In this document: one piece after another, positions 1 through 64,000 of the stretch
How the letters are laid out: each line of letters starts with the position of its first letter
Numbering within the stretch: position 1 is the stretch's first letter
Origin: Acidomonas methanolica
Lineage (GTDB): Bacteria > Pseudomonadota > Alphaproteobacteria > Acetobacterales > Acetobacteraceae
Assembly: GCF_004346035.1 (NCBI RefSeq)
Contig: NZ_SLZN01000001.1
Coordinates: forward strand, 1 to 64,000
Direction of reading: 5' to 3'
DNA length: 64,000 nt
Translations under genes and position numbers: made by a program
Notes under the pieces: generated by a model
Databases searched by the model: none
Told to the model about the DNA's origin: nothing
Seen by the model: only the letters and a program-made list of their open reading frames with translations

Positions 1-116
1 TAGAACGTCGCATCGCTGATCCCGTGCTTGCGGCACAGATCCGCCGCCGTCGCGCCCGCCTGATGCTCTTTCAGGAGCCCGATAATCTGGTCCTGCGTAA
101 ATCGTGCTTTCTTCAT
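1..116 (-). CDS. IS3-family transposase OrfA, N-terminal fragment (runs off window)
   Basis: The first 38 codons read MKKARFTQDQIIGLLKEHQA followed by GATAADLCRKHGISDATF. This is the helix-turn-helix start typical of IS3/IS407-type OrfA (transposase_8 family), the small DNA-binding protein that is normally joined to the DDE-type OrfB by a -1 frameshift. The start is ATG at 116. The frame is open to the window edge, so whether the copy is intact cannot be told. Confidence 0.8.
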   Translation of the reverse strand, partial: MKKARFTQDQIIGLLKEHQAGATAADLCRKHGISDATF

Positions 117-176
117 CGTCTGTCTCCAGTGGACAGACCTTACTTCAATTCGAGGGCATTTCAGGGGGCAAGGTCA
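1..176 (-). mobile_element. IS3-family insertion sequence, left end (partial)
   Basis: On the minus strand the element starts at position 176 with TGACCTTGCCCCCTGAAATG, which has the 5'-TG and C-rich tip seen at IS3-family (IS407-like group) inverted repeats. It is followed about 60 bp later by the start of an OrfA transposase. The rest of the element, including OrfB and the other inverted repeat, lies to the left of the window. Only the tip and OrfA start are seen; the subgroup is an inference. The end sits 29 bp before an antitoxin start codon. Confidence 0.75.
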
Positions 177-205
177 ATAAGACCACAGTGCCGAGGACAG
201 CTCCC

Positions 206-454
206 ATGCTGACGATCACACTGAGAGAGGCGAAGGCCGGTTTTTCTTCCCTGGTCGACAAGGCGCTCAAGGGTGAGTTCGTGACGATTACCCGCCATGG
301 CAAGCCTGTGGCCGCTCTGGTCTCCATCGAAGCCGCAGATGCCGGACGCAGGGCCATGGGACGGAAGCGTCCCAGTCTGGCATCCTATCTCCGGAGCTTT
401 CCTGACGAGGTTCTGACGCGGAATGCGTCGTCCTCGCGAGATGTCGACCTGTGA
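206..454 (+). CDS. Phd/YefM-family antitoxin
   Basis: This 82-residue protein begins MLTITLREAKAGFSSLVDKA and carries the Phd/YefM N-terminal fold (REAKAGFSSLVDKALKGEFV, then TRHGKPVAALVS). These antitoxins bind their own promoter and neutralise a partner toxin through the C-terminal tail. ATG 206 is chosen because the family alignment begins there; the longer open frame from 104 runs into the IS end. Its stop overlaps the start of the PIN toxin (GTGA at 451-454), so the pair is translationally coupled. The native promoter may have been displaced by the IS 29 bp upstream. Confidence 0.85.
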   Translation: MLTITLREAKAGFSSLVDKALKGEFVTITRHGKPVAALVSIEAADAGRRAMGRKRPSLASYLRSFPDEVLTRNASSSRDVDL

Positions 455-903
455 GAGGATACCTGCTCGACACCAATGTCATCTCGGTGCTGTCACCCTC
501 CAGGAACGAGGCATCGGAGGCATTTCTCGAATGGCTGGAGCGGATTGACGGGCAGGGCCAGCTCTACCTGTCGGTCGTGACAGTTCATGAAATCGAAAAG
601 GGGATCAGTCTGCTTGAGTATAAGGGCGCAACCGTTCGGGCGGCTGGCCTGAAGATCTGGCTTACCGGTCTGACGGCGACCTATGAGGACCGAATTGTTG
701 GAATCGATGCTTCGGTTGCGACAGTCGCCGGGCGACTGGAAGCAGATGCCCTTGCGGCTGGACATAATCCCGGAATGGCCGATGCGCTGATCGCTGGCAC
801 GGCAAAGGCGCACGATCTCCAGGTCGTCACGCGCAATCTGAAGCATTTCGCATCTTTTGATGTTGCGGCTTGGTCTCCTGATGAGGCTGTGACGGGTCAT
901 TGA
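451..903 (+). CDS. PIN-domain toxin (VapC/FitB type ribonuclease)
   Basis: This 150-residue protein has the PIN-domain acidic residues in place: D7 in LLDTNVIS, E47 in TVHEIEKGI, D111 in MADALIAGTA, and the T127-R128-N129 triad before the last strand. PIN toxins are Mg-dependent endoribonucleases that cut tRNA or rRNA. The GTG start at 451 overlaps the antitoxin stop by four bases, the usual antitoxin-first arrangement. The 'IEKGI' spacing and length resemble the FitB-like branch. No catalytic residue is missing, so it should be active; the target is unknown. Confidence 0.88.
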   Translation: MRGYLLDTNVISVLSPSRNEASEAFLEWLERIDGQGQLYLSVVTVHEIEKGISLLEYKGATVRAAGLKIWLTGLTATYEDRIVGIDASVATVAGRLEADALAAGHNPGMADALIAGTAKAHDLQVVTRNLKHFASFDVAAWSPDEAVTGH

Positions 904-975
904 TCGAGCGGTCACTCTTTCTCCCGCTAATCCGGCATTGGAAGCAGGCATGCGGCTCAGACACCAAACAAGATC

Positions 976-1002
976 TGAGCTCATTTCTCTGAATTGAGCC
1001 TA
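976..1002. promoter_or_regulatory. Candidate XRE operator half-sites upstream of the regulator
   Basis: Two copies of a TGAGCTYA-like motif lie 36-77 bp before the XRE start: TGAGCTCA at 976-983, a perfect palindrome, and TGAGCCTA at 995-1002. The same motif recurs three times on the far side of the gene (1650-1677). This suggests autoregulation. The link to this regulator is inferred. Confidence 0.4.
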
Positions 1003-1052
1003 TTTTTCACTCTCAACCCTGTGTACGCTAACCGAAAATGAGGAGGGTCAGT

Positions 1053-1643
1053 GTGTCAGGTTCGTTGGCAAAGGCGCATCAGAGTGCGATCAGAAATCAG
1101 GTTGGGGATGCGATCAGGCAGGCGCGGACGGAAGCTGGCATGCGCCAGCCTGAGTTGGCAAAGGCACTCCAGGTCAGCGTGACAACCATCAGTGAGTGGG
1201 AACTGGGCAAGAAGCTTCCTTCTCTCGACCGGCGCGATGAGATTGCCCAGGCTCTCAATATCAATATTGACGAGCTGTGCCCTGACATCGGTCATGTCGA
1301 AAAACTCACAAAGAATGATAAGCTGAGACTTGATCGGATTGTTGTGGATGGAAAGTCCCGTGTTGTCGCGTCAAAACGAGATCTTCTTGCAGATACGGCA
1401 GATCAGAATACGACTGATACCAGTAGTCAGGAGGATGACCGGCGGGATCTGTTTTTGATTCTTGGCGAGCTTCGCGGGTTTTTCCGGATGATGGCCGAAG
1501 ACGAGCAGCGTCTTACGCAGGAGCTTGCGGAACTGGCCCGCGGGAGCGGCAATCAGGATATCAGCAGGATAGCTGAACAACTCCAGGAACTTGCCGGGCG
1601 ACGCGTGGCCAGACTCGATACCCTGATCGATTCCATAAAATAA
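1053..1643 (+). CDS. XRE-family transcriptional regulator
   Basis: This protein of about 196 residues carries an HTH_XRE domain near residues 15-75 (IRQARTEAGMRQPELAKALQ, then VTTISEWELGKKLPSLDRRD), matching Cro/CI-type repressors. The C-terminal half is a polar, probably coiled region (LRGFFRMMAEDEQRLTQELA) without a recognisable enzyme domain, perhaps for dimerisation. GTG 1053 is chosen over the in-frame ATG at 1038 because AGGAGGG at 1041-1047 gives a near-perfect Shine-Dalgarno five bases before it. It probably controls the element's xis/int genes and itself through the TGAGCTYA repeats on both sides. Base composition is lower in GC than the neighbouring chromosome. Confidence 0.8.
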   Translation: MSGSLAKAHQSAIRNQVGDAIRQARTEAGMRQPELAKALQVSVTTISEWELGKKLPSLDRRDEIAQALNINIDELCPDIGHVEKLTKNDKLRLDRIVVDGKSRVVASKRDLLADTADQNTTDTSSQEDDRRDLFLILGELRGFFRMMAEDEQRLTQELAELARGSGNQDISRIAEQLQELAGRRVARLDTLIDSIK

Positions 1644-1648
1644 GCCAT

Positions 1649-1677
1649 ATAAGCTTATTAAGCTTGACATGAGCTTA
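1649..1677. repeat. Three tandem TRAGCTTR repeats, candidate operator with a -35 hexamer
   Basis: Directly after the XRE stop are TAAGCTTA (1650-1657, inside the 10-bp palindrome ATAAGCTTAT), TAAGCTTG (1659-1666) and TGAGCTTA (1670-1677). They are spaced 9 and 11 bp, about one helical turn. A perfect TTGACA (1664-1669) lies among them, but no good -10 follows at 17 bp. The layout looks like an operator controlling the downstream HTH/integrase genes. Confidence 0.45.
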
Positions 1678-1865
1678 TTTCGAGCCCACCTTCTCAGCGT
1701 TACGCCAATTCTGGCGCTCTCGGGAAGGATTTGGGCCATGCGGGACCATGCGCAACTTTTGATCGAACAAGCGGTCGCTGCCGTTTTGAGGCTACATCCA
1801 TCGCCCCTTTGCCTTGCGATACGTCGTGGGCTTGTTGGCGGCCTCTCCCGGGAAGGATTGGTGTG

Positions 1866-2204
1866 ATGCTCGCAGATCCCCCATCCGAGGTGGACGGCAT
1901 AATAAAGCTGCCTGTTTTCATGACTGTACCAGAGGCGGCTATGGCCGTGAGGCGTCATCCCGAGACCCTGCGTCGCGCCATTCGCGAGGGGCGTCTGGCT
2001 GCCTGGCGGCAGCGCGGATGCACGCTCGTGTCGGTTGCAGACCTTATGGCTTATATGGAGGGCTTCCTGTGCCCCGCCCAAAAAATGAAAACCCCCACCT
2101 CGAATTCCGGCGCGGCAAGCATCACATCGTCTGGTGGGAAGCGGGAAAACGACGTCGACTTTCGACTGGCTCAGCGGATGAGGAGCGCGCTCGACAAGCG
2201 TTAG
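1866..2204 (+). CDS. Excisionase-like helix-turn-helix protein
   Basis: The open frame encodes 112 residues. Residues about 17-70 form a short winged-HTH/MerR-like unit (MTVPEAAMAVRRHPETLRRA, then GRLAAWRQRGCTLVSVADL), the type found in Xis/AlpA directionality factors. The likely role is to help the adjacent integrase excise the element and to regulate its promoter. The last 45 codons overlap the integrase start in another frame and look like non-native sequence, so the functional protein is probably the N-terminal 70 residues. ATG 1866 and ATG 1920 are both possible starts; 1866 follows an AAGGATTGGTGTG stretch. The family assignment is tentative. Confidence 0.55.
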   Translation: MLADPPSEVDGIIKLPVFMTVPEAAMAVRRHPETLRRAIREGRLAAWRQRGCTLVSVADLMAYMEGFLCPAQKMKTPTSNSGAASITSSGGKRENDVDFRLAQRMRSALDKR

Positions 2205-3100
2205 TCGATTTTGAGCGGGCGTTGGAAAAACACCCGCTTAATATGCTCATGTCCGACGCCTTCGAGCGATATATTGAATCACGGCGCGGCAAGGTATCGG
2301 CACTGAAACGATTGCAGGAAGCAATCGTGGCGCTCGACAGGGCTATGGGTCATCTGAGAGTTGACCAGATTGAGCAGCGCATATGGGATCAGTATGCAGC
2401 AACGCGCACTCGGAAGCGGAGAAAGAGTGAGGATGTCCCCGTACCTGTATCAAACGGCACGCTTCGGCGGGAATTCAACGTCCTGCGCGCCACTATGCGC
2501 CGCGTCTGGAAGGACGGCTTCCTTATCCGGCCGCCGACAATCGAGCCGCCACGGGACTCCGCGCCACGGGATAGATATCTGACCAAAATTGAGGCAAAGC
2601 GTTTGCTCGACGCTTGTGAAACGCCTCATGTGCGCTTGTTTGTAGCGCTGGCGATCTACACGGGTGGTCGTAAGGGTTCAATACTTGCTTTAACGTGGGA
2701 TCGGGTCAATTTTCAGACGGGCATGATCGATTTTCAGGAGCCCGGCCGTGTGCTGACAACCAAGAGGCGTGCTGTGGTTCCGATGACCACAGCGCTCCGC
2801 AGGGAACTTGAGAGTGCTTGCAAAGCGCGAAGAGGTGACTTTGTGGTCCAATGGCACGACAAGCCGGTACCGAACGGATTACGTTGGTCTTTTGGGAAGG
2901 CTTGTGAGCGCGCCGGGTTGGACTGGAAGCCGACGCCACATCATCTCAAGCACTCTTTGGCAAGCTGGTTTGCGATGGACCGAATTCCAATTGACCAGGC
3001 AGCAGACTGGTTGGCCACTGATCCCGTCACCCTCCGGCGAGTCTATAGGAAGTTCGATCCGTCGTACCTCAGGACCATTGCAGATGCTTTTGAACTTTAG
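2069..3100 (+). CDS. int: Tyrosine-type site-specific integrase with altered active site
   Basis: This 343-residue phage-type integrase has an N-terminal DNA-binding segment, a core-binding domain (about 60-160) and a catalytic domain (170-335). Box I has R201 (YTGGRKGSILAL), the beta-strand lysine is K232, box II has H291 and the nucleophile is Y326. Two positions depart from the family: box II reads HHLKHS, giving K294 where arginine is expected, and the LGH motif reads LAT, giving T317 where histidine or tryptophan is expected. GTG 2069 is chosen because family members start MPRPKN-like, as here. It overlaps the HTH frame by 136 nt. It probably integrates the element at the adjacent tRNA-Glu, if still active. 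Confidence 0.85.
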   Translation: MPRPKNENPHLEFRRGKHHIVWWEAGKRRRLSTGSADEERARQALVDFERALEKHPLNMLMSDAFERYIESRRGKVSALKRLQEAIVALDRAMGHLRVDQIEQRIWDQYAATRTRKRRKSEDVPVPVSNGTLRREFNVLRATMRRVWKDGFLIRPPTIEPPRDSAPRDRYLTKIEAKRLLDACETPHVRLFVALAIYTGGRKGSILALTWDRVNFQTGMIDFQEPGRVLTTKRRAVVPMTTALRRELESACKARRGDFVVQWHDKPVPNGLRWSFGKACERAGLDWKPTPHHLKHSLASWFAMDRIPIDQAADWLATDPVTLRRVYRKFDPSYLRTIADAFEL

Positions 3101-3148
3101 TGGTCCATGTGGACCAGTAAGCCACCTGTGGATAAGTAAAATTATCCA
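3101..3148. repeat. Two inverted repeats between integrase and tRNA-Glu
   Basis: Immediately after the integrase stop is TGGTCCA-TG-TGGACCA (3101-3116), a perfect 7-bp inverted repeat. Then TGGATAA and TTATCCA (3129-3148) form another perfect 7-bp repeat around GTAAAA. They lie between the gene and the probable crossover site, where integrase arm-type sites or a terminator would be expected. Which role applies cannot be told. Confidence 0.6.
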
Positions 3149-3158
3149 GCAAAATCAA

Positions 3159-3234
3159 TGGCGTCCCATAGGGGATTCGAACCCCTGTTGCCGCCGTGAG
3201 AGGGCGGTGTCCTAGGCCTCTAGACGAATGGGAC
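3159..3234 (-). tRNA. tRNA-Glu (anticodon CTC)
   Basis: The minus-strand sequence begins GTCCCATTCGTCTAGAGGCC and folds as a cloverleaf. The 7-bp acceptor GTCCCAT pairs with ATGGGAC, the anticodon loop is CTCTCAC giving CUC, and the T arm contains GGTTCGAATC. CCA is encoded at 3161-3159. Its 3' end faces the integrase, so it is the likely attB for the element on the left. Confidence 0.95.
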
Positions 3235-3246
3235 GAGGCGAGGGGG

Positions 3247-3275
3247 TTGATAAGGGATGACGAAAAAGGAGGCAA
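3247..3275 (-). promoter_or_regulatory. Predicted tRNA-Glu promoter
   Basis: On the minus strand TTGCCT (3275-3270) and TATCAA (3252-3247) are separated by 17 bp, a sigma-70-like pair. A GC-rich discriminator follows and the tRNA begins 12 bp after the -10 box, as in stringently controlled stable-RNA promoters. Confidence 0.55.
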
Positions 3276-3299
3276 GGGAGAAAGAGCATATTTTCTCCC
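3276..3299. terminator. Hairpin downstream of the his/HIT operon
   Basis: GGGAGAAA and TTTCTCCC form a perfect 8-bp stem around an 8-nt loop, 18 bp after the HIT stop codon on the minus strand. A T-rich stretch (CCTTTTTCG) follows on that strand. It probably ends the histidine operon before the tRNA-Glu promoter. Confidence 0.6.
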
Positions 3300-3316
3300 G
3301 ATTGCCGCATTTTTTG

Positions 3317-3682
3317 TCAGGCGGTCCGGAGCGGTCCGAGCCGTTCGCCCGCGAGCAGGTGAACGTGGTAGTGGGGCACTTCCTGACCGGCGTTCGGGCC
3401 GGTATTGCTCAGCAGGCGATAGCCGCTTTGCTCGACATCGAGCTTGCGGGCGACCTCGCCGACGGCCCGGGTGAAGCCGGTGATTTCTGCATCCGATGCG
3501 CGGGCGCTGAAATCGGCATGGGACATATACCGTCCGCGCGGAATCACCAGCACATGGACAGGGGCCTTGGGCGCGATATCGGGAAAGGCGAGGGCGTATT
3601 CGTCCTCGTAAACGGCCTGAACGGGAATTTCGCCCCGCAGAATACGGGCAAAGATGTTCAGGTCGTCATAAGGATCGGACAT
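3317..3682 (-). CDS. HIT-family nucleotide-binding protein
   Basis: This 121-residue protein ends with the histidine triad H104-Y-H106-V-H108 (PHYHVHLLAG) that defines the HIT superfamily. Such proteins hydrolyse purine nucleotide phosphoramidates or related adenylates (HinT/Fhit type). The N-terminal IFARILRGEIP and VLVIPRGRYMS stretches also match HinT. It is the last gene of the his operon; its ATG overlaps the hisE stop by one base (TGATG). The hisE-HIT order recurs in alphaproteobacteria, but a direct role in histidine synthesis is not established. Confidence 0.92.
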   Translation of the reverse strand: MSDPYDDLNIFARILRGEIPVQAVYEDEYALAFPDIAPKAPVHVLVIPRGRYMSHADFSARASDAEITGFTRAVGEVARKLDVEQSGYRLLSNTGPNAGQEVPHYHVHLLAGERLGPLRTA

Positions 3683-4083
3683 CAGACATTCTCCTTCGGA
3701 CGGGATGCTTTCTCGGCCACGCCACTCATGGCTTCGCGCCGCCGCAATTCAGACCAGACATCCTCCGGCTGCACGCCCGCATCCACCCACATGACCAGCA
3801 GGTGATACAGGACATCCGCGCTTTCGCCGATCAATTCACGCTTGTTTCCCGCGACGGCTTCGATCAGGCATTCGACGGCTTCTTCGCCGAATTTCTGCGC
3901 GATCTTCCGTGTGCCGCGCGACAGGAGGCGCGCCGAGTGACTCAACGCGGGATCGGTTCCACGCCGGGCGGTGATGGTCTGATAGAGCGTGTCCAGCACA
4001 CTCGCGTCAATTTCCGGCGGCACGGGAACGGCACTCTTGCGCCCGGTGGATTTCTTGTCGGATTTAGGCGTCGCCTTGGCCAA
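3682..4083 (-). CDS. hisE: Phosphoribosyl-ATP pyrophosphatase
   Basis: HisE hydrolyses phosphoribosyl-ATP to phosphoribosyl-AMP, step 2 of histidine synthesis. The 133-residue protein has the all-alpha MazG-like metal motif ([11 protein letters not shown] near 66-76 and [11 protein letters not shown] near 87-97). A lysine-rich N-terminal extension of about 25 residues is longer than usual. The start is TTG 4083, preceded by GAGGAAGAGGAC; no in-frame ATG exists before the core domain, so TTG is the best choice but not certain. It is separated from hisF by 181 nt, unlike the tightly overlapping genes before it. Confidence 0.92.
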
Positions 4084-4264
4084 GTCCTCTTCCTCAAGTT
4101 CTGGTCAGCAGGTGCCAACCTTGTTGGCTCAAATCCGTCCCGGGCGCAAGGAAGCCTCAATGGCGATAGCGCCTCGGCCTGATTTTCGAGAGGGCGCGCG
4201 CCTTTTGTCGGATGCGGGCCGGAGTTCGGCGTGGCGACGTCGATAGTCAAACCGACGCGCGTCC

Positions 4265-5026
4265 TCAATCACCCATCCGGACGGGAAGCCCCGCATCCTT
4301 CATCGCCGCCTTCACGGTGTCGATCCCGAATGTGCCGAAATGGAACACGCTGGCCGCCAGCAATCCGCTCGCTCCGGCCCGTGCGCCGTCCACGAAATGC
4401 TCAACCGTTCCCACGCCGCCCGATGCGACGACCGGCAGGTGGACGGCGCCGCACACGGCGCGCAGCAGATCGAGATCGAAGCCTGCGCGCGTTCCGTCGC
4501 GATCCATGCTGGTAAGGAGAATTTCGCCCGCGCCGCGTGCCTGCATCTGCTGCGCCCAGGCGATCGCGTCGATTCCCGTCGGTTCCCGGCCGCCCTTCAC
4601 ATACACTTCCCACCCGCCACGCCCGTTCGCGCGCGCGTCGATCGCGACGACCACGCACTGGCTGCCGAAGCGTTCGGCGCAATCGTTGATCAGTCCGGGC
4701 GTGCGGACGGCCGCCGAGTTGACGGCACATTTATCCGCACCGGCAAGCAGAAGCCGGCGCATGTCCTCCGGGCCGCGCACCCCGCCGCCGACGGTCAGCG
4801 GCAGGAAAATCTTCTGCGCCGTGCGGCTGACGACATCGAGGAGAGTGTCCCGGTTTTCCACGCTCGCGGTGATGTCGAGGAAGGTCAGCTCGTCCGCCCC
4901 CGCCGCATCATAGACCGCAGCCTGCTCCACCGGATCGCCCGCATCGCGCAGGGAGACGAAATTGACGCCCTTGACGACGCGTCCATCCTTCACATCGAGA
5001 CAGGGAATGACGCGAAGCTTGAGCAT
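4265..5026 (-). CDS. hisF: Imidazole glycerol phosphate synthase, cyclase subunit
   Basis: HisF uses ammonia made by HisH to convert PRFAR into imidazole glycerol phosphate and AICAR. This 253-residue (beta/alpha)8 protein starts [20 protein letters not shown] with the catalytic D11, and has the second aspartate at D129 ([10 protein letters not shown]) and phosphate-binding glycines in LTVGGGVR and VASGGVG. ATG 5026 overlaps the hisA stop by one base (TGATG); the GTG one codon upstream is the alternative. Confidence 0.97.
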
Positions 5027-5784
5027 CACACCGCTCCCAGCACTTCGAGCGCCTCCGCCAGCGTGATCCGGCCGTCATAGAGCGCGCGCCCGACGATCAC
5101 GCCGGAAATACCGGGGGCATCCCGCGCGACCTCCCGCAGCGCCGCGAGATGGGCGATCTCGCCCACGCCGCCACTGGCGATCACGGGGATGGAGAGGCTG
5201 TTCGCGAGTGCCGCCGTCTGGTCGAGATCGAGCCCCTCCAGCATGCCGTCGCGCGTGATCTCGGTGAAGATCACCGCCGCCACCCCCGCATCCTGCATCC
5301 GCAAGGCGAGATCGCCCGCCGTCATGTCCGAGATCTCGGCCCATCCCTCCGTCGCGACGCGGCCCTGGCGCGCGTCGATTCCCGCGACGATCCGGCCCGG
5401 AAAGCGGGTGGCGGCCTCGCGCACGAGGGCAGGAGCCTTCACCGCGATCGAGCCAAGAATGACGCGCGCGACGCCCCTGTCCAGCCAGTGCTCGATCGCC
5501 GCCATGTCGCGAATGCCGCCGCCGAGTTGCACCGGCACCGTGGCGGCATCCAGAATCGCCGCGATTGCCGGAGCGTTGGCGGAGCGTCCCTCGAACGCGC
5601 CGTTGAGATCGACCACATGCAGATGCGCGCAGCCCGCCGCGACGAAGCGCCGCGCCTGGGCGGCGGGATCGTCGGAATAGCGGGTCGCGTCCTCCATCTC
5701 GCCGCGACGCAGGCGCACGCAGGCGCCGTCCTTCAGGTCGATGGCGGGATAGAGGGTCAGAGGACGGCGGGAAGTTTCCGTCAC
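5026..5784 (-). CDS. hisA: ProFAR isomerase
   Basis: HisA is the Amadori isomerase that converts ProFAR to PRFAR in histidine synthesis. The 252-residue TIM barrel has the family's two catalytic aspartates, D16 ([10 protein letters not shown]) and D137 (VAGIDARQG), and the phosphate motif VQLGGGIR. The start is GTG 5784, which overlaps the stop of the preceding GNAT gene by four bases (GTGA). The longer frame to 5964 is only read-through of the upstream gene's other frame. HisF follows with a one-base overlap. Confidence 0.97.
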
Positions 5785-6350
5785 GTGTTGTCGTCCTTTA
5801 TCGAAGGCGCCGTCTCGTCCTCGTCGTCGAGCAGCTTGACCAGATAGAGCCCCTTCACCAGCGCGCCGCCGCTGCGCGCGTAATAAGGGTGCGTGCCCCA
5901 ATGCTCGAAGCCGAGCGAGCGGCAGAGGGCAATGGCGGCGATCTGCGTCTCCCGCACATCGCAATTCAGCACGCGGCAGCCCATGGCGCGGGCGGAACGG
6001 ATGACGGCGCGCGCCAGGGCGCGTCCGAGACCGCGACCGCGCGCATAGGGCGCGACGTGGATGCCGGAGAGATGGGCGCTCATGGCCTGCGCCTCGTTAT
6101 TGCGCGCCGGGCGGCTCAGAACGGCGGCGCCCTGGATCATCCCGTTCTCCCGCACGACGAACAGCCCCGTCTCGGGCACGAGCAGCAGGCCCTGGAAGTA
6201 GCGCGCCAGCAGGGACGGGGCGGGCGGGGACAGCCAGCCGAACCCGCCGCCATCGAGGATCGCGGCGATGGTCGCCTCGCACAGCGCGGCAAGGTCGTCC
6301 TCGCTGAAGCGGGACACACGCTCGGCGGAGATGGACGCGTGACCGCTCAT
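5781..6350 (-). CDS. GNAT-family N-acetyltransferase within the his operon
   Basis: This 189-residue protein has the acetyl-CoA loop R104-G-R-G-L-G109 in IHVAPYARGRGLGRALARAV and the later LCRSLGFEHWGTHPYYA strand of the GNAT fold. Its substrate is not known. It is locked into the histidine operon by four-base overlaps with hisH upstream (ATGA) and hisA downstream (GTGA), so it must be co-translated with them. That suggests a histidine-related or regulatory acetylation role, but this is inference. The C-terminal tail is acidic ([17 protein letters not shown]). Confidence 0.85.
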   Translation of the reverse strand: MSGHASISAERVSRFSEDDLAALCEATIAAILDGGGFGWLSPPAPSLLARYFQGLLLVPETGLFVVRENGMIQGAAVLSRPARNNEAQAMSAHLSGIHVAPYARGRGLGRALARAVIRSARAMGCRVLNCDVRETQIAAIALCRSLGFEHWGTHPYYARSGGALVKGLYLVKLLDDEDETAPSIKDDNT

Positions 6351-7006
6351 GTGGCGGGAACCGGCTGCCAGAGCAGGAAATTCGCCATGATCCGCAGTCC
6401 CGTACGCTGGCTCTTCTCGACATGGAACTGCGTGCCGCAGCGGTTGCCGCGCGCGACGATGGCCGGAACCCGGCCGCCATATTCCGCGGTGGCGACCAGA
6501 TCGGCCTCATCATAGCCGCGCAGAGCGTAGGAATGGACGAAATAGCCATGCGCGTCGGCGGCGAGCCCTTCGGTCAGCGGATGCGAGTCCCGGGTGTGGT
6601 CGAGCCGGTTCCAGCCCATATGCGGCAACCGCAGGCCGAGTTCCGTCGCGTCGTCCATGGGGGCGATCTCGCCCCTGATCCAGCCGAGGCCGGGCGTGAC
6701 GCCATGTTCCAGCCCCCGCTCGGCCATCAACTGCATTCCGACGCAGATGCCCAGAAAGGGCGTTCCCTCCCGCGTCGCTTCCTCGATGGCGTCACGCAGT
6801 CCCGCGCCAAGCTCCTGCGCGCAATGGTCGAACGCGCCCTGGCCGGGAAGAATGATGCGGGAGGCCGCGCGCACCGTGGACGGATCGCCGCTGATGACGA
6901 CATCGTGCGGCAGGCCCAGATCGGCCGCCGCGCGCCGCGCCGCCTGGGCAGCGGAGGCGAGATTGCCGCCGTTATAGTCGATGATGACGATGGGCGCGGC
7001 GGTCAC
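6347..7006 (-). CDS. hisH: Imidazole glycerol phosphate synthase, glutaminase subunit
   Basis: HisH is the class I glutamine amidotransferase that supplies ammonia to HisF. The 219-residue protein has nucleophile C88 in [11 protein letters not shown] and the partner residues H195 and E197 in TQFHVEKSQ, so the triad is intact. The start is GTG 7006, overlapping the hisB stop by four bases (GTGA). An unusual insert-free C-terminus ends LLWQPVPAT. Confidence 0.97.
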
Positions 7007-7599
7007 AGCACCCCCTTTGTCGAAGGGATCGCGCCCGCGGCGCGCGGATCATGGGCGACGGCCATGCGGAGCGCGCGGGCGAACGCCTTGAAGCAGCTCT
7101 CCGCGATATGATGCGCATTGCGCCCCGTCTTGCAGGCGAGATGCAGCGTAACATGCGCGGACATGGCGAAGGCACGGAAGAATTCCTCGAAAAGCTCGGT
7201 ATCCATCTCGCCGATCCGCTCGCGGGGAAATTCGATCGACCAGGCGAGATAGGGGCGGCCGGAAATATCCACCACCGCCTCGCACAGCGCCTCGTCGAGC
7301 GGGACCAGCGCATGGCCGAATCGCGTGATTCCCCGCTTGTCGCCGATCGCGTCACGAAAAGCCTGACCCAGGGCGATGCCGATATCCTCGACCGTATGAT
7401 GGCCGTCGATATGCAGGTCGCCGTTGCAGCGCAGGTCGAGATCCAGCCCGCCATGCTTCGCCAGCGCGGCGAGCATGTGGTCGAAGAAACCTATGCCGCT
7501 GTCCAGCTCCGCGCGGCCATGGCCGTCCAGCCCCAGGGCGAGTGTGATGTCCGTCTCACTTGTGACCCGATGAATGCGGGCGATGCGTGGCGCGTTCAT
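7003..7599 (-). CDS. hisB: Imidazoleglycerol-phosphate dehydratase
   Basis: HisB dehydrates imidazole glycerol phosphate, the sixth step of histidine synthesis. The protein of about 198 residues is the monofunctional type without the phosphatase domain. It has the manganese-binding motifs [14 protein letters not shown] and [14 protein letters not shown], plus ARHHI-like [13 protein letters not shown] 7599 is preferred over ATG 7611 because GGAG lies six bases before it. It is the first gene of the operon, divergent from the nitroreductase gene across 126-138 bp that must hold the operon promoter. Confidence 0.96.
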
Positions 7600-7737
7600 G
7601 GCGGTCTCCATACCCTATCCGCCGGGCGAGCGATACAGGCTGGCCGACCCGGAGGCGGCGTTCGCGTCGCGCCCGGCGTCACTTTCGAATGTTTTCGCTT
7701 GGCGATGCTTCCGGCTCTTGCCATCTATAAAGGCATC

Positions 7738-8349
7738 ATGACAGATTCCGCCACGCCTCATTCGCCGACGCTCTCCTTCCTGCTCTCGCGCGTCTCCTGC
7801 GATGCGCTGGCCGAACCCGCGCCGGACAAGCATCAGATCGCCGCGATCCTCTCCGCCGGGCTGCGCGCCCCGGATCACGGGAAGTTGCGTCCCTGGCGCT
7901 ATGTCGTCATCAAGGGGAAGCGGCGCGCGCAATTCGCCGAGCTGGTTGTCAGGGCCATGCGGGCGGTTGAGCCCGACATTTCGGAGAAGAAGATCGAGAA
8001 ACGGTTCCATCGCTTCTCCGAGATGCCCATGACCGTCGTGCTGGGCATGCATCTGGAGGAAAGCGGCAAGATCCCCGTATCCGAGCAGGAAGCCTCCGTC
8101 GCCGCCGGGGCGATGAACGTGCTCAACGCGCTTCATGCCGAGGGGTTCGGCGGCATGTGGGTGTCCGGCGACTATATGAACGAGCCGGAATTCCGCTCGG
8201 CGCTGGGTCTCGGCGACTCCGACCGTATCGCCGGCTTCATTTTCGTCGGAACGCCAACCAAGACGCCGCACATGCCCCGGCGTCCCGAGATCGAGGATTA
8301 CATGGCCTTCTGGACGGGCGAGCCGGTCAGCTTCCGGGCCGACACATGA
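7738..8349 (+). CDS. Nitroreductase-family oxidoreductase (YdjA-like)
   Basis: This 203-residue flavoprotein matches the small single-domain nitroreductase group: GLRAPDHGKLRPWRYVVIKG near the N-terminus binds FMN, and later VAAGAMNVLNALHAEGFGG and RIAGFIFVGTP are typical. Such enzymes reduce nitro or quinone compounds with NAD(P)H; the natural substrate is unknown. TATAAA lies 7 bp upstream of ATG 7738, overlapping an AAAGG ribosome site. Its stop overlaps the start of the UbiH-type gene (ATGA), so the two redox genes are coupled. Confidence 0.9.
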   Translation: MTDSATPHSPTLSFLLSRVSCDALAEPAPDKHQIAAILSAGLRAPDHGKLRPWRYVVIKGKRRAQFAELVVRAMRAVEPDISEKKIEKRFHRFSEMPMTVVLGMHLEESGKIPVSEQEASVAAGAMNVLNALHAEGFGGMWVSGDYMNEPEFRSALGLGDSDRIAGFIFVGTPTKTPHMPRRPEIEDYMAFWTGEPVSFRADT

Positions 8350-9548
8350 TTCGCGAGACCGAGATCGTCGTCGCGGGCGGCGGCCCGGTCGGGCTCGCCG
8401 CCGCCATCTCCTTGGCGCGGGACGGCCGCGAGGTGACGGTCATCGAGCGGGCGCCGGAACCGATCCTCGCGCGCCCCGCCTTTGACGGGCGCGAGATCGC
8501 GCTGACCCATCACGCATCGAACTGGCTGAAATCCGTTGGCGCATGGGCGCATCTTCCCGCTCACGCGATTTCCCCGCTTCAGACGGCGCGGATCGAGAGC
8601 GGACACACACCGCGGAAGGGCAGGGCGCTGCTGTTTCGCGCGCCTCAGGACGGGCCGGACGCGCTGGGTCATCTCGTCGCCAATCACCTGATCCGTACGG
8701 CGCTCTTCGCCGTGGCGAAGGTGGAGCCGCGCGTACGGATCGTTTGTGGCCTCGGAATCACGGAAGCCGCCACCAGCCGACGGCAGGCGCGCGTCACGCT
8801 GGAAAATGGTGTGCGCTACGACTCGTCCCTGCTGATCGGCGCGGACGGACGTTTTTCGCGCCTGCGCCAGATGATGGGGATCGGCGCGATCGTGCATGAT
8901 TTCCACGCCAGCATTCTCGTCTGCCGCCTCCGCCATCCGATGCCGCATGACGCCACCGCGCTGCAATGGTTCGACGAGGGCCAGACCATCGCGCTCCTGC
9001 CGGTCGCCGCCGATGATCGTCCCGGAAGCGTCTCCTCGCTCGTCCTCACCCTCCCGGCGGACGAAATCGAGGCCCTGCGCACCATGGACGAGGTCTCTTT
9101 CAACGCCGACATCACCGCGCGCACCCAGGAGCGTTTCGGCCAGATGACGTTGGAAAGCGCGCGTTGCGTCTATCCGCTCAAGGCCGTCTATGCGCATCGC
9201 TTCCAGACCACGCGCTTCGCCCTGCTGGGAGACGCGGCTGTCGGCATGCATCCGATCACCGCGCATGGCTTCAATCTCGGCCTGCGCGGACAGGAGAGTC
9301 TGGCCCGCGCGATCGCCGAGGGGGAGGGCGACGCGGGCGATCCGGCGGCGCTCCGCAGTTTCCAGCGGCGGCACCGGATGGCCACGGCACCGCTCTTCGC
9401 CGCCACCAATGGGATCGGCGTGATTTATTCGCATGATGCCCTGCCCATGCTCGCGCTGCGTCGGGCGGGTCTCGGCATCGCCGATCAGCTCGCCCCGTTC
9501 AAACGCTTCGTCACGGGGGTGCTGATGGACCGGAATTCTCCCGCCTGA
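8346..9548 (+). CDS. UbiH/UbiF/COQ6-family FAD-dependent monooxygenase
   Basis: This 400-residue flavoprotein has the FAD-binding GGGPVG (11-16), the middle GADGRFSR motif and the LLGDAAVGMHPITAHGFNLG motif diagnostic of the UbiH/UbiF/VisC/COQ6 family, which hydroxylate the ubiquinone ring. Acetic acid bacteria depend on ubiquinone for their periplasmic dehydrogenases, so a ubiquinone role fits, but which ring position is modified cannot be read from sequence. ATG 8346 overlaps the nitroreductase stop. No ubi genes are adjacent. Confidence 0.9.
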   Translation: MIRETEIVVAGGGPVGLAAAISLARDGREVTVIERAPEPILARPAFDGREIALTHHASNWLKSVGAWAHLPAHAISPLQTARIESGHTPRKGRALLFRAPQDGPDALGHLVANHLIRTALFAVAKVEPRVRIVCGLGITEAATSRRQARVTLENGVRYDSSLLIGADGRFSRLRQMMGIGAIVHDFHASILVCRLRHPMPHDATALQWFDEGQTIALLPVAADDRPGSVSSLVLTLPADEIEALRTMDEVSFNADITARTQERFGQMTLESARCVYPLKAVYAHRFQTTRFALLGDAAVGMHPITAHGFNLGLRGQESLARAIAEGEGDAGDPAALRSFQRRHRMATAPLFAATNGIGVIYSHDALPMLALRRAGLGIADQLAPFKRFVTGVLMDRNSPA

Positions 9549-9625
9549 CCCAGGAATGGGCCTCCGCGAGATAGAGTCGCTCCGGCGCAGTGCAATTCTG
9601 CGTGTTCCACGGCCACGTGAAAAGA

Positions 9626-9641
9626 ATAAAGTGATCTTTAT
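9626..9641. promoter_or_regulatory. Short AT-rich dyad upstream of the dehydrogenase homologue
   Basis: ATAAAG-TGAT-CTTTAT is a perfect 6-bp dyad in an AT-rich patch 60-75 bp before the start at 9701. It could be an operator or part of a promoter. No regulator is next to it. Confidence 0.3.
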
Positions 9642-9700
9642 GAAATAGGGTCATCTTCAGGGGCGAGCTTTATTGGCTCGGAACGGAGAAGGGCCAATGG

Positions 9701-10750
9701 ATGCTGGCTGTCGTCATACGCGGTGCAGGAGATCTGGCGATCGAGGGGCAGGAGACGGGCGATCCCGACTGGGGTCAGGTCGTCGTGCGTGTCGAGGCGG
9801 GCGGGATCGGCGGCACTGAATCATTTCTTTACCAGAACGGCATCTCGGGGCCTTCGGGATGTGTCCGCATGGAGTCACTCATTCCCGGCCATGAGGTGGC
9901 CGGGCGCATCGCGCGGATAGGGCCGGGGGTCACGGGACTTCGCGTAGGCGATCTGGTCGCCGTCGATCCGCGTGTGCCCTGTGGCGCGTGCCGGTGCTGC
10001 CGGAGCGGCTCGCCGGATCTGTGCCTCTCCCCGCGCATTCTCGGGACATTGATGGCGCGCCGCACGCCTGTTCAGGGCGCGTTCCGTGACGAATTTCTGT
10101 GCGCGGCGCTGCAATGCGTGCCGGCCGCTTTCATGGACGCTTCGGCCCTTGCGCTCTCGAACCCCATGGCCACCGCGCTGCGTGCTCTGTCCGGAGCGGG
10201 TGAACTGGAGGGACGCCGGTTGCTGGTCATGGGGGACAGCACGCCGGCCGCGCTGGCGGTGGCGGCCTCCCGGCTCCATGGTGTCACCTCCGTCGCCGCG
10301 GCGTCGACGGAGCCGCAAAGTCTCGCCGTGGCCGCGCGTCTCGGCGCGGACCATACGGTCGATATCGAGAGACGTCCGGGCGCCCTTGCGCGGCCGGAAA
10401 ACCGGGCGGACGTCACGCTGTTCTTCGGCGCGTCGCCGGAGCGGGCCGCCCTGCGGGAGGCGATGCTTGTGGATGCCGTCGCGCCTGGCGGTATTGTCGT
10501 CCTGGCCAACGCGGCCCGGCTTTCGATCAAGACGCAGAAACTCTTCGCCGCGCGAGGCATCATTCTTCGTGACGCGCCTCAGTCAGACGGCCAGTCAAAA
10601 GCGTTTCGCGAGGCGGTCAGCCTGATCGACAGCCGTCATGTGCAGCTCGATACGCTGATCGAACGTCATTACCCCATGCGCGATACCCGCACGGCATTCG
10701 AACATGCGACGACTCATCGCGGAGCGACGAAGATCCAGATCGCTTTTTAG
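9701..10750 (+). CDS. Zinc-type alcohol dehydrogenase homologue lacking catalytic zinc ligands
   Basis: The 349-residue protein aligns over its full length with medium-chain dehydrogenases such as L-idonate or sorbitol dehydrogenase. The structural zinc site is intact (C94, C97, C100, C108 in VPCGACRCCRSGSPDLC) and GHE (63-65) is kept. The catalytic cysteine expected in GICGSD is G37 (GGIGGTE), the glutamate ligand in the EPLAVAL-type motif is N154 (LSNPMATAL), and the GxGxxG nucleotide motif reads GDSTPAAL. It is therefore probably not a normal NAD-dependent dehydrogenase. GGAGAAGGG gives a good ribosome site before ATG 9701. The frame is intact, which argues against simple decay. Confidence 0.8.
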   Translation: MLAVVIRGAGDLAIEGQETGDPDWGQVVVRVEAGGIGGTESFLYQNGISGPSGCVRMESLIPGHEVAGRIARIGPGVTGLRVGDLVAVDPRVPCGACRCCRSGSPDLCLSPRILGTLMARRTPVQGAFRDEFLCAALQCVPAAFMDASALALSNPMATALRALSGAGELEGRRLLVMGDSTPAALAVAASRLHGVTSVAAASTEPQSLAVAARLGADHTVDIERRPGALARPENRADVTLFFGASPERAALREAMLVDAVAPGGIVVLANAARLSIKTQKLFAARGIILRDAPQSDGQSKAFREAVSLIDSRHVQLDTLIERHYPMRDTRTAFEHATTHRGATKIQIAF

Positions 10751-10764
10751 GTGGCGTGAAGCAA

Positions 10765-10794
10765 AAAACTTTTGCAACCGGGTTTAGAAGTTTT
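10765..10794. terminator. Shared terminator-like inverted repeat
   Basis: AAAACTT (10765-10771) and AAGTTTT (10788-10794) form a 7-bp stem, flanked by further A and T runs, in the 52-bp gap between two convergent genes. The AAAAAACTTTT core resembles the one at 30530-30564, also between convergent genes. Confidence 0.45.
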
Positions 10795-10802
10795 CCGGAA
10801 AA

Positions 10803-11249
10803 TCACTCCATGGGAACAGCGAGCGCCACGCCCGCCGAGACGCTCCCGTGACCGGCCCGCTGCGCGTTCACGCCCGCGCCGTTGGCGAGCGCCTCTCCCA
10901 CCTGATGTGCGTCGCGATGGAAGAAATCCGGACGCAAGCCGGCTTCCTCGCTTTCCCCTTCCGCCGGGGCCTCAATATCGTCATCAGGCAGAGGTGCCGC
11001 GGAAAATTGCGGCTGCCCGTGAACCTCCATGACTTCGACATGGCCATGGGTCGCGGATCGTTTGAGCAGCGGCGAAGCGGTGTCGCTCTTGTTGAACGAC
11101 AGATCCGTCATCTTGCCGAACCCGACAGTATTCGGATGGAGAAGCTTTCGCCCCTGCGCGACCGAAGACGAGCCCCCCGCATGCGCGCAGGCGGGCGCGA
11201 ATATCACCACAACGGCAGCAGAGAGCCGGATCACTTTCCGCCGTACCAT
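10803..11249 (-). CDS. Small exported protein of unknown function
   Basis: The 148-residue protein starts with a signal peptide (MVRRKVIRLSAAVVVIFAPA, then CAHAGG), with likely cleavage after AHA near residue 24. The mature part has no recognised domain; it is polar, with an acidic patch (DDDIEAPAEGESEEAG) and several histidines. GGAGAGG eight bases before ATG 11249 supports the start. It stands alone, convergent with the dehydrogenase homologue and downstream of pgk on the same strand, separated by a hairpin. No function can be assigned. Confidence 0.6.
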   Translation of the reverse strand: MVRRKVIRLSAAVVVIFAPACAHAGGSSSVAQGRKLLHPNTVGFGKMTDLSFNKSDTASPLLKRSATHGHVEVMEVHGQPQFSAAPLPDDDIEAPAEGESEEAGLRPDFFHRDAHQVGEALANGAGVNAQRAGHGSVSAGVALAVPME

Positions 11250-11335
11250 GGGGAACCTCTCCGAGAAACCAACTCCCGGCAGTGTTGCGCCTTCAGGACA
11301 TGAAATGCAAATCTTTCACTCCGAATGTTTCAGTC

Positions 11336-11358
11336 GGTTGCAAAACGTGATTGCAACC
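11336..11358 (-). terminator. Hairpin after pgk
   Basis: GGTTGCAA and TTGCAACC form a perfect 8-bp stem around AACGTGA, beginning immediately after the pgk stop codon on the minus strand. There is no strong T run, so it could be a processing or stability hairpin rather than a full terminator. Confidence 0.5.
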
Positions 11359-12576
11359 TCAGAGCGGCACCACATGCTGGGCGGCGTCCGTCAGCACGGC
11401 GATGCCCGGCAGCAATTTGCCCTCCAGCCACTCCATGAAGGCCCCGCCCGCCGTGGAGACATAGCTCATCTGATCGGCCACACCCGCATGACGCAGGGCG
11501 GAGACGGTGTCTCCGCCACCCGCGATGGTCTTGAGCTTGCCTTCTTTCGTCAGACGGGCCGCTTCCCGCGCCACGGCGACGGTCGCCGCGTCAAACGGCT
11601 TGATCTCGAACGCCCCGAGCGGACCGTTCCAGACCAGCGTCTTGAGTCCGGCCAGTTGCTCGTTGATGAGCGCGACGGTGCGCGGACCGGCGTCGAGGAT
11701 CATGGCGTCGGCGGGCACCGCGTCGATCGGGCAGATTTCAGACGGCGCGCCCTCACGGAATTCGCGGGCGATCACCGCATCCACGGGCAGGATGATCTTG
11801 CAGCCGGCCTGCTGCGCGCGGGCGACGATCTCGCGCGCCGTCTCATGCATCTCGGCCTCCTGCAAGGATTTGCCGACCGGAACACCTTCGGCGGCGAGGA
11901 ACGTGTTCGCCATCGCCCCGCCGATGAACAGGATGTCCACCTTGTTGACGACGTTGCCGATCAGATCGAGCTTGGTGGAGATCTTCGCCCCGCCGATCAG
12001 CGCGCCGACCGGATGATCGGGCTTCTCCAGCGCTGCGGAGAGTGCATTCAGCTCCGCCTCCATCAGCCGCCCGGCGAAGGCGGGCAGGTGGCGCGCGAGG
12101 CCTTCCGTCGAGGCATGAGCGCGATGCGCGGCGGAGAAGGCGTCGTTGACGTAGATTTCGCCGCTCTTCGCCAGCGATGCGACGAATTCGGGGTCGTTCT
12201 TTTCCTCACCCGCATGGAAGCGCGTGTTTTCGAGAATCAGGATGTCTCCATCCTTCATCGCCGCGATGGCGTGCTCCACTTCCGGCCCGATGCAGTCGGA
12301 CACGAAGCGGACCGTGTGCCGGGTCTTCTCCGCCATCGCCGCCGCGATGGGCGCGAGCGACATTTCCGCCACGACCCTGCCTTTCGGACGGTCGAAATGG
12401 CTGAGCACGATGACGCGGCCGCCCTTTTCCACGAGTTCCTCTACTGTCGGCAGGACGCGGTCGATGCGCGTCGTATCCGTGATGCGCCCCTCCCGGACCG
12501 GGACGTTGAGGTCGGCCCGCAGAAGGATGCGCTTACCGGCCGGCGAGAGGTCATTGAGCGTGCGAAAGGCGGCCAT
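11359..12576 (-). CDS. pgk: Phosphoglycerate kinase
   Basis: Pgk transfers phosphate from 1,3-bisphosphoglycerate to ADP (and the reverse in gluconeogenesis). The 405-residue protein has the substrate-binding RADLNVP near residue 20, the SHFDRPKG loop, the conserved [18 protein letters not shown], and the nucleotide-binding [14 protein letters not shown] near the C-terminus. It lies 18 bp downstream of gap on the same strand, the usual gap-pgk operon. The SHFDRP variant instead of SHLGRP is seen in several alphaproteobacteria. Confidence 0.97.
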
Positions 12577-12594
12577 GACGTGCTCCTGTCCTGC

Positions 12595-13617
12595 TCAGAG
12601 GCTGCCGAAGAGGGCAGCGGTGTCGGACATGCGGTTGGAGAAGCCCCACTCATTATCGTACCAGGCGCAGACGCGCACCATCTCGCCGCCGTTGACAAGG
12701 GCGGTCTGCGTCGCGTCGAAGGTGGACGAGGCGATGTGGTGGTTGAAGTCGGAGCTGACCAGCTCGACCTCGGTGTAGTCGAGGATGCCCTTCAGCGGCC
12801 CTTCGGCGGCGGCCTTCGCCACGGCCGCGTTGACCTCCTTCACCGACGTCACCGGGCGCTCGGGAATGAAATCCAGCGAGACGACCGAGACGTTCGGCGT
12901 GGGGACGCGAATCGAGGTGCCGTCGAGGCGCCCCTTGAGATGCGGCAGGACGAGCCCGATCGCCCGGGCGGCGCCGGTCGAGGTGGGGATCATGTTCAGC
13001 GAGGCGGCCCGGGCGCGGCGCATGTCCTTGTGCAGCGTGTCCACCGAACGCTGGTCGCCGGTGAAGGAGTGGACCGTCAGCATATAGCCGCATTTGATCC
13101 CGAAGGCATCGTCCAGAACCTTGGCCACCGGGGCCAGGCAGTTCGTCGTGCAGGAGGCGTTGGAGATGACGGTCATGTCTTTCGTCAGCATCGCGTTGTT
13201 CACGCCGTAGACGATGGTCGCGTCGACATCCGTGCCCGGCGCGGAGATGATGACCTTGCGCGCGCCCGCCTTGAGCAGGGCCGACGCCTTCTCCTTGGAG
13301 GTGAAGAGGCCGGTGCACTCCATGGCGACGTCGATCCCCTGGAAGGGCACGGCGGTCGGATCGCGCTCGGCCGAGACGGTGATCGGATCGTAGACCCGAC
13401 CGTTGGCCTCGATGATCATCTTGTTGCCGTCCACGCGGACGGTGCCGTTCAGCCGGCCATGGACGCTGTCATAAGACATGAGATGGGCATTGGCCTCGAC
13501 GGAGCCGAGATCGTTGATCGCCACGGGCACGACATCGGTTCGGCCGCTCTCGATGATGCCGCGCAGCACAAGACGACCGATACGCCCGAATCCGTTGATT
13601 GCGATCTTTACAGCCAC
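12595..13617 (-). CDS. gap: Glyceraldehyde-3-phosphate dehydrogenase, type I
   Basis: GapA oxidises glyceraldehyde-3-phosphate with NAD to 1,3-bisphosphoglycerate. The 340-residue protein has the Rossmann start INGFGRIGR (7-15), the nucleophile C156 in ISNASCTTNC and the YDNEWGFSNRM motif near the C-terminus. The start codon is GTG 13617, with GGAG ten bases upstream. In acetic acid bacteria glycolysis is often incomplete, so gap-pgk serve the lower pathway shared with the Entner-Doudoroff and pentose phosphate routes. Confidence 0.97.
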   Translation of the reverse strand: MAVKIAINGFGRIGRLVLRGIIESGRTDVVPVAINDLGSVEANAHLMSYDSVHGRLNGTVRVDGNKMIIEANGRVYDPITVSAERDPTAVPFQGIDVAMECTGLFTSKEKASALLKAGARKVIISAPGTDVDATIVYGVNNAMLTKDMTVISNASCTTNCLAPVAKVLDDAFGIKCGYMLTVHSFTGDQRSVDTLHKDMRRARAASLNMIPTSTGAARAIGLVLPHLKGRLDGTSIRVPTPNVSVVSLDFIPERPVTSVKEVNAAVAKAAAEGPLKGILDYTEVELVSSDFNHHIASSTFDATQTALVNGGEMVRVCAWYDNEWGFSNRMSDTAALFGSL

Positions 13618-13808
13618 TTTGCGTCACTCCGTTATCCATGCTTTCGCCCGGTAACGTCCCGGCGAAGGCGTCGCTTTCCTGGTCAGGGCCGCAAGTCTAT
13701 GCGGGAGCGGCCCATAAGGCGAGAGGGGCAAAGCGGATTTTATCGCGACACGGACTGTCGGGTCGCATGCTTGCCGGAAAAGGGTTTTCCTGCGATTCTC
13801 GTTCCATC

Positions 13809-14294
13809 ATGCGACATTCCAAGCGCGACGCCTGTCCCGATCTCTCCCTTTTCCGATGGGCCGCCGCGGGTCTGGCCTTCTGCGGCCTCGCGCTGACGGC
13901 GTGCGAACCCATCGACCAGAGGAGTTTCGACGCATCGGCCGGTCTGCCGCCGGCGCCGCCGCGCAAACCCGTTCCTTCGGCGCCGCCGCCCGCGCCGCCC
14001 TTCCTCCAGATCGTCAGCGGCACGCCGGACACGGAATGGCGTCCCGTCGTGACGAAGGCGACGCGGCTGGCGCTGGCCCGCAAGCCCAACGTGCTCTTCA
14101 TCCTGACGGCCATCGTGCCGCGCACGACCTCGCCGGCCAGAGAGGCGGACGAACTGGCCGCGCTCTCGAAAGGGGAGGAACTGTCCGTCGCGCGCGCGAT
14201 CGTCGCGGCGGGCGCGCCGGCCTGGCAGGTCGAGATGCAGGGACGGGCCGAAGGGCAGGCGGCCAACCCCGCGATTCGCGTGGATGTGCGCTGA
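13809..14294 (+). CDS. Predicted lipoprotein
   Basis: This 161-residue protein has a type II signal sequence with lipobox L29-T-A-C32, then a proline/alanine-rich linker (LPPAPPRKPVPSAPPPAPPF) and a domain of about 100 residues. The C-terminal half (VARAIVAAGAPAWQVEMQGR, ending in RVDVR) resembles the last strands of OmpA-like/SPOR-type envelope domains, but the peptidoglycan-binding residues are not evident. It is probably anchored in the envelope. ATG 13809 is preferred because the signal sequence starts there, though no strong ribosome site is visible; ATG 13767 is possible. The divergent neighbour is gap. Confidence 0.6.
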   Translation: MRHSKRDACPDLSLFRWAAAGLAFCGLALTACEPIDQRSFDASAGLPPAPPRKPVPSAPPPAPPFLQIVSGTPDTEWRPVVTKATRLALARKPNVLFILTAIVPRTTSPAREADELAALSKGEELSVARAIVAAGAPAWQVEMQGRAEGQAANPAIRVDVR

Positions 14295-14328
14295 CCGTCC
14301 GAAGACTGTCCGGCGCCCGGATGAGGAC

Positions 14329-15255
14329 TCAGTGCAGCGGAAGCGGCAGCGGAATGTGATTGACGGACAGCACGCCGTCCAGCAAGGCAACGTCCCAGCC
14401 TGTCCGGTCGCCGTCGCGATGGCCCATCAGCTGGGCCACGGCGAGGGCCGTCGTCACCCCGCTGGGGCTGTTGCCGTGGAGTCCGTTCAGCAGATCGTGC
14501 ATTCCGGAGATTTCGAGATGCAATTGTCCTGACGAGTTTCGCCAGCTCTGCCCGGGCCGCACGAAGCCTTGGCCGTCGAGATGGCTTGAACCATATTCCA
14601 CATGAAGGGAATGAATCGTCAGCGTCTCGCCGGGCGCGACAAGGGGAACGCTCTTCGCGCCCTCATCGGCCTGGGACAGGGCGCGCGCGGGGAGGTCCAC
14701 GGACATCGAGACGGAGGACGGCGTCAGGCCGCCATCCGATCTGGCGATGCCGTCCGCCTCGATCGCGAGTCCGATCCGGGCGGGTGCGCCGGGGAGCGGA
14801 TGAAAGCGCAGGATGACCGAGCGGATCGTCGTGCGATGTGCGCCGCGGACCAGCACGGCGCGATCCCATCTGAGCTCCGGCGCGCCGCCTGCGACAACGG
14901 CGTGCACGATGCTCCGCATGGCCGCGTGCGCGTCTGGCGTGTCGCAGCTTCGCGGCGTGCGGCCATTGTCCAGCAGCAGCGCGCCGAGAGCGCCCAACGT
15001 ATTCGCGTCCCGCAGCATCGCATCGGTCAGGTGATGGGTCGGATCGGTGATCCGCGCTTCGGCGACACCGAGAGTCGCTCCCGTCTCCATCAGGCGCGCC
15101 GAAAATCCGTCCAGCAGGACTTCGCGCGCCGCGACCCGTTCATGGGCGAAATGCGTCGTCAGGCAGGCGGCGGGGATCGCCTCGGCGCGCGCGGGCGCGC
15201 CACAAAGGAGCGTGCAGAGGCCGAACAACGGCAGAAGCGGGCGCAAACGTGTCAT
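14329..15255 (-). CDS. Exported protein, possibly DUF2125-like
   Basis: The 308-residue protein has a signal peptide (MTRLRPLLPLFGLCTLLCGA, then PARA|EA). The mature part is rich in beta-forming segments (TTIRSVILRFHPLPGAPARI, and later GQLHLEISGMHDLLNGLHG). It ends in VALLDGVLSVNHIPLPLPLH, which resembles the VNGxPL end of DUF2125 envelope proteins. That match is weak and by eye only. No catalytic motif is seen. It is downstream of, and on the same strand as, the alpha-E gene (53 bp), so it may share that transcript. Confidence 0.6.
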   Translation of the reverse strand: MTRLRPLLPLFGLCTLLCGAPARAEAIPAACLTTHFAHERVAAREVLLDGFSARLMETGATLGVAEARITDPTHHLTDAMLRDANTLGALGALLLDNGRTPRSCDTPDAHAAMRSIVHAVVAGGAPELRWDRAVLVRGAHRTTIRSVILRFHPLPGAPARIGLAIEADGIARSDGGLTPSSVSMSVDLPARALSQADEGAKSVPLVAPGETLTIHSLHVEYGSSHLDGQGFVRPGQSWRNSSGQLHLEISGMHDLLNGLHGNSPSGVTTALAVAQLMGHRDGDRTGWDVALLDGVLSVNHIPLPLPLH

Positions 15256-15308
15256 GGGCCGCTGATGATGCCGCCGGATCGGCGCGACGGCAATCCGTCA
15301 TGTGCAAC

Positions 15309-16286
15309 TCATGCGGCCGGCCAGAAGACCTCGGCCAGCACGTTGTGGGCCGCGGCGAGTTCGCCCTGAATGCCGTCGAGGAATTCATGCAGCCCCGTGA
15401 TGATGATTTCATCCGTGGTGATGCCGTTCAGCACCGCCTGAAGATTCTCGATCCGCTCCAGCACCCGTCCCGCCCCGCGCAGGCGGTAATCGCTGCGCAG
15501 CAGATGGGCGGCATGATGCGCCTGCCGCAGGGAAGTCGCGAGGGACCGGGGAAAGCCCCGGCTCTTGAGCAGGAAGCCGATGACGGCGGCGGGCGAAATG
15601 TCATTCGGCACGAGGCGGCGAAAGGCGTGATAGCCCGCGGCCGAACGCAGCACCGCCGTCCACTGGCTGAGGTCGATTTCCGTCCCGATCGCCTCGGGGT
15701 TGGGCAGCAGGGCCTGATATTTGATGTCGATGAGCCGTGTGACCTGATCGCCGCGTTCGAGATGTTTGCCGATCTGATGGAAGAGCCATGCCTGGTCGCG
15801 GTAAAGCGTGCCTTCCGTGATGCCGGCATGGGTCTGGCACGCCTCCTTGATGCGCGCGCAGAGCAGGGAAATCTGATTGGCGGAAATATCCGATGACGTC
15901 AGGCTCCGGATGAAATTCGTGAAGACGTTGAGTTGCGTCCACATTTCCATGGGAATGAGAGGGCGCAACGCGCGCGCGTTCTCCCGCGCCGCCAGGGCCA
16001 TGCTGAGGATGGAGTTGGGATTGTCGCGTTCGAGAATGTAGAAGCTGGCGACTTCCGCGCCCTCGATCTCCGCATGCCGCGCAAGGTAGTTCTCGGCGTC
16101 CGTGTTGATGTCGATGATGCAGCGCCAGCCGTTGACGACCGTCCGAAGCCGCACGAAGGTTTCGTTGACGTCGATCAGCCGGGCGAGGTTCTCGATGCGC
16201 TCCATGTAGCGCGCCAGCCACACCATGTTTTCCGCATAGCGCGAGAGCAGCGGCGTGACCGCGAAACGCCCGTCGGCCGGGGTCAT
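15309..16286 (-). CDS. Alpha-E domain protein
   Basis: This all-helical 325-residue protein has the alpha-E signature LLSRYAENMVWLARYMERIE at the N-terminus and later LYRDQAWLFHQIGKHLERGD. Alpha-E proteins almost always sit next to a circularly permuted ATP-grasp enzyme, as here, and are proposed to act with it in forming or modifying peptide bonds; no reaction has been shown to my knowledge. ATG 16286 overlaps the ATP-grasp stop by four bases (ATGA). The transglutaminase-like or proteasome-like partners seen in many such loci are not in the neighbourhood. Confidence 0.92.
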   Translation of the reverse strand: MTPADGRFAVTPLLSRYAENMVWLARYMERIENLARLIDVNETFVRLRTVVNGWRCIIDINTDAENYLARHAEIEGAEVASFYILERDNPNSILSMALAARENARALRPLIPMEMWTQLNVFTNFIRSLTSSDISANQISLLCARIKEACQTHAGITEGTLYRDQAWLFHQIGKHLERGDQVTRLIDIKYQALLPNPEAIGTEIDLSQWTAVLRSAAGYHAFRRLVPNDISPAAVIGFLLKSRGFPRSLATSLRQAHHAAHLLRSDYRLRGAGRVLERIENLQAVLNGITTDEIIITGLHEFLDGIQGELAAAHNVLAEVFWPAA

Positions 16287-17746
16287 GACGCCATCACCCA
16301 TGTATCCTTGGACCCGCCGCCCTGCGATGAGTTGACGACCAGCGACCCCGCGCGGATGGCCACGCGCGAGAGCGCGCCGGGGAGCGTCCACGAGGATTCG
16401 CCCGTCAGGGTGAAGGGGCGCAGATCGACATGACGCGGGCTGATCGTGTCGCCGCACAGGATGGGCGTGGTCGAGAGCTTCAGTACCGGCTGGCTGATAT
16501 AGTTGGACGGGTCGTTCCTCAGCTTCTCGCGGAAGGCCTCGCGCTCGGCCGGCGTGGCGTGCGGGCCGATGATCATGCCGTACCCGCCGGACTCGCCCAC
16601 CGGCTTGACCACGAGGTTCTCGATATTGTCGAGCGTGTAGGCCAGCGCCTCCGGCTCGGCGCAGATATGGGTCTCGATCGTGTCGAGAACGGGGTCCTCG
16701 CCGAGGTAATAGCGGATCAGCCGCGGCACATAGGCATAGACCGCCTTGTCGTCGGCCACGCCGGTTCCGACCGCGTTGGCCAGCGTCACGTTGCCCGCCC
16801 GATAGGCGCGGAACAGCCCCGGCACGCCAAGCATGCTGTCCGGCCGGAACGCTTCCGGGTCGAGGAACGCATCGTCGATGCGGCGATAGATCGTGTGCAC
16901 CGGCTTCAGCCCGGCGATGGTCCGCATGAAGACGCGATCATCGGACACGACGAGATCGCGCCCCTCGACCAGCGTCGCTCCCATCTCGCGGGCCAGGAAG
17001 ACATGTTCGAAATAGGCGGAATTATACGTGCCGGGAGAAAGCAGCACGATTTCGGGGTCGTTTATCCCCTCCGGCGCCACTTCGCCCAGAATCCGGCGCA
17101 GCGCCATGCCGTATTCCTCGACGGGCGCGAGGTCGAGATCGTCGATGAGATCGGGCATGACGCGCCGCATCATGCGGCGGTTCTCGATGACGTAGCTCAC
17201 GCCGGACGGCGTGCGCACATTATCCTCCAGCACGAGGAAATTGCCCGTTTCGTCGCGCACCACATCCGTCCCGGCAATATGGACATAGGTGCCGCAAGGC
17301 GGATCGAAGCCGATCATTTCCTGGCGGAAATTGGGATTCCCCAGCACGAGATCGCGCGGGATCACCCCGTCCGCCAGCGCCTTCTGATCGTGATAGATAT
17401 CCCACAGGAAGAGGTTCAGCGCGGCGACGCGCTGGCGGATGCCGCGCTCCAGTCGCTGCCATTCCGCATGGGCGATCACGCGGGGAATGAGATCGAACGG
17501 CAGGATGCGATCGATCGCCGTGCGTTCGGTATAGACGGTGAAGGTGATGCCGAGATTATAGAGTTCGATTTCCGCGGCATGGGCGCGCTCGCGCAGGTCG
17601 CGCGTCGTCATGCGCGACAGGCGTTGCAGCACGAGGTCGATGGCCGGGTCCGCCTGTCCGCCCCGGTTCGTCAGCTCGCAATAGAATCCTCCGGTCTGAT
17701 ATCCCTCGAACAATGAGGCGGGGGAGGGGGAGGAGTCTTTCGCCAT
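16283..17746 (-). CDS. Circularly permuted type 2 ATP-grasp protein
   Basis: The 487-residue protein belongs to the circularly permuted ATP-grasp group 2, with the conserved stretches FDLIPRVIAHAEWQRLERGI, VLEDNVRTPSGVSYVIENRR, LVEGRDLVV and VVKPVGESGGYGMIIGP, which supply the nucleotide and metal ligands. Members are predicted peptide ligases. ATG 17746 is chosen because GAGAAGGA lies just upstream; the frame extends to 17791 without support. The alpha-E gene follows with a four-base overlap, so the two form a unit. The substrate is unknown. Confidence 0.92.
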   Translation of the reverse strand: MAKDSSPSPASLFEGYQTGGFYCELTNRGGQADPAIDLVLQRLSRMTTRDLRERAHAAEIELYNLGITFTVYTERTAIDRILPFDLIPRVIAHAEWQRLERGIRQRVAALNLFLWDIYHDQKALADGVIPRDLVLGNPNFRQEMIGFDPPCGTYVHIAGTDVVRDETGNFLVLEDNVRTPSGVSYVIENRRMMRRVMPDLIDDLDLAPVEEYGMALRRILGEVAPEGINDPEIVLLSPGTYNSAYFEHVFLAREMGATLVEGRDLVVSDDRVFMRTIAGLKPVHTIYRRIDDAFLDPEAFRPDSMLGVPGLFRAYRAGNVTLANAVGTGVADDKAVYAYVPRLIRYYLGEDPVLDTIETHICAEPEALAYTLDNIENLVVKPVGESGGYGMIIGPHATPAEREAFREKLRNDPSNYISQPVLKLSTTPILCGDTISPRHVDLRPFTLTGESSWTLPGALSRVAIRAGSLVVNSSQGGGSKDTWVMAS

Positions 17747-17905
17747 TCGGTGTCCTTCTCCCGGCGGTGCGTCGCCATCGCGATGGCGCACATTGTGATA
17801 ATGAAACGAATTCTGGAGCCGCCGGGGGCGGTCGTCAACCGCGTTTTCGGTCTTAACGCGGCATTAAGCTTTCCGGCGGCAGGATGAACGCAGGAGGCAC
17901 AGGAC

Positions 17906-18715
17906 ATGACCACTATCGGAATGGCGGCCGTACCGCTCTACCTGTCCGTGGAGAAGGACGAGAACGCGGCCGTGGCGAGTTATGAAAAGGAAACGCCGAC
18001 CGCCCAGGCCGCTGCGGCGGCGTTTACCCGATCGGCCTCGGCCATCACCTCCGCCGCCGCGCTGATGAAGAACTATCAGGCGCTGACGGTCGTGCTCGGC
18101 GCCTATGGTCTTTCATCTCTCATCGGCCAGAACGCCGTGGTGAAGGACCTGCTGACGCAGAGCGTTTCCGATCCCAAATCCCTGGCGGCCACGTCCGGCA
18201 ATCCGGCCTGGCAGAAATTCGCCAAGGCGTTCGCCGACTGGTCGAAATCCCCCCTGTCCAGCAGCTCGGGCGTGGCGCAGATCGCGCAGGACTATATGAC
18301 CTCGCAGTTCGAGACGAGCGAAAACGGCGCCGCGCCCGGTCTAGGCAATGCGCTGTATTTCACCCGCGCCATGACGGGGTCGATGACGGTGACGGATATC
18401 ATGGGCGACGCCCGGCTGCTGAATGTGGTGGAGACCGTATCCGGCTTCGACCCCTCGCAGTTCGGCGCGCTCGATTACGACGAGCAGGTGCGGCTTCTGA
18501 CGGGAAAGGTCGATCTCTCGGATTTTTCCTCGCCCGCGAAAATCCAGCGTTACGCGGAGCAGTATCTGACCCTGCTCCAGATCCATCCTCAGGCCACCAC
18601 CACACCAGCGAGCATGTTGAGTCTCTACGGCGCATCGGGACAGGGCGACGGGATTCTCGGCCTGTTCGGCGACAGCGGCTCTGCGGACACCTCATTGTTC
18701 TCACGACTCTTCTGA
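17906..18715 (+). CDS. DUF1217 protein (flagellum-associated family)
   Basis: The 269-residue protein shows the DUF1217 pattern: a sequence with repeated hydrophobic helices and phrases such as ALMKNYQALTVVLGAYGLSS and SVSDPKSLAATSGNPAWQKF. DUF1217 genes in alphaproteobacteria usually lie in flagellar clusters and the protein is thought to be flagellum-linked, but its role is unknown. Here no flagellar gene is within the window. GCAGGAGGCACAGGAC gives a strong ribosome site before ATG 17906. The C-terminus is low in complexity (GDGILGLFGDSGSADTSLFS). Confidence 0.75.
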   Translation: MTTIGMAAVPLYLSVEKDENAAVASYEKETPTAQAAAAAFTRSASAITSAAALMKNYQALTVVLGAYGLSSLIGQNAVVKDLLTQSVSDPKSLAATSGNPAWQKFAKAFADWSKSPLSSSSGVAQIAQDYMTSQFETSENGAAPGLGNALYFTRAMTGSMTVTDIMGDARLLNVVETVSGFDPSQFGALDYDEQVRLLTGKVDLSDFSSPAKIQRYAEQYLTLLQIHPQATTTPASMLSLYGASGQGDGILGLFGDSGSADTSLFSRLF

Positions 18716-18752
18716 CGCAGTATTCGCGCCGTCCGTACGACAGGAGCAATGG

Positions 18753-20186
18753 ATGGCGGGTCTCGATCCGGAGGATTTTTCGTCCCTGCGCGCGCTGGGG
18801 CATCTCATGCTCGACAATATCTTCGACCGGGCCGAACGCATGGGAGACGGGCCGGTCTGGCGTCCCATGCCGCCGGAGGAACGGGCGCGGTTCCGGGGCG
18901 CGTTGCCGACGAGCGGGACGGGCGCGGAGAAGCTCTATGATCTCTGCCGTCAGGCGATCGTCCCCTATCACAACGGCAATACCCATCCCGGTTTCATGGG
19001 GTGGGTGCAGGGAGCGGGCACGCCGGTCGGCATTCTGGCGGAACTGCTGGCCGCCAGCCTGAATGACAATTGCGGCGGCCGCGACCATGCCGCGATCGAG
19101 GTGGAGCGTCAGGTCATCCGCTGGGCGGCGGAGATCGTCGGGCTGCCGGAGACGAGTTCCGGCGTGCTGGTCACGGGGTCGTCACTCGCGAATTTCATCG
19201 CCGTCATCACGGCCAGCCGTGCGCGCGATCCCGCGTTTCGTCAAACCGGCGTCGGGGGCGCCGGGCTGGTGGGATATGCGGCGTCGACCGCGCATGGCTG
19301 CATCCCGCGCGCCTTCGATCTCGCCGGGCTCGGTACGGGCGCGCTGCGCAGCGTTCCGGTCGATGGCGCCTATCGTCTCCGCCTCGACGTTCTGGCGGAC
19401 CAGATCGCCGCGGACCGCGCCTCTGGCTTCACGCCGTTCATGGTGATCGGCACGGCCGGAAGCGTGGATTGCGGCGCGGTGGACGATCTCGCGGCGATCG
19501 CCGATCTTTGTGCGCGCGAAAATCTCTGGCTGCATGTGGACGGCGCGTTCGGTGCGTTCGGACGGCTCAGCCCGACCCATTCCGCGCTCTTCGCCGGCAT
19601 GGAGCGGGCGGACAGCGTCGCGCTGGATTTCCATAAATGGGGGCAGGTCCCTTACGACGCGGGCTGCATCGTCGTGCGGGACGCGGCCTTGCACGCGCGG
19701 GCCTTCGCGCAGAGCCTCGACTATCTGCAACGGGAGGATCGCGGCCTGGCGGGAAACGCGCCATGGTTCTGCGATTTTGGCCCCGATCTTTCTCGCGGCT
19801 TCCGGGCACTGAAAGTCTGGATGACCCTGTCCCATTACGGATCGGCGCGCATGGGGGCCATGGTCGAGGAATGCTGCGCGGTGGCGGGCTATCTGGCGGA
19901 GCGTGTCAGGGCCGATTCCCGTTTCGAACTCCTCGCGCCCGTCGCGCTCAATATCGTCTGCTTCGCCTTGCGGGGCATAAGTGACGCTCTGACCGCCGAA
20001 CTCGTGAAGGACGTGCAGGAAAGCGGCGTGGCGGCGCCGTCCACCACCCGCATCGGCGGCAGGCTGGCGATCCGCGCCGCCATCGTCAATCACCGCACCA
20101 CCCGCGCGACCATCGACGCCCTGCTGGCCGCGCTCATCGAGATCGCCGCGCGAAGAGGCGGCGGGACGGATGAGGCCGTCTCTTAG
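18753..20186 (+). CDS. PLP-dependent group II amino-acid decarboxylase
   Basis: The 477-residue protein matches the DDC/GAD/HDC family: H181 in ASTAHGCIPRA stacks on the cofactor, D263 in LWLHVDGAFGAFG binds the pyridine nitrogen and K295 in LDFHKWGQVPYD is the Schiff-base lysine. The substrate could be an aromatic, acidic or branched amino acid; the HKW rather than HKW-x-L/C context does not settle it. A nearby amine transporter is lacking. Its 3' end overlaps the PEP carboxylase homologue by four bases, convergently, so no terminator separates the two genes. Confidence 0.9.
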   Translation: MAGLDPEDFSSLRALGHLMLDNIFDRAERMGDGPVWRPMPPEERARFRGALPTSGTGAEKLYDLCRQAIVPYHNGNTHPGFMGWVQGAGTPVGILAELLAASLNDNCGGRDHAAIEVERQVIRWAAEIVGLPETSSGVLVTGSSLANFIAVITASRARDPAFRQTGVGGAGLVGYAASTAHGCIPRAFDLAGLGTGALRSVPVDGAYRLRLDVLADQIAADRASGFTPFMVIGTAGSVDCGAVDDLAAIADLCARENLWLHVDGAFGAFGRLSPTHSALFAGMERADSVALDFHKWGQVPYDAGCIVVRDAALHARAFAQSLDYLQREDRGLAGNAPWFCDFGPDLSRGFRALKVWMTLSHYGSARMGAMVEECCAVAGYLAERVRADSRFELLAPVALNIVCFALRGISDALTAELVKDVQESGVAAPSTTRIGGRLAIRAAIVNHRTTRATIDALLAALIEIAARRGGGTDEAVS

Positions 20187-22984
20187 CCGAACGCGCCTGA
20201 CCTGTGCATGATGGCGACGCCGACCTCGCGCAACAGGGCGAAAAGCCGCAGCATCGGCTGGATGATGTCCTCATGCTCCCGTCGGAAGGTCGAACTCTCG
20301 CGCGGCGCGGCGGGCTCGTGGAAATCGATCCCGTCGATGTCGTCGCCGCCGAGCGGAAAGATCTGCGCCACGCGCTGTACGGCGGTCTCGATGTCCAGCC
20401 GGACGATCATCGCCGTGATCGCCTCGCGCGAGATATTGTTGCGCGGGCTGAAATAGGGGATGCGTGTGGAAATCATCCAGATCGTCTGGATGATGGCCGT
20501 GCGGATGGCGTGCAGCAATTTCTCGTCGCTCTCCATGCGCGGCGCGTCCCGCCAGACCATGCGCAGCTTGAGATGATCGGCCTGGAGACGGCGGAACATG
20601 GCGGGCAGGCGGCGCCAGAACTCCTGATCTTCGAGACCCTTCGAGAGATCCATGAACCGGCGCATCGTCTCGTCGTCGCGGGCCTGGGCCGCGCGGTCGA
20701 GCCATGTGCCGGGATCGAACAGACGCAGCGTGGCGCGCAGGACGCCGAGGTCGGAATGGGCGAGTGCCTGACGGGCGAAATCCAGCGCCACGCTGAACCG
20801 CGCGCTGTTCTGGCTGTAGATCTCGAATTCCTCGTTATGGCGCGAGATCGCCTCGCCCAGGCCTTGCAGCGTGTTGGCGTACCAGCCGAGTTGCTGGAGA
20901 ATCGCATTGTTCGGGATGGCGCGAAGCTGGCTGGGATGGGTGATGCGGGCGACGGTCACGCCGTCTCCCTGCCGGGCTGAAGGGCGCGATCCCGTCTTGT
21001 CGATCAGCGCCGGGCCGAACGCGCCGAGCAGGGCGGAATAGCCCGGATCGGCCACCAGCCCCGTCATGGACAGGGCGATGGTGGAAAAGAAATCGGACGA
21101 GAAATCCGGCTCGTCATAGATCGGATCGGGCGGCACATGGTGCAGGTCGCGCAGGCTGTGCTCGGCGATGGCGGCGATGGTCGCTTCGGCGATATGGTTG
21201 GTGCCGAAGAGCATGTAGCCGTCTCCGCCCTGGAACGCACATTCCTCCCGCACGCGAATCTGGGCCTGTTCGAACAGCGTGGCGGTGTGCGGCGGAGAGA
21301 AATAGGCCAGGCGATCGGCGAAGCTGAACGGATGCGCGCCGCGGCCGATGCTCTCCCCATGCGTGTCGAACAGCACGAGTTCGAGATCGTCGAGCCCGTG
21401 CTTCTTCATCAGGGCCAGAGTCCGCAGCCGCATGCGCTCCACGAGATTGGTGGCGGCGATCTGACCGACGTAACGCCCCGAATCCGAATAGCCGAATTGC
21501 AGGCAGATGCGGCCATTGGCGCGGAGATAGCTATGCCAATGCGGCGAGCGGAAGGCCTCCTCCAGCAGGACCTCGCCATGTTCGAGCGCGTCCTGCGTTT
21601 CGAAGAGCGGTGAAATCTCGATCTGCCGGTCCTGGATGCCGAACAGGCGGGCCAGCCAGAGCGTGGCCAGAAGCGTGAAGCCGCTTTCCGTCTCGGCGAC
21701 GAGAAAACGGATCGGCGTTTCCGAATCGATATGCTTCAGCGTCTGCGCCATCGTCATCATCAACTGGGCCGCCGAGGACTGCTCGGTCATCAGCGCGCCA
21801 AAATCGACGGGCAGCGGCGTCAGGGTATCGAGCGCCTCGTTGATCTGCGTCAGCACCACGCGGCGGCGCGACGGAATCGCGGGATCGTCCTCGATGCCGA
21901 GCCGCGTGCGTGCGGCGTTATAGATCTGCGTCGCGTTCAGGCGCGTATGGATATGGGCCAGGCTGAGGCCGTGGGCGAGGAATCCGGCGCGGGCGACGAG
22001 CAGGTCATGGCGCGCGGGCGCGTCCAGCTTGGCCAGAGCGTCCTCGAAGAGCGGCAGCGTTTCGGCGGCGGATGTCAGAGCATCGCCGTGATGCGAGACG
22101 AGCGCCTTGGCGAAGGTCGCGATATCCTGCGGGTCGTGACGATGGGCATGCGGACAGGCGGCCTCCTGCATCCGCACGATCTCGATGGCGCGCTCGATCT
22201 TCCGCGCCAGCGGCGTGTTCTTGGGAAGCAGGGGGCGGATCTGCGCGGAAAGACGCTCGAATTGCCGCCGCTTGAGCGCGAGGCGGATGCGGAGCGTGTC
22301 CCACCATTTGATGTCGCTGCGCCCGTCCGTGTCGAAGCCGACCCAGCTGGACAGGATGATCGGCGCAGGGGCGAGCAGGGCGTCCGGCCATCGCTTCGCC
22401 GCCTCGCGCAGGATCGCGCCGGCGTAGAAATCGAGAGCGTTCCGCCCCCGCAGGATCGCTGCTGTGGCGGCCGAAAGCTCGTCGGCGAGGGTCGGCGGTC
22501 CGGAGCGGCGATGCGTTTTCAGCGTCGGAAGCGTGCCGTCCGGCGTGTCGGCCAGCCCTTCCAGCGCCTCATAGACGTGCGACGCGAGGGCGAAGGTCGG
22601 ATGGGCGGTGAACACCGCCGCGAAGGCGGGGCGCGAGACCGCCGCCGCCAGGGCGAGGGGATCGGAATGGGCCGCGACGAGGCGCGCCGCGGCGTTCCTC
22701 AGCCGTTCCTCGGGGGAGAGGCCGGAATTGAGCGCGAGATAGGCCCGCAAGCGCGCCGCCCGCTTCCGCGCGGCGTCGTCGCGCAAGGTGCGGACGACGT
22801 CTTCGAGCGCATCGACGGATAACGAGCCGTCGGCAAGCGAATCGGCGATCTCGGCATACATCGCCTGGACGGAATCCGCCGCGCCGCGTCCCTCGGCCGC
22901 GAGGCGGTCCAGTTCCCGCATCCGCTCCTGCAGGGCGATCGTGCAGGAGGCGGATGAAGTCGAAAGGGGGGTGGCGCTGGTCAC
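20183..22984 (-). CDS. ppc: Phosphoenolpyruvate carboxylase homologue, divergent active site
   Basis: The 933-residue protein has the PEPC length and several family blocks: VFTAHPTFALASH with catalytic-type H128, SPLFETQDALEHGEVLLEEA, QFGYSDS (498-502), and SRPSAR followed by LRAIPNNAILQQLGW. PEPC adds bicarbonate to PEP to make oxaloacetate, an anaplerotic need in acetic acid bacteria. Several expected residues differ: GYSDSAKD-type lysine is R504, the HGRGG loop reads THGESIGRGAHP (541-552), the GGDRDGNP motif reads GFDTDGRS, and the C-terminal RNTG is absent. It may be a divergent active form or a homologue with another role. It overlaps the decarboxylase 3' end. Confidence 0.85.
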   Translation of the reverse strand: MTSATPLSTSSASCTIALQERMRELDRLAAEGRGAADSVQAMYAEIADSLADGSLSVDALEDVVRTLRDDAARKRAARLRAYLALNSGLSPEERLRNAAARLVAAHSDPLALAAAVSRPAFAAVFTAHPTFALASHVYEALEGLADTPDGTLPTLKTHRRSGPPTLADELSAATAAILRGRNALDFYAGAILREAAKRWPDALLAPAPIILSSWVGFDTDGRSDIKWWDTLRIRLALKRRQFERLSAQIRPLLPKNTPLARKIERAIEIVRMQEAACPHAHRHDPQDIATFAKALVSHHGDALTSAAETLPLFEDALAKLDAPARHDLLVARAGFLAHGLSLAHIHTRLNATQIYNAARTRLGIEDDPAIPSRRRVVLTQINEALDTLTPLPVDFGALMTEQSSAAQLMMTMAQTLKHIDSETPIRFLVAETESGFTLLATLWLARLFGIQDRQIEISPLFETQDALEHGEVLLEEAFRSPHWHSYLRANGRICLQFGYSDSGRYVGQIAATNLVERMRLRTLALMKKHGLDDLELVLFDTHGESIGRGAHPFSFADRLAYFSPPHTATLFEQAQIRVREECAFQGGDGYMLFGTNHIAEATIAAIAEHSLRDLHHVPPDPIYDEPDFSSDFFSTIALSMTGLVADPGYSALLGAFGPALIDKTGSRPSARQGDGVTVARITHPSQLRAIPNNAILQQLGWYANTLQGLGEAISRHNEEFEIYSQNSARFSVALDFARQALAHSDLGVLRATLRLFDPGTWLDRAAQARDDETMRRFMDLSKGLEDQEFWRRLPAMFRRLQADHLKLRMVWRDAPRMESDEKLLHAIRTAIIQTIWMISTRIPYFSPRNNISREAITAMIVRLDIETAVQRVAQIFPLGGDDIDGIDFHEPAAPRESSTFRREHEDIIQPMLRLFALLREVGVAIMHRSGAFG

Positions 22985-23121
22985 TTGAGCGTCGTCCTGT
23001 CACATGAGCGTTTTGCGAGTGAAAGAAACATACCCTCGCGCGAAGCGTCGCGCCCAGCCCCTTATCCATATAATCACGCAGGGATGAGGCGTTGTCCCGG
23101 ACGCGACAGGCAGGACGCGGG

Positions 23122-24444
23122 ATGCTATCGCTTCTCCTCATGAACGCCGCACGCATGACGCCGCACGCCGCGTCTTCCGCCGACGCCTCGCTCGCCTTTC
23201 GTTCCGCCCGTCGCCTGGCAGGCGGCCTTCTGCTGGGCATGACGGGCGGACTCGTCCTCGTCACGGCGCTTCCGGCCTGTCATGTGGTGCGGGAGTCCGG
23301 CCTGCTGCGCCTCCTGCGCGCCGGGTTCCAGGCGGGAGTGGTGGGCGGCATCGCGGACTGGTTCGCCGTCACGGCGCTGTTCCGCCATCCGCTGGGTCTG
23401 CCCATTCCGCATACGGCCATCCTCCCGCGTCAGAAGGCGCGGCTGGGGCAGGGGCTCGGCCGCTTCGTCGCCGGGCAGTTCTTCACCGAGGACGACGTCA
23501 CGCGGGCCATCGCGCGGGTCGGCGTGCCGGACATGCTGGCGGAGGCGTTGCGCAATCCGGAAAACCGCGCCGCCCTGATCGCGACGGTTCAGCGCGCCCT
23601 GCCGCCCATCGTGGTGCTGATGGAGAGCGGCCGCGCCACCTGCGCCATCCGGAGAGCGTTGCCCGTTCTGCTTCAGGGAGAGGATGCGGCCCGGCTCGTC
23701 GCCCGCTCCCTGCGCGCGCTCGTCGATAGTGAACTGCACCAGGAGGTGCTGACCTTCCTGCTCGCCCGGATCAAGCACGGCATTCATGCGCGGGAACCGC
23801 TGTTGCGCCAGTTCATCGAGGATCGCGTGCGGGAGCAGGGCGGCCGCGTGCTCGGCTGGGCGATCGGCGCGGGCGTGGCCAGCCGGGTCCTGACGGCGCT
23901 GAACATGGAGCTCGAACGGATCGATCCGAGCGATTCCTCCCTGCGCGAAGGTTTCACCAACTGGGCGCGGCAGGAAATCGACCGGATCGAAGACCAGCCC
24001 TCCTACCGCAGCCGTCTCGTCGAGGCGGTCTCGGGCGTTTTCACCCATGCCAGTCTTCAGGCCTGGCTCGGCGAACTCTGGCTCCGCGTGCGCGATCTGC
24101 TGATCGCCGATCTCGGGGAGCCGCAGGGATGGAGCGCCGCGGTGATCGACGCCGCCATCGAGGGACTGGCCGAGGAATTCGCCACAGACGAGACCATGCG
24201 GCGGCGTATCGAGCAGGGCACGCAAATCGCGGCGCTGCGCCTTCTGCCCACCGTCCGCGAGATGCTCTCCCATTATATCGCCGCCGTCGTCGACCGATGG
24301 GACGAGGTGGAACTGGCGGATCGCCTTGAGCAGCGTGTGGGCCGCGACCTGCAATATATCCGCGTGAACGGCACGCTGGTCGGATTCCTGATCGGCACGG
24401 CGCTGGACGGCGCGGCGCGATTGTTTTTTGGAAGTTTGCCTTGA
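23122..24444 (+). CDS. DUF445 membrane-anchored protein
   Basis: The protein of about 440 residues has one N-terminal membrane segment (RLAGGLLLGMTGGLVLVTAL), the DUF445 block GGIADWFAVTALFRHPLGLPIPHTAILP, long amphipathic helices and a final hydrophobic stretch (VGFLIGTALDGAARLFFG). DUF445 (YjiN-like) proteins are inner-membrane proteins of unknown function. The start is uncertain: ATG 23122 is used, with TTG 23092 and ATG 23140/23155 as alternatives. It is divergent from ppc and lies 105 bp before the suf regulator. Confidence 0.85.
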   Translation: MLSLLLMNAARMTPHAASSADASLAFRSARRLAGGLLLGMTGGLVLVTALPACHVVRESGLLRLLRAGFQAGVVGGIADWFAVTALFRHPLGLPIPHTAILPRQKARLGQGLGRFVAGQFFTEDDVTRAIARVGVPDMLAEALRNPENRAALIATVQRALPPIVVLMESGRATCAIRRALPVLLQGEDAARLVARSLRALVDSELHQEVLTFLLARIKHGIHAREPLLRQFIEDRVREQGGRVLGWAIGAGVASRVLTALNMELERIDPSDSSLREGFTNWARQEIDRIEDQPSYRSRLVEAVSGVFTHASLQAWLGELWLRVRDLLIADLGEPQGWSAAVIDAAIEGLAEEFATDETMRRRIEQGTQIAALRLLPTVREMLSHYIAAVVDRWDEVELADRLEQRVGRDLQYIRVNGTLVGFLIGTALDGAARLFFGSLP

Positions 24445-24549
24445 CGGAGAAGAGCCAAGGGCGCATTTCAGGGCAAAGAGGACTGCTTGGGTCTTGTATG
24501 CCCGTCGCCTGGTGACTGAAGGGTGAGGCGATGTCGTCGGGAGAGAGCG

Positions 24550-24999
24550 ATGCTCAGATTATCGAGGTTGGCGGATTATGCGACGGTGCTGCTCGTGCAA
24601 CTCGGGCGGCATGAGGGCCTCGCCACGGCGACGACACTCTCGGCGGAGACCGGCGTGCCCGAGCCGACCGTCGCCAAGCTCCTGAAAGGGCTGGCGGCCG
24701 ACGGGTTGGTGATGTCCCATCGCGGGGCGCGGGGCGGCTACCGGCTGGGGCGTCCCCTGACGGAAATTTCGGTGGCCGCCGTGATCGAATCCGTGGACGG
24801 TCCCATCGCCATCACGACCTGCGTCGAAGGCAAGTCCTGCGACGCGAGTTCGCTCTGTGTGTTGTCCGGTCAATGGGACGCCGTGAACGAGGCGATCTTC
24901 GAGACGCTGAACGGAATCTCGCTGGCTCGCATGGGGCAGGGGCGGGGCATGATCTCCGCCAGGGCCCACGCGCCCGCCATCGCAGAAGGAAATTTGTAA
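24550..24999 (+). CDS. Rrf2-family regulator of the SUF operon
   Basis: This 149-residue protein has the Rrf2/IscR winged helix ([17 protein letters not shown], then [20 protein letters not shown]) and three cysteines in [13 protein letters not shown], spaced like the [2Fe-2S] ligands of IscR. It probably senses Fe-S status and represses the following suf genes. ATG 24550 follows GGGAGAGAG, a good ribosome site. The stop codon overlaps the sufB start by one base (TAATG), so regulator and operon are coupled. Confidence 0.93.
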
Positions 25000-26489
25000 T
25001 GCCCGCAGTGACTGAAACCAGGGAAACGGTCGAAAGTCTCGGCAGCACGTCCTACAAATGGGGTTTCGAGACCGAGATCGAGATGGAAATCGCGCCCAAG
25101 GGGTTGAGCGAGGACACGATCCGCCTCATCTCCGAGCGCAAGGACGAGCCGGGCTGGATGCTGGACTGGCGGCTGAAGGCCTTCCGCGCCTGGCAGCAGA
25201 TGGAGGAGCCGGACTGGCAGAAGCCGAAATTCCCCAGGATCGACTATCAGGACGCGCATTACTTCGCGCAGCCGAAGAAGAAGCCGGGTCCGAAAAGCCT
25301 TGATGAGGTCGATCCCGAACTGCTGCGGACCTACGAGAAGCTGGGCATCCCGCTGCATGAGCAGGCGCTGCTGGCCGGGGTCGAGTCGCCGGAAGGGGAG
25401 GAAGCCCGCATGCCGGTGGCCGTGGACGCGGTTTTCGACAGCGTCTCGGTGGTGACGACCTTCCGCAAGACGCTGGCCGAATCCGGCGTCATCTTCTGCC
25501 CGATCTCGGACGCCATCCGCGAGCACCCGGAACTGGTGCAGCGTTATCTGGGCAGTGTGGTGCCGGCCGGGGACAATTTCTTCGCCGCGCTGAACTCGGC
25601 GGTCTTCACCGACGGCTCCTTCGTCTTCGTGCCCAAGGGGGTGCGCTGCCCGATGGAGCTTTCCACCTATTTCCGCATCAATGCGCGCAATACCGGCCAG
25701 TTCGAGCGCACGCTCATCATCTGCGAGGACGGAGCCTCGGTATCCTATCTCGAGGGATGCACCGCCCCGATGCGCGACGAAAACCAGTTGCATGCGGCGG
25801 TGGTCGAGCTGGTCGCCATGGAGGAGGCCAGCATCAAATACTCCACGGTGCAGAACTGGTATCCGGGCGACGAGAACGGACGCGGCGGCATCTATAATTT
25901 CGTCACCAAGCGCGGTGCGTGCCGGGGACGCAATTCCAAGATTTCATGGACCCAGGTCGAGACCGGTTCGGCGATCACCTGGAAATATCCGTCCTGCATC
26001 CTCGCGGGGGAAGGCTCGGTCGGCGAGTTCTACTCCGTCGCGGTGACGAATAACCGCCAGCAGGCCGATACCGGCACGAAGATGATCCATCTCGCGCCGA
26101 ACACCCGCTCGACCATCATCGCCAAGACGATTTCGGCCGGGCAATCCGACAGCACCTATCGCGGCCTCGTGCGGATGATGCCGCGCGCCCGTGACGCGCG
26201 GAATTTCACCCAGTGCGACAGCCTGTTGATCGGCAACCATTGCGGCGCGCACACGGTGCCCTATATCGAAAGCCGCAACATGACGGCCCGCGTGGAGCAT
26301 GAGGCGACCACGTCGAAGATTTCCGAGGATCAACTCTTCTATTGCCGTTCGCGCGGCCTGTCGGAAGAGGACGCAGTCGGCTTGATTGTCAACGGGTTCT
26401 GCAAGGATGTTCTCAAGGAACTTCCGATGGAATTCGCGGTGGAGGCGCAAAAACTCCTCCAGATCAGTCTTGAAGGCAGCGTTGGTTAA
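24999..26489 (+). CDS. sufB: Fe-S cluster assembly scaffold SufB
   Basis: SufB is the scaffold on which Fe-S clusters are built in complex with SufC and SufD. The 496-residue protein contains [20 protein letters not shown], the [16 protein letters not shown] block, and the C-terminal [20 protein letters not shown] where cluster ligands reside. ATG 24999 overlaps the regulator stop. The long frame upstream to 24873 is only the regulator's other frame. sufC follows after 13 bp. Confidence 0.97.
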
Positions 26490-26502
26490 GAAGATTCTGA
26501 TA

Positions 26503-27279
26503 ATGAACGATTTTCTGAAAATTTCCGGCCTCAGCGCCCGTATCGACGACAACGGCACGCCGAAGGAGATCCTCCGTGGGCTCGATCTCGTCCTCCCCAA
26601 AGGCGAGGTGCATGCCATCATGGGGCCGAACGGCTCCGGCAAGTCCACCCTGTCCTATGTCCTCGCGGGACGTGAGGATTACGAGGTCACGGTCGGCGAG
26701 GTGACGCTGGACGGCGCCGACCTCCTCGCCATGGAGCCGGACGAGCGCGCCGCCGCCGGAGTGTTCCTCGCATTCCAGACGCCGGTCGAATTGCCGGGGG
26801 TGAACAACGCCACGTTCCTGCGCACCGCCGTCAACGCCGTGCGCCGCGCGCGGGGCGAGGAGGAGCTCGACGCCGTCGCTTTCCTCAAGGCCGTCCGCGC
26901 GGAGACGAAGCGGCTGCATATGTCCGACGAGATGCTCAAGCGCAACGTGAATGTCGGGTTCTCCGGCGGCGAGAAGAAGCGCAACGAGGTGTTGCAGATG
27001 CGCATGCTTCAGCCCCGCCTGGCCATCCTCGACGAAACCGACAGCGGGCTGGACATCGACGCGCTGCGTGTCGTGGCGGACGGGGTCAACAGCCTGCGCG
27101 GTCCGGATTTCTCCGCGCTCATCATCACCCATCATCAGAGGCTGCTCGATTATATCAGCCCCGATCGTGTGCATGTCATGGCGAAGGGCCGGATCATCCA
27201 TAGCGGCGGCCCCGAGGTGGCGCGGCAGCTCGAGGCGCAGGGATACGCGAAATATCTCACGGCCGAGGCGGCGGCATGA
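26503..27279 (+). CDS. sufC: Fe-S assembly ATPase SufC
   Basis: SufC is the ABC-type ATPase of the SufBC2D complex. The 258-residue protein has Walker A GPNGSGKST, signature SGGEKKRNEV, Walker B LAILDETDSGLD and the switch histidine in IITHHQRLL. SufC-type proteins carry the SGGEKKR signature instead of LSGGQ, which separates it from transporters. ATG 26503 is preceded by a modest AAGAAG site. sufD begins within its last four bases (ATGA). Confidence 0.97.
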   Translation: MNDFLKISGLSARIDDNGTPKEILRGLDLVLPKGEVHAIMGPNGSGKSTLSYVLAGREDYEVTVGEVTLDGADLLAMEPDERAAAGVFLAFQTPVELPGVNNATFLRTAVNAVRRARGEEELDAVAFLKAVRAETKRLHMSDEMLKRNVNVGFSGGEKKRNEVLQMRMLQPRLAILDETDSGLDIDALRVVADGVNSLRGPDFSALIITHHQRLLDYISPDRVHVMAKGRIIHSGGPEVARQLEAQGYAKYLTAEAAA

Positions 27280-28505
27280 ACGCGCTCACCTCCTTTCTCA
27301 CCCGCGCCTCCGATACGGGCAGCGCCGCCATTCTGCGCAGCGAGGGGCTGCCGCACCGGCGGATGGAGGCATGGCGCTACACTTCCCTGCGCGCGCTGGA
27401 CGAGATTGCGTTCGGCGATGCGCCGGCGCTGGACGAGACCGCAGCGCGGGCGCTGTTCGACGAGCTTGCCGCCTGCGACGGGCCGCGCATCGTTTTCGTC
27501 AACGGCGTGTATAGCGCCGCCTTGTCGGAACTGCCCGTGACAGACAACGGGACGAGCGACCCCGGGACGAGCATCGTCACCATCGGCCGCGCGCCGTCGG
27601 GGGACAGCCTCGCCCATCCGCTCACCGTGCTCAACGCCGCCCTGCGGCGCGAGGGGGTGACGATCCATGTGCCGGACGGGGTGGATGCGGGGGTGATTTC
27701 CCTCATCAATCTCGGCGCGGAAACCGAGACGGGCGCGTTCTCCACCCATCTGCATCATGAGATCGTGCTGGGCGAACAGTCCCGCCTCGTGCTGCGCGAG
27801 ATTTCAGCCGGGCGCGGCGTCTATCTTTCCAATCCCTGGATGTCGGTTTCCGTCGCCTCCGGCGGCGCGCTGACCCATGTGAAGCTCCAGGAGGAAGATG
27901 ACACCGCCTTTCACCTCGCGCTGGTCACCGCGCAGGTCGCGGCGGGCGGCGCGTATGATGGATTCACGCTGACTCTGGGCGCGCGGCTGGCGCGTCACGA
28001 AGTCTGCGCGTCCCTCGACGGCGAACACGCGGCTGTCCATGTCAATGCGGCCCAGCTTCTCGGCGGCACGCGTCATGCCGATCTGACCTCGCTCATCACC
28101 CATGCCGCCCCGCATTGCGACTCTCGTCAGACGGTGAAGAATGTCGTCACCGATGCGGCCCATGCGGTGTTTCAGGGGAAGATCTGCGTCGATCGTGTGG
28201 CGCAGAAGACCGACGGCTATCAGATGAATCAGGCGCTGCTGCTCTCCGAGCGGGCGCAGATCGACAGCAAGCCGGAGTTGGAGATCTATGCCGACGACGT
28301 GAAATGCAGCCATGGCGCGACGGTCGGCGCGCTGGACGAGGATCAGCTTTTCTATCTTCGCTCCCGCGGCATTCCGGTGGATCAGGCCAGGGCGATTCTG
28401 GTGCGCGCCTTTCTGCAGGACGCGATCGAACTGGTGACGGATGACGCCCTTCGCGACTGGCTCGACAGCCGCGTCGCGCGGTGGTGGGCGAGGCGGGACG
28501 CATGA
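27276..28505 (+). CDS. sufD: Fe-S assembly protein SufD
   Basis: SufD is the SufB paralogue that completes the SufBC2D scaffold and helps iron entry. The 409-residue protein has the N-terminal GLPHRRMEAWRYTSLRAL segment and the C-terminal KCSHGATVGALDEDQLFYLR block with the conserved cysteine and histidine. Its start overlaps sufC (ATGA) and its stop overlaps sufS (ATGA). Confidence 0.96.
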   Translation: MNALTSFLTRASDTGSAAILRSEGLPHRRMEAWRYTSLRALDEIAFGDAPALDETAARALFDELAACDGPRIVFVNGVYSAALSELPVTDNGTSDPGTSIVTIGRAPSGDSLAHPLTVLNAALRREGVTIHVPDGVDAGVISLINLGAETETGAFSTHLHHEIVLGEQSRLVLREISAGRGVYLSNPWMSVSVASGGALTHVKLQEEDDTAFHLALVTAQVAAGGAYDGFTLTLGARLARHEVCASLDGEHAAVHVNAAQLLGGTRHADLTSLITHAAPHCDSRQTVKNVVTDAAHAVFQGKICVDRVAQKTDGYQMNQALLLSERAQIDSKPELEIYADDVKCSHGATVGALDEDQLFYLRSRGIPVDQARAILVRAFLQDAIELVTDDALRDWLDSRVARWWARRDA

Positions 28506-29740
28506 TGGACATGGTGACGCCCCTGCTGGATGTGGCTTCCGTCCGCGCGCGCTTTCCCATTCTGGCCGAGCGCGTGCATGGCCGTCCGCTCGTGTTTCTC
28601 GACAGCGCCGCCTCGGCCCAGAAGCCGGAGCAGGTGATCGAGGCCATGAGCGACGCGATGCGGCATTGCTACGCCAACATCCATCGCGGGCTCTACTGGA
28701 TGAGCGAGCGCACGACGGAAGCGTATGAGACGGTGCGGAGTCAGGCCGCGCGGTTTCTCGGCGCCGCGGACCGGCGGGAGATCGTCTTCACCCGCAACAG
28801 CACCGAGGCGATCAATCTCGTCGCCTATAGTTTCGGCGCATTGTTGAAGCCGGGGCAGGCGGTGCTGATCTCCGAGCTGGAGCATCACGCCAATATTGTG
28901 CCGTGGCAGATGTTGCGCGACCGCGCCGGGATCGAGCTGCGCGTCGCGCCGATCACGGATGCGGGGGATATCGACCTCGAGCGCTATGAGGCGCTGCTCG
29001 CCGACGGCAAGGTCGCGCTCGTCGCGGTGACGCACATGTCCAACGTGCTGGGCACGGTGACGCCGGCGCGCGATCTCGCGGCCATCGCGCATCGCCATGG
29101 TGCGCGCATCCTGATCGACGGTTCGCAATCGGCCGTTCACAGCCGCATCGACGTTCAGGCCCTGGACTGCGATTTCTTCGTCTGCACGGGGCACAAGCTG
29201 TACGGGCCGACCGGAATCGGTCTGCTCTGGGCGCGGTACGATCTGCTGAACGCCATGCCGCCTTTTCAGGGCGGTGGCGAGATGATCGGCACGGTCAGCT
29301 TCGAGCGGAGCACCTGGGCCGACGTGCCGCATAAATTCGAGGCGGGCACTCCGGCCATCATCGAGGTGCTGGGTCTCGGCGCGGCGCTGTCCTTTATCGA
29401 GGAACTCGGCTTCGAGGCGATCGCGGCGCATGAGGCGGCGCTGACGCGCCATGCCCTGACGGCGCTCGGCGATCTCGACTTCCTGCGGATCGTCGGGGCT
29501 CCGCTTCATCGCGGCGGGGTGATTTCCTTCCTTTGTGACGGCGCGCATCCGCATGATCTGGCCACCTTGCTCGATCAGCAGGGCATCGCCGTGCGCGCGG
29601 GGCAGCATTGCGCCGAACCCCTCCTGCGCCGTCTCGGCCTGACCGCCACCACCCGCGCGAGCTTCGGCGTCTATACGACGACGGAGGAGATCGACGCGCT
29701 GGTGCGCGGGCTGAAGCGCGCGCGCGAGATGCTGGTGTGA
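28502..29740 (+). CDS. sufS: Cysteine desulfurase SufS
   Basis: SufS is a PLP-dependent group II cysteine desulfurase that supplies persulfide sulfur to SufB. The 412-residue protein has PLP lysine K232 in CTGHKLYGPTG and active-site C370 in RAGQHCAEPLL, the short group II loop. There is no sufE or sufU in the operon, so the sulfur-accepting partner must be encoded elsewhere. ATG 28502 overlaps the sufD stop. Confidence 0.97.
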   Translation: MMDMVTPLLDVASVRARFPILAERVHGRPLVFLDSAASAQKPEQVIEAMSDAMRHCYANIHRGLYWMSERTTEAYETVRSQAARFLGAADRREIVFTRNSTEAINLVAYSFGALLKPGQAVLISELEHHANIVPWQMLRDRAGIELRVAPITDAGDIDLERYEALLADGKVALVAVTHMSNVLGTVTPARDLAAIAHRHGARILIDGSQSAVHSRIDVQALDCDFFVCTGHKLYGPTGIGLLWARYDLLNAMPPFQGGGEMIGTVSFERSTWADVPHKFEAGTPAIIEVLGLGAALSFIEELGFEAIAAHEAALTRHALTALGDLDFLRIVGAPLHRGGVISFLCDGAHPHDLATLLDQQGIAVRAGQHCAEPLLRRLGLTATTRASFGVYTTTEEIDALVRGLKRAREMLV

Positions 29741-29742
29741 GC

Positions 29743-30135
29743 ATGAAAATGGGAGCGGATGTTTTGGCGGATGATGCCACGAAATCTGAATCGCCGCTGG
29801 GCTCACTCGTCGGAAGCGCCCAGCCGGCCGGCGTGCCGGATCAGGACGCGGTGATCGCCGCGATCGCGACCGTCTATGATCCCGAAATTCCGGTGAATAT
29901 CTACGAACTCGGGCTGATCTACGCCATCGACCTGCATGAGGACGGGCGAGTCAGCATCGAGATGACGCTGACCGCTCCGAACTGCCCGAGCGCACAGGAA
30001 CTGCCGGAACAGGTGCGGGAAGCCGTGGCCAGGGTCGACGGCGTGACGGACGCGACGGTCGAGGTCGTCTGGGACCCGCCCTGGGATATGAGCCGGATGA
30101 GCGATGAGGCGCGTCTGGCCCTGAATATGTTCTGA
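29743..30135 (+). CDS. sufT: SufT-like MIP18/DUF59 Fe-S protein
   Basis: The 130-residue protein contains the MIP18/DUF59 core: VYDPEIPVNIYELGLIYAID, EMTLTAPNCPSAQELPEQVR with the conserved cysteine, and VEVVWDPPWDMSRMSDEARL. SufT proteins help mature Fe-S proteins and are usual in suf operons of bacteria with this gene order. A 30-residue flexible N-terminal extension precedes the core. It starts 2 bp after sufS; Met3 is an alternative start. Confidence 0.92.
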   Translation: MKMGADVLADDATKSESPLGSLVGSAQPAGVPDQDAVIAAIATVYDPEIPVNIYELGLIYAIDLHEDGRVSIEMTLTAPNCPSAQELPEQVREAVARVDGVTDATVEVVWDPPWDMSRMSDEARLALNMF

Positions 30136-30146
30136 AGGAACGATCC

Positions 30147-30515
30147 ATGTCGGAAACTATCGAAAAACCAGCCCCGGCGCGGAACCTGCCGCCGCTGATG
30201 ACGCTGACGGACCGCGCGGCCGAACGGCTCAAGCGGCTTTACGACGGCGCGAACAAGGGTCAGTTGCTGCGTATCGCGCTGTCCTCCCGTGGATGCTCGG
30301 GCATGTCCTACGACATGAGCTTCGTGGACGACGCGGTGGCCACGGATGAGCGCGTCGAGGATCACGGGCTGACCCTGCTCGTGGACCGCAAGGCGACGCT
30401 GTTCCTGATCGGCACCGTGATGGATTACGAGGTGAAGGAACTCGAATCGGGCTTCACCTTCAGCAACCCGAACGAAAAAGGCCGCTGCGGCTGCGGCGAG
30501 AGTTTTCACGTCTGA
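30147..30515 (+). CDS. sufA: A-type Fe-S carrier protein
   Basis: This 122-residue HesB/IscA-type protein has the three conserved cysteines of A-type carriers: one in SSRGCSGMSYDM and two in GRCGCGESF near the C-terminus. A-type carriers pass clusters from the scaffold to target enzymes. GAAGGAACGATCC gives a ribosome site before ATG 30147. It ends the suf operon, followed by a strong hairpin. SufA, IscA and ErpA cannot be separated by sequence alone; context favours SufA. Confidence 0.93.
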   Translation: MSETIEKPAPARNLPPLMTLTDRAAERLKRLYDGANKGQLLRIALSSRGCSGMSYDMSFVDDAVATDERVEDHGLTLLVDRKATLFLIGTVMDYEVKELESGFTFSNPNEKGRCGCGESFHV

Positions 30516-30542
30516 TCATCGCCAAGTCGAAAAAGTTTTTTG

Positions 30543-30564
30543 GTTCTTTTTTTCAAAAAAGAAC
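30543..30564. terminator. Bidirectional terminator between sufA and the rRNA methyltransferase
   Basis: GTTCTTTTTT and AAAAAAGAAC form a perfect 10-bp stem with T or A runs on both sides, between convergent genes. It is preceded by AAAAAGTTTTTTGG, a motif similar to that at 10763-10772. Confidence 0.85.
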
Positions 30565-30592
30565 GAGGACTTCCCCCGATCAGACGTCCCCT

Positions 30593-31894
30593 CTACGCGG
30601 CGTGCTTGCGGAGTCGCTTCGGGTCCTTCGTAAGGGCAATCACCGCTTCGACTTCGGCCGACCAGAGAAACTGGTCGACCACGGTGACGGCGACGAGCGC
30701 ATATCCCGCCTCGCGCAGCCGGGTGGCGTCTTTTTCGAGCGCACGGGGATTACAACTCACATAGACCACATCCCGCACGCCGGAACGGGCGATCTCTTCG
30801 ATCTGGCGCGGCGCGCCCGCATGAGGGGGGTCCAGCACCACGACGCGGGCGGCGGTGAGTCCACCTGCCAGAAGCGGCTGGCGGACGAGATCGCGCCGCT
30901 CCGCTTCGAGCCGATGTCCCGTCCGCGCGCGCTGGAGCGCGGCGACCGCTTCCGACACGCCTTCATAGGCGGAAACGCGCCCGCATGTGCTCAGCGGGCC
31001 GGTCAGCGTGCCACATCCCGCATAAAGCTCGACGATCATGTCCTTGCGGTTGAGCGGCGGCAGGGCGCTTAGGACCGCATCGACGATGGCGCTTTCGCCC
31101 TGGCGCGTCGCCTGAAGAAAAATACCCGGCGGCGGCGCTACGGTCAGCGGCCCGAAACTCTGCCGCACGGGCTTCAGTTGCGCGACCGTCTCGACGATTC
31201 CGGGCTGGCCGGATTTTTGCCAGGAGATGCGTGGAACGTCATGCGCGGCGGCGAAATCCGCCAGCTTGGCGCGGTCGCTGGCCGTCAGATCCTGCCCGGT
31301 GCCCAGAACGATATCCGCTCCGCTGTCAAGCAGATTGATCTGGAGCGTCGCTTCTCCCGTCACCGCCCCCAGACTGCCCAGAACGCGCCGCAACGGCTCA
31401 AGCAGCGCCGTCAATGTGGGGTCGGCGACGTGGCAAAGGGTCATGTCCACTGGCGGCCCGTTGCGCCGATGCAGCCCGATCACCATGCCGCCCGGCACCC
31501 GCGCGACGGCAAGATCGAGGCGGCGGCGCGTCATGGGAGGCGTCTGCACGGCTGTCGGCTCAGGCTGGACGATGAAGCCCGCATTCCGCAATGCAGCCTG
31601 AATCCGGGCGGTCTTCCAGTCGAGCATGGTGTCGAGACGCATCATCTGCAACGAACAACCGCCGCACGGGCCGAAGAGCGGGCAGGGAGGCGCGACGCGG
31701 GCGGGCGACGCCGCGAGAATGTCGACAATCTCGGGCGAGCCGTTCGGGGTGAGGGCAACACGCACCGTTTCACCCGGCAAAGCGCCGGGGACGAAAACGC
31801 TCCGCCCATCCAACAGGGCAATGCCATCGCCGCTCGTTCCGAGTCCGGTGATCGTCACGTCACAAACGTGCCGCTCCTGCTGGAAAAGCGCCAC
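30593..31894 (-). CDS. rlmD: 23S rRNA (uracil-5)-methyltransferase, RlmD/RumA-like
   Basis: RlmD-type enzymes methylate U1939-type uracils in 23S rRNA with SAM. The protein of about 433 residues has an N-terminal TRAM domain, the [4Fe-4S] cysteines C71, C77, C80 and C154 (CPLFGPCGGC and LCHVAD), the SAM motif ELYAGCGTLTGPL and the catalytic-cysteine motif VYVSCNPRALEKD. The start is uncertain: GTG 31894 and GTG 31918 both overlap the end of the helicase gene upstream; GTG 31894 fits the family length. It is co-transcribed with the RNA helicase, which suggests an rRNA-related pair. Confidence 0.9.
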   Translation of the reverse strand: MALFQQERHVCDVTITGLGTSGDGIALLDGRSVFVPGALPGETVRVALTPNGSPEIVDILAASPARVAPPCPLFGPCGGCSLQMMRLDTMLDWKTARIQAALRNAGFIVQPEPTAVQTPPMTRRRLDLAVARVPGGMVIGLHRRNGPPVDMTLCHVADPTLTALLEPLRRVLGSLGAVTGEATLQINLLDSGADIVLGTGQDLTASDRAKLADFAAAHDVPRISWQKSGQPGIVETVAQLKPVRQSFGPLTVAPPPGIFLQATRQGESAIVDAVLSALPPLNRKDMIVELYAGCGTLTGPLSTCGRVSAYEGVSEAVAALQRARTGHRLEAERRDLVRQPLLAGGLTAARVVVLDPPHAGAPRQIEEIARSGVRDVVYVSCNPRALEKDATRLREAGYALVAVTVVDQFLWSAEVEAVIALTKDPKRLRKHAA

Positions 31895-31904
31895 GTCCGG
31901 CTGG

Positions 31905-34058
31905 TCAGGCCTCGCCACGATGTTGCACCGGCCCCTGACGCTCGCCGTCCGCCTGCCGGACGGGGGAGCGGCGGGGCAGGAGCATGAAGGCGGGCGTCTC
32001 GCTGCCGAAACCTGTCGGGGGGGTGTGCGGATCGAATTCGACAACGGGCGTGACGGAGGCCGTGGCCTTGCCGGTTTCGCCGCGTGCGTGATTCCGCTGC
32101 GGTTCGTCGCGCCGCCGCGCGTCCGCGCGACCGTTTTCCCGGCGATCCGGTTCGCGGCGACCAGAGTCCCGGCGATCAGACTCCCGCGCGTCACGGGGCC
32201 GGCCCGCTCCACGCCGCTCGCCCCGTTTGTGGTCCCGACGCGGCGGCGCGGCATCCGGGTCGGCCCAAGGCAGGGTCTCGATGCCGTCGATCACAGGCTG
32301 CGGGATCGGCTTGCCGATCAGTGTCTCGATCGCGTCCAGCAGGGGCTTCTGGTAAGGCGTCGCCAGGCTGTAGGCATGGCCCGTCTTTCCCGCGCGGCCC
32401 GTGCGTCCGATGCGATGGACATAATCCTCGGCATGGAAGGGCAGATCGAAATTGAAGACATGCGACAATCCGCTGATGTCGATTCCTCGCGCGGCAACAT
32501 CGGAACAGACGAGAATCTTCAGTTCGCCCGCCTTGAAGCGCTCCAGCGTCTTCGTGCGGACCGATTGCGGCAGGTCGCCATGGAGATGTCCGGCGGCGAA
32601 GTGATGCTTGTGCAGCGATTTGTAGAGCACGTCCACGTCACGCTTGCGGTTGCAGAACACGATGGCGTTCTGCACGTCCTCATGGCGCAGCAATTTTCGC
32701 AAGGCGCGCCGCTTGTCGTCCTCGTCGACGACGAGCAGCCCCGATTCGATGGTCGTCGCGACGGAGGCGGAACGGGTGACGGTGATTTCTTCCGGTTCGG
32801 ACAGGAAGCGATCCGCAAGTCGCCGGATCTCCGGCGCCATGGTCGCGGAGAAGAACAGCGTCTGGCGCTCGCGCGGCAGCAGGCTGACGATCCGTTCAAT
32901 ATCCGGGATGAAGCCCATGTCGAGCATCCGGTCCGCTTCGTCGATCACCAGAAGCCGCGTCTGGTTCAGCAGAAGGCCGCCGCGATCGAAGAGATCGATA
33001 AGGCGTCCCGGCGTGGCGATCAGCACGTCGACGCCCTGATTCAGCACGGCGCGCTGATCGGCCATGCTCTCGCCGCCGATCAGCAGGGCATGGTTGAGGC
33101 GCAGGTATTTGCCGTAGGCGGTGAAATTCTCGGCCACCTGAAGCGCGAGTTCGCGGGTCGGTTCGAGAATCAGCGAGCGCGGCATCCGCGCGCGGGCGCG
33201 CGATCCGGCCAGACGCTCGAGCATGGGCAGGGTGAAGGACGCGGTCTTGCCCGTTCCGGTCTGCGCCACGCCCAGCACGTCGCGTCCTTGCAGCACGACG
33301 GGGATCGCCGCGGCCTGAATCGGCGTCGGGTGAAGATACCCTTTCTCGTCGATGGCGCGCATGACCGGCTCGGACAGGCCGAGCTGCGCGAAAAGCGGCT
33401 GATCGTCCGTGACGGATGCCTCGACCGGCGGAAGGAACGCCTCCTCTGACGGCGTCACGGTGGTTTCGGGGGGCTCTTGCACCGCGTGCGTCACAGTCTC
33501 CGGCACCGGATCGGACCGGCGCGAACGTGTCCGGCGGCGCGCGACGACGGGCTTGGGCTGATCTTCGACCTGCGGCGTCTCGACGGGGGCAACCGCCGTG
33601 CTCTCCGTCTTGCGTGGCCGGCCGCGGCGGACCGGCGTCTCGACGGTTTCGACCGACGGCTTCGCCGAGGCTTTCGACGGCCTGCCGCGGCGCGCGGGCC
33701 CGGTCTCCGTCTTCGCCGTCGTCTCCGTGCTCACCGTCTCCGCAGTCACGGGCGACGGCGCGGCGACGACCTTGCGCGGGCGTCCCCTGCCACGCTTGAC
33801 CGGCTCCGGAGCCTCGACGGACACGCTTTTCTGCACCTTGGCCTCCCGCGCCTTGGCGGCGGGTTTCGCTTTGGCGACGGCGACAGGAGCGGTTGCGGCC
33901 GCCTGACGGCCACGCCGGGGGGGCTTGGCGACCGCCTCGGACGGTGCGACATCCTCGACAGCCGCCTTGCGACGTCGGGACACGGGCGGTTTTGCAGTCG
34001 TCTTGCGCACGCGCGGGAGACGGGAAGGGCGCGCGGCTTCGGATGTCTTGGGATTCAA
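31905..34058 (-). CDS. DEAD-box RNA helicase with AT-hook-like N-terminal extension
   Basis: The 717-residue protein has a helicase core at about 220-585: Q motif (TPIQAAAIP), Walker A AQTGTGKT (265-272), DEAD 373-376, SAT 404-406 and HRIGRTGRAG. This is the RhlE/DeaD-like type that unwinds RNA in ribosome assembly or cold growth. The first 220 residues are Lys/Arg/Pro/Val-rich with AT-hook-like RGRP cores at 91-94, 124-127 and 145-148 and a degenerate RGRQ at 49-52. The tail (605-660) is full of DRR/ERR repeats. The start TTG 34058 is weak, with only GAGAG upstream; GTG at codon 17 is possible. The methyltransferase gene overlaps its end. Confidence 0.9.
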   Translation of the reverse strand: MNPKTSEAARPSRLPRVRKTTAKPPVSRRRKAAVEDVAPSEAVAKPPRRGRQAAATAPVAVAKAKPAAKAREAKVQKSVSVEAPEPVKRGRGRPRKVVAAPSPVTAETVSTETTAKTETGPARRGRPSKASAKPSVETVETPVRRGRPRKTESTAVAPVETPQVEDQPKPVVARRRTRSRRSDPVPETVTHAVQEPPETTVTPSEEAFLPPVEASVTDDQPLFAQLGLSEPVMRAIDEKGYLHPTPIQAAAIPVVLQGRDVLGVAQTGTGKTASFTLPMLERLAGSRARARMPRSLILEPTRELALQVAENFTAYGKYLRLNHALLIGGESMADQRAVLNQGVDVLIATPGRLIDLFDRGGLLLNQTRLLVIDEADRMLDMGFIPDIERIVSLLPRERQTLFFSATMAPEIRRLADRFLSEPEEITVTRSASVATTIESGLLVVDEDDKRRALRKLLRHEDVQNAIVFCNRKRDVDVLYKSLHKHHFAAGHLHGDLPQSVRTKTLERFKAGELKILVCSDVAARGIDISGLSHVFNFDLPFHAEDYVHRIGRTGRAGKTGHAYSLATPYQKPLLDAIETLIGKPIPQPVIDGIETLPWADPDAAPPRRDHKRGERRGAGRPRDARESDRRDSGRREPDRRENGRADARRRDEPQRNHARGETGKATASVTPVVEFDPHTPPTGFGSETPAFMLLPRRSPVRQADGERQGPVQHRGEA

Positions 34059-34215
34059 ACTGCTCTCGGCTATTCTGGTCAGGACGACTCGTTGTCAAAT
34101 CAAAACCGACACATGCCATGCAGGATCATGCACGCGCCGGGCTCCGCCGTGCGTTATCCTCATCCCGCCAATAAAGCAAGTTTTACGACAGAATCCTGCC
34201 GGTTCCGATGCTGCG

Positions 34216-34665
34216 TCAGGCACCCGCGAGCGACGCGCAGAGCGTCGTGAGGATTCCGAGCGCGACCATATAGACGATGCGCGTGCGGATCGTGGCGAAG
34301 GTCGCGGCCTGCGGGCGGATGGCGCGCCGCGCCGTGCGCAGCGGTCCGCGCACGATGCTGACGAAAAGCGCCGCCATGATCACGCCGAGCGCCTGCATCG
34401 CATTGATCGGCCAGGCGAGATGGGCGAATCCGCCAAGATGCAGGACGAGCCCCCAGCCGCTGAGGAGCGACACCGGAACGATATGCATGAGCGCCCGGCA
34501 ATAGCGCGAATAGATCTGGAGCAGAACGGTCTGGCGTTGAGCGCCGTCCAGCAGCGCCGTGCCGGAGCGCGCCACGAGCACGGCATTCAATCCGCCGCCG
34601 ACCCAATAGGCCATGCAGAGAAGATGCAGTGCAAGCAAGAGGCTCCATAGAATCGGCTGGATCAC
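34216..34665 (-). CDS. Small integral membrane protein, CopD-like
   Basis: The 149-residue protein has four predicted membrane segments (LLLALHLLCMAYWVGGGLNA; HIVPVSLLSGWGLVLHLGG; NAMQALGVIMAALFVSIVRG; IVYMVALGILTTLCASLAG). The H-x6-WVGG pattern in the first segment recalls CopD-type and related heme/copper membrane proteins, and similar small proteins occur widely in alphaproteobacteria. The function is unknown. It is alone between the helicase and the NAD(P)HX repair gene. Confidence 0.75.
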   Translation of the reverse strand: MIQPILWSLLLALHLLCMAYWVGGGLNAVLVARSGTALLDGAQRQTVLLQIYSRYCRALMHIVPVSLLSGWGLVLHLGGFAHLAWPINAMQALGVIMAALFVSIVRGPLRTARRAIRPQAATFATIRTRIVYMVALGILTTLCASLAGA

Positions 34666-34789
34666 GAAAAGCTCCCGGCGAGGCTGGTCGGCATGAACGG
34701 ATGCGTTTCTCCGTCGTTCCCATCGTCAACGCAATAGGGTTCCATGTTGGCGGCGCGATTTCCTGGACGCGCCTTCAGGAGAAATGACC

Positions 34790-36265
34790 ATGACCGCCGA
34801 GTCCCTGCTCCTGCTGACTCCCAAGGAGTGCGGCGCGCTCGATCGTCGGGCTTCGGCCGAAATTTCCGTCCGCGATCTGATGGAGCGGGCGGGCTGGAGC
34901 GTGGCCCGGGCGGTACGGCGTCGGTGGCGGCCCTGCCGGGCGCTGGTGCTCTGCGGCCCCGGCAATAACGGGGGAGACGGCTATGTCGCCGCGCGCCATC
35001 TCGCGGCCTTCGGCTTCGCCGTGCGGGTCGCGCCGCTCGCCCCGCCACGGGAGGGAAGTGACGCCGCATGGGCCGCGCGGGAATGGCGCGGGCCGCTCGC
35101 GCCCTTCACGCCGGACGAGGTGCGCCGGGCCGATCTGGTGATCGACGGGTTGTTCGGCGCGGGGCTGGACCGGGCGCCGGACGAGCGGATCGTCGCCATG
35201 CTGAATGCGGCGCGGGACCTCGTTGCGATCGACATGCTGACCGGCATCGACGGCGCGACAGGCGCGGTGCTGGCCGAACTGCCCGTGGCGGCATTGACCG
35301 TGACCTTCGTGCGCTTCAAGCCGGGGCACTTCCTTCTTCCCGGCCATGAGCATCTCGGAGAACTGGTCTGCGCGGATATCGGCATGCCGGACCCGCTCGT
35401 CGCCGCCGTCGGGAGCCGCCTCTGGCACAACGCGCCCGGTCTCTGGACCGTCCCCGGCATGACCGTGGAGAGCCATAAATACAGCCGGGGCGTGGTCAGC
35501 CTGTGCGGAGGCGCCGCGATGCCTGGCGCGGCGCGTCTGGCCGCGGCGGGCGCACGGGCGTCGGGGGCGGGGCTGGTGCGGATCAACGCGGGCGACTCGG
35601 CGGCGCTCTATCGCCTCGGCGCGCCCGGGCTGGTGGTGGATTCGGAGCCGCTGGCGGCGCTGATGGAGGACGAGCGACGCAAGGTCTGGGTCTGCGGGCC
35701 GGGGCTCGAACCCGACGAGGTCGCCGCTGCCCTTCCCGTGCTGCTGGGGGCGAACAGGACGGTGCTGGCCGATGCGGGCGCGCTGACATGGGGAGCGGCG
35801 GATCTCAGCCGCCTGCGTGGCGTCGCGGCCGTCACGCCGCATCTCGGAGAATTTACTCGCCTCTTCGGTGCGCCGGGGAGGGATCGCGTCGCGGCGGCGC
35901 GGGAGGCGGCGGCGCGGATCGAGGCCGTCGTGGTGCTCAAGGGACCGGACACCATCATCGCCGCGCCGGACGGACGTGCCGCCATCAATACCCATGCCGG
36001 CCCGGCGCTCGCGACGGCGGGGTCCGGCGATACGCTGGCCGGCGTGATCGCCACCCTGCTGGCGGCCGGGATGCCGGTCTGGGAGGCGTGCTGCGGGGGC
36101 GTGTGGATTCATGGCGAGGCCGGGCTGCGCGCCGGCGACTGGCCGATTGCCGAGGATTTCGACCGCCATCTGGGCGCGGCCCGCGCGGAGGCCGTCCGGC
36201 GCTGCCGGAGGCCGCTGCGTGACGGCGTGCCGACACGGCTTGTTAACCGAAGCGAGTTCATGTAA
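34790..36265 (+). CDS. nnr: Bifunctional NAD(P)HX epimerase/dehydratase
   Basis: Nnr repairs hydrated NAD(P)H: the N-terminal YjeF domain epimerises NAD(P)HX and the C-terminal ribokinase-like domain dehydrates it with ADP or ATP. The 491-residue protein shows LCGPGNNGGDGYVAARHL in the first domain, and KGPDTIIAAPDGRAAIN plus ATAGSGDTLAGVIATLLAAG in the second. ATG 34790 is preferred over ATG 34784 because AGGAG at 34777-34781 then has an 8-nt spacing. Both domains are complete. Confidence 0.96.
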   Translation: MTAESLLLLTPKECGALDRRASAEISVRDLMERAGWSVARAVRRRWRPCRALVLCGPGNNGGDGYVAARHLAAFGFAVRVAPLAPPREGSDAAWAAREWRGPLAPFTPDEVRRADLVIDGLFGAGLDRAPDERIVAMLNAARDLVAIDMLTGIDGATGAVLAELPVAALTVTFVRFKPGHFLLPGHEHLGELVCADIGMPDPLVAAVGSRLWHNAPGLWTVPGMTVESHKYSRGVVSLCGGAAMPGAARLAAAGARASGAGLVRINAGDSAALYRLGAPGLVVDSEPLAALMEDERRKVWVCGPGLEPDEVAAALPVLLGANRTVLADAGALTWGAADLSRLRGVAAVTPHLGEFTRLFGAPGRDRVAAAREAAARIEAVVVLKGPDTIIAAPDGRAAINTHAGPALATAGSGDTLAGVIATLLAAGMPVWEACCGGVWIHGEAGLRAGDWPIAEDFDRHLGAARAEAVRRCRRPLRDGVPTRLVNRSEFM

Positions 36266-36309
36266 AGCCGCCCGCTTGATGGCCCGGTCACATGGGGCAG
36301 ACGCGGCGC

Positions 36310-36394
36310 GCGGGCGTGGTGGAACTGGTAGACACGCCAGATTTAGGTTCTGGTGGCGCAAGTCGTGGGGGTTCAAGTCCCTCCGCCCGTACCA
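36310..36394 (+). tRNA. tRNA-Leu (anticodon UAG)
   Basis: The 85-nt sequence begins GCGGGCGTGGTGGAACTGGT and has a long variable arm (class II), anticodon stem CCAGA/TCTGG around TTTAGGT, and T arm GGTTCAAGTCC. CCA is encoded at 36392-36394. The first acceptor pair is a G-T wobble. It lies 45 bp after nnr. Confidence 0.95.
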
Positions 36395-36407
36395 CGCGTC
36401 GCCGCTC

Positions 36408-36481
36408 CCTGTCCGGGCCTTCCCTGAACGGTCCTCAAGGGAGCGGACGGGGGGCTTCAGTCTTTACCACCTGTCCGGGCC
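36408..36481 (+). repeat. 12-bp direct repeat between tRNA-Leu and tig
   Basis: CCTGTCCGGGCC occurs at 36408-36419 and again at 36470-36481. The 168-bp gap otherwise holds no gene. Its purpose is unknown; it may be chance in GC-rich DNA or part of the tig leader. Confidence 0.4.
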
Positions 36482-36562
36482 CAGGTCCCTCCCCGCATAT
36501 GAACGCGAAGGCCGGGGAAACGACACCCGGACACAACCCGATCAAAGAGGATCGCCTGGCAG

Positions 36563-37894
36563 ATGCAGGTTCAGCAAACCCATTCCGAAGGTCTCAAGCG
36601 CGGCTTCACCGTCACCGTGCCGGCTGGCGACCTCGAGGCGCGGCGCGCCGCCCGTCTCGCCGAGCTGGGGCGGACCGTCAACCTGCCCGGCTTCCGTCCC
36701 GGCAAGGTGCCGGTGTCGGTCGTCAGGCAGCGCTACGGCGCGGCCGTCGAGGGCGAGGTGATGGAGCAGACGGTCAATGAATCGACCAGCAGGCTGCTCG
36801 AGGAGCAGAAGCTGCGCCCGGCCACCCAGCCGCGCGTCGAGCTCGTCTCCGGCGCGGAAGGCAAGGGTGATCTGGAATTCAAGGTCGATCTCGAAATCCT
36901 GCCGGAAATCACCCTGCCGGACCTGACTGGCCTCAAGCTGACCCGCCTGACCGCGAAGCCGGAAGAGGCGACGATCGAGAAATCCCTCGGCGAGCTGGCC
37001 AAGCGCCAGCGCACCTTCGAGGATGTCGCGGAGGAGCGTCCCGCGGCGACGGGAGATGTGCTGAATGTCGATTTCGTCGGCAAGCTGGACGGTGTTCCGT
37101 TCGACGGCGGCACGGCGCAGGACGTGAATGTCGAGATCGGCGGCGACGGCTTCATCCCCGGTTTCGCCGAGCAGCTCGAAGGCATGAAGCCCGGTGAGGA
37201 AAAAATCATCGCCGTGACCTTTCCCGAGGATTACGGCGCGAAGGAACTGGCGGGCAAGGACGTGACCTTCGACATCAAGGCGAACGCCCTGAAGAAGGCT
37301 GTTGAGCCCGCCCTCGACGACGAGTTGGCGAAGACGATCGGCTTCGAGGGGATCGAACAGGTGCGCGACCTGATCACGAAGCAGGTCGAGGGCGAATATG
37401 CCCAGCTTTCCCGCCTGCGCATCAAGCGCGATCTGCTGGACATCCTGGCGGACCGGACCGATTTCGACGCGCCGCCGAGCATGGTCGAGGCGGAATTCGG
37501 CCAGATTTGGGCGCGCGTCGAGCAGGACCGCGCCAATGGCGAGATCGACGAGGAGGACGCCGGCAAGGACGAGGACACGCTGAAGGCGGATTATCGCAAG
37601 ATCGCCGAGCGGCGCGTGAAGCTGGGCCTGCTCCTCGCCGAGATCGGCCGCGTCAAGGAGATCGCCGTGTCCAGGGAGGACATGATGCAGGCCATGCGTC
37701 AGGAGGCCCTGCGCTATCCGGGGCAGGAGCGCGCGGTGTTCGAGTTCTTCACGAAAAATCCGCAGGCGGCGGAGACGTTGCGCGGGCCGATCCTTGAAAA
37801 CAAGGTGGTGGATTACCTCATTGAACTGGCGGACGTGACCGAGAAGGACGTGACGCCCGAGGAACTGGCCGAGATTCCGCCCGCCGATCTCTGA
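36563..37894 (+). CDS. tig: Trigger factor
   Basis: Trigger factor is the ribosome-bound chaperone and prolyl isomerase. The 443-residue protein has the ribosome-binding signature at residues about 45-55 (LPGFRPGKVPVSVVRQRYG), an FKBP-like domain at about 160-245 (GDVLNVDFVGKLDGVPFDGG, FIPGFAEQLEGMKPGEEK) and a helical C-terminal chaperone domain. GGATCGCCTGGCAG precedes ATG 36563. It heads the tig-clpP-clpX-lon block, the standard order in many proteobacteria. Confidence 0.97.
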   Translation: MQVQQTHSEGLKRGFTVTVPAGDLEARRAARLAELGRTVNLPGFRPGKVPVSVVRQRYGAAVEGEVMEQTVNESTSRLLEEQKLRPATQPRVELVSGAEGKGDLEFKVDLEILPEITLPDLTGLKLTRLTAKPEEATIEKSLGELAKRQRTFEDVAEERPAATGDVLNVDFVGKLDGVPFDGGTAQDVNVEIGGDGFIPGFAEQLEGMKPGEEKIIAVTFPEDYGAKELAGKDVTFDIKANALKKAVEPALDDELAKTIGFEGIEQVRDLITKQVEGEYAQLSRLRIKRDLLDILADRTDFDAPPSMVEAEFGQIWARVEQDRANGEIDEEDAGKDEDTLKADYRKIAERRVKLGLLLAEIGRVKEIAVSREDMMQAMRQEALRYPGQERAVFEFFTKNPQAAETLRGPILENKVVDYLIELADVTEKDVTPEELAEIPPADL

Positions 37895-37917
37895 TCGGCC
37901 GCTGAAGAGACGAATTC

Positions 37918-37948
37918 CCGCGCGGCAGTTTTGACGATTGCCGCGCGG
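37918..37948 (+). terminator. Strong hairpin after tig
   Basis: CCGCGCGGCA (37918-37927) and TGCCGCGCGG (37939-37948) are perfect 10-bp complements around an 11-nt loop, 24 bp after the tig stop. No T run follows. It may be a stability or processing element that separates tig from clpP mRNA. Confidence 0.6.
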
Positions 37949-37959
37949 ACGTTCATGCT
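37931..37959 (+). promoter_or_regulatory. Possible clpP promoter
   Basis: TTGACG (37931-37936) and CATGCT (37954-37959) are 17 bp apart. The -35 is good and the -10 weak. If used, the transcript would begin near 37966 and would carry the next hairpin in its leader. Confidence 0.3.
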
Positions 37960-37981
37960 GGCCATGCCAAGCTGGGTTATG

Positions 37982-38010
37982 CCCGGGCGGATCACTCGCC
38001 CGGGTCTTTT
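37982..38010 (+). terminator. Terminator-like hairpin just before clpP
   Basis: CCCGGGCG and CGCCCGGG pair perfectly over 8 bp around GATCACT and are followed by TCTTTT, an intrinsic-terminator layout. It ends only 18 bp before the clpP ATG, in or beside the ribosome-binding region (GAAGGACGG), so it could act as an attenuator. Confidence 0.6.
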
Positions 38011-38027
38011 GAAGGACGGAAACGGCC

Positions 38028-38666
38028 ATGAGGGATCGCGATCCCGTTGAGATTTTCGACAACGCGCTGGTGCCGATGGTGGTCGAGCAGACTTCCCGCG
38101 GCGAGCGCGCTTTCGACATCTATTCGCGTCTGTTGCAGGAGCGGATCATCTTCCTGACCGGCCCGGTCTACGATCAGGTCGCGGCTCTGCTCTCGGCCCA
38201 GCTTCTCTATCTGGAGAGCGTCAATCCGTCGAAGGAAATCTCCTTCTACATCAACAGCCCCGGCGGCGTCGTTTCCGCGGGTCTCGCGATCTACGACACG
38301 ATGCAGTATATCCGCAGCCCCGTCAGTACGGTCTGCATCGGTCAGGCGGCGTCCATGGGTTCGCTCCTGCTCGCCGGCGGCGAGAAGGGGCGGCGCTACA
38401 GCCTGCCGAACGCGCGCATCATGGTGCATCAGCCCTCCGGCGGCGCGCAGGGTCAGGCGTCCGACATCGAGATTCAGGCCCGCGAGATCCTGCTGGTTCG
38501 TCAGCGCCTGAACGAGATCTATCGCGAGCATACCGGCCAGAGCCTGGAGGAGATCGAGCGCAAGCTGGAGCGCGACAGCTATCTTTCGGCGGAGGAAGCG
38601 CTGGCCTTCGGTCTGATCGACGAGGTCGTCGCCCGCCGCTCCGTCAACCCCTCGGAACAGGTCTGA
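38028..38666 (+). CDS. clpP: ATP-dependent Clp protease proteolytic subunit
   Basis: ClpP is the serine protease core of ClpXP. The 212-residue protein has the catalytic serine in [16 protein letters not shown], histidine in [12 protein letters not shown] and the downstream aspartate in the [17 protein letters not shown] region. The N-terminal [20 protein letters not shown] is the standard family start. GAAGGACGG gives a ribosome site. Two hairpins lie upstream and one between it and clpX. Confidence 0.98.
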
Positions 38667-38714
38667 GGCGGCGGACGGGGGATCGAAGCCACTCGGGAAC
38701 GCCATTCTGGGCTT

Positions 38715-38735
38715 GCCGAGGCTTCCGCCCTCGGC
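38715..38735 (+). terminator. Hairpin between clpP and clpX
   Basis: GCCGAGG and CCTCGGC pair perfectly over 7 bp around CTTCCGC. Only a short T-containing tail (TTAGTGTTTTG) follows. It may be a weak terminator or an mRNA processing signal. Confidence 0.45.
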
Positions 38736-38808
38736 TTAGTGTTTTGAATCCCCCGTCCTATGGGCGCGTTTGCCGGGCGGGGTCTCCCTCAGGGGAGGAG
38801 GAGTGGTG

Positions 38809-40074
38809 ATGAACAGCAAATCCGGCGACCCCAAGAACACCTTGTACTGCTCGTTCTGCGGCAAGTCCCAGCACGAGGTGCGCAAGCTCATCGCCGGCCC
38901 CACCGTTTTCATCTGCGACGAATGCGTCGAACTCTGCATGGACATCATCCGTGAGGAGCACAAGACCCATCTCGTGAAATCCCGCGACGGCGTGCCGACT
39001 CCGCGGGAAATCTGCAAGGTGCTGGACGATTATGTGATCGGCCAGTTCGAGGCGAAGAAGGCCCTCTCGGTCGCCGTGCACAACCATTACAAGCGTCTGG
39101 CCCACGCGCAGAAGAACAACGACGTCGAGATCGCCAAGTCGAACATCCTGCTGATCGGGCCGACCGGCTCGGGCAAGACGCTGCTGGCCCAGACGCTTGC
39201 GCGGATTCTGGACGTGCCGTTCACCATGGCGGACGCGACCACGCTGACCGAGGCGGGCTATGTCGGCGAGGATGTGGAGAACATCATCCTCAAGCTGCTC
39301 CAGGCCGCCGACTACAATGTCGAGCGGGCACAGCGCGGCATCGTCTATATCGACGAGATCGACAAGATTTCGCGCAAGTCGGACAATCCCTCGATCACGC
39401 GCGACGTCAGCGGCGAGGGCGTGCAGCAGGCCCTGCTCAAGCTGATGGAAGGCACGGTCGCTTCCGTTCCGCCCCAGGGCGGTCGGAAGCATCCGCAGCA
39501 GGAGTTCCTGCAGGTCGATACGACCAACATGCTGTTCATCTGCGGCGGCGCCTTCGCCGGGCTGGACAAGATCATCAGTTCGCGCGGCAAGGGCTCCGGC
39601 ATTGGCTTCGGGGCGGATGTGCGCGATCCGGAGGCGCGGCGCCTCGGCGCGGTGCTCCAGGGCGTCGAGCCGGAGGATCTGCTGAAATTCGGGCTGATTC
39701 CCGAGTTCATCGGCCGTCTTCCCGTCATCGCCACCCTCGGCGATCTGGACGAGGCGGCGCTGATCGAGATACTGACCAAGCCCAAGAACGCGCTGGTCAA
39801 GCAGTATCAGCGGCTGTTCCAGATGGAGGGCGTCCAGCTCAACTTCACCGACGACGCGCTGGTGCAGATCGCGCAGCGCGCCATCGCCCGCAAGACGGGC
39901 GCGCGCGGCCTGCGCTCGATCATGGAGAACATTCTGCTCGGGACCATGTTCGAGCTTCCCGGCCTCGACGGCGTCGAGGAAGTCGTGATCAACAGGGACG
40001 TCGCGGAGAACAAGGCGAATCCGGTCTATGTCTATGGCCAGGGCAACACCCAGCCCGCGGAACAATCGGCCTGA
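38809..40074 (+). CDS. clpX: ATP-dependent protease ATPase subunit ClpX
   Basis: ClpX unfolds substrates for ClpP. The 421-residue protein has the N-terminal zinc-binding domain ([14 protein letters not shown] and [10 protein letters not shown]), Walker A GPTGSGKT, Walker [12 protein letters not shown], the [20 protein letters not shown] block and the IGF ClpP-docking loop ([10 protein letters not shown]). ATG 38809 is chosen over 38770 because AGGGGAGGAGGAG lies directly before it and the zinc domain starts there. Confidence 0.98.
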
Positions 40075-40147
40075 ACCGCTCTTGTGATTGGCGCTTGCCG
40101 GCATCACATCGGGATTGAAGAAACCTCGTACGAACAACGGGGTCGCG

Positions 40148-40179
40148 GGAAGCGAAACGCCGGATCGGGTTTCGTTTCC
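40148..40179 (+). terminator. 11-bp hairpin between clpX and lon
   Basis: GGAAGCGAAAC (40148-40158) and GTTTCGTTTCC (40169-40179) pair over 11 bp with one G-T wobble, around a 10-nt loop, 29 bp before the lon start. No T run follows. It may be a clpX terminator or a folded element in the lon leader. Confidence 0.55.
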
Positions 40180-40207
40180 TTGATCGTCCTTGGGGAGATC
40201 GCAGAGA

Positions 40208-42655
40208 ATGAGTGAATCGAACAACAAGAGCGGCACGGGTCGGCGGAAGACGGCGAGCCCGCCCGCCATGCCGGTCGACCGCATTGCGGTTCTTCCGCTG
40301 CGGGATATCGTCGTTTTCCCGCATATGATCGTGCCGCTTTTCGTCGGGCGCGAGAAATCCGTCCGCGCGCTGGAAGCGGTCACGCGGGAGGACAAGCAGA
40401 TCCTGCTCGTCGCGCAGAAGAACGCCTCGCAGGATGACCCCTCGCCCGACGATATCTATCGCTACGGGACGGTGTCCACCATTTTGCAGTTGCTGAAGCT
40501 GCCGGACGGCACGGTCAAGGTGCTGGTCGAAGGGTCCCGCCGCGCGCGGATTCTGGCCTTCCACGATGTTGACGGCCATTTCGAGGCCGAGATCGAGGAC
40601 GTGGCCGACGAGGGCGCCGCGGATAACGAAGCGGAGGCGCTCGGGCGCACCGCGATCTCGCAGTTCGAGCATTATATCAAGCTGAACAAGAAGATCGCGC
40701 CCGAGGTGATGGTCTCGCTGAACCAGATCGAGGAGCCTTCGAAGCTCGCCGATACGATCGCCAGCCATCTCAACATGAAGATCTCCGAGAAGCAGGCGCT
40801 GCTCGAAACGGCGTCGGTGCCGAAGCGGATCGAGAAGGTCTTCGCCCATATGGAGCAGGAGATCGGCGTTCTTCAGGTCGAGAAGCGCATCCGCAACCGC
40901 GTGAAGCGGCAGATGGAGAAGACCCAGCGCGAATACTACCTCAACGAGCAGCTCAAGGCGATTCAGAAGGAACTCGGCGAGGGTGAGGACGGGCGCGACG
41001 AGACCGCCGAGATCGAGGACAAGATCAAGTCCACCAAGCTGAGCCGGGAAGCGCGCGAGAAGGCGACCGCCGAGTTGCGCAAGCTGCGCGGCATGAGCCC
41101 GATGTCCGCGGAATCCACGGTGGTCCGCAATTATCTCGACTGGCTGCTGTCGATTCCCTGGAAGAAGCGGTCGAAGATTTCCCGCGATTTCAACGCCGCG
41201 GAGCAAGTCCTCGAATCCGAGCATTACGGGCTGGACAAGGTCAAGGAACGCATCCTGGAATATCTCGCCGTCCAGACGCGCGCGCAGAAGGTCAAGGGGC
41301 CAATCCTCTGCCTCGTCGGGCCGCCGGGTGTCGGCAAGACCTCGCTGGCGCGCTCCATCGCCAAGGCGACGGGGCGGAATTACGTCCGCATCTCGCTGGG
41401 CGGGGTGCATGACGAATCCGAGATCCGGGGCCATCGCCGCACCTATATCGGCTCCATGCCGGGCAAGATCGTGCAGGCAATGAAGAAGGCGAAGACCTCC
41501 AACCCGCTGATTCTGCTGGACGAGGTCGACAAGGTCGGCTCGGACTGGCGCGGAGATCCGTCCTCCGCCCTGCTGGAGGTTCTCGACCCGGAGCAGAACG
41601 CATCCTTCGTCGATCATTATCTCGAGGTGGATTACGATCTGTCGGACGTGATGTTCGTCACGACGGCGAACAGCCTCAACATGCCCCAGCCCTTGCTGGA
41701 CCGCATGGAGGTCATCCGTCTCTCGGGCTATACCGAGGACGAGAAGGTGGAGATCGCCCGGCGTCACCTCGTGGGCAAGCAGGCCGAGGCGCACAACCTC
41801 AAGCCGCATGAATGGTCGATCGCCGAGGACGCGTTGCGCGACCTGATCCGCTATTACACGCGCGAGGCGGGCGTCCGTAATCTCGAACGCGAGATCGCCA
41901 AGGTGGCGCGCAAGGTCGTGAAGGAACTCGTGACCTCCTCGCTGGAAACCGTGGCGGTGACGGCGGAGAATCTTGAAAAATACGCGGGAATCCGCCGCTT
42001 CCGTCATGGCGAGACCGAGACGGAAGACATGGTGGGCGTGGTCAACGGGCTCGCATGGACCGAGGTCGGCGGCGAATTGCTGACGATCGAGAGCGTGATG
42101 GTGCCCGGCAAGGGCGGCATCAAGCATACGGGCAAGCTCGGCGACGTGATGCAGGAGAGCGTCTCGGCGGCGCTGTCCTATGTGCGCTCGCGGGCGATCA
42201 CCTTCGGCATCAAGCCGTCGCTCTTCGAGAAGCGCGACATCCATGTTCACGTTCCCGAGGGCGCGACGCCCAAGGACGGACCGTCCGCGGGGGTGGCGAT
42301 GGCGACGAGCATCGTCAGCGTCATGACCGGCATTCCGATCCGGCGTGACATCGCCATGACGGGGGAGATCACCCTGCGTGGGCGCGTGCTGGAGATCGGC
42401 GGGCTGAAAGAGAAACTGCTGGCGGCGACGCGGGCCGGAATCGCGACTGTCTTCATTCCGAAGGACAATGAGAAGGACTTGCCCGAAGTGCCGGAAAATG
42501 TCCGCTCGGCGTTGAAGATCGTGCCGGTCTCGCATGTGGATCAGGTGCTGGCCGGGGCATTGATCCGCCCGCCGGAGGCCATCGCCTGGGAGGATGACGA
42601 CGCCCCCATCGCCACGCCGTCCACCCTCGAAAAAGGCGCTCAACTCCCACATTGA
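40208..42655 (+). CDS. lon: ATP-dependent protease Lon
   Basis: Lon degrades misfolded and regulatory proteins. The 815-residue protein has the N-terminal LON domain ([20 protein letters not shown]), a coiled linker, the AAA+ module with [10 protein letters not shown] and [11 protein letters not shown], and the protease domain with the catalytic serine in [12 protein letters not shown] and the lysine in [16 protein letters not shown] 40208 is the family-like start (MSESNNK); GGGGAG lies 13 bases upstream. Confidence 0.98.
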
Positions 42656-42662
42656 GGGGTGT

Positions 42663-42697
42663 TCCCGGAGAAGTGCCGTTCGCGCGCATCTCCGGGA
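42663..42697 (+). terminator. Hairpin after lon
   Basis: TCCCGGAGA (42663-42671) and TCTCCGGGA (42689-42697) are perfect 9-bp complements around a 17-nt loop, 8 bp after the lon stop and directly before the hup promoter. No T run follows. Confidence 0.55.
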
Positions 42698-42698
42698 G

Positions 42699-42727
42699 TT
42701 GACGCGATTGCGTTACGCTCGGATATT
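42699..42727 (+). promoter_or_regulatory. Predicted hup promoter
   Basis: TTGACG (42699-42704) and GATATT (42722-42727) are separated by exactly 17 bp, a strong sigma-70-like pair, giving a start near 42734 and a leader of about 59 nt before hup. It implies independent expression of HU from lon. Confidence 0.65.
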
Positions 42728-42792
42728 ACCGCCCACTCAGGGTCGCAGACTCCAATCCAGGTCGGCTCCCGCTGAAATCTGAAAGGCGAACG

Positions 42793-43077
42793 ATGGAAAA
42801 GCCCCTCAACAAACAGGAACTCGTCGCGGCTGTGGCCGACGCGGCGGATCTGACCAAGACCCAGGCGGGCGAGGCGGTGGACGCCGTGTTCAGCACGATC
42901 GAGAAGACGCTGGCCGGCAAGCAGGAAGTGCGCCTCATCGGCTTCGGCACCTTCGCGATCGCAACCCGCAAGGCCACGACGGGCCGCAATCCCCGCACGG
43001 GCGAGGAGATCAAGATTCCGGCTTCCACCTCCGTCCGTTTCAAGCCCGGCAAGAGCCTGAAAGACGCGGTGTCCTGA
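42793..43077 (+). CDS. hup: DNA-binding protein HU
   Basis: This 94-residue protein has the HU signature GFGTFAIATRKATTGRNPRTGE, including the beta-arm that intercalates DNA, and the helical MEKPLNKQELVAAVADAADL start. HU bends and compacts DNA. GAAAGGCGA precedes ATG 42793. Its place just after lon is usual in proteobacteria (hupB). A single subunit type (homodimer) is likely, but others may exist elsewhere. Confidence 0.97.
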   Translation: MEKPLNKQELVAAVADAADLTKTQAGEAVDAVFSTIEKTLAGKQEVRLIGFGTFAIATRKATTGRNPRTGEEIKIPASTSVRFKPGKSLKDAVS

Positions 43078-43093
43078 ACCGGCGGGATGGCGG

Positions 43094-43113
43094 GGATGAT
43101 GTCCCTGTCATCC
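43094..43113 (+). terminator. Weak hairpin after hup
   Basis: GGATGA and TCATCC pair over 6 bp around an 8-nt loop, 16 bp after the hup stop and before tRNA-Val. There is no T run, so termination here is doubtful. Confidence 0.3.
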
Positions 43114-43134
43114 TCCAGCTGTTATCCGTTACAG

Positions 43135-43209
43135 GGGCGATTAGCTCAGCGGTAGAGCGTCTCGTTTACACCGAGAGGGTCGGCGGTTCGATCCCGTCAT
43201 CGCCCACCA
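43135..43209 (+). tRNA. tRNA-Val (anticodon UAC)
   Basis: The 75-nt sequence begins GGGCGATTAGCTCAGCGGTA. Its acceptor GGGCGAT pairs with ATCGCCC, the anticodon stem TCTCG/CGAGA surrounds TTTACAC, giving UAC, and the T arm is GGCGGTTCGATCCCG-like. CCA is encoded at 43207-43209. Confidence 0.95.
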
Positions 43210-43228
43210 TGCATATGATCGACCTGTC

Positions 43229-43957
43229 ATGACGCCCTGGCGGCTCGAACTTCATGATACGCTGGAATCGACCTCCGATTTCTGTCGCGCGCGCGCCGAG
43301 CAGGGAGAAGAGGACGGTCTGGCCGTTCTGGCCCGACGACAGACGAAAGGCCGCGGCACGCGCGGCCGCAACTGGGACGATCCCGGCGGCAATCTGGCGC
43401 TGTCCTTTCTGCTGCGTCCCGACTCCCTCCTGCCGCTGCTGACCGCGCTGCCCTTTCTCGTGGCCGTCGCGGCGTTCGACGCCATTTCGCCCGCTCTGCG
43501 CGATTCCCGCGCGCTGAGCATCAAATGGCCGAACGATCTGCTGCTCAACGGCGCCAAGACAGCGGGTATTCTCATCGAGAGCGGCGGCGGCGCGCAGCCA
43601 TGGATCGTCGTCGGGCTGGGCGTGAACATCCGTCGCGCGCCGGAAATTCCGGGACGCAGGACCACCTGCCTCGCCGAGGGAAGCGACACGCCGCCGGATG
43701 TCGTCACGCTCGCGCAGGACGTGCTCGCCGAGGTCGCGCGGCTTCGCGCGGTGTTCGAGGCCGGCGGATTCGATCCTGTCCGCGCGCTCTGGCTGGAGCG
43801 GGCCCATCCGCTTGGCACCCCCCTTGCGGTGAGGGGGCTCGATCACTATCATGAGGGTTTGTTCAACGGTCTGGATGGGGACGGAAGGCTGCTCCTGAGG
43901 ACTGCCGGCGGCAAGGATCTCCGTCTGATGACGGGAGACGTGCTGCTTACAGGGTAA
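43229..43957 (+). CDS. birA: Biotin-[acetyl-CoA-carboxylase] ligase
   Basis: BirA attaches biotin to the carboxyl carrier protein of acetyl-CoA carboxylase. The 242-residue protein is the short form without a DNA-binding HTH, so it is not a repressor. The biotinyl-AMP loop appears as [20 protein letters not shown] and the ligase core as [20 protein letters not shown]. It begins 19 bp after tRNA-Val and is followed by coaX after 10 bp. In many alphaproteobacteria this gene ends the nuo operon, which is absent here. Confidence 0.95.
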
Positions 43958-43967
43958 GGGACGGTTC

Positions 43968-44789
43968 GTGCTTCTCGTCGTTGATGCTGGCAACACCAAT
44001 ATCGTGTTTGCCGTCCATGACGGCACGGTCTGGCGTGGAATGTGGCGCATTTCGACCGTCGTCGAACGCACGTCCGACGAATATGCCTCCTGGCTGCTGG
44101 GTCTGATGGAGCGCAGCGGCGTCGATCACGCCGCCATCTCCCGCGTCATCATCGGGACCGTCGTTCCGGCTGCGCTGTACGATCTGCGCAGGTTCTGCCG
44201 CGAATGGCTCAAGCTCGAACCGCTGATCGCGAATGCGAGCCTGGACTGGGGCCATCCCGTACGGGTCGAGACGCCGCCCTCGGAGATCGGCGTGGACCGG
44301 CGGCTGAACGCCCTGGCCGCCCAGCTTTTCTATGGCGGCCCGCTGGTTATCGTCGATTTCGGCACCGCCACCACGTTCGACGTGGTGGACGAGGAGGGCG
44401 CCTATTGCGGCGGCGCCATCGCGCCGGGGATCAATCTTTCGCTGGAAGCGCTTCACCGGGCGGCCGCGCGTCTGCCGCGGATCAGCGTCGGCCGTCCTTT
44501 CGCCGCGATCGGGCGCAACACGCCCGAAGCCATGCGCTCCGGCCTGTTCTGGGGCTATGTCGGACTGATCGAGGGCATCGTCTCGCGCATCGCGCTTGAG
44601 ATGGGCATCCCTCTGAAAATCATCGCCACGGGCGGGCTCGCGCCCCTGTTCTCCGAAGGGACGGATCTCTTCGATCACGTCGTGCCGGAACTCACGCTCG
44701 ACGGATTACGCCTTCTCGCGGACCGCAACGCGGCCTGCCTGCCGGATTCCGCGTCGGCCACGGCCGATGCACGGTTCAACACCACATAA
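43968..44789 (+). CDS. coaX: Type III pantothenate kinase
   Basis: CoaX phosphorylates pantothenate, the first step of coenzyme A synthesis. The 273-residue protein is of the ASKHA fold, with the P-loop-like [16 protein letters not shown], the pantothenate motif [14 protein letters not shown] and the adenosine motif [12 protein letters not shown]. The start is GTG 43968. The rnj start lies 25 bp downstream. Later CoA steps are encoded by coaBC at 53364-54596. Confidence 0.96.
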
Positions 44790-44814
44790 TGGTCATTACA
44801 AAAAAGGAAAGAAA

Positions 44815-46461
44815 ATGACGGAAAAAAGGGGCGGTCTGGCCTTTCTGCCTTTGGGCGGAACGGGCGAGATCGGCATGAATCTCAACCTCTACTGTCTGGA
44901 CGGCACCTGGCTCGCCGTGGATTGCGGCATCGGATTCTCCGGTAACGACACGCCCGAGGCCGAAGTGCTGATGCCGGACCCGGCCTTCATCGTCGAGCAT
45001 GCGAAATCGCTCTGCGGGCTGGTCATCACCCATGCGCATGAGGATCATCTCGGCGCGGTCGCCCATCTCTGGCCCCAGCTGCGTTGCCCGATCTACGCCT
45101 CGCCCTTCGCCGCCGCCGTGTTGCGGCGCAAGCTGGGGGAGGCGCATCTGCTGAGCCAGGTGCCGATCCATACCATTCACGGCGACGAGCCGTTCCGGGT
45201 CGGCGTGTTCGATCTGCGGTTCGTTCCCGTGACCCATTCCGTGCCGGAGGCGAAGGCGCTCGTCCTGCGCACGCCGTACGGAACGGTCGTGCACACGGGC
45301 GACTGGAAGCTCGACCGCGAGCCCGTCGTCGGCCCGCTGACCGATCTGGAGACCTTCCGCGCCCTGGGTGAGGAAGGCGTGCTCGCCATGGTGTGCGACA
45401 GCACGAACGTGCTGAAGGGCGGCGAATCCGGCACGGAAGGCTCGGTGCGCGACAGTCTGGCGACGTTGATCCGTTCGCTGCACGGGCGCGTCGCCATCAC
45501 CTGCTTCGCCAGCAACGTGGCGCGCGTGGACTCGATCGCCCGCGCCGCGCGTGGCGCGGGGCGCGAGGTGATGATCGTCGGGCGTTCCTTGCGGAATCTC
45601 GAGGTCGCGGCGCGGGAATGCGGCTATCTCGCCGATATTCCGCCGTTCCTGACCGAGCAGGACGCCAATTCGGTCTCCGACGACCGCGTCCTGATGATCA
45701 TCACGGGCAGCCAGGGCGAGCCGCGCTCGGCGCTCTCCCGCATCGCCTCGGACGCGCATCCGAACATCTCGCTCGGCGAGGGCGACACGGTGATCTATTC
45801 GTCCCGCATGATCCCCGGCAACGAGCAGGCCATCATGGCGGTGCAGGACAATCTGACCCGCCGGGGCGTGACGGTGCTGACGGACAAGGACCATCTCGTC
45901 CATGTCTCCGGTCACGCCACGAGCGACGATCTGCGCACGCTTTACGGGCTGGTGAAGCCGAAATACTCCATCCCGACCCATGGCGAATGGCGGCATCTGA
46001 CCGCTCACGCCGCGCTGGCGAAGGAACTGGGCGTCGAATCGGTTCTGCTCGAGGATGGCGATCTGCTCAACATCGCGCCCGGCGGGCTGGAGGTGGTGGA
46101 CACGGCGCCGACCGGGCGTCTGGCGCTCGATGGCGGCCGCCTGCTGCCGATGACCGGCGGCGTTCTGGCGGCGCGGCGCAAGATGCTGTTCAACGGCATG
46201 GTGCTGGCGAGCTTCGCGGTGGATGAGGAGGGCTTCATCATCGGCGAGCCGAAGATCAGCGCGCCCGGGCTGCTGGAAACGGATGATCCGGAGAGCATCC
46301 GCATCTCGGAGGAATTCGCCGATGCGATCGACGCGATCCCCGACGAGTTGCGCCAGGAGGACGCCCTGTTCCGCGACGCCGCCAAGACGGCGCTCCGCCG
46401 GGCGCTGGGACGCAAGTTGCAGAAGCGCCCGCTCGTGGATGTGCATGTTCTCCGGGTCTGA
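44815..46461 (+). CDS. rnj: Ribonuclease J
   Basis: RNase J is a metallo-beta-lactamase/beta-CASP enzyme with 5'-3' exonuclease and endonuclease activity that matures rRNA and degrades mRNA. The 548-residue protein has the metal motif THAHEDHLGA, LGGTGEIGMN near the start, the beta-CASP segment and a C-terminal domain. ATG 44815 is supported by AAAAAGGAAAG; the upstream ATG 44767 overlaps coaX and lacks a site. The coaX-rnj-proS order is conserved in alphaproteobacteria. Confidence 0.96.
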   Translation: MTEKRGGLAFLPLGGTGEIGMNLNLYCLDGTWLAVDCGIGFSGNDTPEAEVLMPDPAFIVEHAKSLCGLVITHAHEDHLGAVAHLWPQLRCPIYASPFAAAVLRRKLGEAHLLSQVPIHTIHGDEPFRVGVFDLRFVPVTHSVPEAKALVLRTPYGTVVHTGDWKLDREPVVGPLTDLETFRALGEEGVLAMVCDSTNVLKGGESGTEGSVRDSLATLIRSLHGRVAITCFASNVARVDSIARAARGAGREVMIVGRSLRNLEVAARECGYLADIPPFLTEQDANSVSDDRVLMIITGSQGEPRSALSRIASDAHPNISLGEGDTVIYSSRMIPGNEQAIMAVQDNLTRRGVTVLTDKDHLVHVSGHATSDDLRTLYGLVKPKYSIPTHGEWRHLTAHAALAKELGVESVLLEDGDLLNIAPGGLEVVDTAPTGRLALDGGRLLPMTGGVLAARRKMLFNGMVLASFAVDEEGFIIGEPKISAPGLLETDDPESIRISEEFADAIDAIPDELRQEDALFRDAAKTALRRALGRKLQKRPLVDVHVLRV

Positions 46462-46552
46462 CGGCCCGCCTCCCGTAATCGTACCTGTTGTCGTATACCT
46501 GTCCCAACGGCCGCCTCCGTCCCGGCGGCCGGTCAGAAGAGGCTGAAATTTC

Positions 46553-47869
46553 ATGCGCCTGTCCCGCGCTTTCCAACCGACCCTGAAGGAAGTGCCCTCG
46601 GAGGCACAGATCGCCTCGCACCGGCTGATGCTGCGCGCCGGGCTGATCCGCCAGACCGCGGCGGGGATCTATGCCTGGCTGCCCGCGGGTTTGCGCGTGC
46701 TGCGGAACATCGCGCGCATCGTGCGCGAGGAGCAGGACGCGATCGGCGCGCAGGAAGTGCTGATGCCGACCATCCAGTCCGCCGATCTCTGGCGCCGCTC
46801 GGGCCGCTACGACGCCTACGGCCCAGAGATGCTGCGCCTGAAGGACCGGCATGAGCGCGAGTTGCTCTACGGGCCGACCAACGAGGAGATGATCACCGAT
46901 CTGTTCGGCGGCGCGGTCAAGTCCTATCGGGAATTGCCGCAGGTGCTCTACCAGATCCAATGGAAATTCCGCGACGAGGTGCGTCCCCGGTTCGGCGTGA
47001 TGCGCGGGCGGGAATTCTTCATGAAGGACGCCTACACTTTCGATGCGGATTACGAGGGCGCGGTCAAATCCTACCGCCGCATGATGCTCGCCTATCTCCG
47101 CACCTTCCAGCGTCTCGGCGTGCGCGCCGTGCCGATGGTGGCGGATACCGGGCCGATCGGCGGCAATCTCAGCCATGAATTCCTCATCCTTGCCCCGACG
47201 GGGGAAAGCGGCGTGTTCTACGACGCCGCCCTCGAGGAACAGGACTGGCTGTCCGAGCCGGTGGACATTGACGACAGCGCAAGTCTCGCGGCTTTTTTCG
47301 ACAAGGTGACGCACTTCTACGCCGCGACCGACGAGAAGCACGACGAGGCGGCCTGGGCCGAGGTGCCCGAGGGTCGTCGCCGCGAGGGGCGCGGCATCGA
47401 GGTCGGTCATATTTTCTATTTCGGCACGAAATACTCCGAATCCATGGGCATTTCGGTCAGCGGACCCGACGGCGCGCCGCTCTATCCGGAAATGGGCTCG
47501 TACGGCATCGGCGTGTCGCGCCTCGTGGGCGCGATCATCGAGGCGAGCCATGACGAGGCCGGATTGATCTGGCCGGACGCCGTCGCGCCGTACAAGGCGG
47601 CGATCCTCAATCTCAAGCCGGGCGATTCCGCGACGGATGCGGTCTGCGAGCGGCTGTACGCAGCGGGTGCGGAGATTTTCCTGTATGACGACCGGGCCGA
47701 GCGGGCCGGCGTGAAGTTCAACGACGCGGATCTGATGGGGCATCCCTGGCAGATGATCGTCGGCCCGCGCGGCGCGAAGGACGGCACGGTCGAGCTCAAG
47801 CGCCGCGCTACCGGCGAGCGCTTCGAACTCTCCGTCGAGGACGCGCTGGCGAAAGTGCTCGGCGCCTGA
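46553..47869 (+). CDS. proS: Prolyl-tRNA synthetase (short bacterial form)
   Basis: ProS charges tRNA-Pro. The 438-residue protein has class II motif 1 ([20 protein letters not shown]), motif 2 ([20 protein letters not shown] with [10 protein letters not shown]) and motif 3 ([16 protein letters not shown]), and a C-terminal anticodon domain ([13 protein letters not shown] onward). It lacks the editing insertion of the long bacterial form, which is usual in alphaproteobacteria. The stop overlaps the lolC/E start by one base (TGATG). Confidence 0.97.
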
Positions 47870-49116
47870 TGTTCGGCCGCTTCGAACGCATGGTCGCCGC
47901 GCGCTACCTGCGCGCGCGCAAGGGCGAACGTTTCGCTTCCATCATCGCGCTTTTCTCGCTCGTCGGCATCGCGCTGGGCGTGGCGACTCTCATCATCGTC
48001 ATGGCGGTGATGAACGGCTTCAAGGCCGATCTGATGAGCCGCATCCTCGGGCTGAACGGTGACCTGACCATCTTCGGCTCGGGCAGCCTGATCACGAATT
48101 ATCAGGATGATCTCGTCGCCATCCGCCAGGTCAAGGGCGTCACCAGGGCGATGGCGATGGCCGAGGGCACGGTGCTGATCAGCGCGGGGCCCTATTCCAC
48201 CGGCGGGCTGCTGCGCGGTCTCAGCACGGAGGATCTGAAACGGTTCAGCGCCGTGTCCGATCATTTCATCGCGGGCAGCGTCGCCGCCTTCGAGGGCGAC
48301 GACACGGTGGCCATCGGTTCGACCATGGCCGCGAGGGCCGGGCTCTCGGTGGGAGATCGGATCACGCTGATGTCGCCCAACGGGCGCGCCACGCCTTTCG
48401 GCACCATGCCGCGCATCCGCGCCTATCGCGTCGGCGGAATCTTCGACGCCGGGGTGAACGATTATGACAGTTCCGTCGTGCTGATGCCCCTGGGCGCGGC
48501 GCAGAAATTCCTGATGATGCCCGGGGCGGTCTCGCTGATCCAGGTGACGACGACCGACCCGATGAGCGTGCGTCCCGTCACCCGTGCGATCGCGGAGCGG
48601 CTCGACGATCCGCGCCTGCGGGTCATGGACTGGGCGCAGAGCAACAACGCCTTCCTCGGCGCGGTGACGGTGGAGCAGAACGTGCTCTTCCTCATCCTTT
48701 CCCTCATCATCCTCGTGGCGGCCTTCAACGTCATTTCCTCCCTCATCATGATGGTAAAGGACAAGGCCGCCGACATCGCCGTGTTGCGCACGCTGGGCGC
48801 GAGCCGGGGGTCGATCATGCGGATCTTCCTGATGTGCGGCTCCTTCGTCGGCGTGGTCGGCACGGTGACGGGGACGGTGATCGGCGTCGTGTTCTGCCTC
48901 AATCTCGAACGTATCCGGCAGATCATCCAGCGCGTGACCGGGGTGAATCCCTTCGATCCCACGGTCTATTATCTCGAACGCCTGCCCTACAGGCTCGTCT
49001 GGTCGCAGGTTCTGGAGGTGGTGCTGATGGCGCTCGTCCTCTCTTTGCTCGCCACGCTCTACCCCTCCTGGCGCGCGGCGCGGACGGACCCGATCGAGGC
49101 GTTGCGCCATGAATGA
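47869..49116 (+). CDS. lolC: Lipoprotein-releasing system permease (LolC/E)
   Basis: The 415-residue inner-membrane protein has four membrane segments: near residues 24-50 (IIALFSLVGIALGVATLIIV), near 270-300 (LFLILSLIILVAAFNVISSL), near 320-345, and near 378-400. A large periplasmic domain lies between the first two. With LolD it extracts lipoproteins from the inner membrane. A single gene stands for both LolC and LolE, common in alphaproteobacteria (LolF-like use). LolD begins 8 bases before its stop. Confidence 0.95.
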   Translation: MFGRFERMVAARYLRARKGERFASIIALFSLVGIALGVATLIIVMAVMNGFKADLMSRILGLNGDLTIFGSGSLITNYQDDLVAIRQVKGVTRAMAMAEGTVLISAGPYSTGGLLRGLSTEDLKRFSAVSDHFIAGSVAAFEGDDTVAIGSTMAARAGLSVGDRITLMSPNGRATPFGTMPRIRAYRVGGIFDAGVNDYDSSVVLMPLGAAQKFLMMPGAVSLIQVTTTDPMSVRPVTRAIAERLDDPRLRVMDWAQSNNAFLGAVTVEQNVLFLILSLIILVAAFNVISSLIMMVKDKAADIAVLRTLGASRGSIMRIFLMCGSFVGVVGTVTGTVIGVVFCLNLERIRQIIQRVTGVNPFDPTVYYLERLPYRLVWSQVLEVVLMALVLSLLATLYPSWRAARTDPIEALRHE

Positions 49117-49792
49117 TGAAGCCGTTCTCTCCCTCAGGAGGTTGGTCCGCCGTTTCCGGTCGGGCGACGAGATCGTGACCATTCTCGACGGTGCGGGGCT
49201 CGAACTGCGCGCCGGGGAGATCGTGGCGCTGGTCGCGCCCAGCGGGACCGGAAAATCGACCCTGCTGCATCTCGCGGGGCTGCTCGAAGCGCCGGAGAGC
49301 GGCGAAATTCTCGTCGGCGGCCGGTCCGCGGGCCGGATGGGCGACAGGGGCCGGACGGAAATCCGCCGTGACGAGGTGGGGTTCGTCTATCAGTTCCATC
49401 ACCTCCTCGCGGAATTCACCGCGCGGGAGAACGTCATGATGCCGCAGCTGATCGCGGGCGTCGGACGCAGGGAGGCGGCCGAACGGGCCGACGGACTTCT
49501 CCGGCGCTTCGGCCTCGGGCACCGCCTGAACGCGCTGCCGGGCAAGATGTCCGGCGGGGAGAAGCAGCGCGCCGCCATCGCGCGCGCGCTCGCCAATCGC
49601 CCCCATGTCCTGCTTGCGGACGAACCCACGGGCAATCTCGACATGCACACATCCGGAATCGTGTTCGAGGAATTGCTGCGCGTCGTGCGCGAAGACGGCG
49701 TCGCCGCGCTGATCGCGACCCATAACGAGGCGCTCGCCGCCCGGATGGACCGGCGCGTCACGCTGCGCGACGGGGTCGTCATCGCGCTTTGA
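49109..49792 (+). CDS. lolD: Lipoprotein-releasing system ATPase
   Basis: LolD powers lipoprotein release. The 227-residue ABC ATPase has Walker A APSGTGKST, the LolD-type YQFHHLLAEFTARENVMMPQ segment, signature MSGGEKQRAAIARAL and Walker B HVLLADEPTGNLD. It overlaps the permease gene by eight bases and ends 15 bp from the convergent ABC gene at 49808. In many relatives dnaE follows; here it does not. Confidence 0.96.
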   Translation: MNDEAVLSLRRLVRRFRSGDEIVTILDGAGLELRAGEIVALVAPSGTGKSTLLHLAGLLEAPESGEILVGGRSAGRMGDRGRTEIRRDEVGFVYQFHHLLAEFTARENVMMPQLIAGVGRREAAERADGLLRRFGLGHRLNALPGKMSGGEKQRAAIARALANRPHVLLADEPTGNLDMHTSGIVFEELLRVVREDGVAALIATHNEALAARMDRRVTLRDGVVIAL

Positions 49793-49807
49793 CGCCTTCG
49801 CCCGCTT

Positions 49808-51124
49808 CTACCCGATCTCGTCCTCGTCGAGCAGGAACTGATCGGCCTCCTCGTCGAAATCGAAGAGTTCCGCATAACGCGCCCAGTTGACCGCCGTCTG
49901 GAGCGTCTGCTGGGCGTAGGCAGGCGACATGCAGGCTTCGAGCTCCTTCCGGAAGCGGTCCGTGCTCACCGCGTGAGTCGGCCGTTCGTCCAGCACGGTG
50001 CGGATCATGCGGATCAGCGGAATGGCGTGGAGCAGCGCGGTCCGCATGGATTCGCGCCGTTGCTCATGCTCCGCCTCGACGAAATGGCCGCCATCCTCCG
50101 TCAGCAGGATGTCGCCATCCTCCAGCTCGGCGAAACCGAGCAGTTGCAGCGATTCCCCGATGGGAAACAGATCGTCCAGCGCCATTTGCAGACGCTCCGC
50201 CAGCATCGGCAGGTCTGCCCGCCCGTCCAGCGGCGCGGCGGCCAGCGTCTCCATCAGCCCGACCATCACGTTGATCTGCAAGGGCGGCAGCACGATGGCG
50301 AGCGGATTGGGCGCGGGCGCCGAGAGCCCGGCCTCCTCGTCCGCCTCGGACACCAGCGGCGCCCGGCGCGTCATCAGCGTGTAGATCTGGTCCACGAAAG
50401 CGCGGAACTCGGCGTCGTCGCGGTTGCGCGGATGGTCGAACGGCACGCGCAATTCATAGGAGATCCGGCCGGGATTGGAGGAAAAGAGCAGGATGCGGTC
50501 GCACATCAGCACCGCTTCCTCGATATTATGCGTGACCAGCATCATCGACTGGATCGGCAATTTATGTTCCGACCAGAGTTCGATCAGATCCGTCCGCAAA
50601 TTCTCCGCCGTCAGGTGATCGAGTTCGGCAAAGGGCTCGTCCATCAGCAACAGATTCGGCTTGAGCGCGAGCGCCCGGGCGAGTCCGGTGCGCTGCTGCA
50701 TCGCGCCCGAGAGCTCCTTGGGGTAGGCGTTCTCGTAGCCGGACAGGCCGATCAGATCGACGATCCAATCCGTCCGCTCCTGACGGACCCCGCGCGGCAG
50801 ACGCTGCGCCTCCAGCCCGAGCGAGATGTTCTGCTCGACCGTCAGCCAGGGAAAGAGCGCGAAGGACTGGAAGACGAGCCCGATCTCCGGCGTCGGCGCG
50901 TGCAGGGGACGTCCCTGCCAGATCACCTCGCCGCCGGTGGGTTTCAGCAATCCGGAGGCGATCCGCAGCAGCGTCGATTTTCCCGAGCCCGCCCGCCCGA
51001 CGAGGCCGACGATCTCCCCCGGCTCGATGCTGAAGCTGACATCATCCAGCACTGCGAGTTCCGCGCTGCTGTCCTTGGTGTAGATCTGGCTGCAACCGCG
51101 AATGGAAAGGAGGGGATGGGGCAT
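49808..51124 (-). CDS. ABC transporter ATPase with C-terminal AAA-associated domain
   Basis: This 438-residue protein has a nitrate/sulfonate-type ATPase at about 5-260: Walker A GRAGSGKST (43-51), a signature ELSGAMQQRTGLARAL, and Walker B LLLMDEPFAELDHLTAENLR. A C-terminal AAA-associated domain (about 290-438) is rich in acidic residues and ends DEEADQFLLDEDEIG. The import substrate is not known; taurine/nitrate-like families carry the same layout. It starts 9 bp after the fused permease gene on the same strand, and no binding protein is nearby. LSGAM replaces the usual LSGGM. Confidence 0.9.
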   Translation of the reverse strand: MPHPLLSIRGCSQIYTKDSSAELAVLDDVSFSIEPGEIVGLVGRAGSGKSTLLRIASGLLKPTGGEVIWQGRPLHAPTPEIGLVFQSFALFPWLTVEQNISLGLEAQRLPRGVRQERTDWIVDLIGLSGYENAYPKELSGAMQQRTGLARALALKPNLLLMDEPFAELDHLTAENLRTDLIELWSEHKLPIQSMMLVTHNIEEAVLMCDRILLFSSNPGRISYELRVPFDHPRNRDDAEFRAFVDQIYTLMTRRAPLVSEADEEAGLSAPAPNPLAIVLPPLQINVMVGLMETLAAAPLDGRADLPMLAERLQMALDDLFPIGESLQLLGFAELEDGDILLTEDGGHFVEAEHEQRRESMRTALLHAIPLIRMIRTVLDERPTHAVSTDRFRKELEACMSPAYAQQTLQTAVNWARYAELFDFDEEADQFLLDEDEIG

Positions 51125-51133
51125 GGACGCGCC

Positions 51134-52801
51134 TCAGTACGCCCGGCCGCTCGGCACGCGCGGGGACAGGGTGAAACGAAGAGCAAGCTGCGCGCGCAGC
51201 TTCGACCAGGCGAGCTGGCTCAGCATGAGCACCACCACCGTGGCCGCCACGAGGGTCAGCGCCGCATGTTGCGCATCATCCGTCGCCAGGGCGCGGTTCA
51301 TCAGGCTGCCGAGACCCGGCGTATGAACCGGAATGCCTTTCCAGGAGAGCGCGTCCGCCATCAGGGTGGCGTTCCAGCACCACATGAACGCGGCGAAAGC
51401 GCCATCCGCCAGAGGCACGGCGAGACCCGGCAGAAGCAGCCGCCGCCAGAGCAGGGCGCCGCGCAGGTCGAGACTCCGCGCCGCCCGCATGAGATCGGGC
51501 GGCATGGCCCGCATCCCACCCATCAGGGCGAGCAGCATCAGCAGGAAGGTGCCGGGAAAGACCAGCGCCGTGAGCCAGACTCCCGGATGCAGGCCCCAGT
51601 CCAGCACGAACGCCGCCATGAGGGGATAGAGCAGCACGGGAGGATAGAGCGCCAGCAGCCGGATCGGACCCTCCAGCCGGGACCGCGCGCCGATGTGGCT
51701 GGCCAGGAGCAAGGCCGTCACCCCGGCCAGGCCACAGGTGAGCAGAACCCGCAAGGTGGTGAACAGGGCGTTCTCGATCACGAGCCCCAGATCCAGCAGC
51801 CTCAGCCCGGAAGGCGGAAAGACGGCCAGCATCGCGACCGCCGCCGCCAGCACCACCCACCAGAACAGTTCCGCGTCGCGCCCGGCCGTCGGGCAGGCGT
51901 CGCTATCCGCCTCGCGACCGCGCGGCGGCCGTCCGAACCGGATCATTCCCAACTGAATGACGACCGCGTGGCCGATCGTGGAGAGCCGGTTCAATATCTT
52001 CCAGCGCCGCCAGATAGCCAGCAGCCAGACGAGCCGCATCCCGGCGGTGCCTCCGCCGTCGAAGCGCGCGGCCCAGGCGAGGGCAGGGGCCATCATCATC
52101 CGGTCGAACGCCGTCACGAGCACGGCGCAGGCAAGCGCGTCGAGCAGGATCAGCCCCACGGCCCCCGACTGGGCGGCGGCAATCGCCATGCCCCCCAGCC
52201 CCGGCGCGAAGAGCTTTTCCGCCCCCAGCATCTCGCCGGCAAGCAGGGTCATCCAGCAGACCGGCAAGGCGACGCGCAGGGCGCGCATCCCCGCCGGAAT
52301 CGAAAAAGGCACCTCCAGCCGCCACAGCCGTTGCCAGCCCGTCATGCCCATGCCGAGCGTCGCGGCGTGCAGATCCGCGGGAACGGTGGCGATCGCCTCG
52401 CCGATGGCGCGCCCCGCCCCCCAGATCGCCGGAGCCGCCGCCGCGAGCAGCAGGACGGTTTCATGCGCCGTGCGAGTCGTTACCAGAGTCAGGAGTAGCG
52501 CCAGCACCCCGATGGGCGGCGCGATCTCCATCACCCGCACGCCCGCCAGCCCGAGAAATCCGAAGCGCCGCAGCGGCACACAGGCGATGCCGAGAAGCGT
52601 CGTCAGGATCATGCCGCATCCGAGCGCGAGCACGAAACGCAGCGCCGTGACGGCCATGCTCTCCGGAAGGGCGGACAGGGCGGCCCGCGCCATTCCGGCG
52701 GGATGTGCGCCGCCCGATCCATATACGCTCACCGCCAGCGCCACCGCGCCCAGCGCCGCCAGGGCCAGCCGGTCCGTTCGACGGTCATTCATCCGATGCA
52801 T
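51134..52801 (-). CDS. ABC transporter permease, two fused SsuC-like domains
   Basis: The 555-residue membrane protein contains two binding-protein-dependent permease domains in tandem. Each has an EAA-like loop: PADLHAATLGMGMTGWQRLW in the first half and PPDLMRAARSLDLRGALLWR in the second. A polar linker (about 285-310) joins them. About twelve membrane segments are expected. With the neighbouring ATPase it forms an importer whose two permease halves are one polypeptide. ATG 52801 and ATG 52792 are possible starts, 25 bp after dut. Confidence 0.88.
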   Translation of the reverse strand: MHRMNDRRTDRLALAALGAVALAVSVYGSGGAHPAGMARAALSALPESMAVTALRFVLALGCGMILTTLLGIACVPLRRFGFLGLAGVRVMEIAPPIGVLALLLTLVTTRTAHETVLLLAAAAPAIWGAGRAIGEAIATVPADLHAATLGMGMTGWQRLWRLEVPFSIPAGMRALRVALPVCWMTLLAGEMLGAEKLFAPGLGGMAIAAAQSGAVGLILLDALACAVLVTAFDRMMMAPALAWAARFDGGGTAGMRLVWLLAIWRRWKILNRLSTIGHAVVIQLGMIRFGRPPRGREADSDACPTAGRDAELFWWVVLAAAVAMLAVFPPSGLRLLDLGLVIENALFTTLRVLLTCGLAGVTALLLASHIGARSRLEGPIRLLALYPPVLLYPLMAAFVLDWGLHPGVWLTALVFPGTFLLMLLALMGGMRAMPPDLMRAARSLDLRGALLWRRLLLPGLAVPLADGAFAAFMWCWNATLMADALSWKGIPVHTPGLGSLMNRALATDDAQHAALTLVAATVVVLMLSQLAWSKLRAQLALRFTLSPRVPSGRAY

Positions 52802-52826
52802 GACCTGTCACCGCGCGACATGGCGT

Positions 52827-53318
52827 TCATCCCTTCCCGGATGCGCCCCGATGGAAGCCGGTGCTCCCGAACCCGCCCTCGCCCCTCGTCGTCGCGTCCA
52901 GCATCTCCACCTCCACCCAGCGCAGCCGCACCACCGGAGCCAGCACGGCCTGCGCGATCCTCATGCCGCGCGTGATGGTGAAGGAGTCGCTTCCGCCATT
53001 GAGGACGATGACACCGAGTTCGCCGCGGTAATCCTCGTCGATCGTTCCCGGCGCGTTGGGCAGCATGATGCCGTGACGCAGGGCGAGGCCGGAGCGGGGA
53101 CGCACCTGCACCTCGTAGCCTTGCGGCAGGGCCAGTTTCAGCCCCGTCGGAATCAGCGCCCGCCCGCCCGGCGCGAGCACAACATCCTCCGTGATTGCCG
53201 CGAGGAGGTCGAGCCCGGCGGCGCCGTCCGTCGCATAGGCGGGCAGATCGAGCCCTTCCGCATGAGGAAGGCGCACCACCTCGACCGGGATGGAGTCGGG
53301 CGAATCATGAACTGTCAT
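52827..53318 (-). CDS. dut: Deoxyuridine triphosphatase
   Basis: Dut hydrolyses dUTP to dUMP, supplying dTMP synthesis and keeping uracil out of DNA. The 163-residue protein has the five trimer motifs, including [41 protein letters not shown] and the C-terminal [15 protein letters not shown]-loop-like tail. It follows coaBC after 45 bp, and an ABC permease gene follows 25 bp after it. coaBC-dut is a conserved pair. Confidence 0.97.
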
Positions 53319-53363
53319 GGAACTGATTTGAGCCGAAGGGGAGGGCTGCCCGCAAGTGCGGAC

Positions 53364-54596
53364 TTATGACAATGCGCCTGACAACGCGCTGGCGATCCGC
53401 GCCGCCAGTCGCCCGGCGACTTCGTCCTTGGGCAGGGCGGGCCAGGAGTCGGTCCCCGTCGCCGTCAGCAGGGTGACGGCGTTCGTGTCGCCGCCGAATA
53501 CGCCGCTTCCCGCGCCGACGCTGTTGGCGACCAGCCAGTCGGCGCCCTTCCGTACGCGCTTGGCGGCGGCGTGTTCGAGCAGGTGATCGGTTTCGGCGGC
53601 GAAGCCGATCACCAGACGCGGCCGTTGCGGGCCGGGTCGGGCGAGGGTCGCGAGAATATCGGGATTTTCGACCAGTCTGAGCACCGGCGGTCCGTCCGCG
53701 TCCTTTTTGATCTTGCCCGCCGCTTCGCTCTCGACCCGCCAGTCCGCCACCGCCGCCACGCAGACGGCGATCTCGGCCGGAAGCGCCGCGAGACAGGCGT
53801 CGAGCATCTCCCGCGCGGTCTCGACATCGACACGCGCCACGCCGGGCGGAGTCGCGAGGCTGACCGGTCCGCTGACCAGAGTCACGCGCGCGCCGAGCCG
53901 CGCCAGCGCCGCCGCGATCGCGAAGCCCTGTTTCCCGGAGGAGCGATTGGCGATGACGCGCACGGGATCGATCGGCTCGTGAGTCGGCCCCGCCGTCACC
54001 AGGGCATGGCATCCCTCCAGAGGGCGCTCGGGAAAGAGCATCCCCTCAATGGCCGCCAGAATCGCGGGCGGCTCGGCCAGCCGTCCCGGCCCGAACTCGC
54101 CGCAGGCCATATCGCCCTCTTCGGGGCCGACGAACGCCACGCCCCGTTCGCGCAGGACGGCCAGACTCTCGCGGGTCGCGGGATGTTGCCACATCCGCAC
54201 GTTCATCGCCGGAGCGAGCAGCACGGGCGTATCGGTCGCCAGAAGAAGGGTCGTGGCGAGATCGTCCGCCAGCCCGGCCCGCATGCGCGCCATGAGATTC
54301 GCCGTCGCCGGGCAGACCACCACCAGATCGGCGCTGCGCGACAGCTCGATATGCCCGATCGCGCTGTCTTCCGTCAGCGAGAACAGCTCTTCGCGCACCG
54401 GTTCGCCCGCGAGGGTCTGCACTGACAGCGGCGTGACGAATTCCCGCCCCGCCGCCGTCAGGACCGGCGTCACGGCGAGGTCCCGCCCGCGCAACAGGCG
54501 GATCAGCTCCAGGCTCTTATAGGCCGCGATTCCGCCGCCGATGATGAGGAGAACCCGCCCCCGACGCGCCGTTCCGCCTGTCGCTGCCCCAGGCAT
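53364..54596 (-). CDS. coaBC: Bifunctional CoaBC (phosphopantothenoylcysteine synthase/decarboxylase)
   Basis: CoaBC makes phosphopantetheine in two steps of coenzyme A synthesis. The 410-residue protein has the FMN-dependent decarboxylase domain with IGHIELSRSADLVVVCPATA, APAMNVRMWQHPAT and GDMACGEFGPGRL, then the synthetase domain (ALVTAGPTHEPIDPVRVIAN) and NRSSGKQGFAIA. It begins 6 bp downstream of ubiE and complements coaX at 43968. Confidence 0.97.
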   Translation of the reverse strand: MPGAATGGTARRGRVLLIIGGGIAAYKSLELIRLLRGRDLAVTPVLTAAGREFVTPLSVQTLAGEPVREELFSLTEDSAIGHIELSRSADLVVVCPATANLMARMRAGLADDLATTLLLATDTPVLLAPAMNVRMWQHPATRESLAVLRERGVAFVGPEEGDMACGEFGPGRLAEPPAILAAIEGMLFPERPLEGCHALVTAGPTHEPIDPVRVIANRSSGKQGFAIAAALARLGARVTLVSGPVSLATPPGVARVDVETAREMLDACLAALPAEIAVCVAAVADWRVESEAAGKIKKDADGPPVLRLVENPDILATLARPGPQRPRLVIGFAAETDHLLEHAAAKRVRKGADWLVANSVGAGSGVFGGDTNAVTLLTATGTDSWPALPKDEVAGRLAARIASALSGALS

Positions 54597-54602
54597 CGCC
54601 GC

Positions 54603-55391
54603 CTACACGCGCCAGCCCGAATGGATCGCCGCGATCCCGCCGGAAAGATTGCGATAGGTGACATGGGAGAGCCCGGCCTCGCGCATCATCGCGGCCAGCG
54701 TCTCCTGGTCGGGGAAGGTGCGGATGCTCTCCGCCAGATAGCGATAGCTCTCGGCATCCTTGGCGATCAGCGCGCCCATGCGCGGCAGGACGCCGAACGA
54801 CCATGCGTCATAGACCGGCGCGAGCGCCGCCACCTGCACCTGGGAGAATTCGAGGCAGCAGAACCGCCCGCCGGGCCGCAGCACGCGCCGCGCCTCGCGG
54901 AGCACGGCGGGCTTGTCCGTGCAGTTCCGCAGGCCAAACGCGATCGCCACGCGATCCACGCTTGCGTCGGGGAGGGGAATCGCCTCGGCATCGACCACGC
55001 AGAAATCCAGATCCGCCACGAAGCCGCGCGCGGCGGCGCGGTCGCGCCCCACCGAGAGCATCGAACTGTTGATGTCGGTCAGCAGGGCGGGACCGCCCCC
55101 GGCCTTCAGCCAGCCGAAGCTGATATCGCCCGTCCCGCCCGCCAGATCCAGCAGGGAAAGTCCCGGACGCGGCCCGAGCGTGGTGATGAAGAGCCGCTTC
55201 CAGACACGATGGATGCCGAGCGACATCACGTCGTTCATCACGTCGTAGCGATTGGCCACACTGTCGAACACCGCGCGGACGAGCGGCTTCTTCTCGTCCC
55301 GGCCGACGGTGCGATAGCCGAAATCCGTCGTGCCGGACTCGGACGTATCGGAGTGATGGGAAGACGAAGGGGAAGCGGCGTTGTCGGTCAT
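54603..55391 (-). CDS. ubiE: Ubiquinone/menaquinone methyltransferase UbiE
   Basis: UbiE C-methylates the demethoxyubiquinone ring with SAM. The 262-residue protein has a Rossmann SAM motif [12 protein letters not shown], the family signature [16 protein letters not shown], and the C-terminal [16 protein letters not shown]. The first 25 residues are a polar extension. It is divergent from mutM with only 29 bp between the starts. In many relatives ubiB lies between ubiE and coaBC; here ubiE is followed directly by coaBC. Confidence 0.97.
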
Positions 55392-55420
55392 GCCCTCTCG
55401 ATATAGGCTCCCCGCCCGAG
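55392..55420. promoter_or_regulatory. 29-bp divergent promoter region of ubiE and mutM
   Basis: Only 29 bp separate the two divergent start codons. CGATATAG (55399-55406) offers a TATA-like box readable on both strands (TATAGG toward mutM, TATATC toward ubiE). The -35 regions would lie inside the opposite genes. Toward ubiE the transcript would be nearly leaderless. Only the spacing is certain. Confidence 0.4.
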
Positions 55421-56269
55421 ATGCCAGAGCTTCCCGAAGTCGAAACCGTGATGCGGACCCTGCGCGGGGCGCTGGACGGGCAGGTGATCGCCCGCATCGT
55501 CCTCAACCGTGCCGATCTCCGCTGGCCCGTTCCCGCCGATCTGCCGAAGCTGGCGCGCGGGCGCCGGATTCTCTCCTTCCGGCGGCGCGGCAAATACATC
55601 CTCATGCGTCTCGACGGCGGGACCAGCGTCCTGCTCCATCTCGGCATGTCCGGCCGCATTCACGTCGAGCGGCGCGGCACGAACTCTGCGCGCAAGCATG
55701 AGCATGTCGTGATCGAGACGAAGGACGGAATCCGCGCCGGACTCGTCGATCCCCGCCGTTTCGGCGCGGTGCTGTCGATGCGGACGGAGGAGGAGGACGC
55801 GCACCCGCTTCTGGCGGGACTCGGCGTCGAACCGCTTGGCCCGGATTTTGGCGCAGCCCGGCTTGCCGGATGTCTGGCGGGGCGGCGCAGTCCGATCAAG
55901 ACGGTCCTGCTCGACCAGAAACTCATCGCCGGGCTGGGCAATATCTATGTCTGCGAGGCGCTGTTCCGCGCGGGGATTCATCCCGAAATTCAGGCGCACA
56001 CGCTGTCTCCCTCCGGAATCGCGCGGCTGGCCGAGGCGATTCCCGCCGTGCTGGAGGAAGCCATCGCGGCGGGAGGCTCGACGCTTCGCGATTACGTGCG
56101 GCCGGACGGCGAGAAGGGCGGATTTCAGGAACTGCATCGGGTCTATGGCCGCGAGGGCGAACCGTGCCCCGACTGTCCCGGCCCGCCCGCTTGCGGCGGC
56201 GTGCGGCGGATCGTCCAGTCGGGGCGATCGAGCTTCTTCTGCCCGCTGCGCCAACGCTCCGCGTCATGA
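55421..56269 (+). CDS. mutM: Formamidopyrimidine-DNA glycosylase
   Basis: MutM/Fpg removes oxidised purines such as 8-oxoguanine. The 282-residue protein starts [20 protein letters not shown] with the catalytic P2 and E3, keeps the lysine in [14 protein letters not shown] and the helix-two-turn-helix [15 protein letters not shown]. The C-terminal zinc finger is unusual: cysteines at 249, 252, 258 and 274, and R277 at the usual fourth ligand (FFCPLRQR). A 47-codon frame begins within its stop (ATGA). Confidence 0.95.
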
Positions 56270-56409
56270 TGGTCAAGCGCCCGGATGTCACGCCAAGGAG
56301 CGACCGTCCCCTGACGGGCGCTGAACGGCGCCGCGCAGGCTCCCGCCAACGTCAAACCCGGGCGAGAGTCCGCATCAAACGCTTGACGGCACGGGCCGCG
56401 CTGGACTAA
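56266..56409 (+). CDS. Possible small basic protein coupled to mutM
   Basis: A 47-codon frame starts at ATG 56266, overlapping the mutM stop by four bases (ATGA). It encodes a very basic peptide ([20 protein letters not shown], then [20 protein letters not shown]). Third positions are mostly G or C, as in real genes here, but no family is recognised and the frame may be chance. The overlap would allow translational coupling. It ends 113 bp before rpsT. Confidence 0.35.
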
Positions 56410-56522
56410 AGCCCACGCTTCGCCGGTCGGGCTGCTCTTTTCGGGCGGTTGAGACCGCTTGAGAATGTCGTCGCGCAAGCGACTCCAACGAGCCGAATGG
56501 TAGAACAGGTCTAAAAATCGTC

Positions 56523-56792
56523 ATGGCCAACAACGCTTCCGCGCGCAAGCGCATCCGTCAGAACGAACGTCGTCGCGAACGCAACGTGGCCCGCGTGTCG
56601 CGCATGCGCACCTTCATCAAGAAGGTCGAAGCGGCGATCCTGTCGGGTGACAAGGGTGCCGCGGCCGAGGCGCTCCGCGCGGCGCAGCCGGAGATGCAGC
56701 GCGCCGCCGGCAAGGGCGTCGTGGCCCGCAATACAGTTGCGCGCAAGATTTCGCGTCTTTCCGCCCGCATCAAGGCTCTGGCCACGGCCTGA
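56523..56792 (+). CDS. rpsT: 30S ribosomal protein S20
   Basis: S20 binds 16S rRNA early in small-subunit assembly. The 89-residue basic protein starts [20 protein letters not shown] and continues with [20 protein letters not shown], a standard S20. ATG 56523 follows a short AGGTCTAAAAATCGTC leader. A stem GCGGT-TGAG-ACCGC (56445-56458) lies in its upstream region. An intrinsic terminator follows at 56868-56902, separating it from dnaA. Confidence 0.97.
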
Positions 56793-56867
56793 GACAGCAA
56801 GCAGTTTCAGGACAGGTTGTCTCGCTCGTGTGATTGGTATTTCTCTGATCACATGTGGAGTAGATTG

Positions 56868-56902
56868 GGCATCGCTCAACTAATGAGCGGTGCCTTTTCT
56901 TT
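56868..56902 (+). terminator. Intrinsic terminator after rpsT
   Basis: GGCATCGCTC and GAGCGGTGCC pair over 10 bp (one T-G wobble) around AACTAAT and are followed by TTTTCTTT. This is a textbook rho-independent terminator, 75 bp after the rpsT stop. Confidence 0.85.
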
Positions 56903-56964
56903 GCTGTAGTATGCGAGCTTCTTCACATTAAGGTGGCGGTTTTTTGATCGTCGCCATCTTGTAC

Positions 56965-56993
56965 TTGCGCCGGGCATGGCCGCCCCGTATTCT
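56965..56993 (+). promoter_or_regulatory. Predicted dnaA promoter
   Basis: TTGCGC (56965-56970) and TATTCT (56988-56993) are 17 bp apart, about 100 bp before the dnaA ATG. The leader would be near 94 nt. Confidence 0.45.
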
Positions 56994-57093
56994 GACTGGA
57001 TGAACGGAATGTAAGGCTGGGCGTTCGGCCGGGCCCGGTTCTGTCACGTCTTTTGTCATAGCTTTCGATGGAACATCGCTGGGAGAAGGGCAT

Positions 57094-58521
57094 ATGGCAG
57101 ACAGCGCGTCGCATTTCGGAGCCGATATCGCCGCGTCCGACATGAGCCCCGCCGATGCCGGTCTGGCTGTCCACTGGAGTCGCATCCGCGATCGCCTCAA
57201 GCTCGAGGTCGGCGAGGTCGAATACGCCACCTGGCTGAAGCAGATCGTTCTCGGCCCCCTCGAGGAAGACGAAATCACCCTTCTGCTGCCCACGCGGTTC
57301 CTGCGCGACTGGGTCCGCGGCCAATATGGCGACCGATTGCAGCAACTCTGGATGGTGGAATGCGCGGCCGTCCGGCGCGTCGAGCTTCAGGTCCAACGTC
57401 AACCCGGCGGGGCTTCGCCGGTCGTCGAGTCCTCGCGGGCGGAAGAGCCGGCGGTCGTGGCCGAAGCGCCTGCGCCCGCGCCGGAAGTGCGGTCGGACCT
57501 CGCCGCGCCGCTTGACCCGCGCTTTACTTTCGACAGCTTCGTCGTCGGCAAGCCGAACGAATTCGCCTATGCCTGCGCCCGGCGCGTGGCGGAAAAACCG
57601 TCCAGCCCCGGATTCAACCCGCTGTTCCTCTATGGCGGCGTGGGACTTGGCAAGACGCATCTGATGCACGCCATCGGCTCGGAGCTTCTGCGCGGCGGTC
57701 GCGTCTCGGTCGCCTACATGTCCGCCGAGAAATTCATGTACCGCTTCATTGCCGCGATCCGTTCGCAATCGACGATGGAGTTCAAGGAGCATCTGCGTTC
57801 CGTCGACGTGCTGATGATCGACGATCTGCAATTCCTGATCGGCAAGGATAATACGCAGGAAGAATTCTTCCATACATTCAATGCTCTCGTGGATGCGGGC
57901 CGCCAGATCGTCGTCAGTGCGGACAAGTCGCCCTCGGATCTCTCCGGGCTGGAGGATCGTCTCCGCACCCGTCTGGGCTGCGGCATGGTCGCCGATATCC
58001 ACGCCACCACCTTCGAGTTGCGCATCTCCATTCTGGAAGCGAAGGCGCAGGCATCCGGCGTCGCCGTGCCGACCAAGGTGATGGAATTCCTTGCCCACAA
58101 GATCACGTCGAACGTCCGCGAACTGGAAGGCGCGCTGAACCGCCTCATCGCCCATGCCAATCTCTTCGGTCGTCCGGTCACGCTGGAAAGCACCCAGGAG
58201 GTGCTTCACGACATCCTCAAGGCGCATGACCGTCGTGTCACGATCGAGGAAATCCAGCGGAAAGTGGCCGAACACTGGAATATCCGCCTGACGGACATGT
58301 CCTCCGCCCGTCGCGCCAGGGCGGTGGCGCGCCCGCGTCAGGTCGCGATGTATCTCGCCAAGCAGCTCACCAGCCGCTCCCTGCCGGAAATCGGACGAAA
58401 ATTCGGCAATCGGGATCACACCACCGTCATGCACGCCGTCAGCCGCGTGGCCGAACTCATGACGACCGACGCCGCTTTCGCCGAAGATGTGGAATTGCTG
58501 CGCCGAATGCTGGAAGGCTGA
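57094..58521 (+). CDS. dnaA: Chromosomal replication initiator DnaA
   Basis: DnaA opens the origin. The 475-residue protein has a helical domain I (WSRIRDRLKLEVGEVEYATW), a variable linker of about 100-140, the AAA+ domain with Walker A GGVGLGKTH and Walker B LMIDDLQFLIG, and domain IV with the DnaA-box signature FGNRDHTTVMHAV. AGAAGGGCAT precedes ATG 57094. It is followed by dnaN, recF and gyrB, the ancestral replication order. Confidence 0.98.
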   Translation: MADSASHFGADIAASDMSPADAGLAVHWSRIRDRLKLEVGEVEYATWLKQIVLGPLEEDEITLLLPTRFLRDWVRGQYGDRLQQLWMVECAAVRRVELQVQRQPGGASPVVESSRAEEPAVVAEAPAPAPEVRSDLAAPLDPRFTFDSFVVGKPNEFAYACARRVAEKPSSPGFNPLFLYGGVGLGKTHLMHAIGSELLRGGRVSVAYMSAEKFMYRFIAAIRSQSTMEFKEHLRSVDVLMIDDLQFLIGKDNTQEEFFHTFNALVDAGRQIVVSADKSPSDLSGLEDRLRTRLGCGMVADIHATTFELRISILEAKAQASGVAVPTKVMEFLAHKITSNVRELEGALNRLIAHANLFGRPVTLESTQEVLHDILKAHDRRVTIEEIQRKVAEHWNIRLTDMSSARRARAVARPRQVAMYLAKQLTSRSLPEIGRKFGNRDHTTVMHAVSRVAELMTTDAAFAEDVELLRRMLEG

Positions 58522-58590
58522 GCTTCAGTCTGATAGCATTGGCCATCCGGCGTTCGTTTCGCCTTTCCGGTGCTGAGGACCATCACTTCC

Positions 58591-59715
58591 ATGAAATTCA
58601 AGGCTGACCGCGCCACGCTGTTACGGGCTCTCGCCCACATCCAGAGCGTGGCGGAGAAGCGCAACACCATCCCCATTCTCGCCAATGTGCTGATGTCGGC
58701 GGAGGATGGTTTGCTTCGTCTCACGGCCACGGATATGGAAATCGCCGTCGTCGAGGAAATCGCCGCGGAGGTGCTTCGCCCCGGCGTGACGACGGCTCCC
58801 GCCGCCGTGCTGTATGACATCGTCCGCAAGCTCCCGGACGGATCGGTCGTCGAACTCGACCATTCCGGCAGCGAGGCCCCGCTGAGCCTGCGCGCGGCGA
58901 AATACGCCACCAGTCTGAACGTCCTGCCGGTGGATGATTTCCCCTCCATGGTCGCAGGCGACCTGCCGCACAGCTTCGCCTTGTCGGCCGCCACGCTGCG
59001 CGGGCTGATCGACCGCACGCGCTTCGCCATCTCCACGGAGGAGACGCGCTATTACCTGAACGGCATCTATCTCCACGTCGCCGAAGGCCAGACCGGCCCC
59101 ATGCTGCGCGCGGTGGCCACGGACGGACATCGCCTCGCGCGGGTGGAGACGGAGCTGCCGTCGGGCGCAGAAGCTATCCCCGGCGTCATCGTCCCGCGCA
59201 AGACGATCAACGAACTCCGCAAGCTGCTGGACGAGGGCGCGGCGGATATCGAGATTTTCGTGTCCGATACGCGCATCCAGTTCAGGGCCGGCCCGGTTCT
59301 GCTGACCTCCAAGCTGATCGACGGCACCTTCCCGGAATATGAACGCGTGATCCCCAAGGGAAACGATCGCATCCTGCGCGTCGGCAAGCGCGATTTCGCC
59401 GATGCGGTCGGCCGCGTCGCCGCGATCAGCCAGGAACGGTCGCGCCCGGTGAAGCTCTCCGTGGCTCCCAACCTGCTGACGCTTTCCGCGGTGAGTCCGG
59501 ATCAGGGCATGGCGAAGGAAGAGCTGGACGAAACCAGCGTCGCCTATGAGTCCGAGCCGATCGAGATCGGCTTTCAGGCACGTTATCTCAACGATATCAC
59601 CGACCAGATCGAGACGGAGGTCGAGTTCGCCTTCGCCGACAGCGCCGCGCCGACGCTCGTGCGCGACACCAATTCGCCGTCCGCGCTCTATGTCCTGATG
59701 CCGATGCGGGTCTGA
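58591..59715 (+). CDS. dnaN: DNA polymerase III beta clamp
   Basis: The sliding clamp tethers DNA polymerase to DNA. The 374-residue protein has three repeated clamp domains and ends with the family-typical YVLMPMRV peptide that contributes to the protein-binding pocket. ATG 58591 is the family start (MKFKADRATLLRALAHIQSV); the longer frame to 58570 has no ribosome site. Only 69 bp separate it from dnaA, so co-transcription is likely. Confidence 0.98.
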   Translation: MKFKADRATLLRALAHIQSVAEKRNTIPILANVLMSAEDGLLRLTATDMEIAVVEEIAAEVLRPGVTTAPAAVLYDIVRKLPDGSVVELDHSGSEAPLSLRAAKYATSLNVLPVDDFPSMVAGDLPHSFALSAATLRGLIDRTRFAISTEETRYYLNGIYLHVAEGQTGPMLRAVATDGHRLARVETELPSGAEAIPGVIVPRKTINELRKLLDEGAADIEIFVSDTRIQFRAGPVLLTSKLIDGTFPEYERVIPKGNDRILRVGKRDFADAVGRVAAISQERSRPVKLSVAPNLLTLSAVSPDQGMAKEELDETSVAYESEPIEIGFQARYLNDITDQIETEVEFAFADSAAPTLVRDTNSPSALYVLMPMRV

Positions 59716-59764
59716 GTTCCCGCCTCGGGACCAGAGTCGCCTCTGCCAGAATAGTCCCCGCAAG

Positions 59765-60874
59765 GTGAGAATAGACCGTCTCGTCCTCGCCGATTTCCGC
59801 AATTACGCCCGTCTGGACTGGACGCCGCGCAGGCGGATCGCGGTGCTGAGCGGCGAGAACGGCGCGGGCAAGACCAATCTTCTCGAGGCCGTCTCGCTTC
59901 TCGCGCCCGGTCGCGGCCTGCGGGCCGCCCCGTTCGGCCAGGTGCAGCGCCTCGGCGCGGAGAGCGGCTGGGGAATCGCGGCATGGCTCGCGCATGACGC
60001 GGAAAGGATCAAGATCGGAACGGGCCGGGCTCCCGCCGGCGGGGCGAGGCGCCTCTTCCTGCTGGATGACGCGCCCATCCGCGCCCAGTCGGAGATCGCC
60101 GCGCATTTCGCCTGCGTCTGGATCACGCCGCAGATGGACCGGCTGTTTACCGAGGCGAATTCCGGTCGGCGGCGCTTTCTCGATCGCCTCGTCGTGGCGC
60201 TCGACCCGCATCATGCGCGGGAAACGGCCGCGCATGATCGCGCGATGGCCCAGCGCAACCGGGTTCTGATCGAACGTCCCGGAGAGACCGGCTGGCTGAA
60301 CGCGCTGGAAGAATCCGTCGCGCGCCACGCCGTCGCCGTGACGGCCGCGCGGCTGGCGCTGATCGACGCGATGAACGGGATCGAACTGGAGCTGCATGGC
60401 TTTCCGCGCAGCGATCTGGCGCTGGACTGTCCGATCGCCGCCGCGCTCGCGGCAAGCCCGGCCCTCGCCGTCGAGGACGATCTCCGCGCCAGACTCGCCG
60501 CCGCGCGCGGCGGAGACCGGAGTCGAGGGAGCGCGGAACATGGCGCGCAGAAAGCCGATCTCCTTCTGAGCGATCGCATCACCGGGCGTAGCGCGGCCCT
60601 GTCCAGCAGCGGCCAGCAAAAGGCCATGCTGCTCGGCGTCGTTCTGGCCCATGCGCGGGTGATCGCCGAACGACGCGGCCAGCCGCCCGCGCTCCTGCTC
60701 GACGAACCTCTGGTGCATCTCGACGCCACCCGCCGGACGGCGCTGCTGCAAGCCCTTGCCGGAATCGATGCGCCCGTCCTGCTGAGCGGAACCGACGCCG
60801 CTGAATTCGCCCCATTGGGCGACGCGGCGGAATTTGTCCATGTCCGCCACGGAAATTTTTTAAAATCAGAATGA
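59765..60874 (+). CDS. recF: DNA repair protein RecF
   Basis: RecF is an SMC-like ATPase that loads RecA at stalled forks. The 369-residue protein starts MRIDRLVLADFRNYARLDWT and has Walker A GENGAGKTN, the signature LSSSGQQKAMLLGVVLAHAR and Walker B PALLLDEPLVHLDATRR. The start codon is GTG 59765, 49 bp after dnaN. The SSGQQK signature is the family form. It completes dnaA-dnaN-recF-gyrB. Confidence 0.97.
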   Translation: MRIDRLVLADFRNYARLDWTPRRRIAVLSGENGAGKTNLLEAVSLLAPGRGLRAAPFGQVQRLGAESGWGIAAWLAHDAERIKIGTGRAPAGGARRLFLLDDAPIRAQSEIAAHFACVWITPQMDRLFTEANSGRRRFLDRLVVALDPHHARETAAHDRAMAQRNRVLIERPGETGWLNALEESVARHAVAVTAARLALIDAMNGIELELHGFPRSDLALDCPIAAALAASPALAVEDDLRARLAAARGGDRSRGSAEHGAQKADLLLSDRITGRSAALSSSGQQKAMLLGVVLAHARVIAERRGQPPALLLDEPLVHLDATRRTALLQALAGIDAPVLLSGTDAAEFAPLGDAAEFVHVRHGNFLKSE

Positions 60875-60970
60875 TATATTCTCACGCCGAGACGTTGTAT
60901 CAAGTGTCGTCAAGCGGCGATTCCTGCCCGCGTTTTCGCGCCGGATATGGTTTGCAGGCGCTGTTCCCGC

Positions 60971-60976
60971 TATACT
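60971..60976 (+). promoter_or_regulatory. Possible gyrB -10 box
   Basis: TATACT is a good -10 hexamer 35 bp before the gyrB start. At 17 bp upstream the sequence is TGGTTT, a poor -35, so another activator or a different spacing would be needed. TTGCAG lies 12 bp upstream of it, too close for a standard promoter. Confidence 0.35.
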
Positions 60977-60987
60977 GACTCCTTTGA

Positions 60988-64000
<3,013 letters not shown>

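Follow-up and report, generated by a model that had tools for sequence, protein, structure and literature searches.

Conserved palindromic repeats around an XRE-family regulator gene suggest control of xis and int in a tRNA-Glu-integrated island of Acidomonas methanolica

The present analysis points to an XRE-family protein of 196 aa as the likely resident repressor of an island integrated at a tRNA-Glu gene in Acidomonas methanolica. In the window (the whole 64-kb stretch of DNA that was analysed) copies of a palindrome, TRRGCYYA, lie on both sides of the regulator gene xre, as a pair (U1-U2) before it and as an array (A-B-C-D) between xre and the excisionase-like gene xis. As sequence features these repeats are real and conserved, and operator-like sequences lie beside xre and at the promoter-like region of xis in all six loci compared. 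The best reading, which we consider fairly probable, is that a CI/ImmR-like repressor shuts the promoter of xis and the integrase gene int and regulates itself. This kind of regulation is familiar. It would give a control point for the excision of tRNA-Glu islands with type I restriction genes in acetic acid bacteria, one of which also carries a Drt3-type reverse-transcriptase pair, and the operator code is precise enough for the direct design of a gel shift or a reporter. A search at the level of published titles returned none on this regulator or motif; absence from print is not claimed.

Organization of the module

Pfam matches across the module follow the order Phd antitoxin, PIN toxin, HTH_3 regulator, HTH_17 protein and tyrosine integrase, and then comes the tRNA-Glu gene on the opposite strand. 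The five protein genes are on the plus strand. The Phd/YefM-family antitoxin gene (phd, 206-454; PF02604, 47.9 bits; 93-96% identity across five orthologous loci) is overlapped by the gene of a PIN-domain, VapC-like toxin (pin, 451-903; PF01850, 52.2 bits; 89-92% identity, five loci). The xre gene occupies 1053-1643. Its GTG start at 1053, as given in the initial annotation, is likely the right one; it is preceded by the Shine-Dalgarno sequence AGGAGG at 1041-1046 and is kept in 6/6 loci. The xis gene (1866-2204; HTH_17, 34.5 bits) codes for a product that passes the cutoff of the excisionase family TIGR01764 (29.4 bits against 28.8), and int, which overlaps xis, lies at 2069-3100 (PF00589, 52.2 bits; PHROG integrase, 136 bits). 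The attachment core of 47 bp (3159-3205) is the 3' part of the tRNA-Glu gene (3159-3234, minus strand), and an Rfam search of 1-4200 found this tRNA and no other match. Thus xre adjoins xis and int of an integrated element with its attachment core in tRNA-Glu, which is the location of a CI/ImmR-type repressor, but its direction is the same as that of xis and int, so the divergence of repressor and early genes seen in that type is missing here.

A possible ORF of 42 codons precedes xis (1738-1866, plus strand), and the same frame is open in 6/6 loci. In the window, Acetobacter tropicalis, Acetobacter sp. AN02 and A. persici its stop codon and the start codon of xis share bases (TGATG). Over the six loci the variable bases fall 14/12/22 by codon position, which is suggestive only. 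A Pfam search with it gave no match; by eye it looks like the HTH_17 helix of xis in truncated form. Tyrosine recombinases usually carry HxxR. In all six aligned integrases, namely that of the window and those of five relatives, the two-piece gene of A. persici having been left out, this position reads HHLKHS or HHIKHS, with lysine replacing the arginine.

Relatives of the regulator

Six loci with relatives of the regulator were recovered by scanning contigs of bacterial genomes. Five of them, in A. tropicalis, Acetobacter sp. AN02, A. persici, Gluconobacter vitians and Brytella acorum, have 79-84% regulator identity and keep the order phd, pin, xre, xis, int across the three named genera; the integrase of A. 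persici matches in two pieces and may be broken. The sixth is in A. musti, where the regulator is 38% identical and xre, xis and int stand beside tRNA-Glu, with phd and pin unmatched within 12.4 kb. Whole-length relatives are rare: at E 1e-13, with at most 8 candidates scored per genome, 7 genomes of the 395 sampled from the order have one, our own included. In Gluconobacter one genome of 26 has a whole-length relative, and in Acetobacter 6 of 49 match at E 1e-10, two of these over the HTH only. In the family sample 115 of 397 genomes match at E 0.001, of which only five (own included) reach at least 79% identity, the rest being HTH-level matches. Among viral contigs a single-protein query found no relative in 15 stretches, and an alignment query found two weak ones (31 and 34%) in 50. 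Plasmids and phages (3 and 41 records) gave partial matches below 60% identity only, none spanning 80% of the query.

Repeats flanking xre and their conservation

It was proposed in the initial annotation that TGAGCTYA-like repeats occur twice upstream and three times downstream of xre, and all five were confirmed base by base at their positions. Taken literally, TGAGCTYA is not unusual in the window (three matches on two strands, against a shuffle mean of 2.01, with 35 of 100 shuffles reaching three). Comparison of the flanks of the five close relatives sharpened it to the palindrome TRRGCYYA, and four of the five exact matches to this motif in the 64 kb fall in 976-1677. Upstream of xre, site U1 (976-983, TGAGCTCA) fits TRRGCYYA and is present in 6/6 loci, and U2 (995-1002, TGAGCCTA) lies 19 bp from it, a spacing identical in all six. 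Downstream, site B (1650-1657, TAAGCTTA) and site C (1670-1677, TGAGCTTA) are both present in 6/6 loci. The middle downstream copy (1659-1666, TAAGCTTG) is absent from all five orthologues compared and is probably a chance match, so that of the three downstream copies, whose starts are 9 and 11 bp apart, only those at 1650 and 1670 are conserved. Two conserved sites had been overlooked. Site A (1641-1648, TAAGCCAT) lies over the xre stop codon; it has two mismatches in the window, is exact in 3/5 other loci and has one mismatch in the remaining two (Gluconobacter and Brytella). Site D (1681-1688, CGAGCCCA) has one mismatch in the window and is exact in 5/5 other loci.

Whether elements with the same regulator lack these repeats was checked directly, and they do not: both pair and array stand at unchanged positions in 5/5 close orthologues. 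The B-C spacing is 19 bp in 5/6 loci (20 in the window), and C and D are 11 bp apart in 6/6. In three relatives the array is spaced 11, 19 and 11; A-B is 9 in Gluconobacter and Brytella. The window array, with A-B of 9 and B-C of 20, has starts at 0/9/29/40 as against about 0/11/30/41 in those three relatives. The pattern of two sites 19 bp apart occurs at one place in the 3.68 Mb genome of our strain (control, 0). No exact match to the 11-bp pair pattern exists in the same genome, because D is imperfect here.

In the window the two exact TRRGCYYA sites upstream of xre (shuffle mean 0.034) were reached by 2 of 2000 dinucleotide shuffles, and the two downstream (shuffle mean 0.067) by 3 of 2000. 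Two exact sites per locus were also found upstream in the relatives; depending on the locus, 1 or 2 shuffles in 2000 gave at least as many. The downstream count of 3 or 4 in the relatives was reached by none of 2000, one of the four matches in Gluconobacter lying outside the array. When a single mismatch was tolerated, the upstream counts were unremarkable, being equalled in 278 of 2000 shuffles for the window and in 228-332 of 2000 across the individual loci, and the downstream counts were reached by 1 to 48 of 2000. This shuffle test is partly circular, since the motif was learned from the very loci in which it was tested, and for this reason a second test was made on how the alignment columns vary, for which columns with gaps were removed and site A was left out of the set of sites. 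In U1, U2, B, C and D the columns of the core (T, G, C, A) are invariant in 19 of 20 cases, against 103 of 186 columns outside the sites (P 0.0002), and transversions occur in 0 of 40 columns of these five sites against 36 of 186 outside (P 0.0005). Site A follows the motif less strictly, with motif-breaking changes in 3/6 loci. Co-variation of site and protein cannot be seen in this set, because all six close regulators share one recognition helix.

Pairs of exact sites within 60 bp were searched for in eight sequences, namely the five island loci, A. musti, our own contig C69 and the 64-kb window; all adjoin xre except one TGGGCCCA pair in Gluconobacter. The latter reads TGGGCCCA-N3-TGGGCCCA at 22000-22018 of the Gluconobacter contig (L042 about 10000), some 100 bp past the attachment core. 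Our own contig C76 has no TRRGCYYA site.

The flanks of the A. musti gene lack the TRRGCYYA array despite a nearly identical recognition helix. Half-sites (TRRGC/GCYYA) are not enriched there either, with two downstream (reached by 562 of 2000 shuffles) and one upstream (1081 of 2000). Either the sites have drifted in this relative or the motif is limited to the close group. The missing array counts against a wide generalisation and holds our confidence in the repressor reading at fairly probable. Over or near the end of the A. musti xre there is a perfect inverted repeat, TCGCTTA-N9-TAAGCGA (L037, 6542-6564), which could perhaps be a diverged operator of that relative.

Promoter-like sequence and the proposed repressor

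The perfect TTGACA that was said to lie inside the downstream repeats was found at 1664-1669 on the plus strand. It would serve as the -35 hexamer of the proposed xis/int promoter; it is TTGACA in 5/6 loci and TTGATG in G. vitians. A -10-like hexamer, CACCTT (1687-1692, plus strand), follows after 17 bp. It is weak, fits YANNYT in 6/6 loci, and reads over the six loci CACCTT, CATTTT (three loci), TAATCT and TACTCT. The arrangement TTGACA/TTGATG-N17-YANNYT surrounds sites C and D in all six: C occupies the promoter spacer, and the end of D covers the first two bases of the -10-like hexamer. Repressors commonly block RNA polymerase from such a position. The weakness of the -10 is also indicated by a stricter scan of 880-1900 for promoters (consensus, 9 of 12) and terminators, which found nothing. 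For xre itself there is no clear promoter and no -35 recognisable by eye.

In the mechanism that we propose, the XRE protein would bind TRRGCYYA as the resident repressor of the island. Bound at the downstream array, it would cover the spacer and the -10 of the promoter for the small ORF, xis and int, so that excision is kept off. At the upstream pair, with its 19-bp spacing, it would adjust its own level, up or down. What sequence comparison establishes is the gene order, the positions, spacing and conservation of the sites, and an overlap with promoter-like sequence; that this protein binds there, represses and regulates itself, and in which direction, as well as what lifts the repression, we infer. 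No paired sites were found beside hsd and other cargo genes in the contigs scanned, which suggests that the targets of the regulator lie within its own module.

The product of xre matches HTH_3 with 50.1 bits (cutoff 23), and its Pfam matches are confined to the HTH region; those in PHROGs and NCBIfam are HTH-centred, the NCBIfam ones below cutoff. In the structure model (mean pLDDT 67.5, pTM 0.41) the HTH is confident, residues 78-132, a strand region, are of low confidence, and two long helices are placed within 124-195. A fold search of the PDB with this model recognised the N-terminal part as XRE fold only and gave no usable match for the C-terminal part, and relatives with solved structures span the HTH or little beyond. 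Profiles of XRE antitoxins (Y4mF/HipB, PezA and MqsA) all scored below their NCBIfam cutoffs, and the antitoxin reading was rejected as the neighbouring PIN toxin is already paired with a Phd antitoxin. RstR identity was likewise not supported (NF041951, 52.3 bits against a cutoff of 80). Profile comparison of the XRE and xis proteins showed no similarity.

An earlier suggestion was that of a repressor controlling itself and xis/int as in an immunity switch. Its repressor part is favoured by the repeats kept in 5/5 orthologues and by an array inside promoter-like sequence before xis-int. The switch part is not supported: the genes are co-directional, no second, cro-like repressor, divergent or otherwise, was seen in the module, and Pfam found no S24 cleavage domain, M78 match or ImmA-type protease among the five module proteins, nor S24 or M78 among the scanned island proteins of the relatives.

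The island and its cargo

What is integrated at tRNA-Glu is an island with type I restriction genes, which has decayed in this genome. The island of A. tropicalis carries hsdM, hsdS, hsdR and a gene for a YgjP-like metallopeptidase, and that of Brytella carries hsdR, hsdS, hsdM and a Drt3a/Drt3b pair. The 47-bp attachment core is repeated exactly near the left end of the Brytella contig (45-91) and once more in our own contig C76 (L065, 530-576). The first base of the window falls within a transposase gene (Pfam HTH_Tnp_1), and positions 1-176 of the window correspond to 1-176 of our own contig C69 (L060) at 97%. C69 codes for an hsdM product 97% identical to that of Brytella over the 466 residues searched, and of the 1060-residue Brytella hsdR product it has residues 919-1059 only; the cargo thus looks decayed and the regulatory end intact. 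C69 and C76, which are contigs not joined to the window, may from their similarity be parts of the same island. The attachment copy in C76 adjoins a stretch that reads, by eye, like the start of another integrase, and a 90-residue piece of this stretch gave no Pfam match.

In Gluconobacter, right of 21895 (L041+L042), and in AN02, right of 22128 (L039+L040), the attachment core is followed by other DNA and not by the rest of the tRNA; in Brytella, right of 18571 (L043+L044), only 17 bp of the core precede other DNA. This suggests that islands are stacked in tandem at tRNA-Glu. At 7371-8388 of L038, hsdS differs from that of the AN02 contig save for a 167-bp middle stretch, the islands being 88-92% identical on both sides, and the difference could represent swapped specificity parts. 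Left of the hsd genes in G. vitians (L041, 7664-10120) a protein of 818 residues is encoded that has a SIR2-like domain, matches STAND NTPases weakly and may be defence-like; PADLOC gave no match to it. Between hsdS and hsdM of B. acorum (L043, 11889-12293) there is a gene for a nucleotidyltransferase substrate-binding protein (PF08780, HepT-like), which may be one partner of a toxin-antitoxin pair.

Alternative explanations

A refinement of the repressor reading is that the XRE protein represses xis/int from the array but, bound at U1-U2, activates xre, in a positive-feedback switch like that of lambda CI. We regard it as possible and put it forward tentatively. Read by eye from the alignments, a conserved -10-like hexamer, TA(G/C)(G/T)CT, lies about 25-31 bp before the xre start with no -35-like hexamer 16-18 bp before it, and U2 is near the expected -35 position. 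However, xre could be read from the upstream phd-pin promoter, and the U1-U2 arrangement is equally compatible with autorepression. A more elaborate version, which is rather doubtful, would be a co-directional switch with a single regulator, in which the long helical C-terminal part of the XRE protein bridges palindromes of abutted halves (11/19/11 bp), activates its own gene and shuts xis/int, so that defence islands of acetic acid bacteria would alternate between a locked and an excising state with neither a cro-like partner nor a cleavage domain.

It is unlikely that the sites are bound by the HTH_17 protein or the integrase instead of the XRE protein, for example in autoregulation by the excisionase. 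The array does directly precede xis, and the HTH_17 excisionase RdfS of ICEMlSymR7A is described as able to repress its own promoter (PMC11963761). Against this, the upstream pair flanks xre and not xis, and the symmetric palindromes would suit an XRE dimer. Arm sites of a tyrosine integrase are not expected as far as 1.5-2.2 kb from the attachment core, and arm sites were rejected because the sites are at about this distance.

That the protein is a controller (C) protein of the restriction-modification genes of the island is very improbable. For the model, Foldseek places C.BclI first and C.AhdI at rank 15, with ClgR, DdrO and others also among the matches, and the islands of the relatives carry hsd genes; but the protein has 196 aa as against 66-98 aa for the C proteins compared, the operator-like sites adjoin xis/int with no paired sites near hsd genes in the scanned contigs, and the recognition sequence is unlike that of the C protein compared. 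Equally improbable is functionless sequence kept by recent common ancestry: the close loci are 77-92% identical over long stretches and site A breaks the transition-only rule, but 83 of 186 columns vary outside the sites, 36 with transversions, while the variation inside U1, U2, B, C and D consists of transitions that keep TRRGCYYA, bar one T-to-C in D of the window.

Comparison with known systems

The repressor reading can be set beside several characterized systems. Repressors of the lambda CI and SetR type have multiple operators at their own and at the early promoter. The likeness lies in operator-like sites beside xre and in the promoter-like sequence before xis; unlike them, the XRE protein has no S24 autocleavage domain by Pfam, and no divergent cro-like gene was seen.

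C.Csp231I combines an XRE fold and extra C-terminal helices with operators of TAAG/CTTA halves, two of them about 18 bp apart (PMC3115060), and in these respects, paired operator-like sites included, it resembles the present protein. According to the same source, its site is CTAAG-N5-CTTAG, it has 98 aa and it controls restriction-modification genes (PMC3115060), whereas in TRRGCYYA the halves abut and the sites adjoin xis/int.

In ICEMlSymR7A, a mobile element of Mesorhizobium, RdfS is likewise an HTH_17 excisionase paired with a tyrosine integrase (PMC11963761). QseM and FseA are named there in its control, and the word XRE is absent from that text (PMC11963761).

ImmR of ICEBs1 from Bacillus subtilis is described as a protein of 127 aa that is counter-transcribed to xis and cleaved by ImmA (PMC8960796). 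The XRE protein has 196 aa, is co-directional with xis, and is without an ImmA-like gene among the five module proteins. With the divergent layout and the ImmA protease taken away, ImmR of ICEBs1 would by analogy be the functionally closest system to the regulator of this island (PMC8960796).
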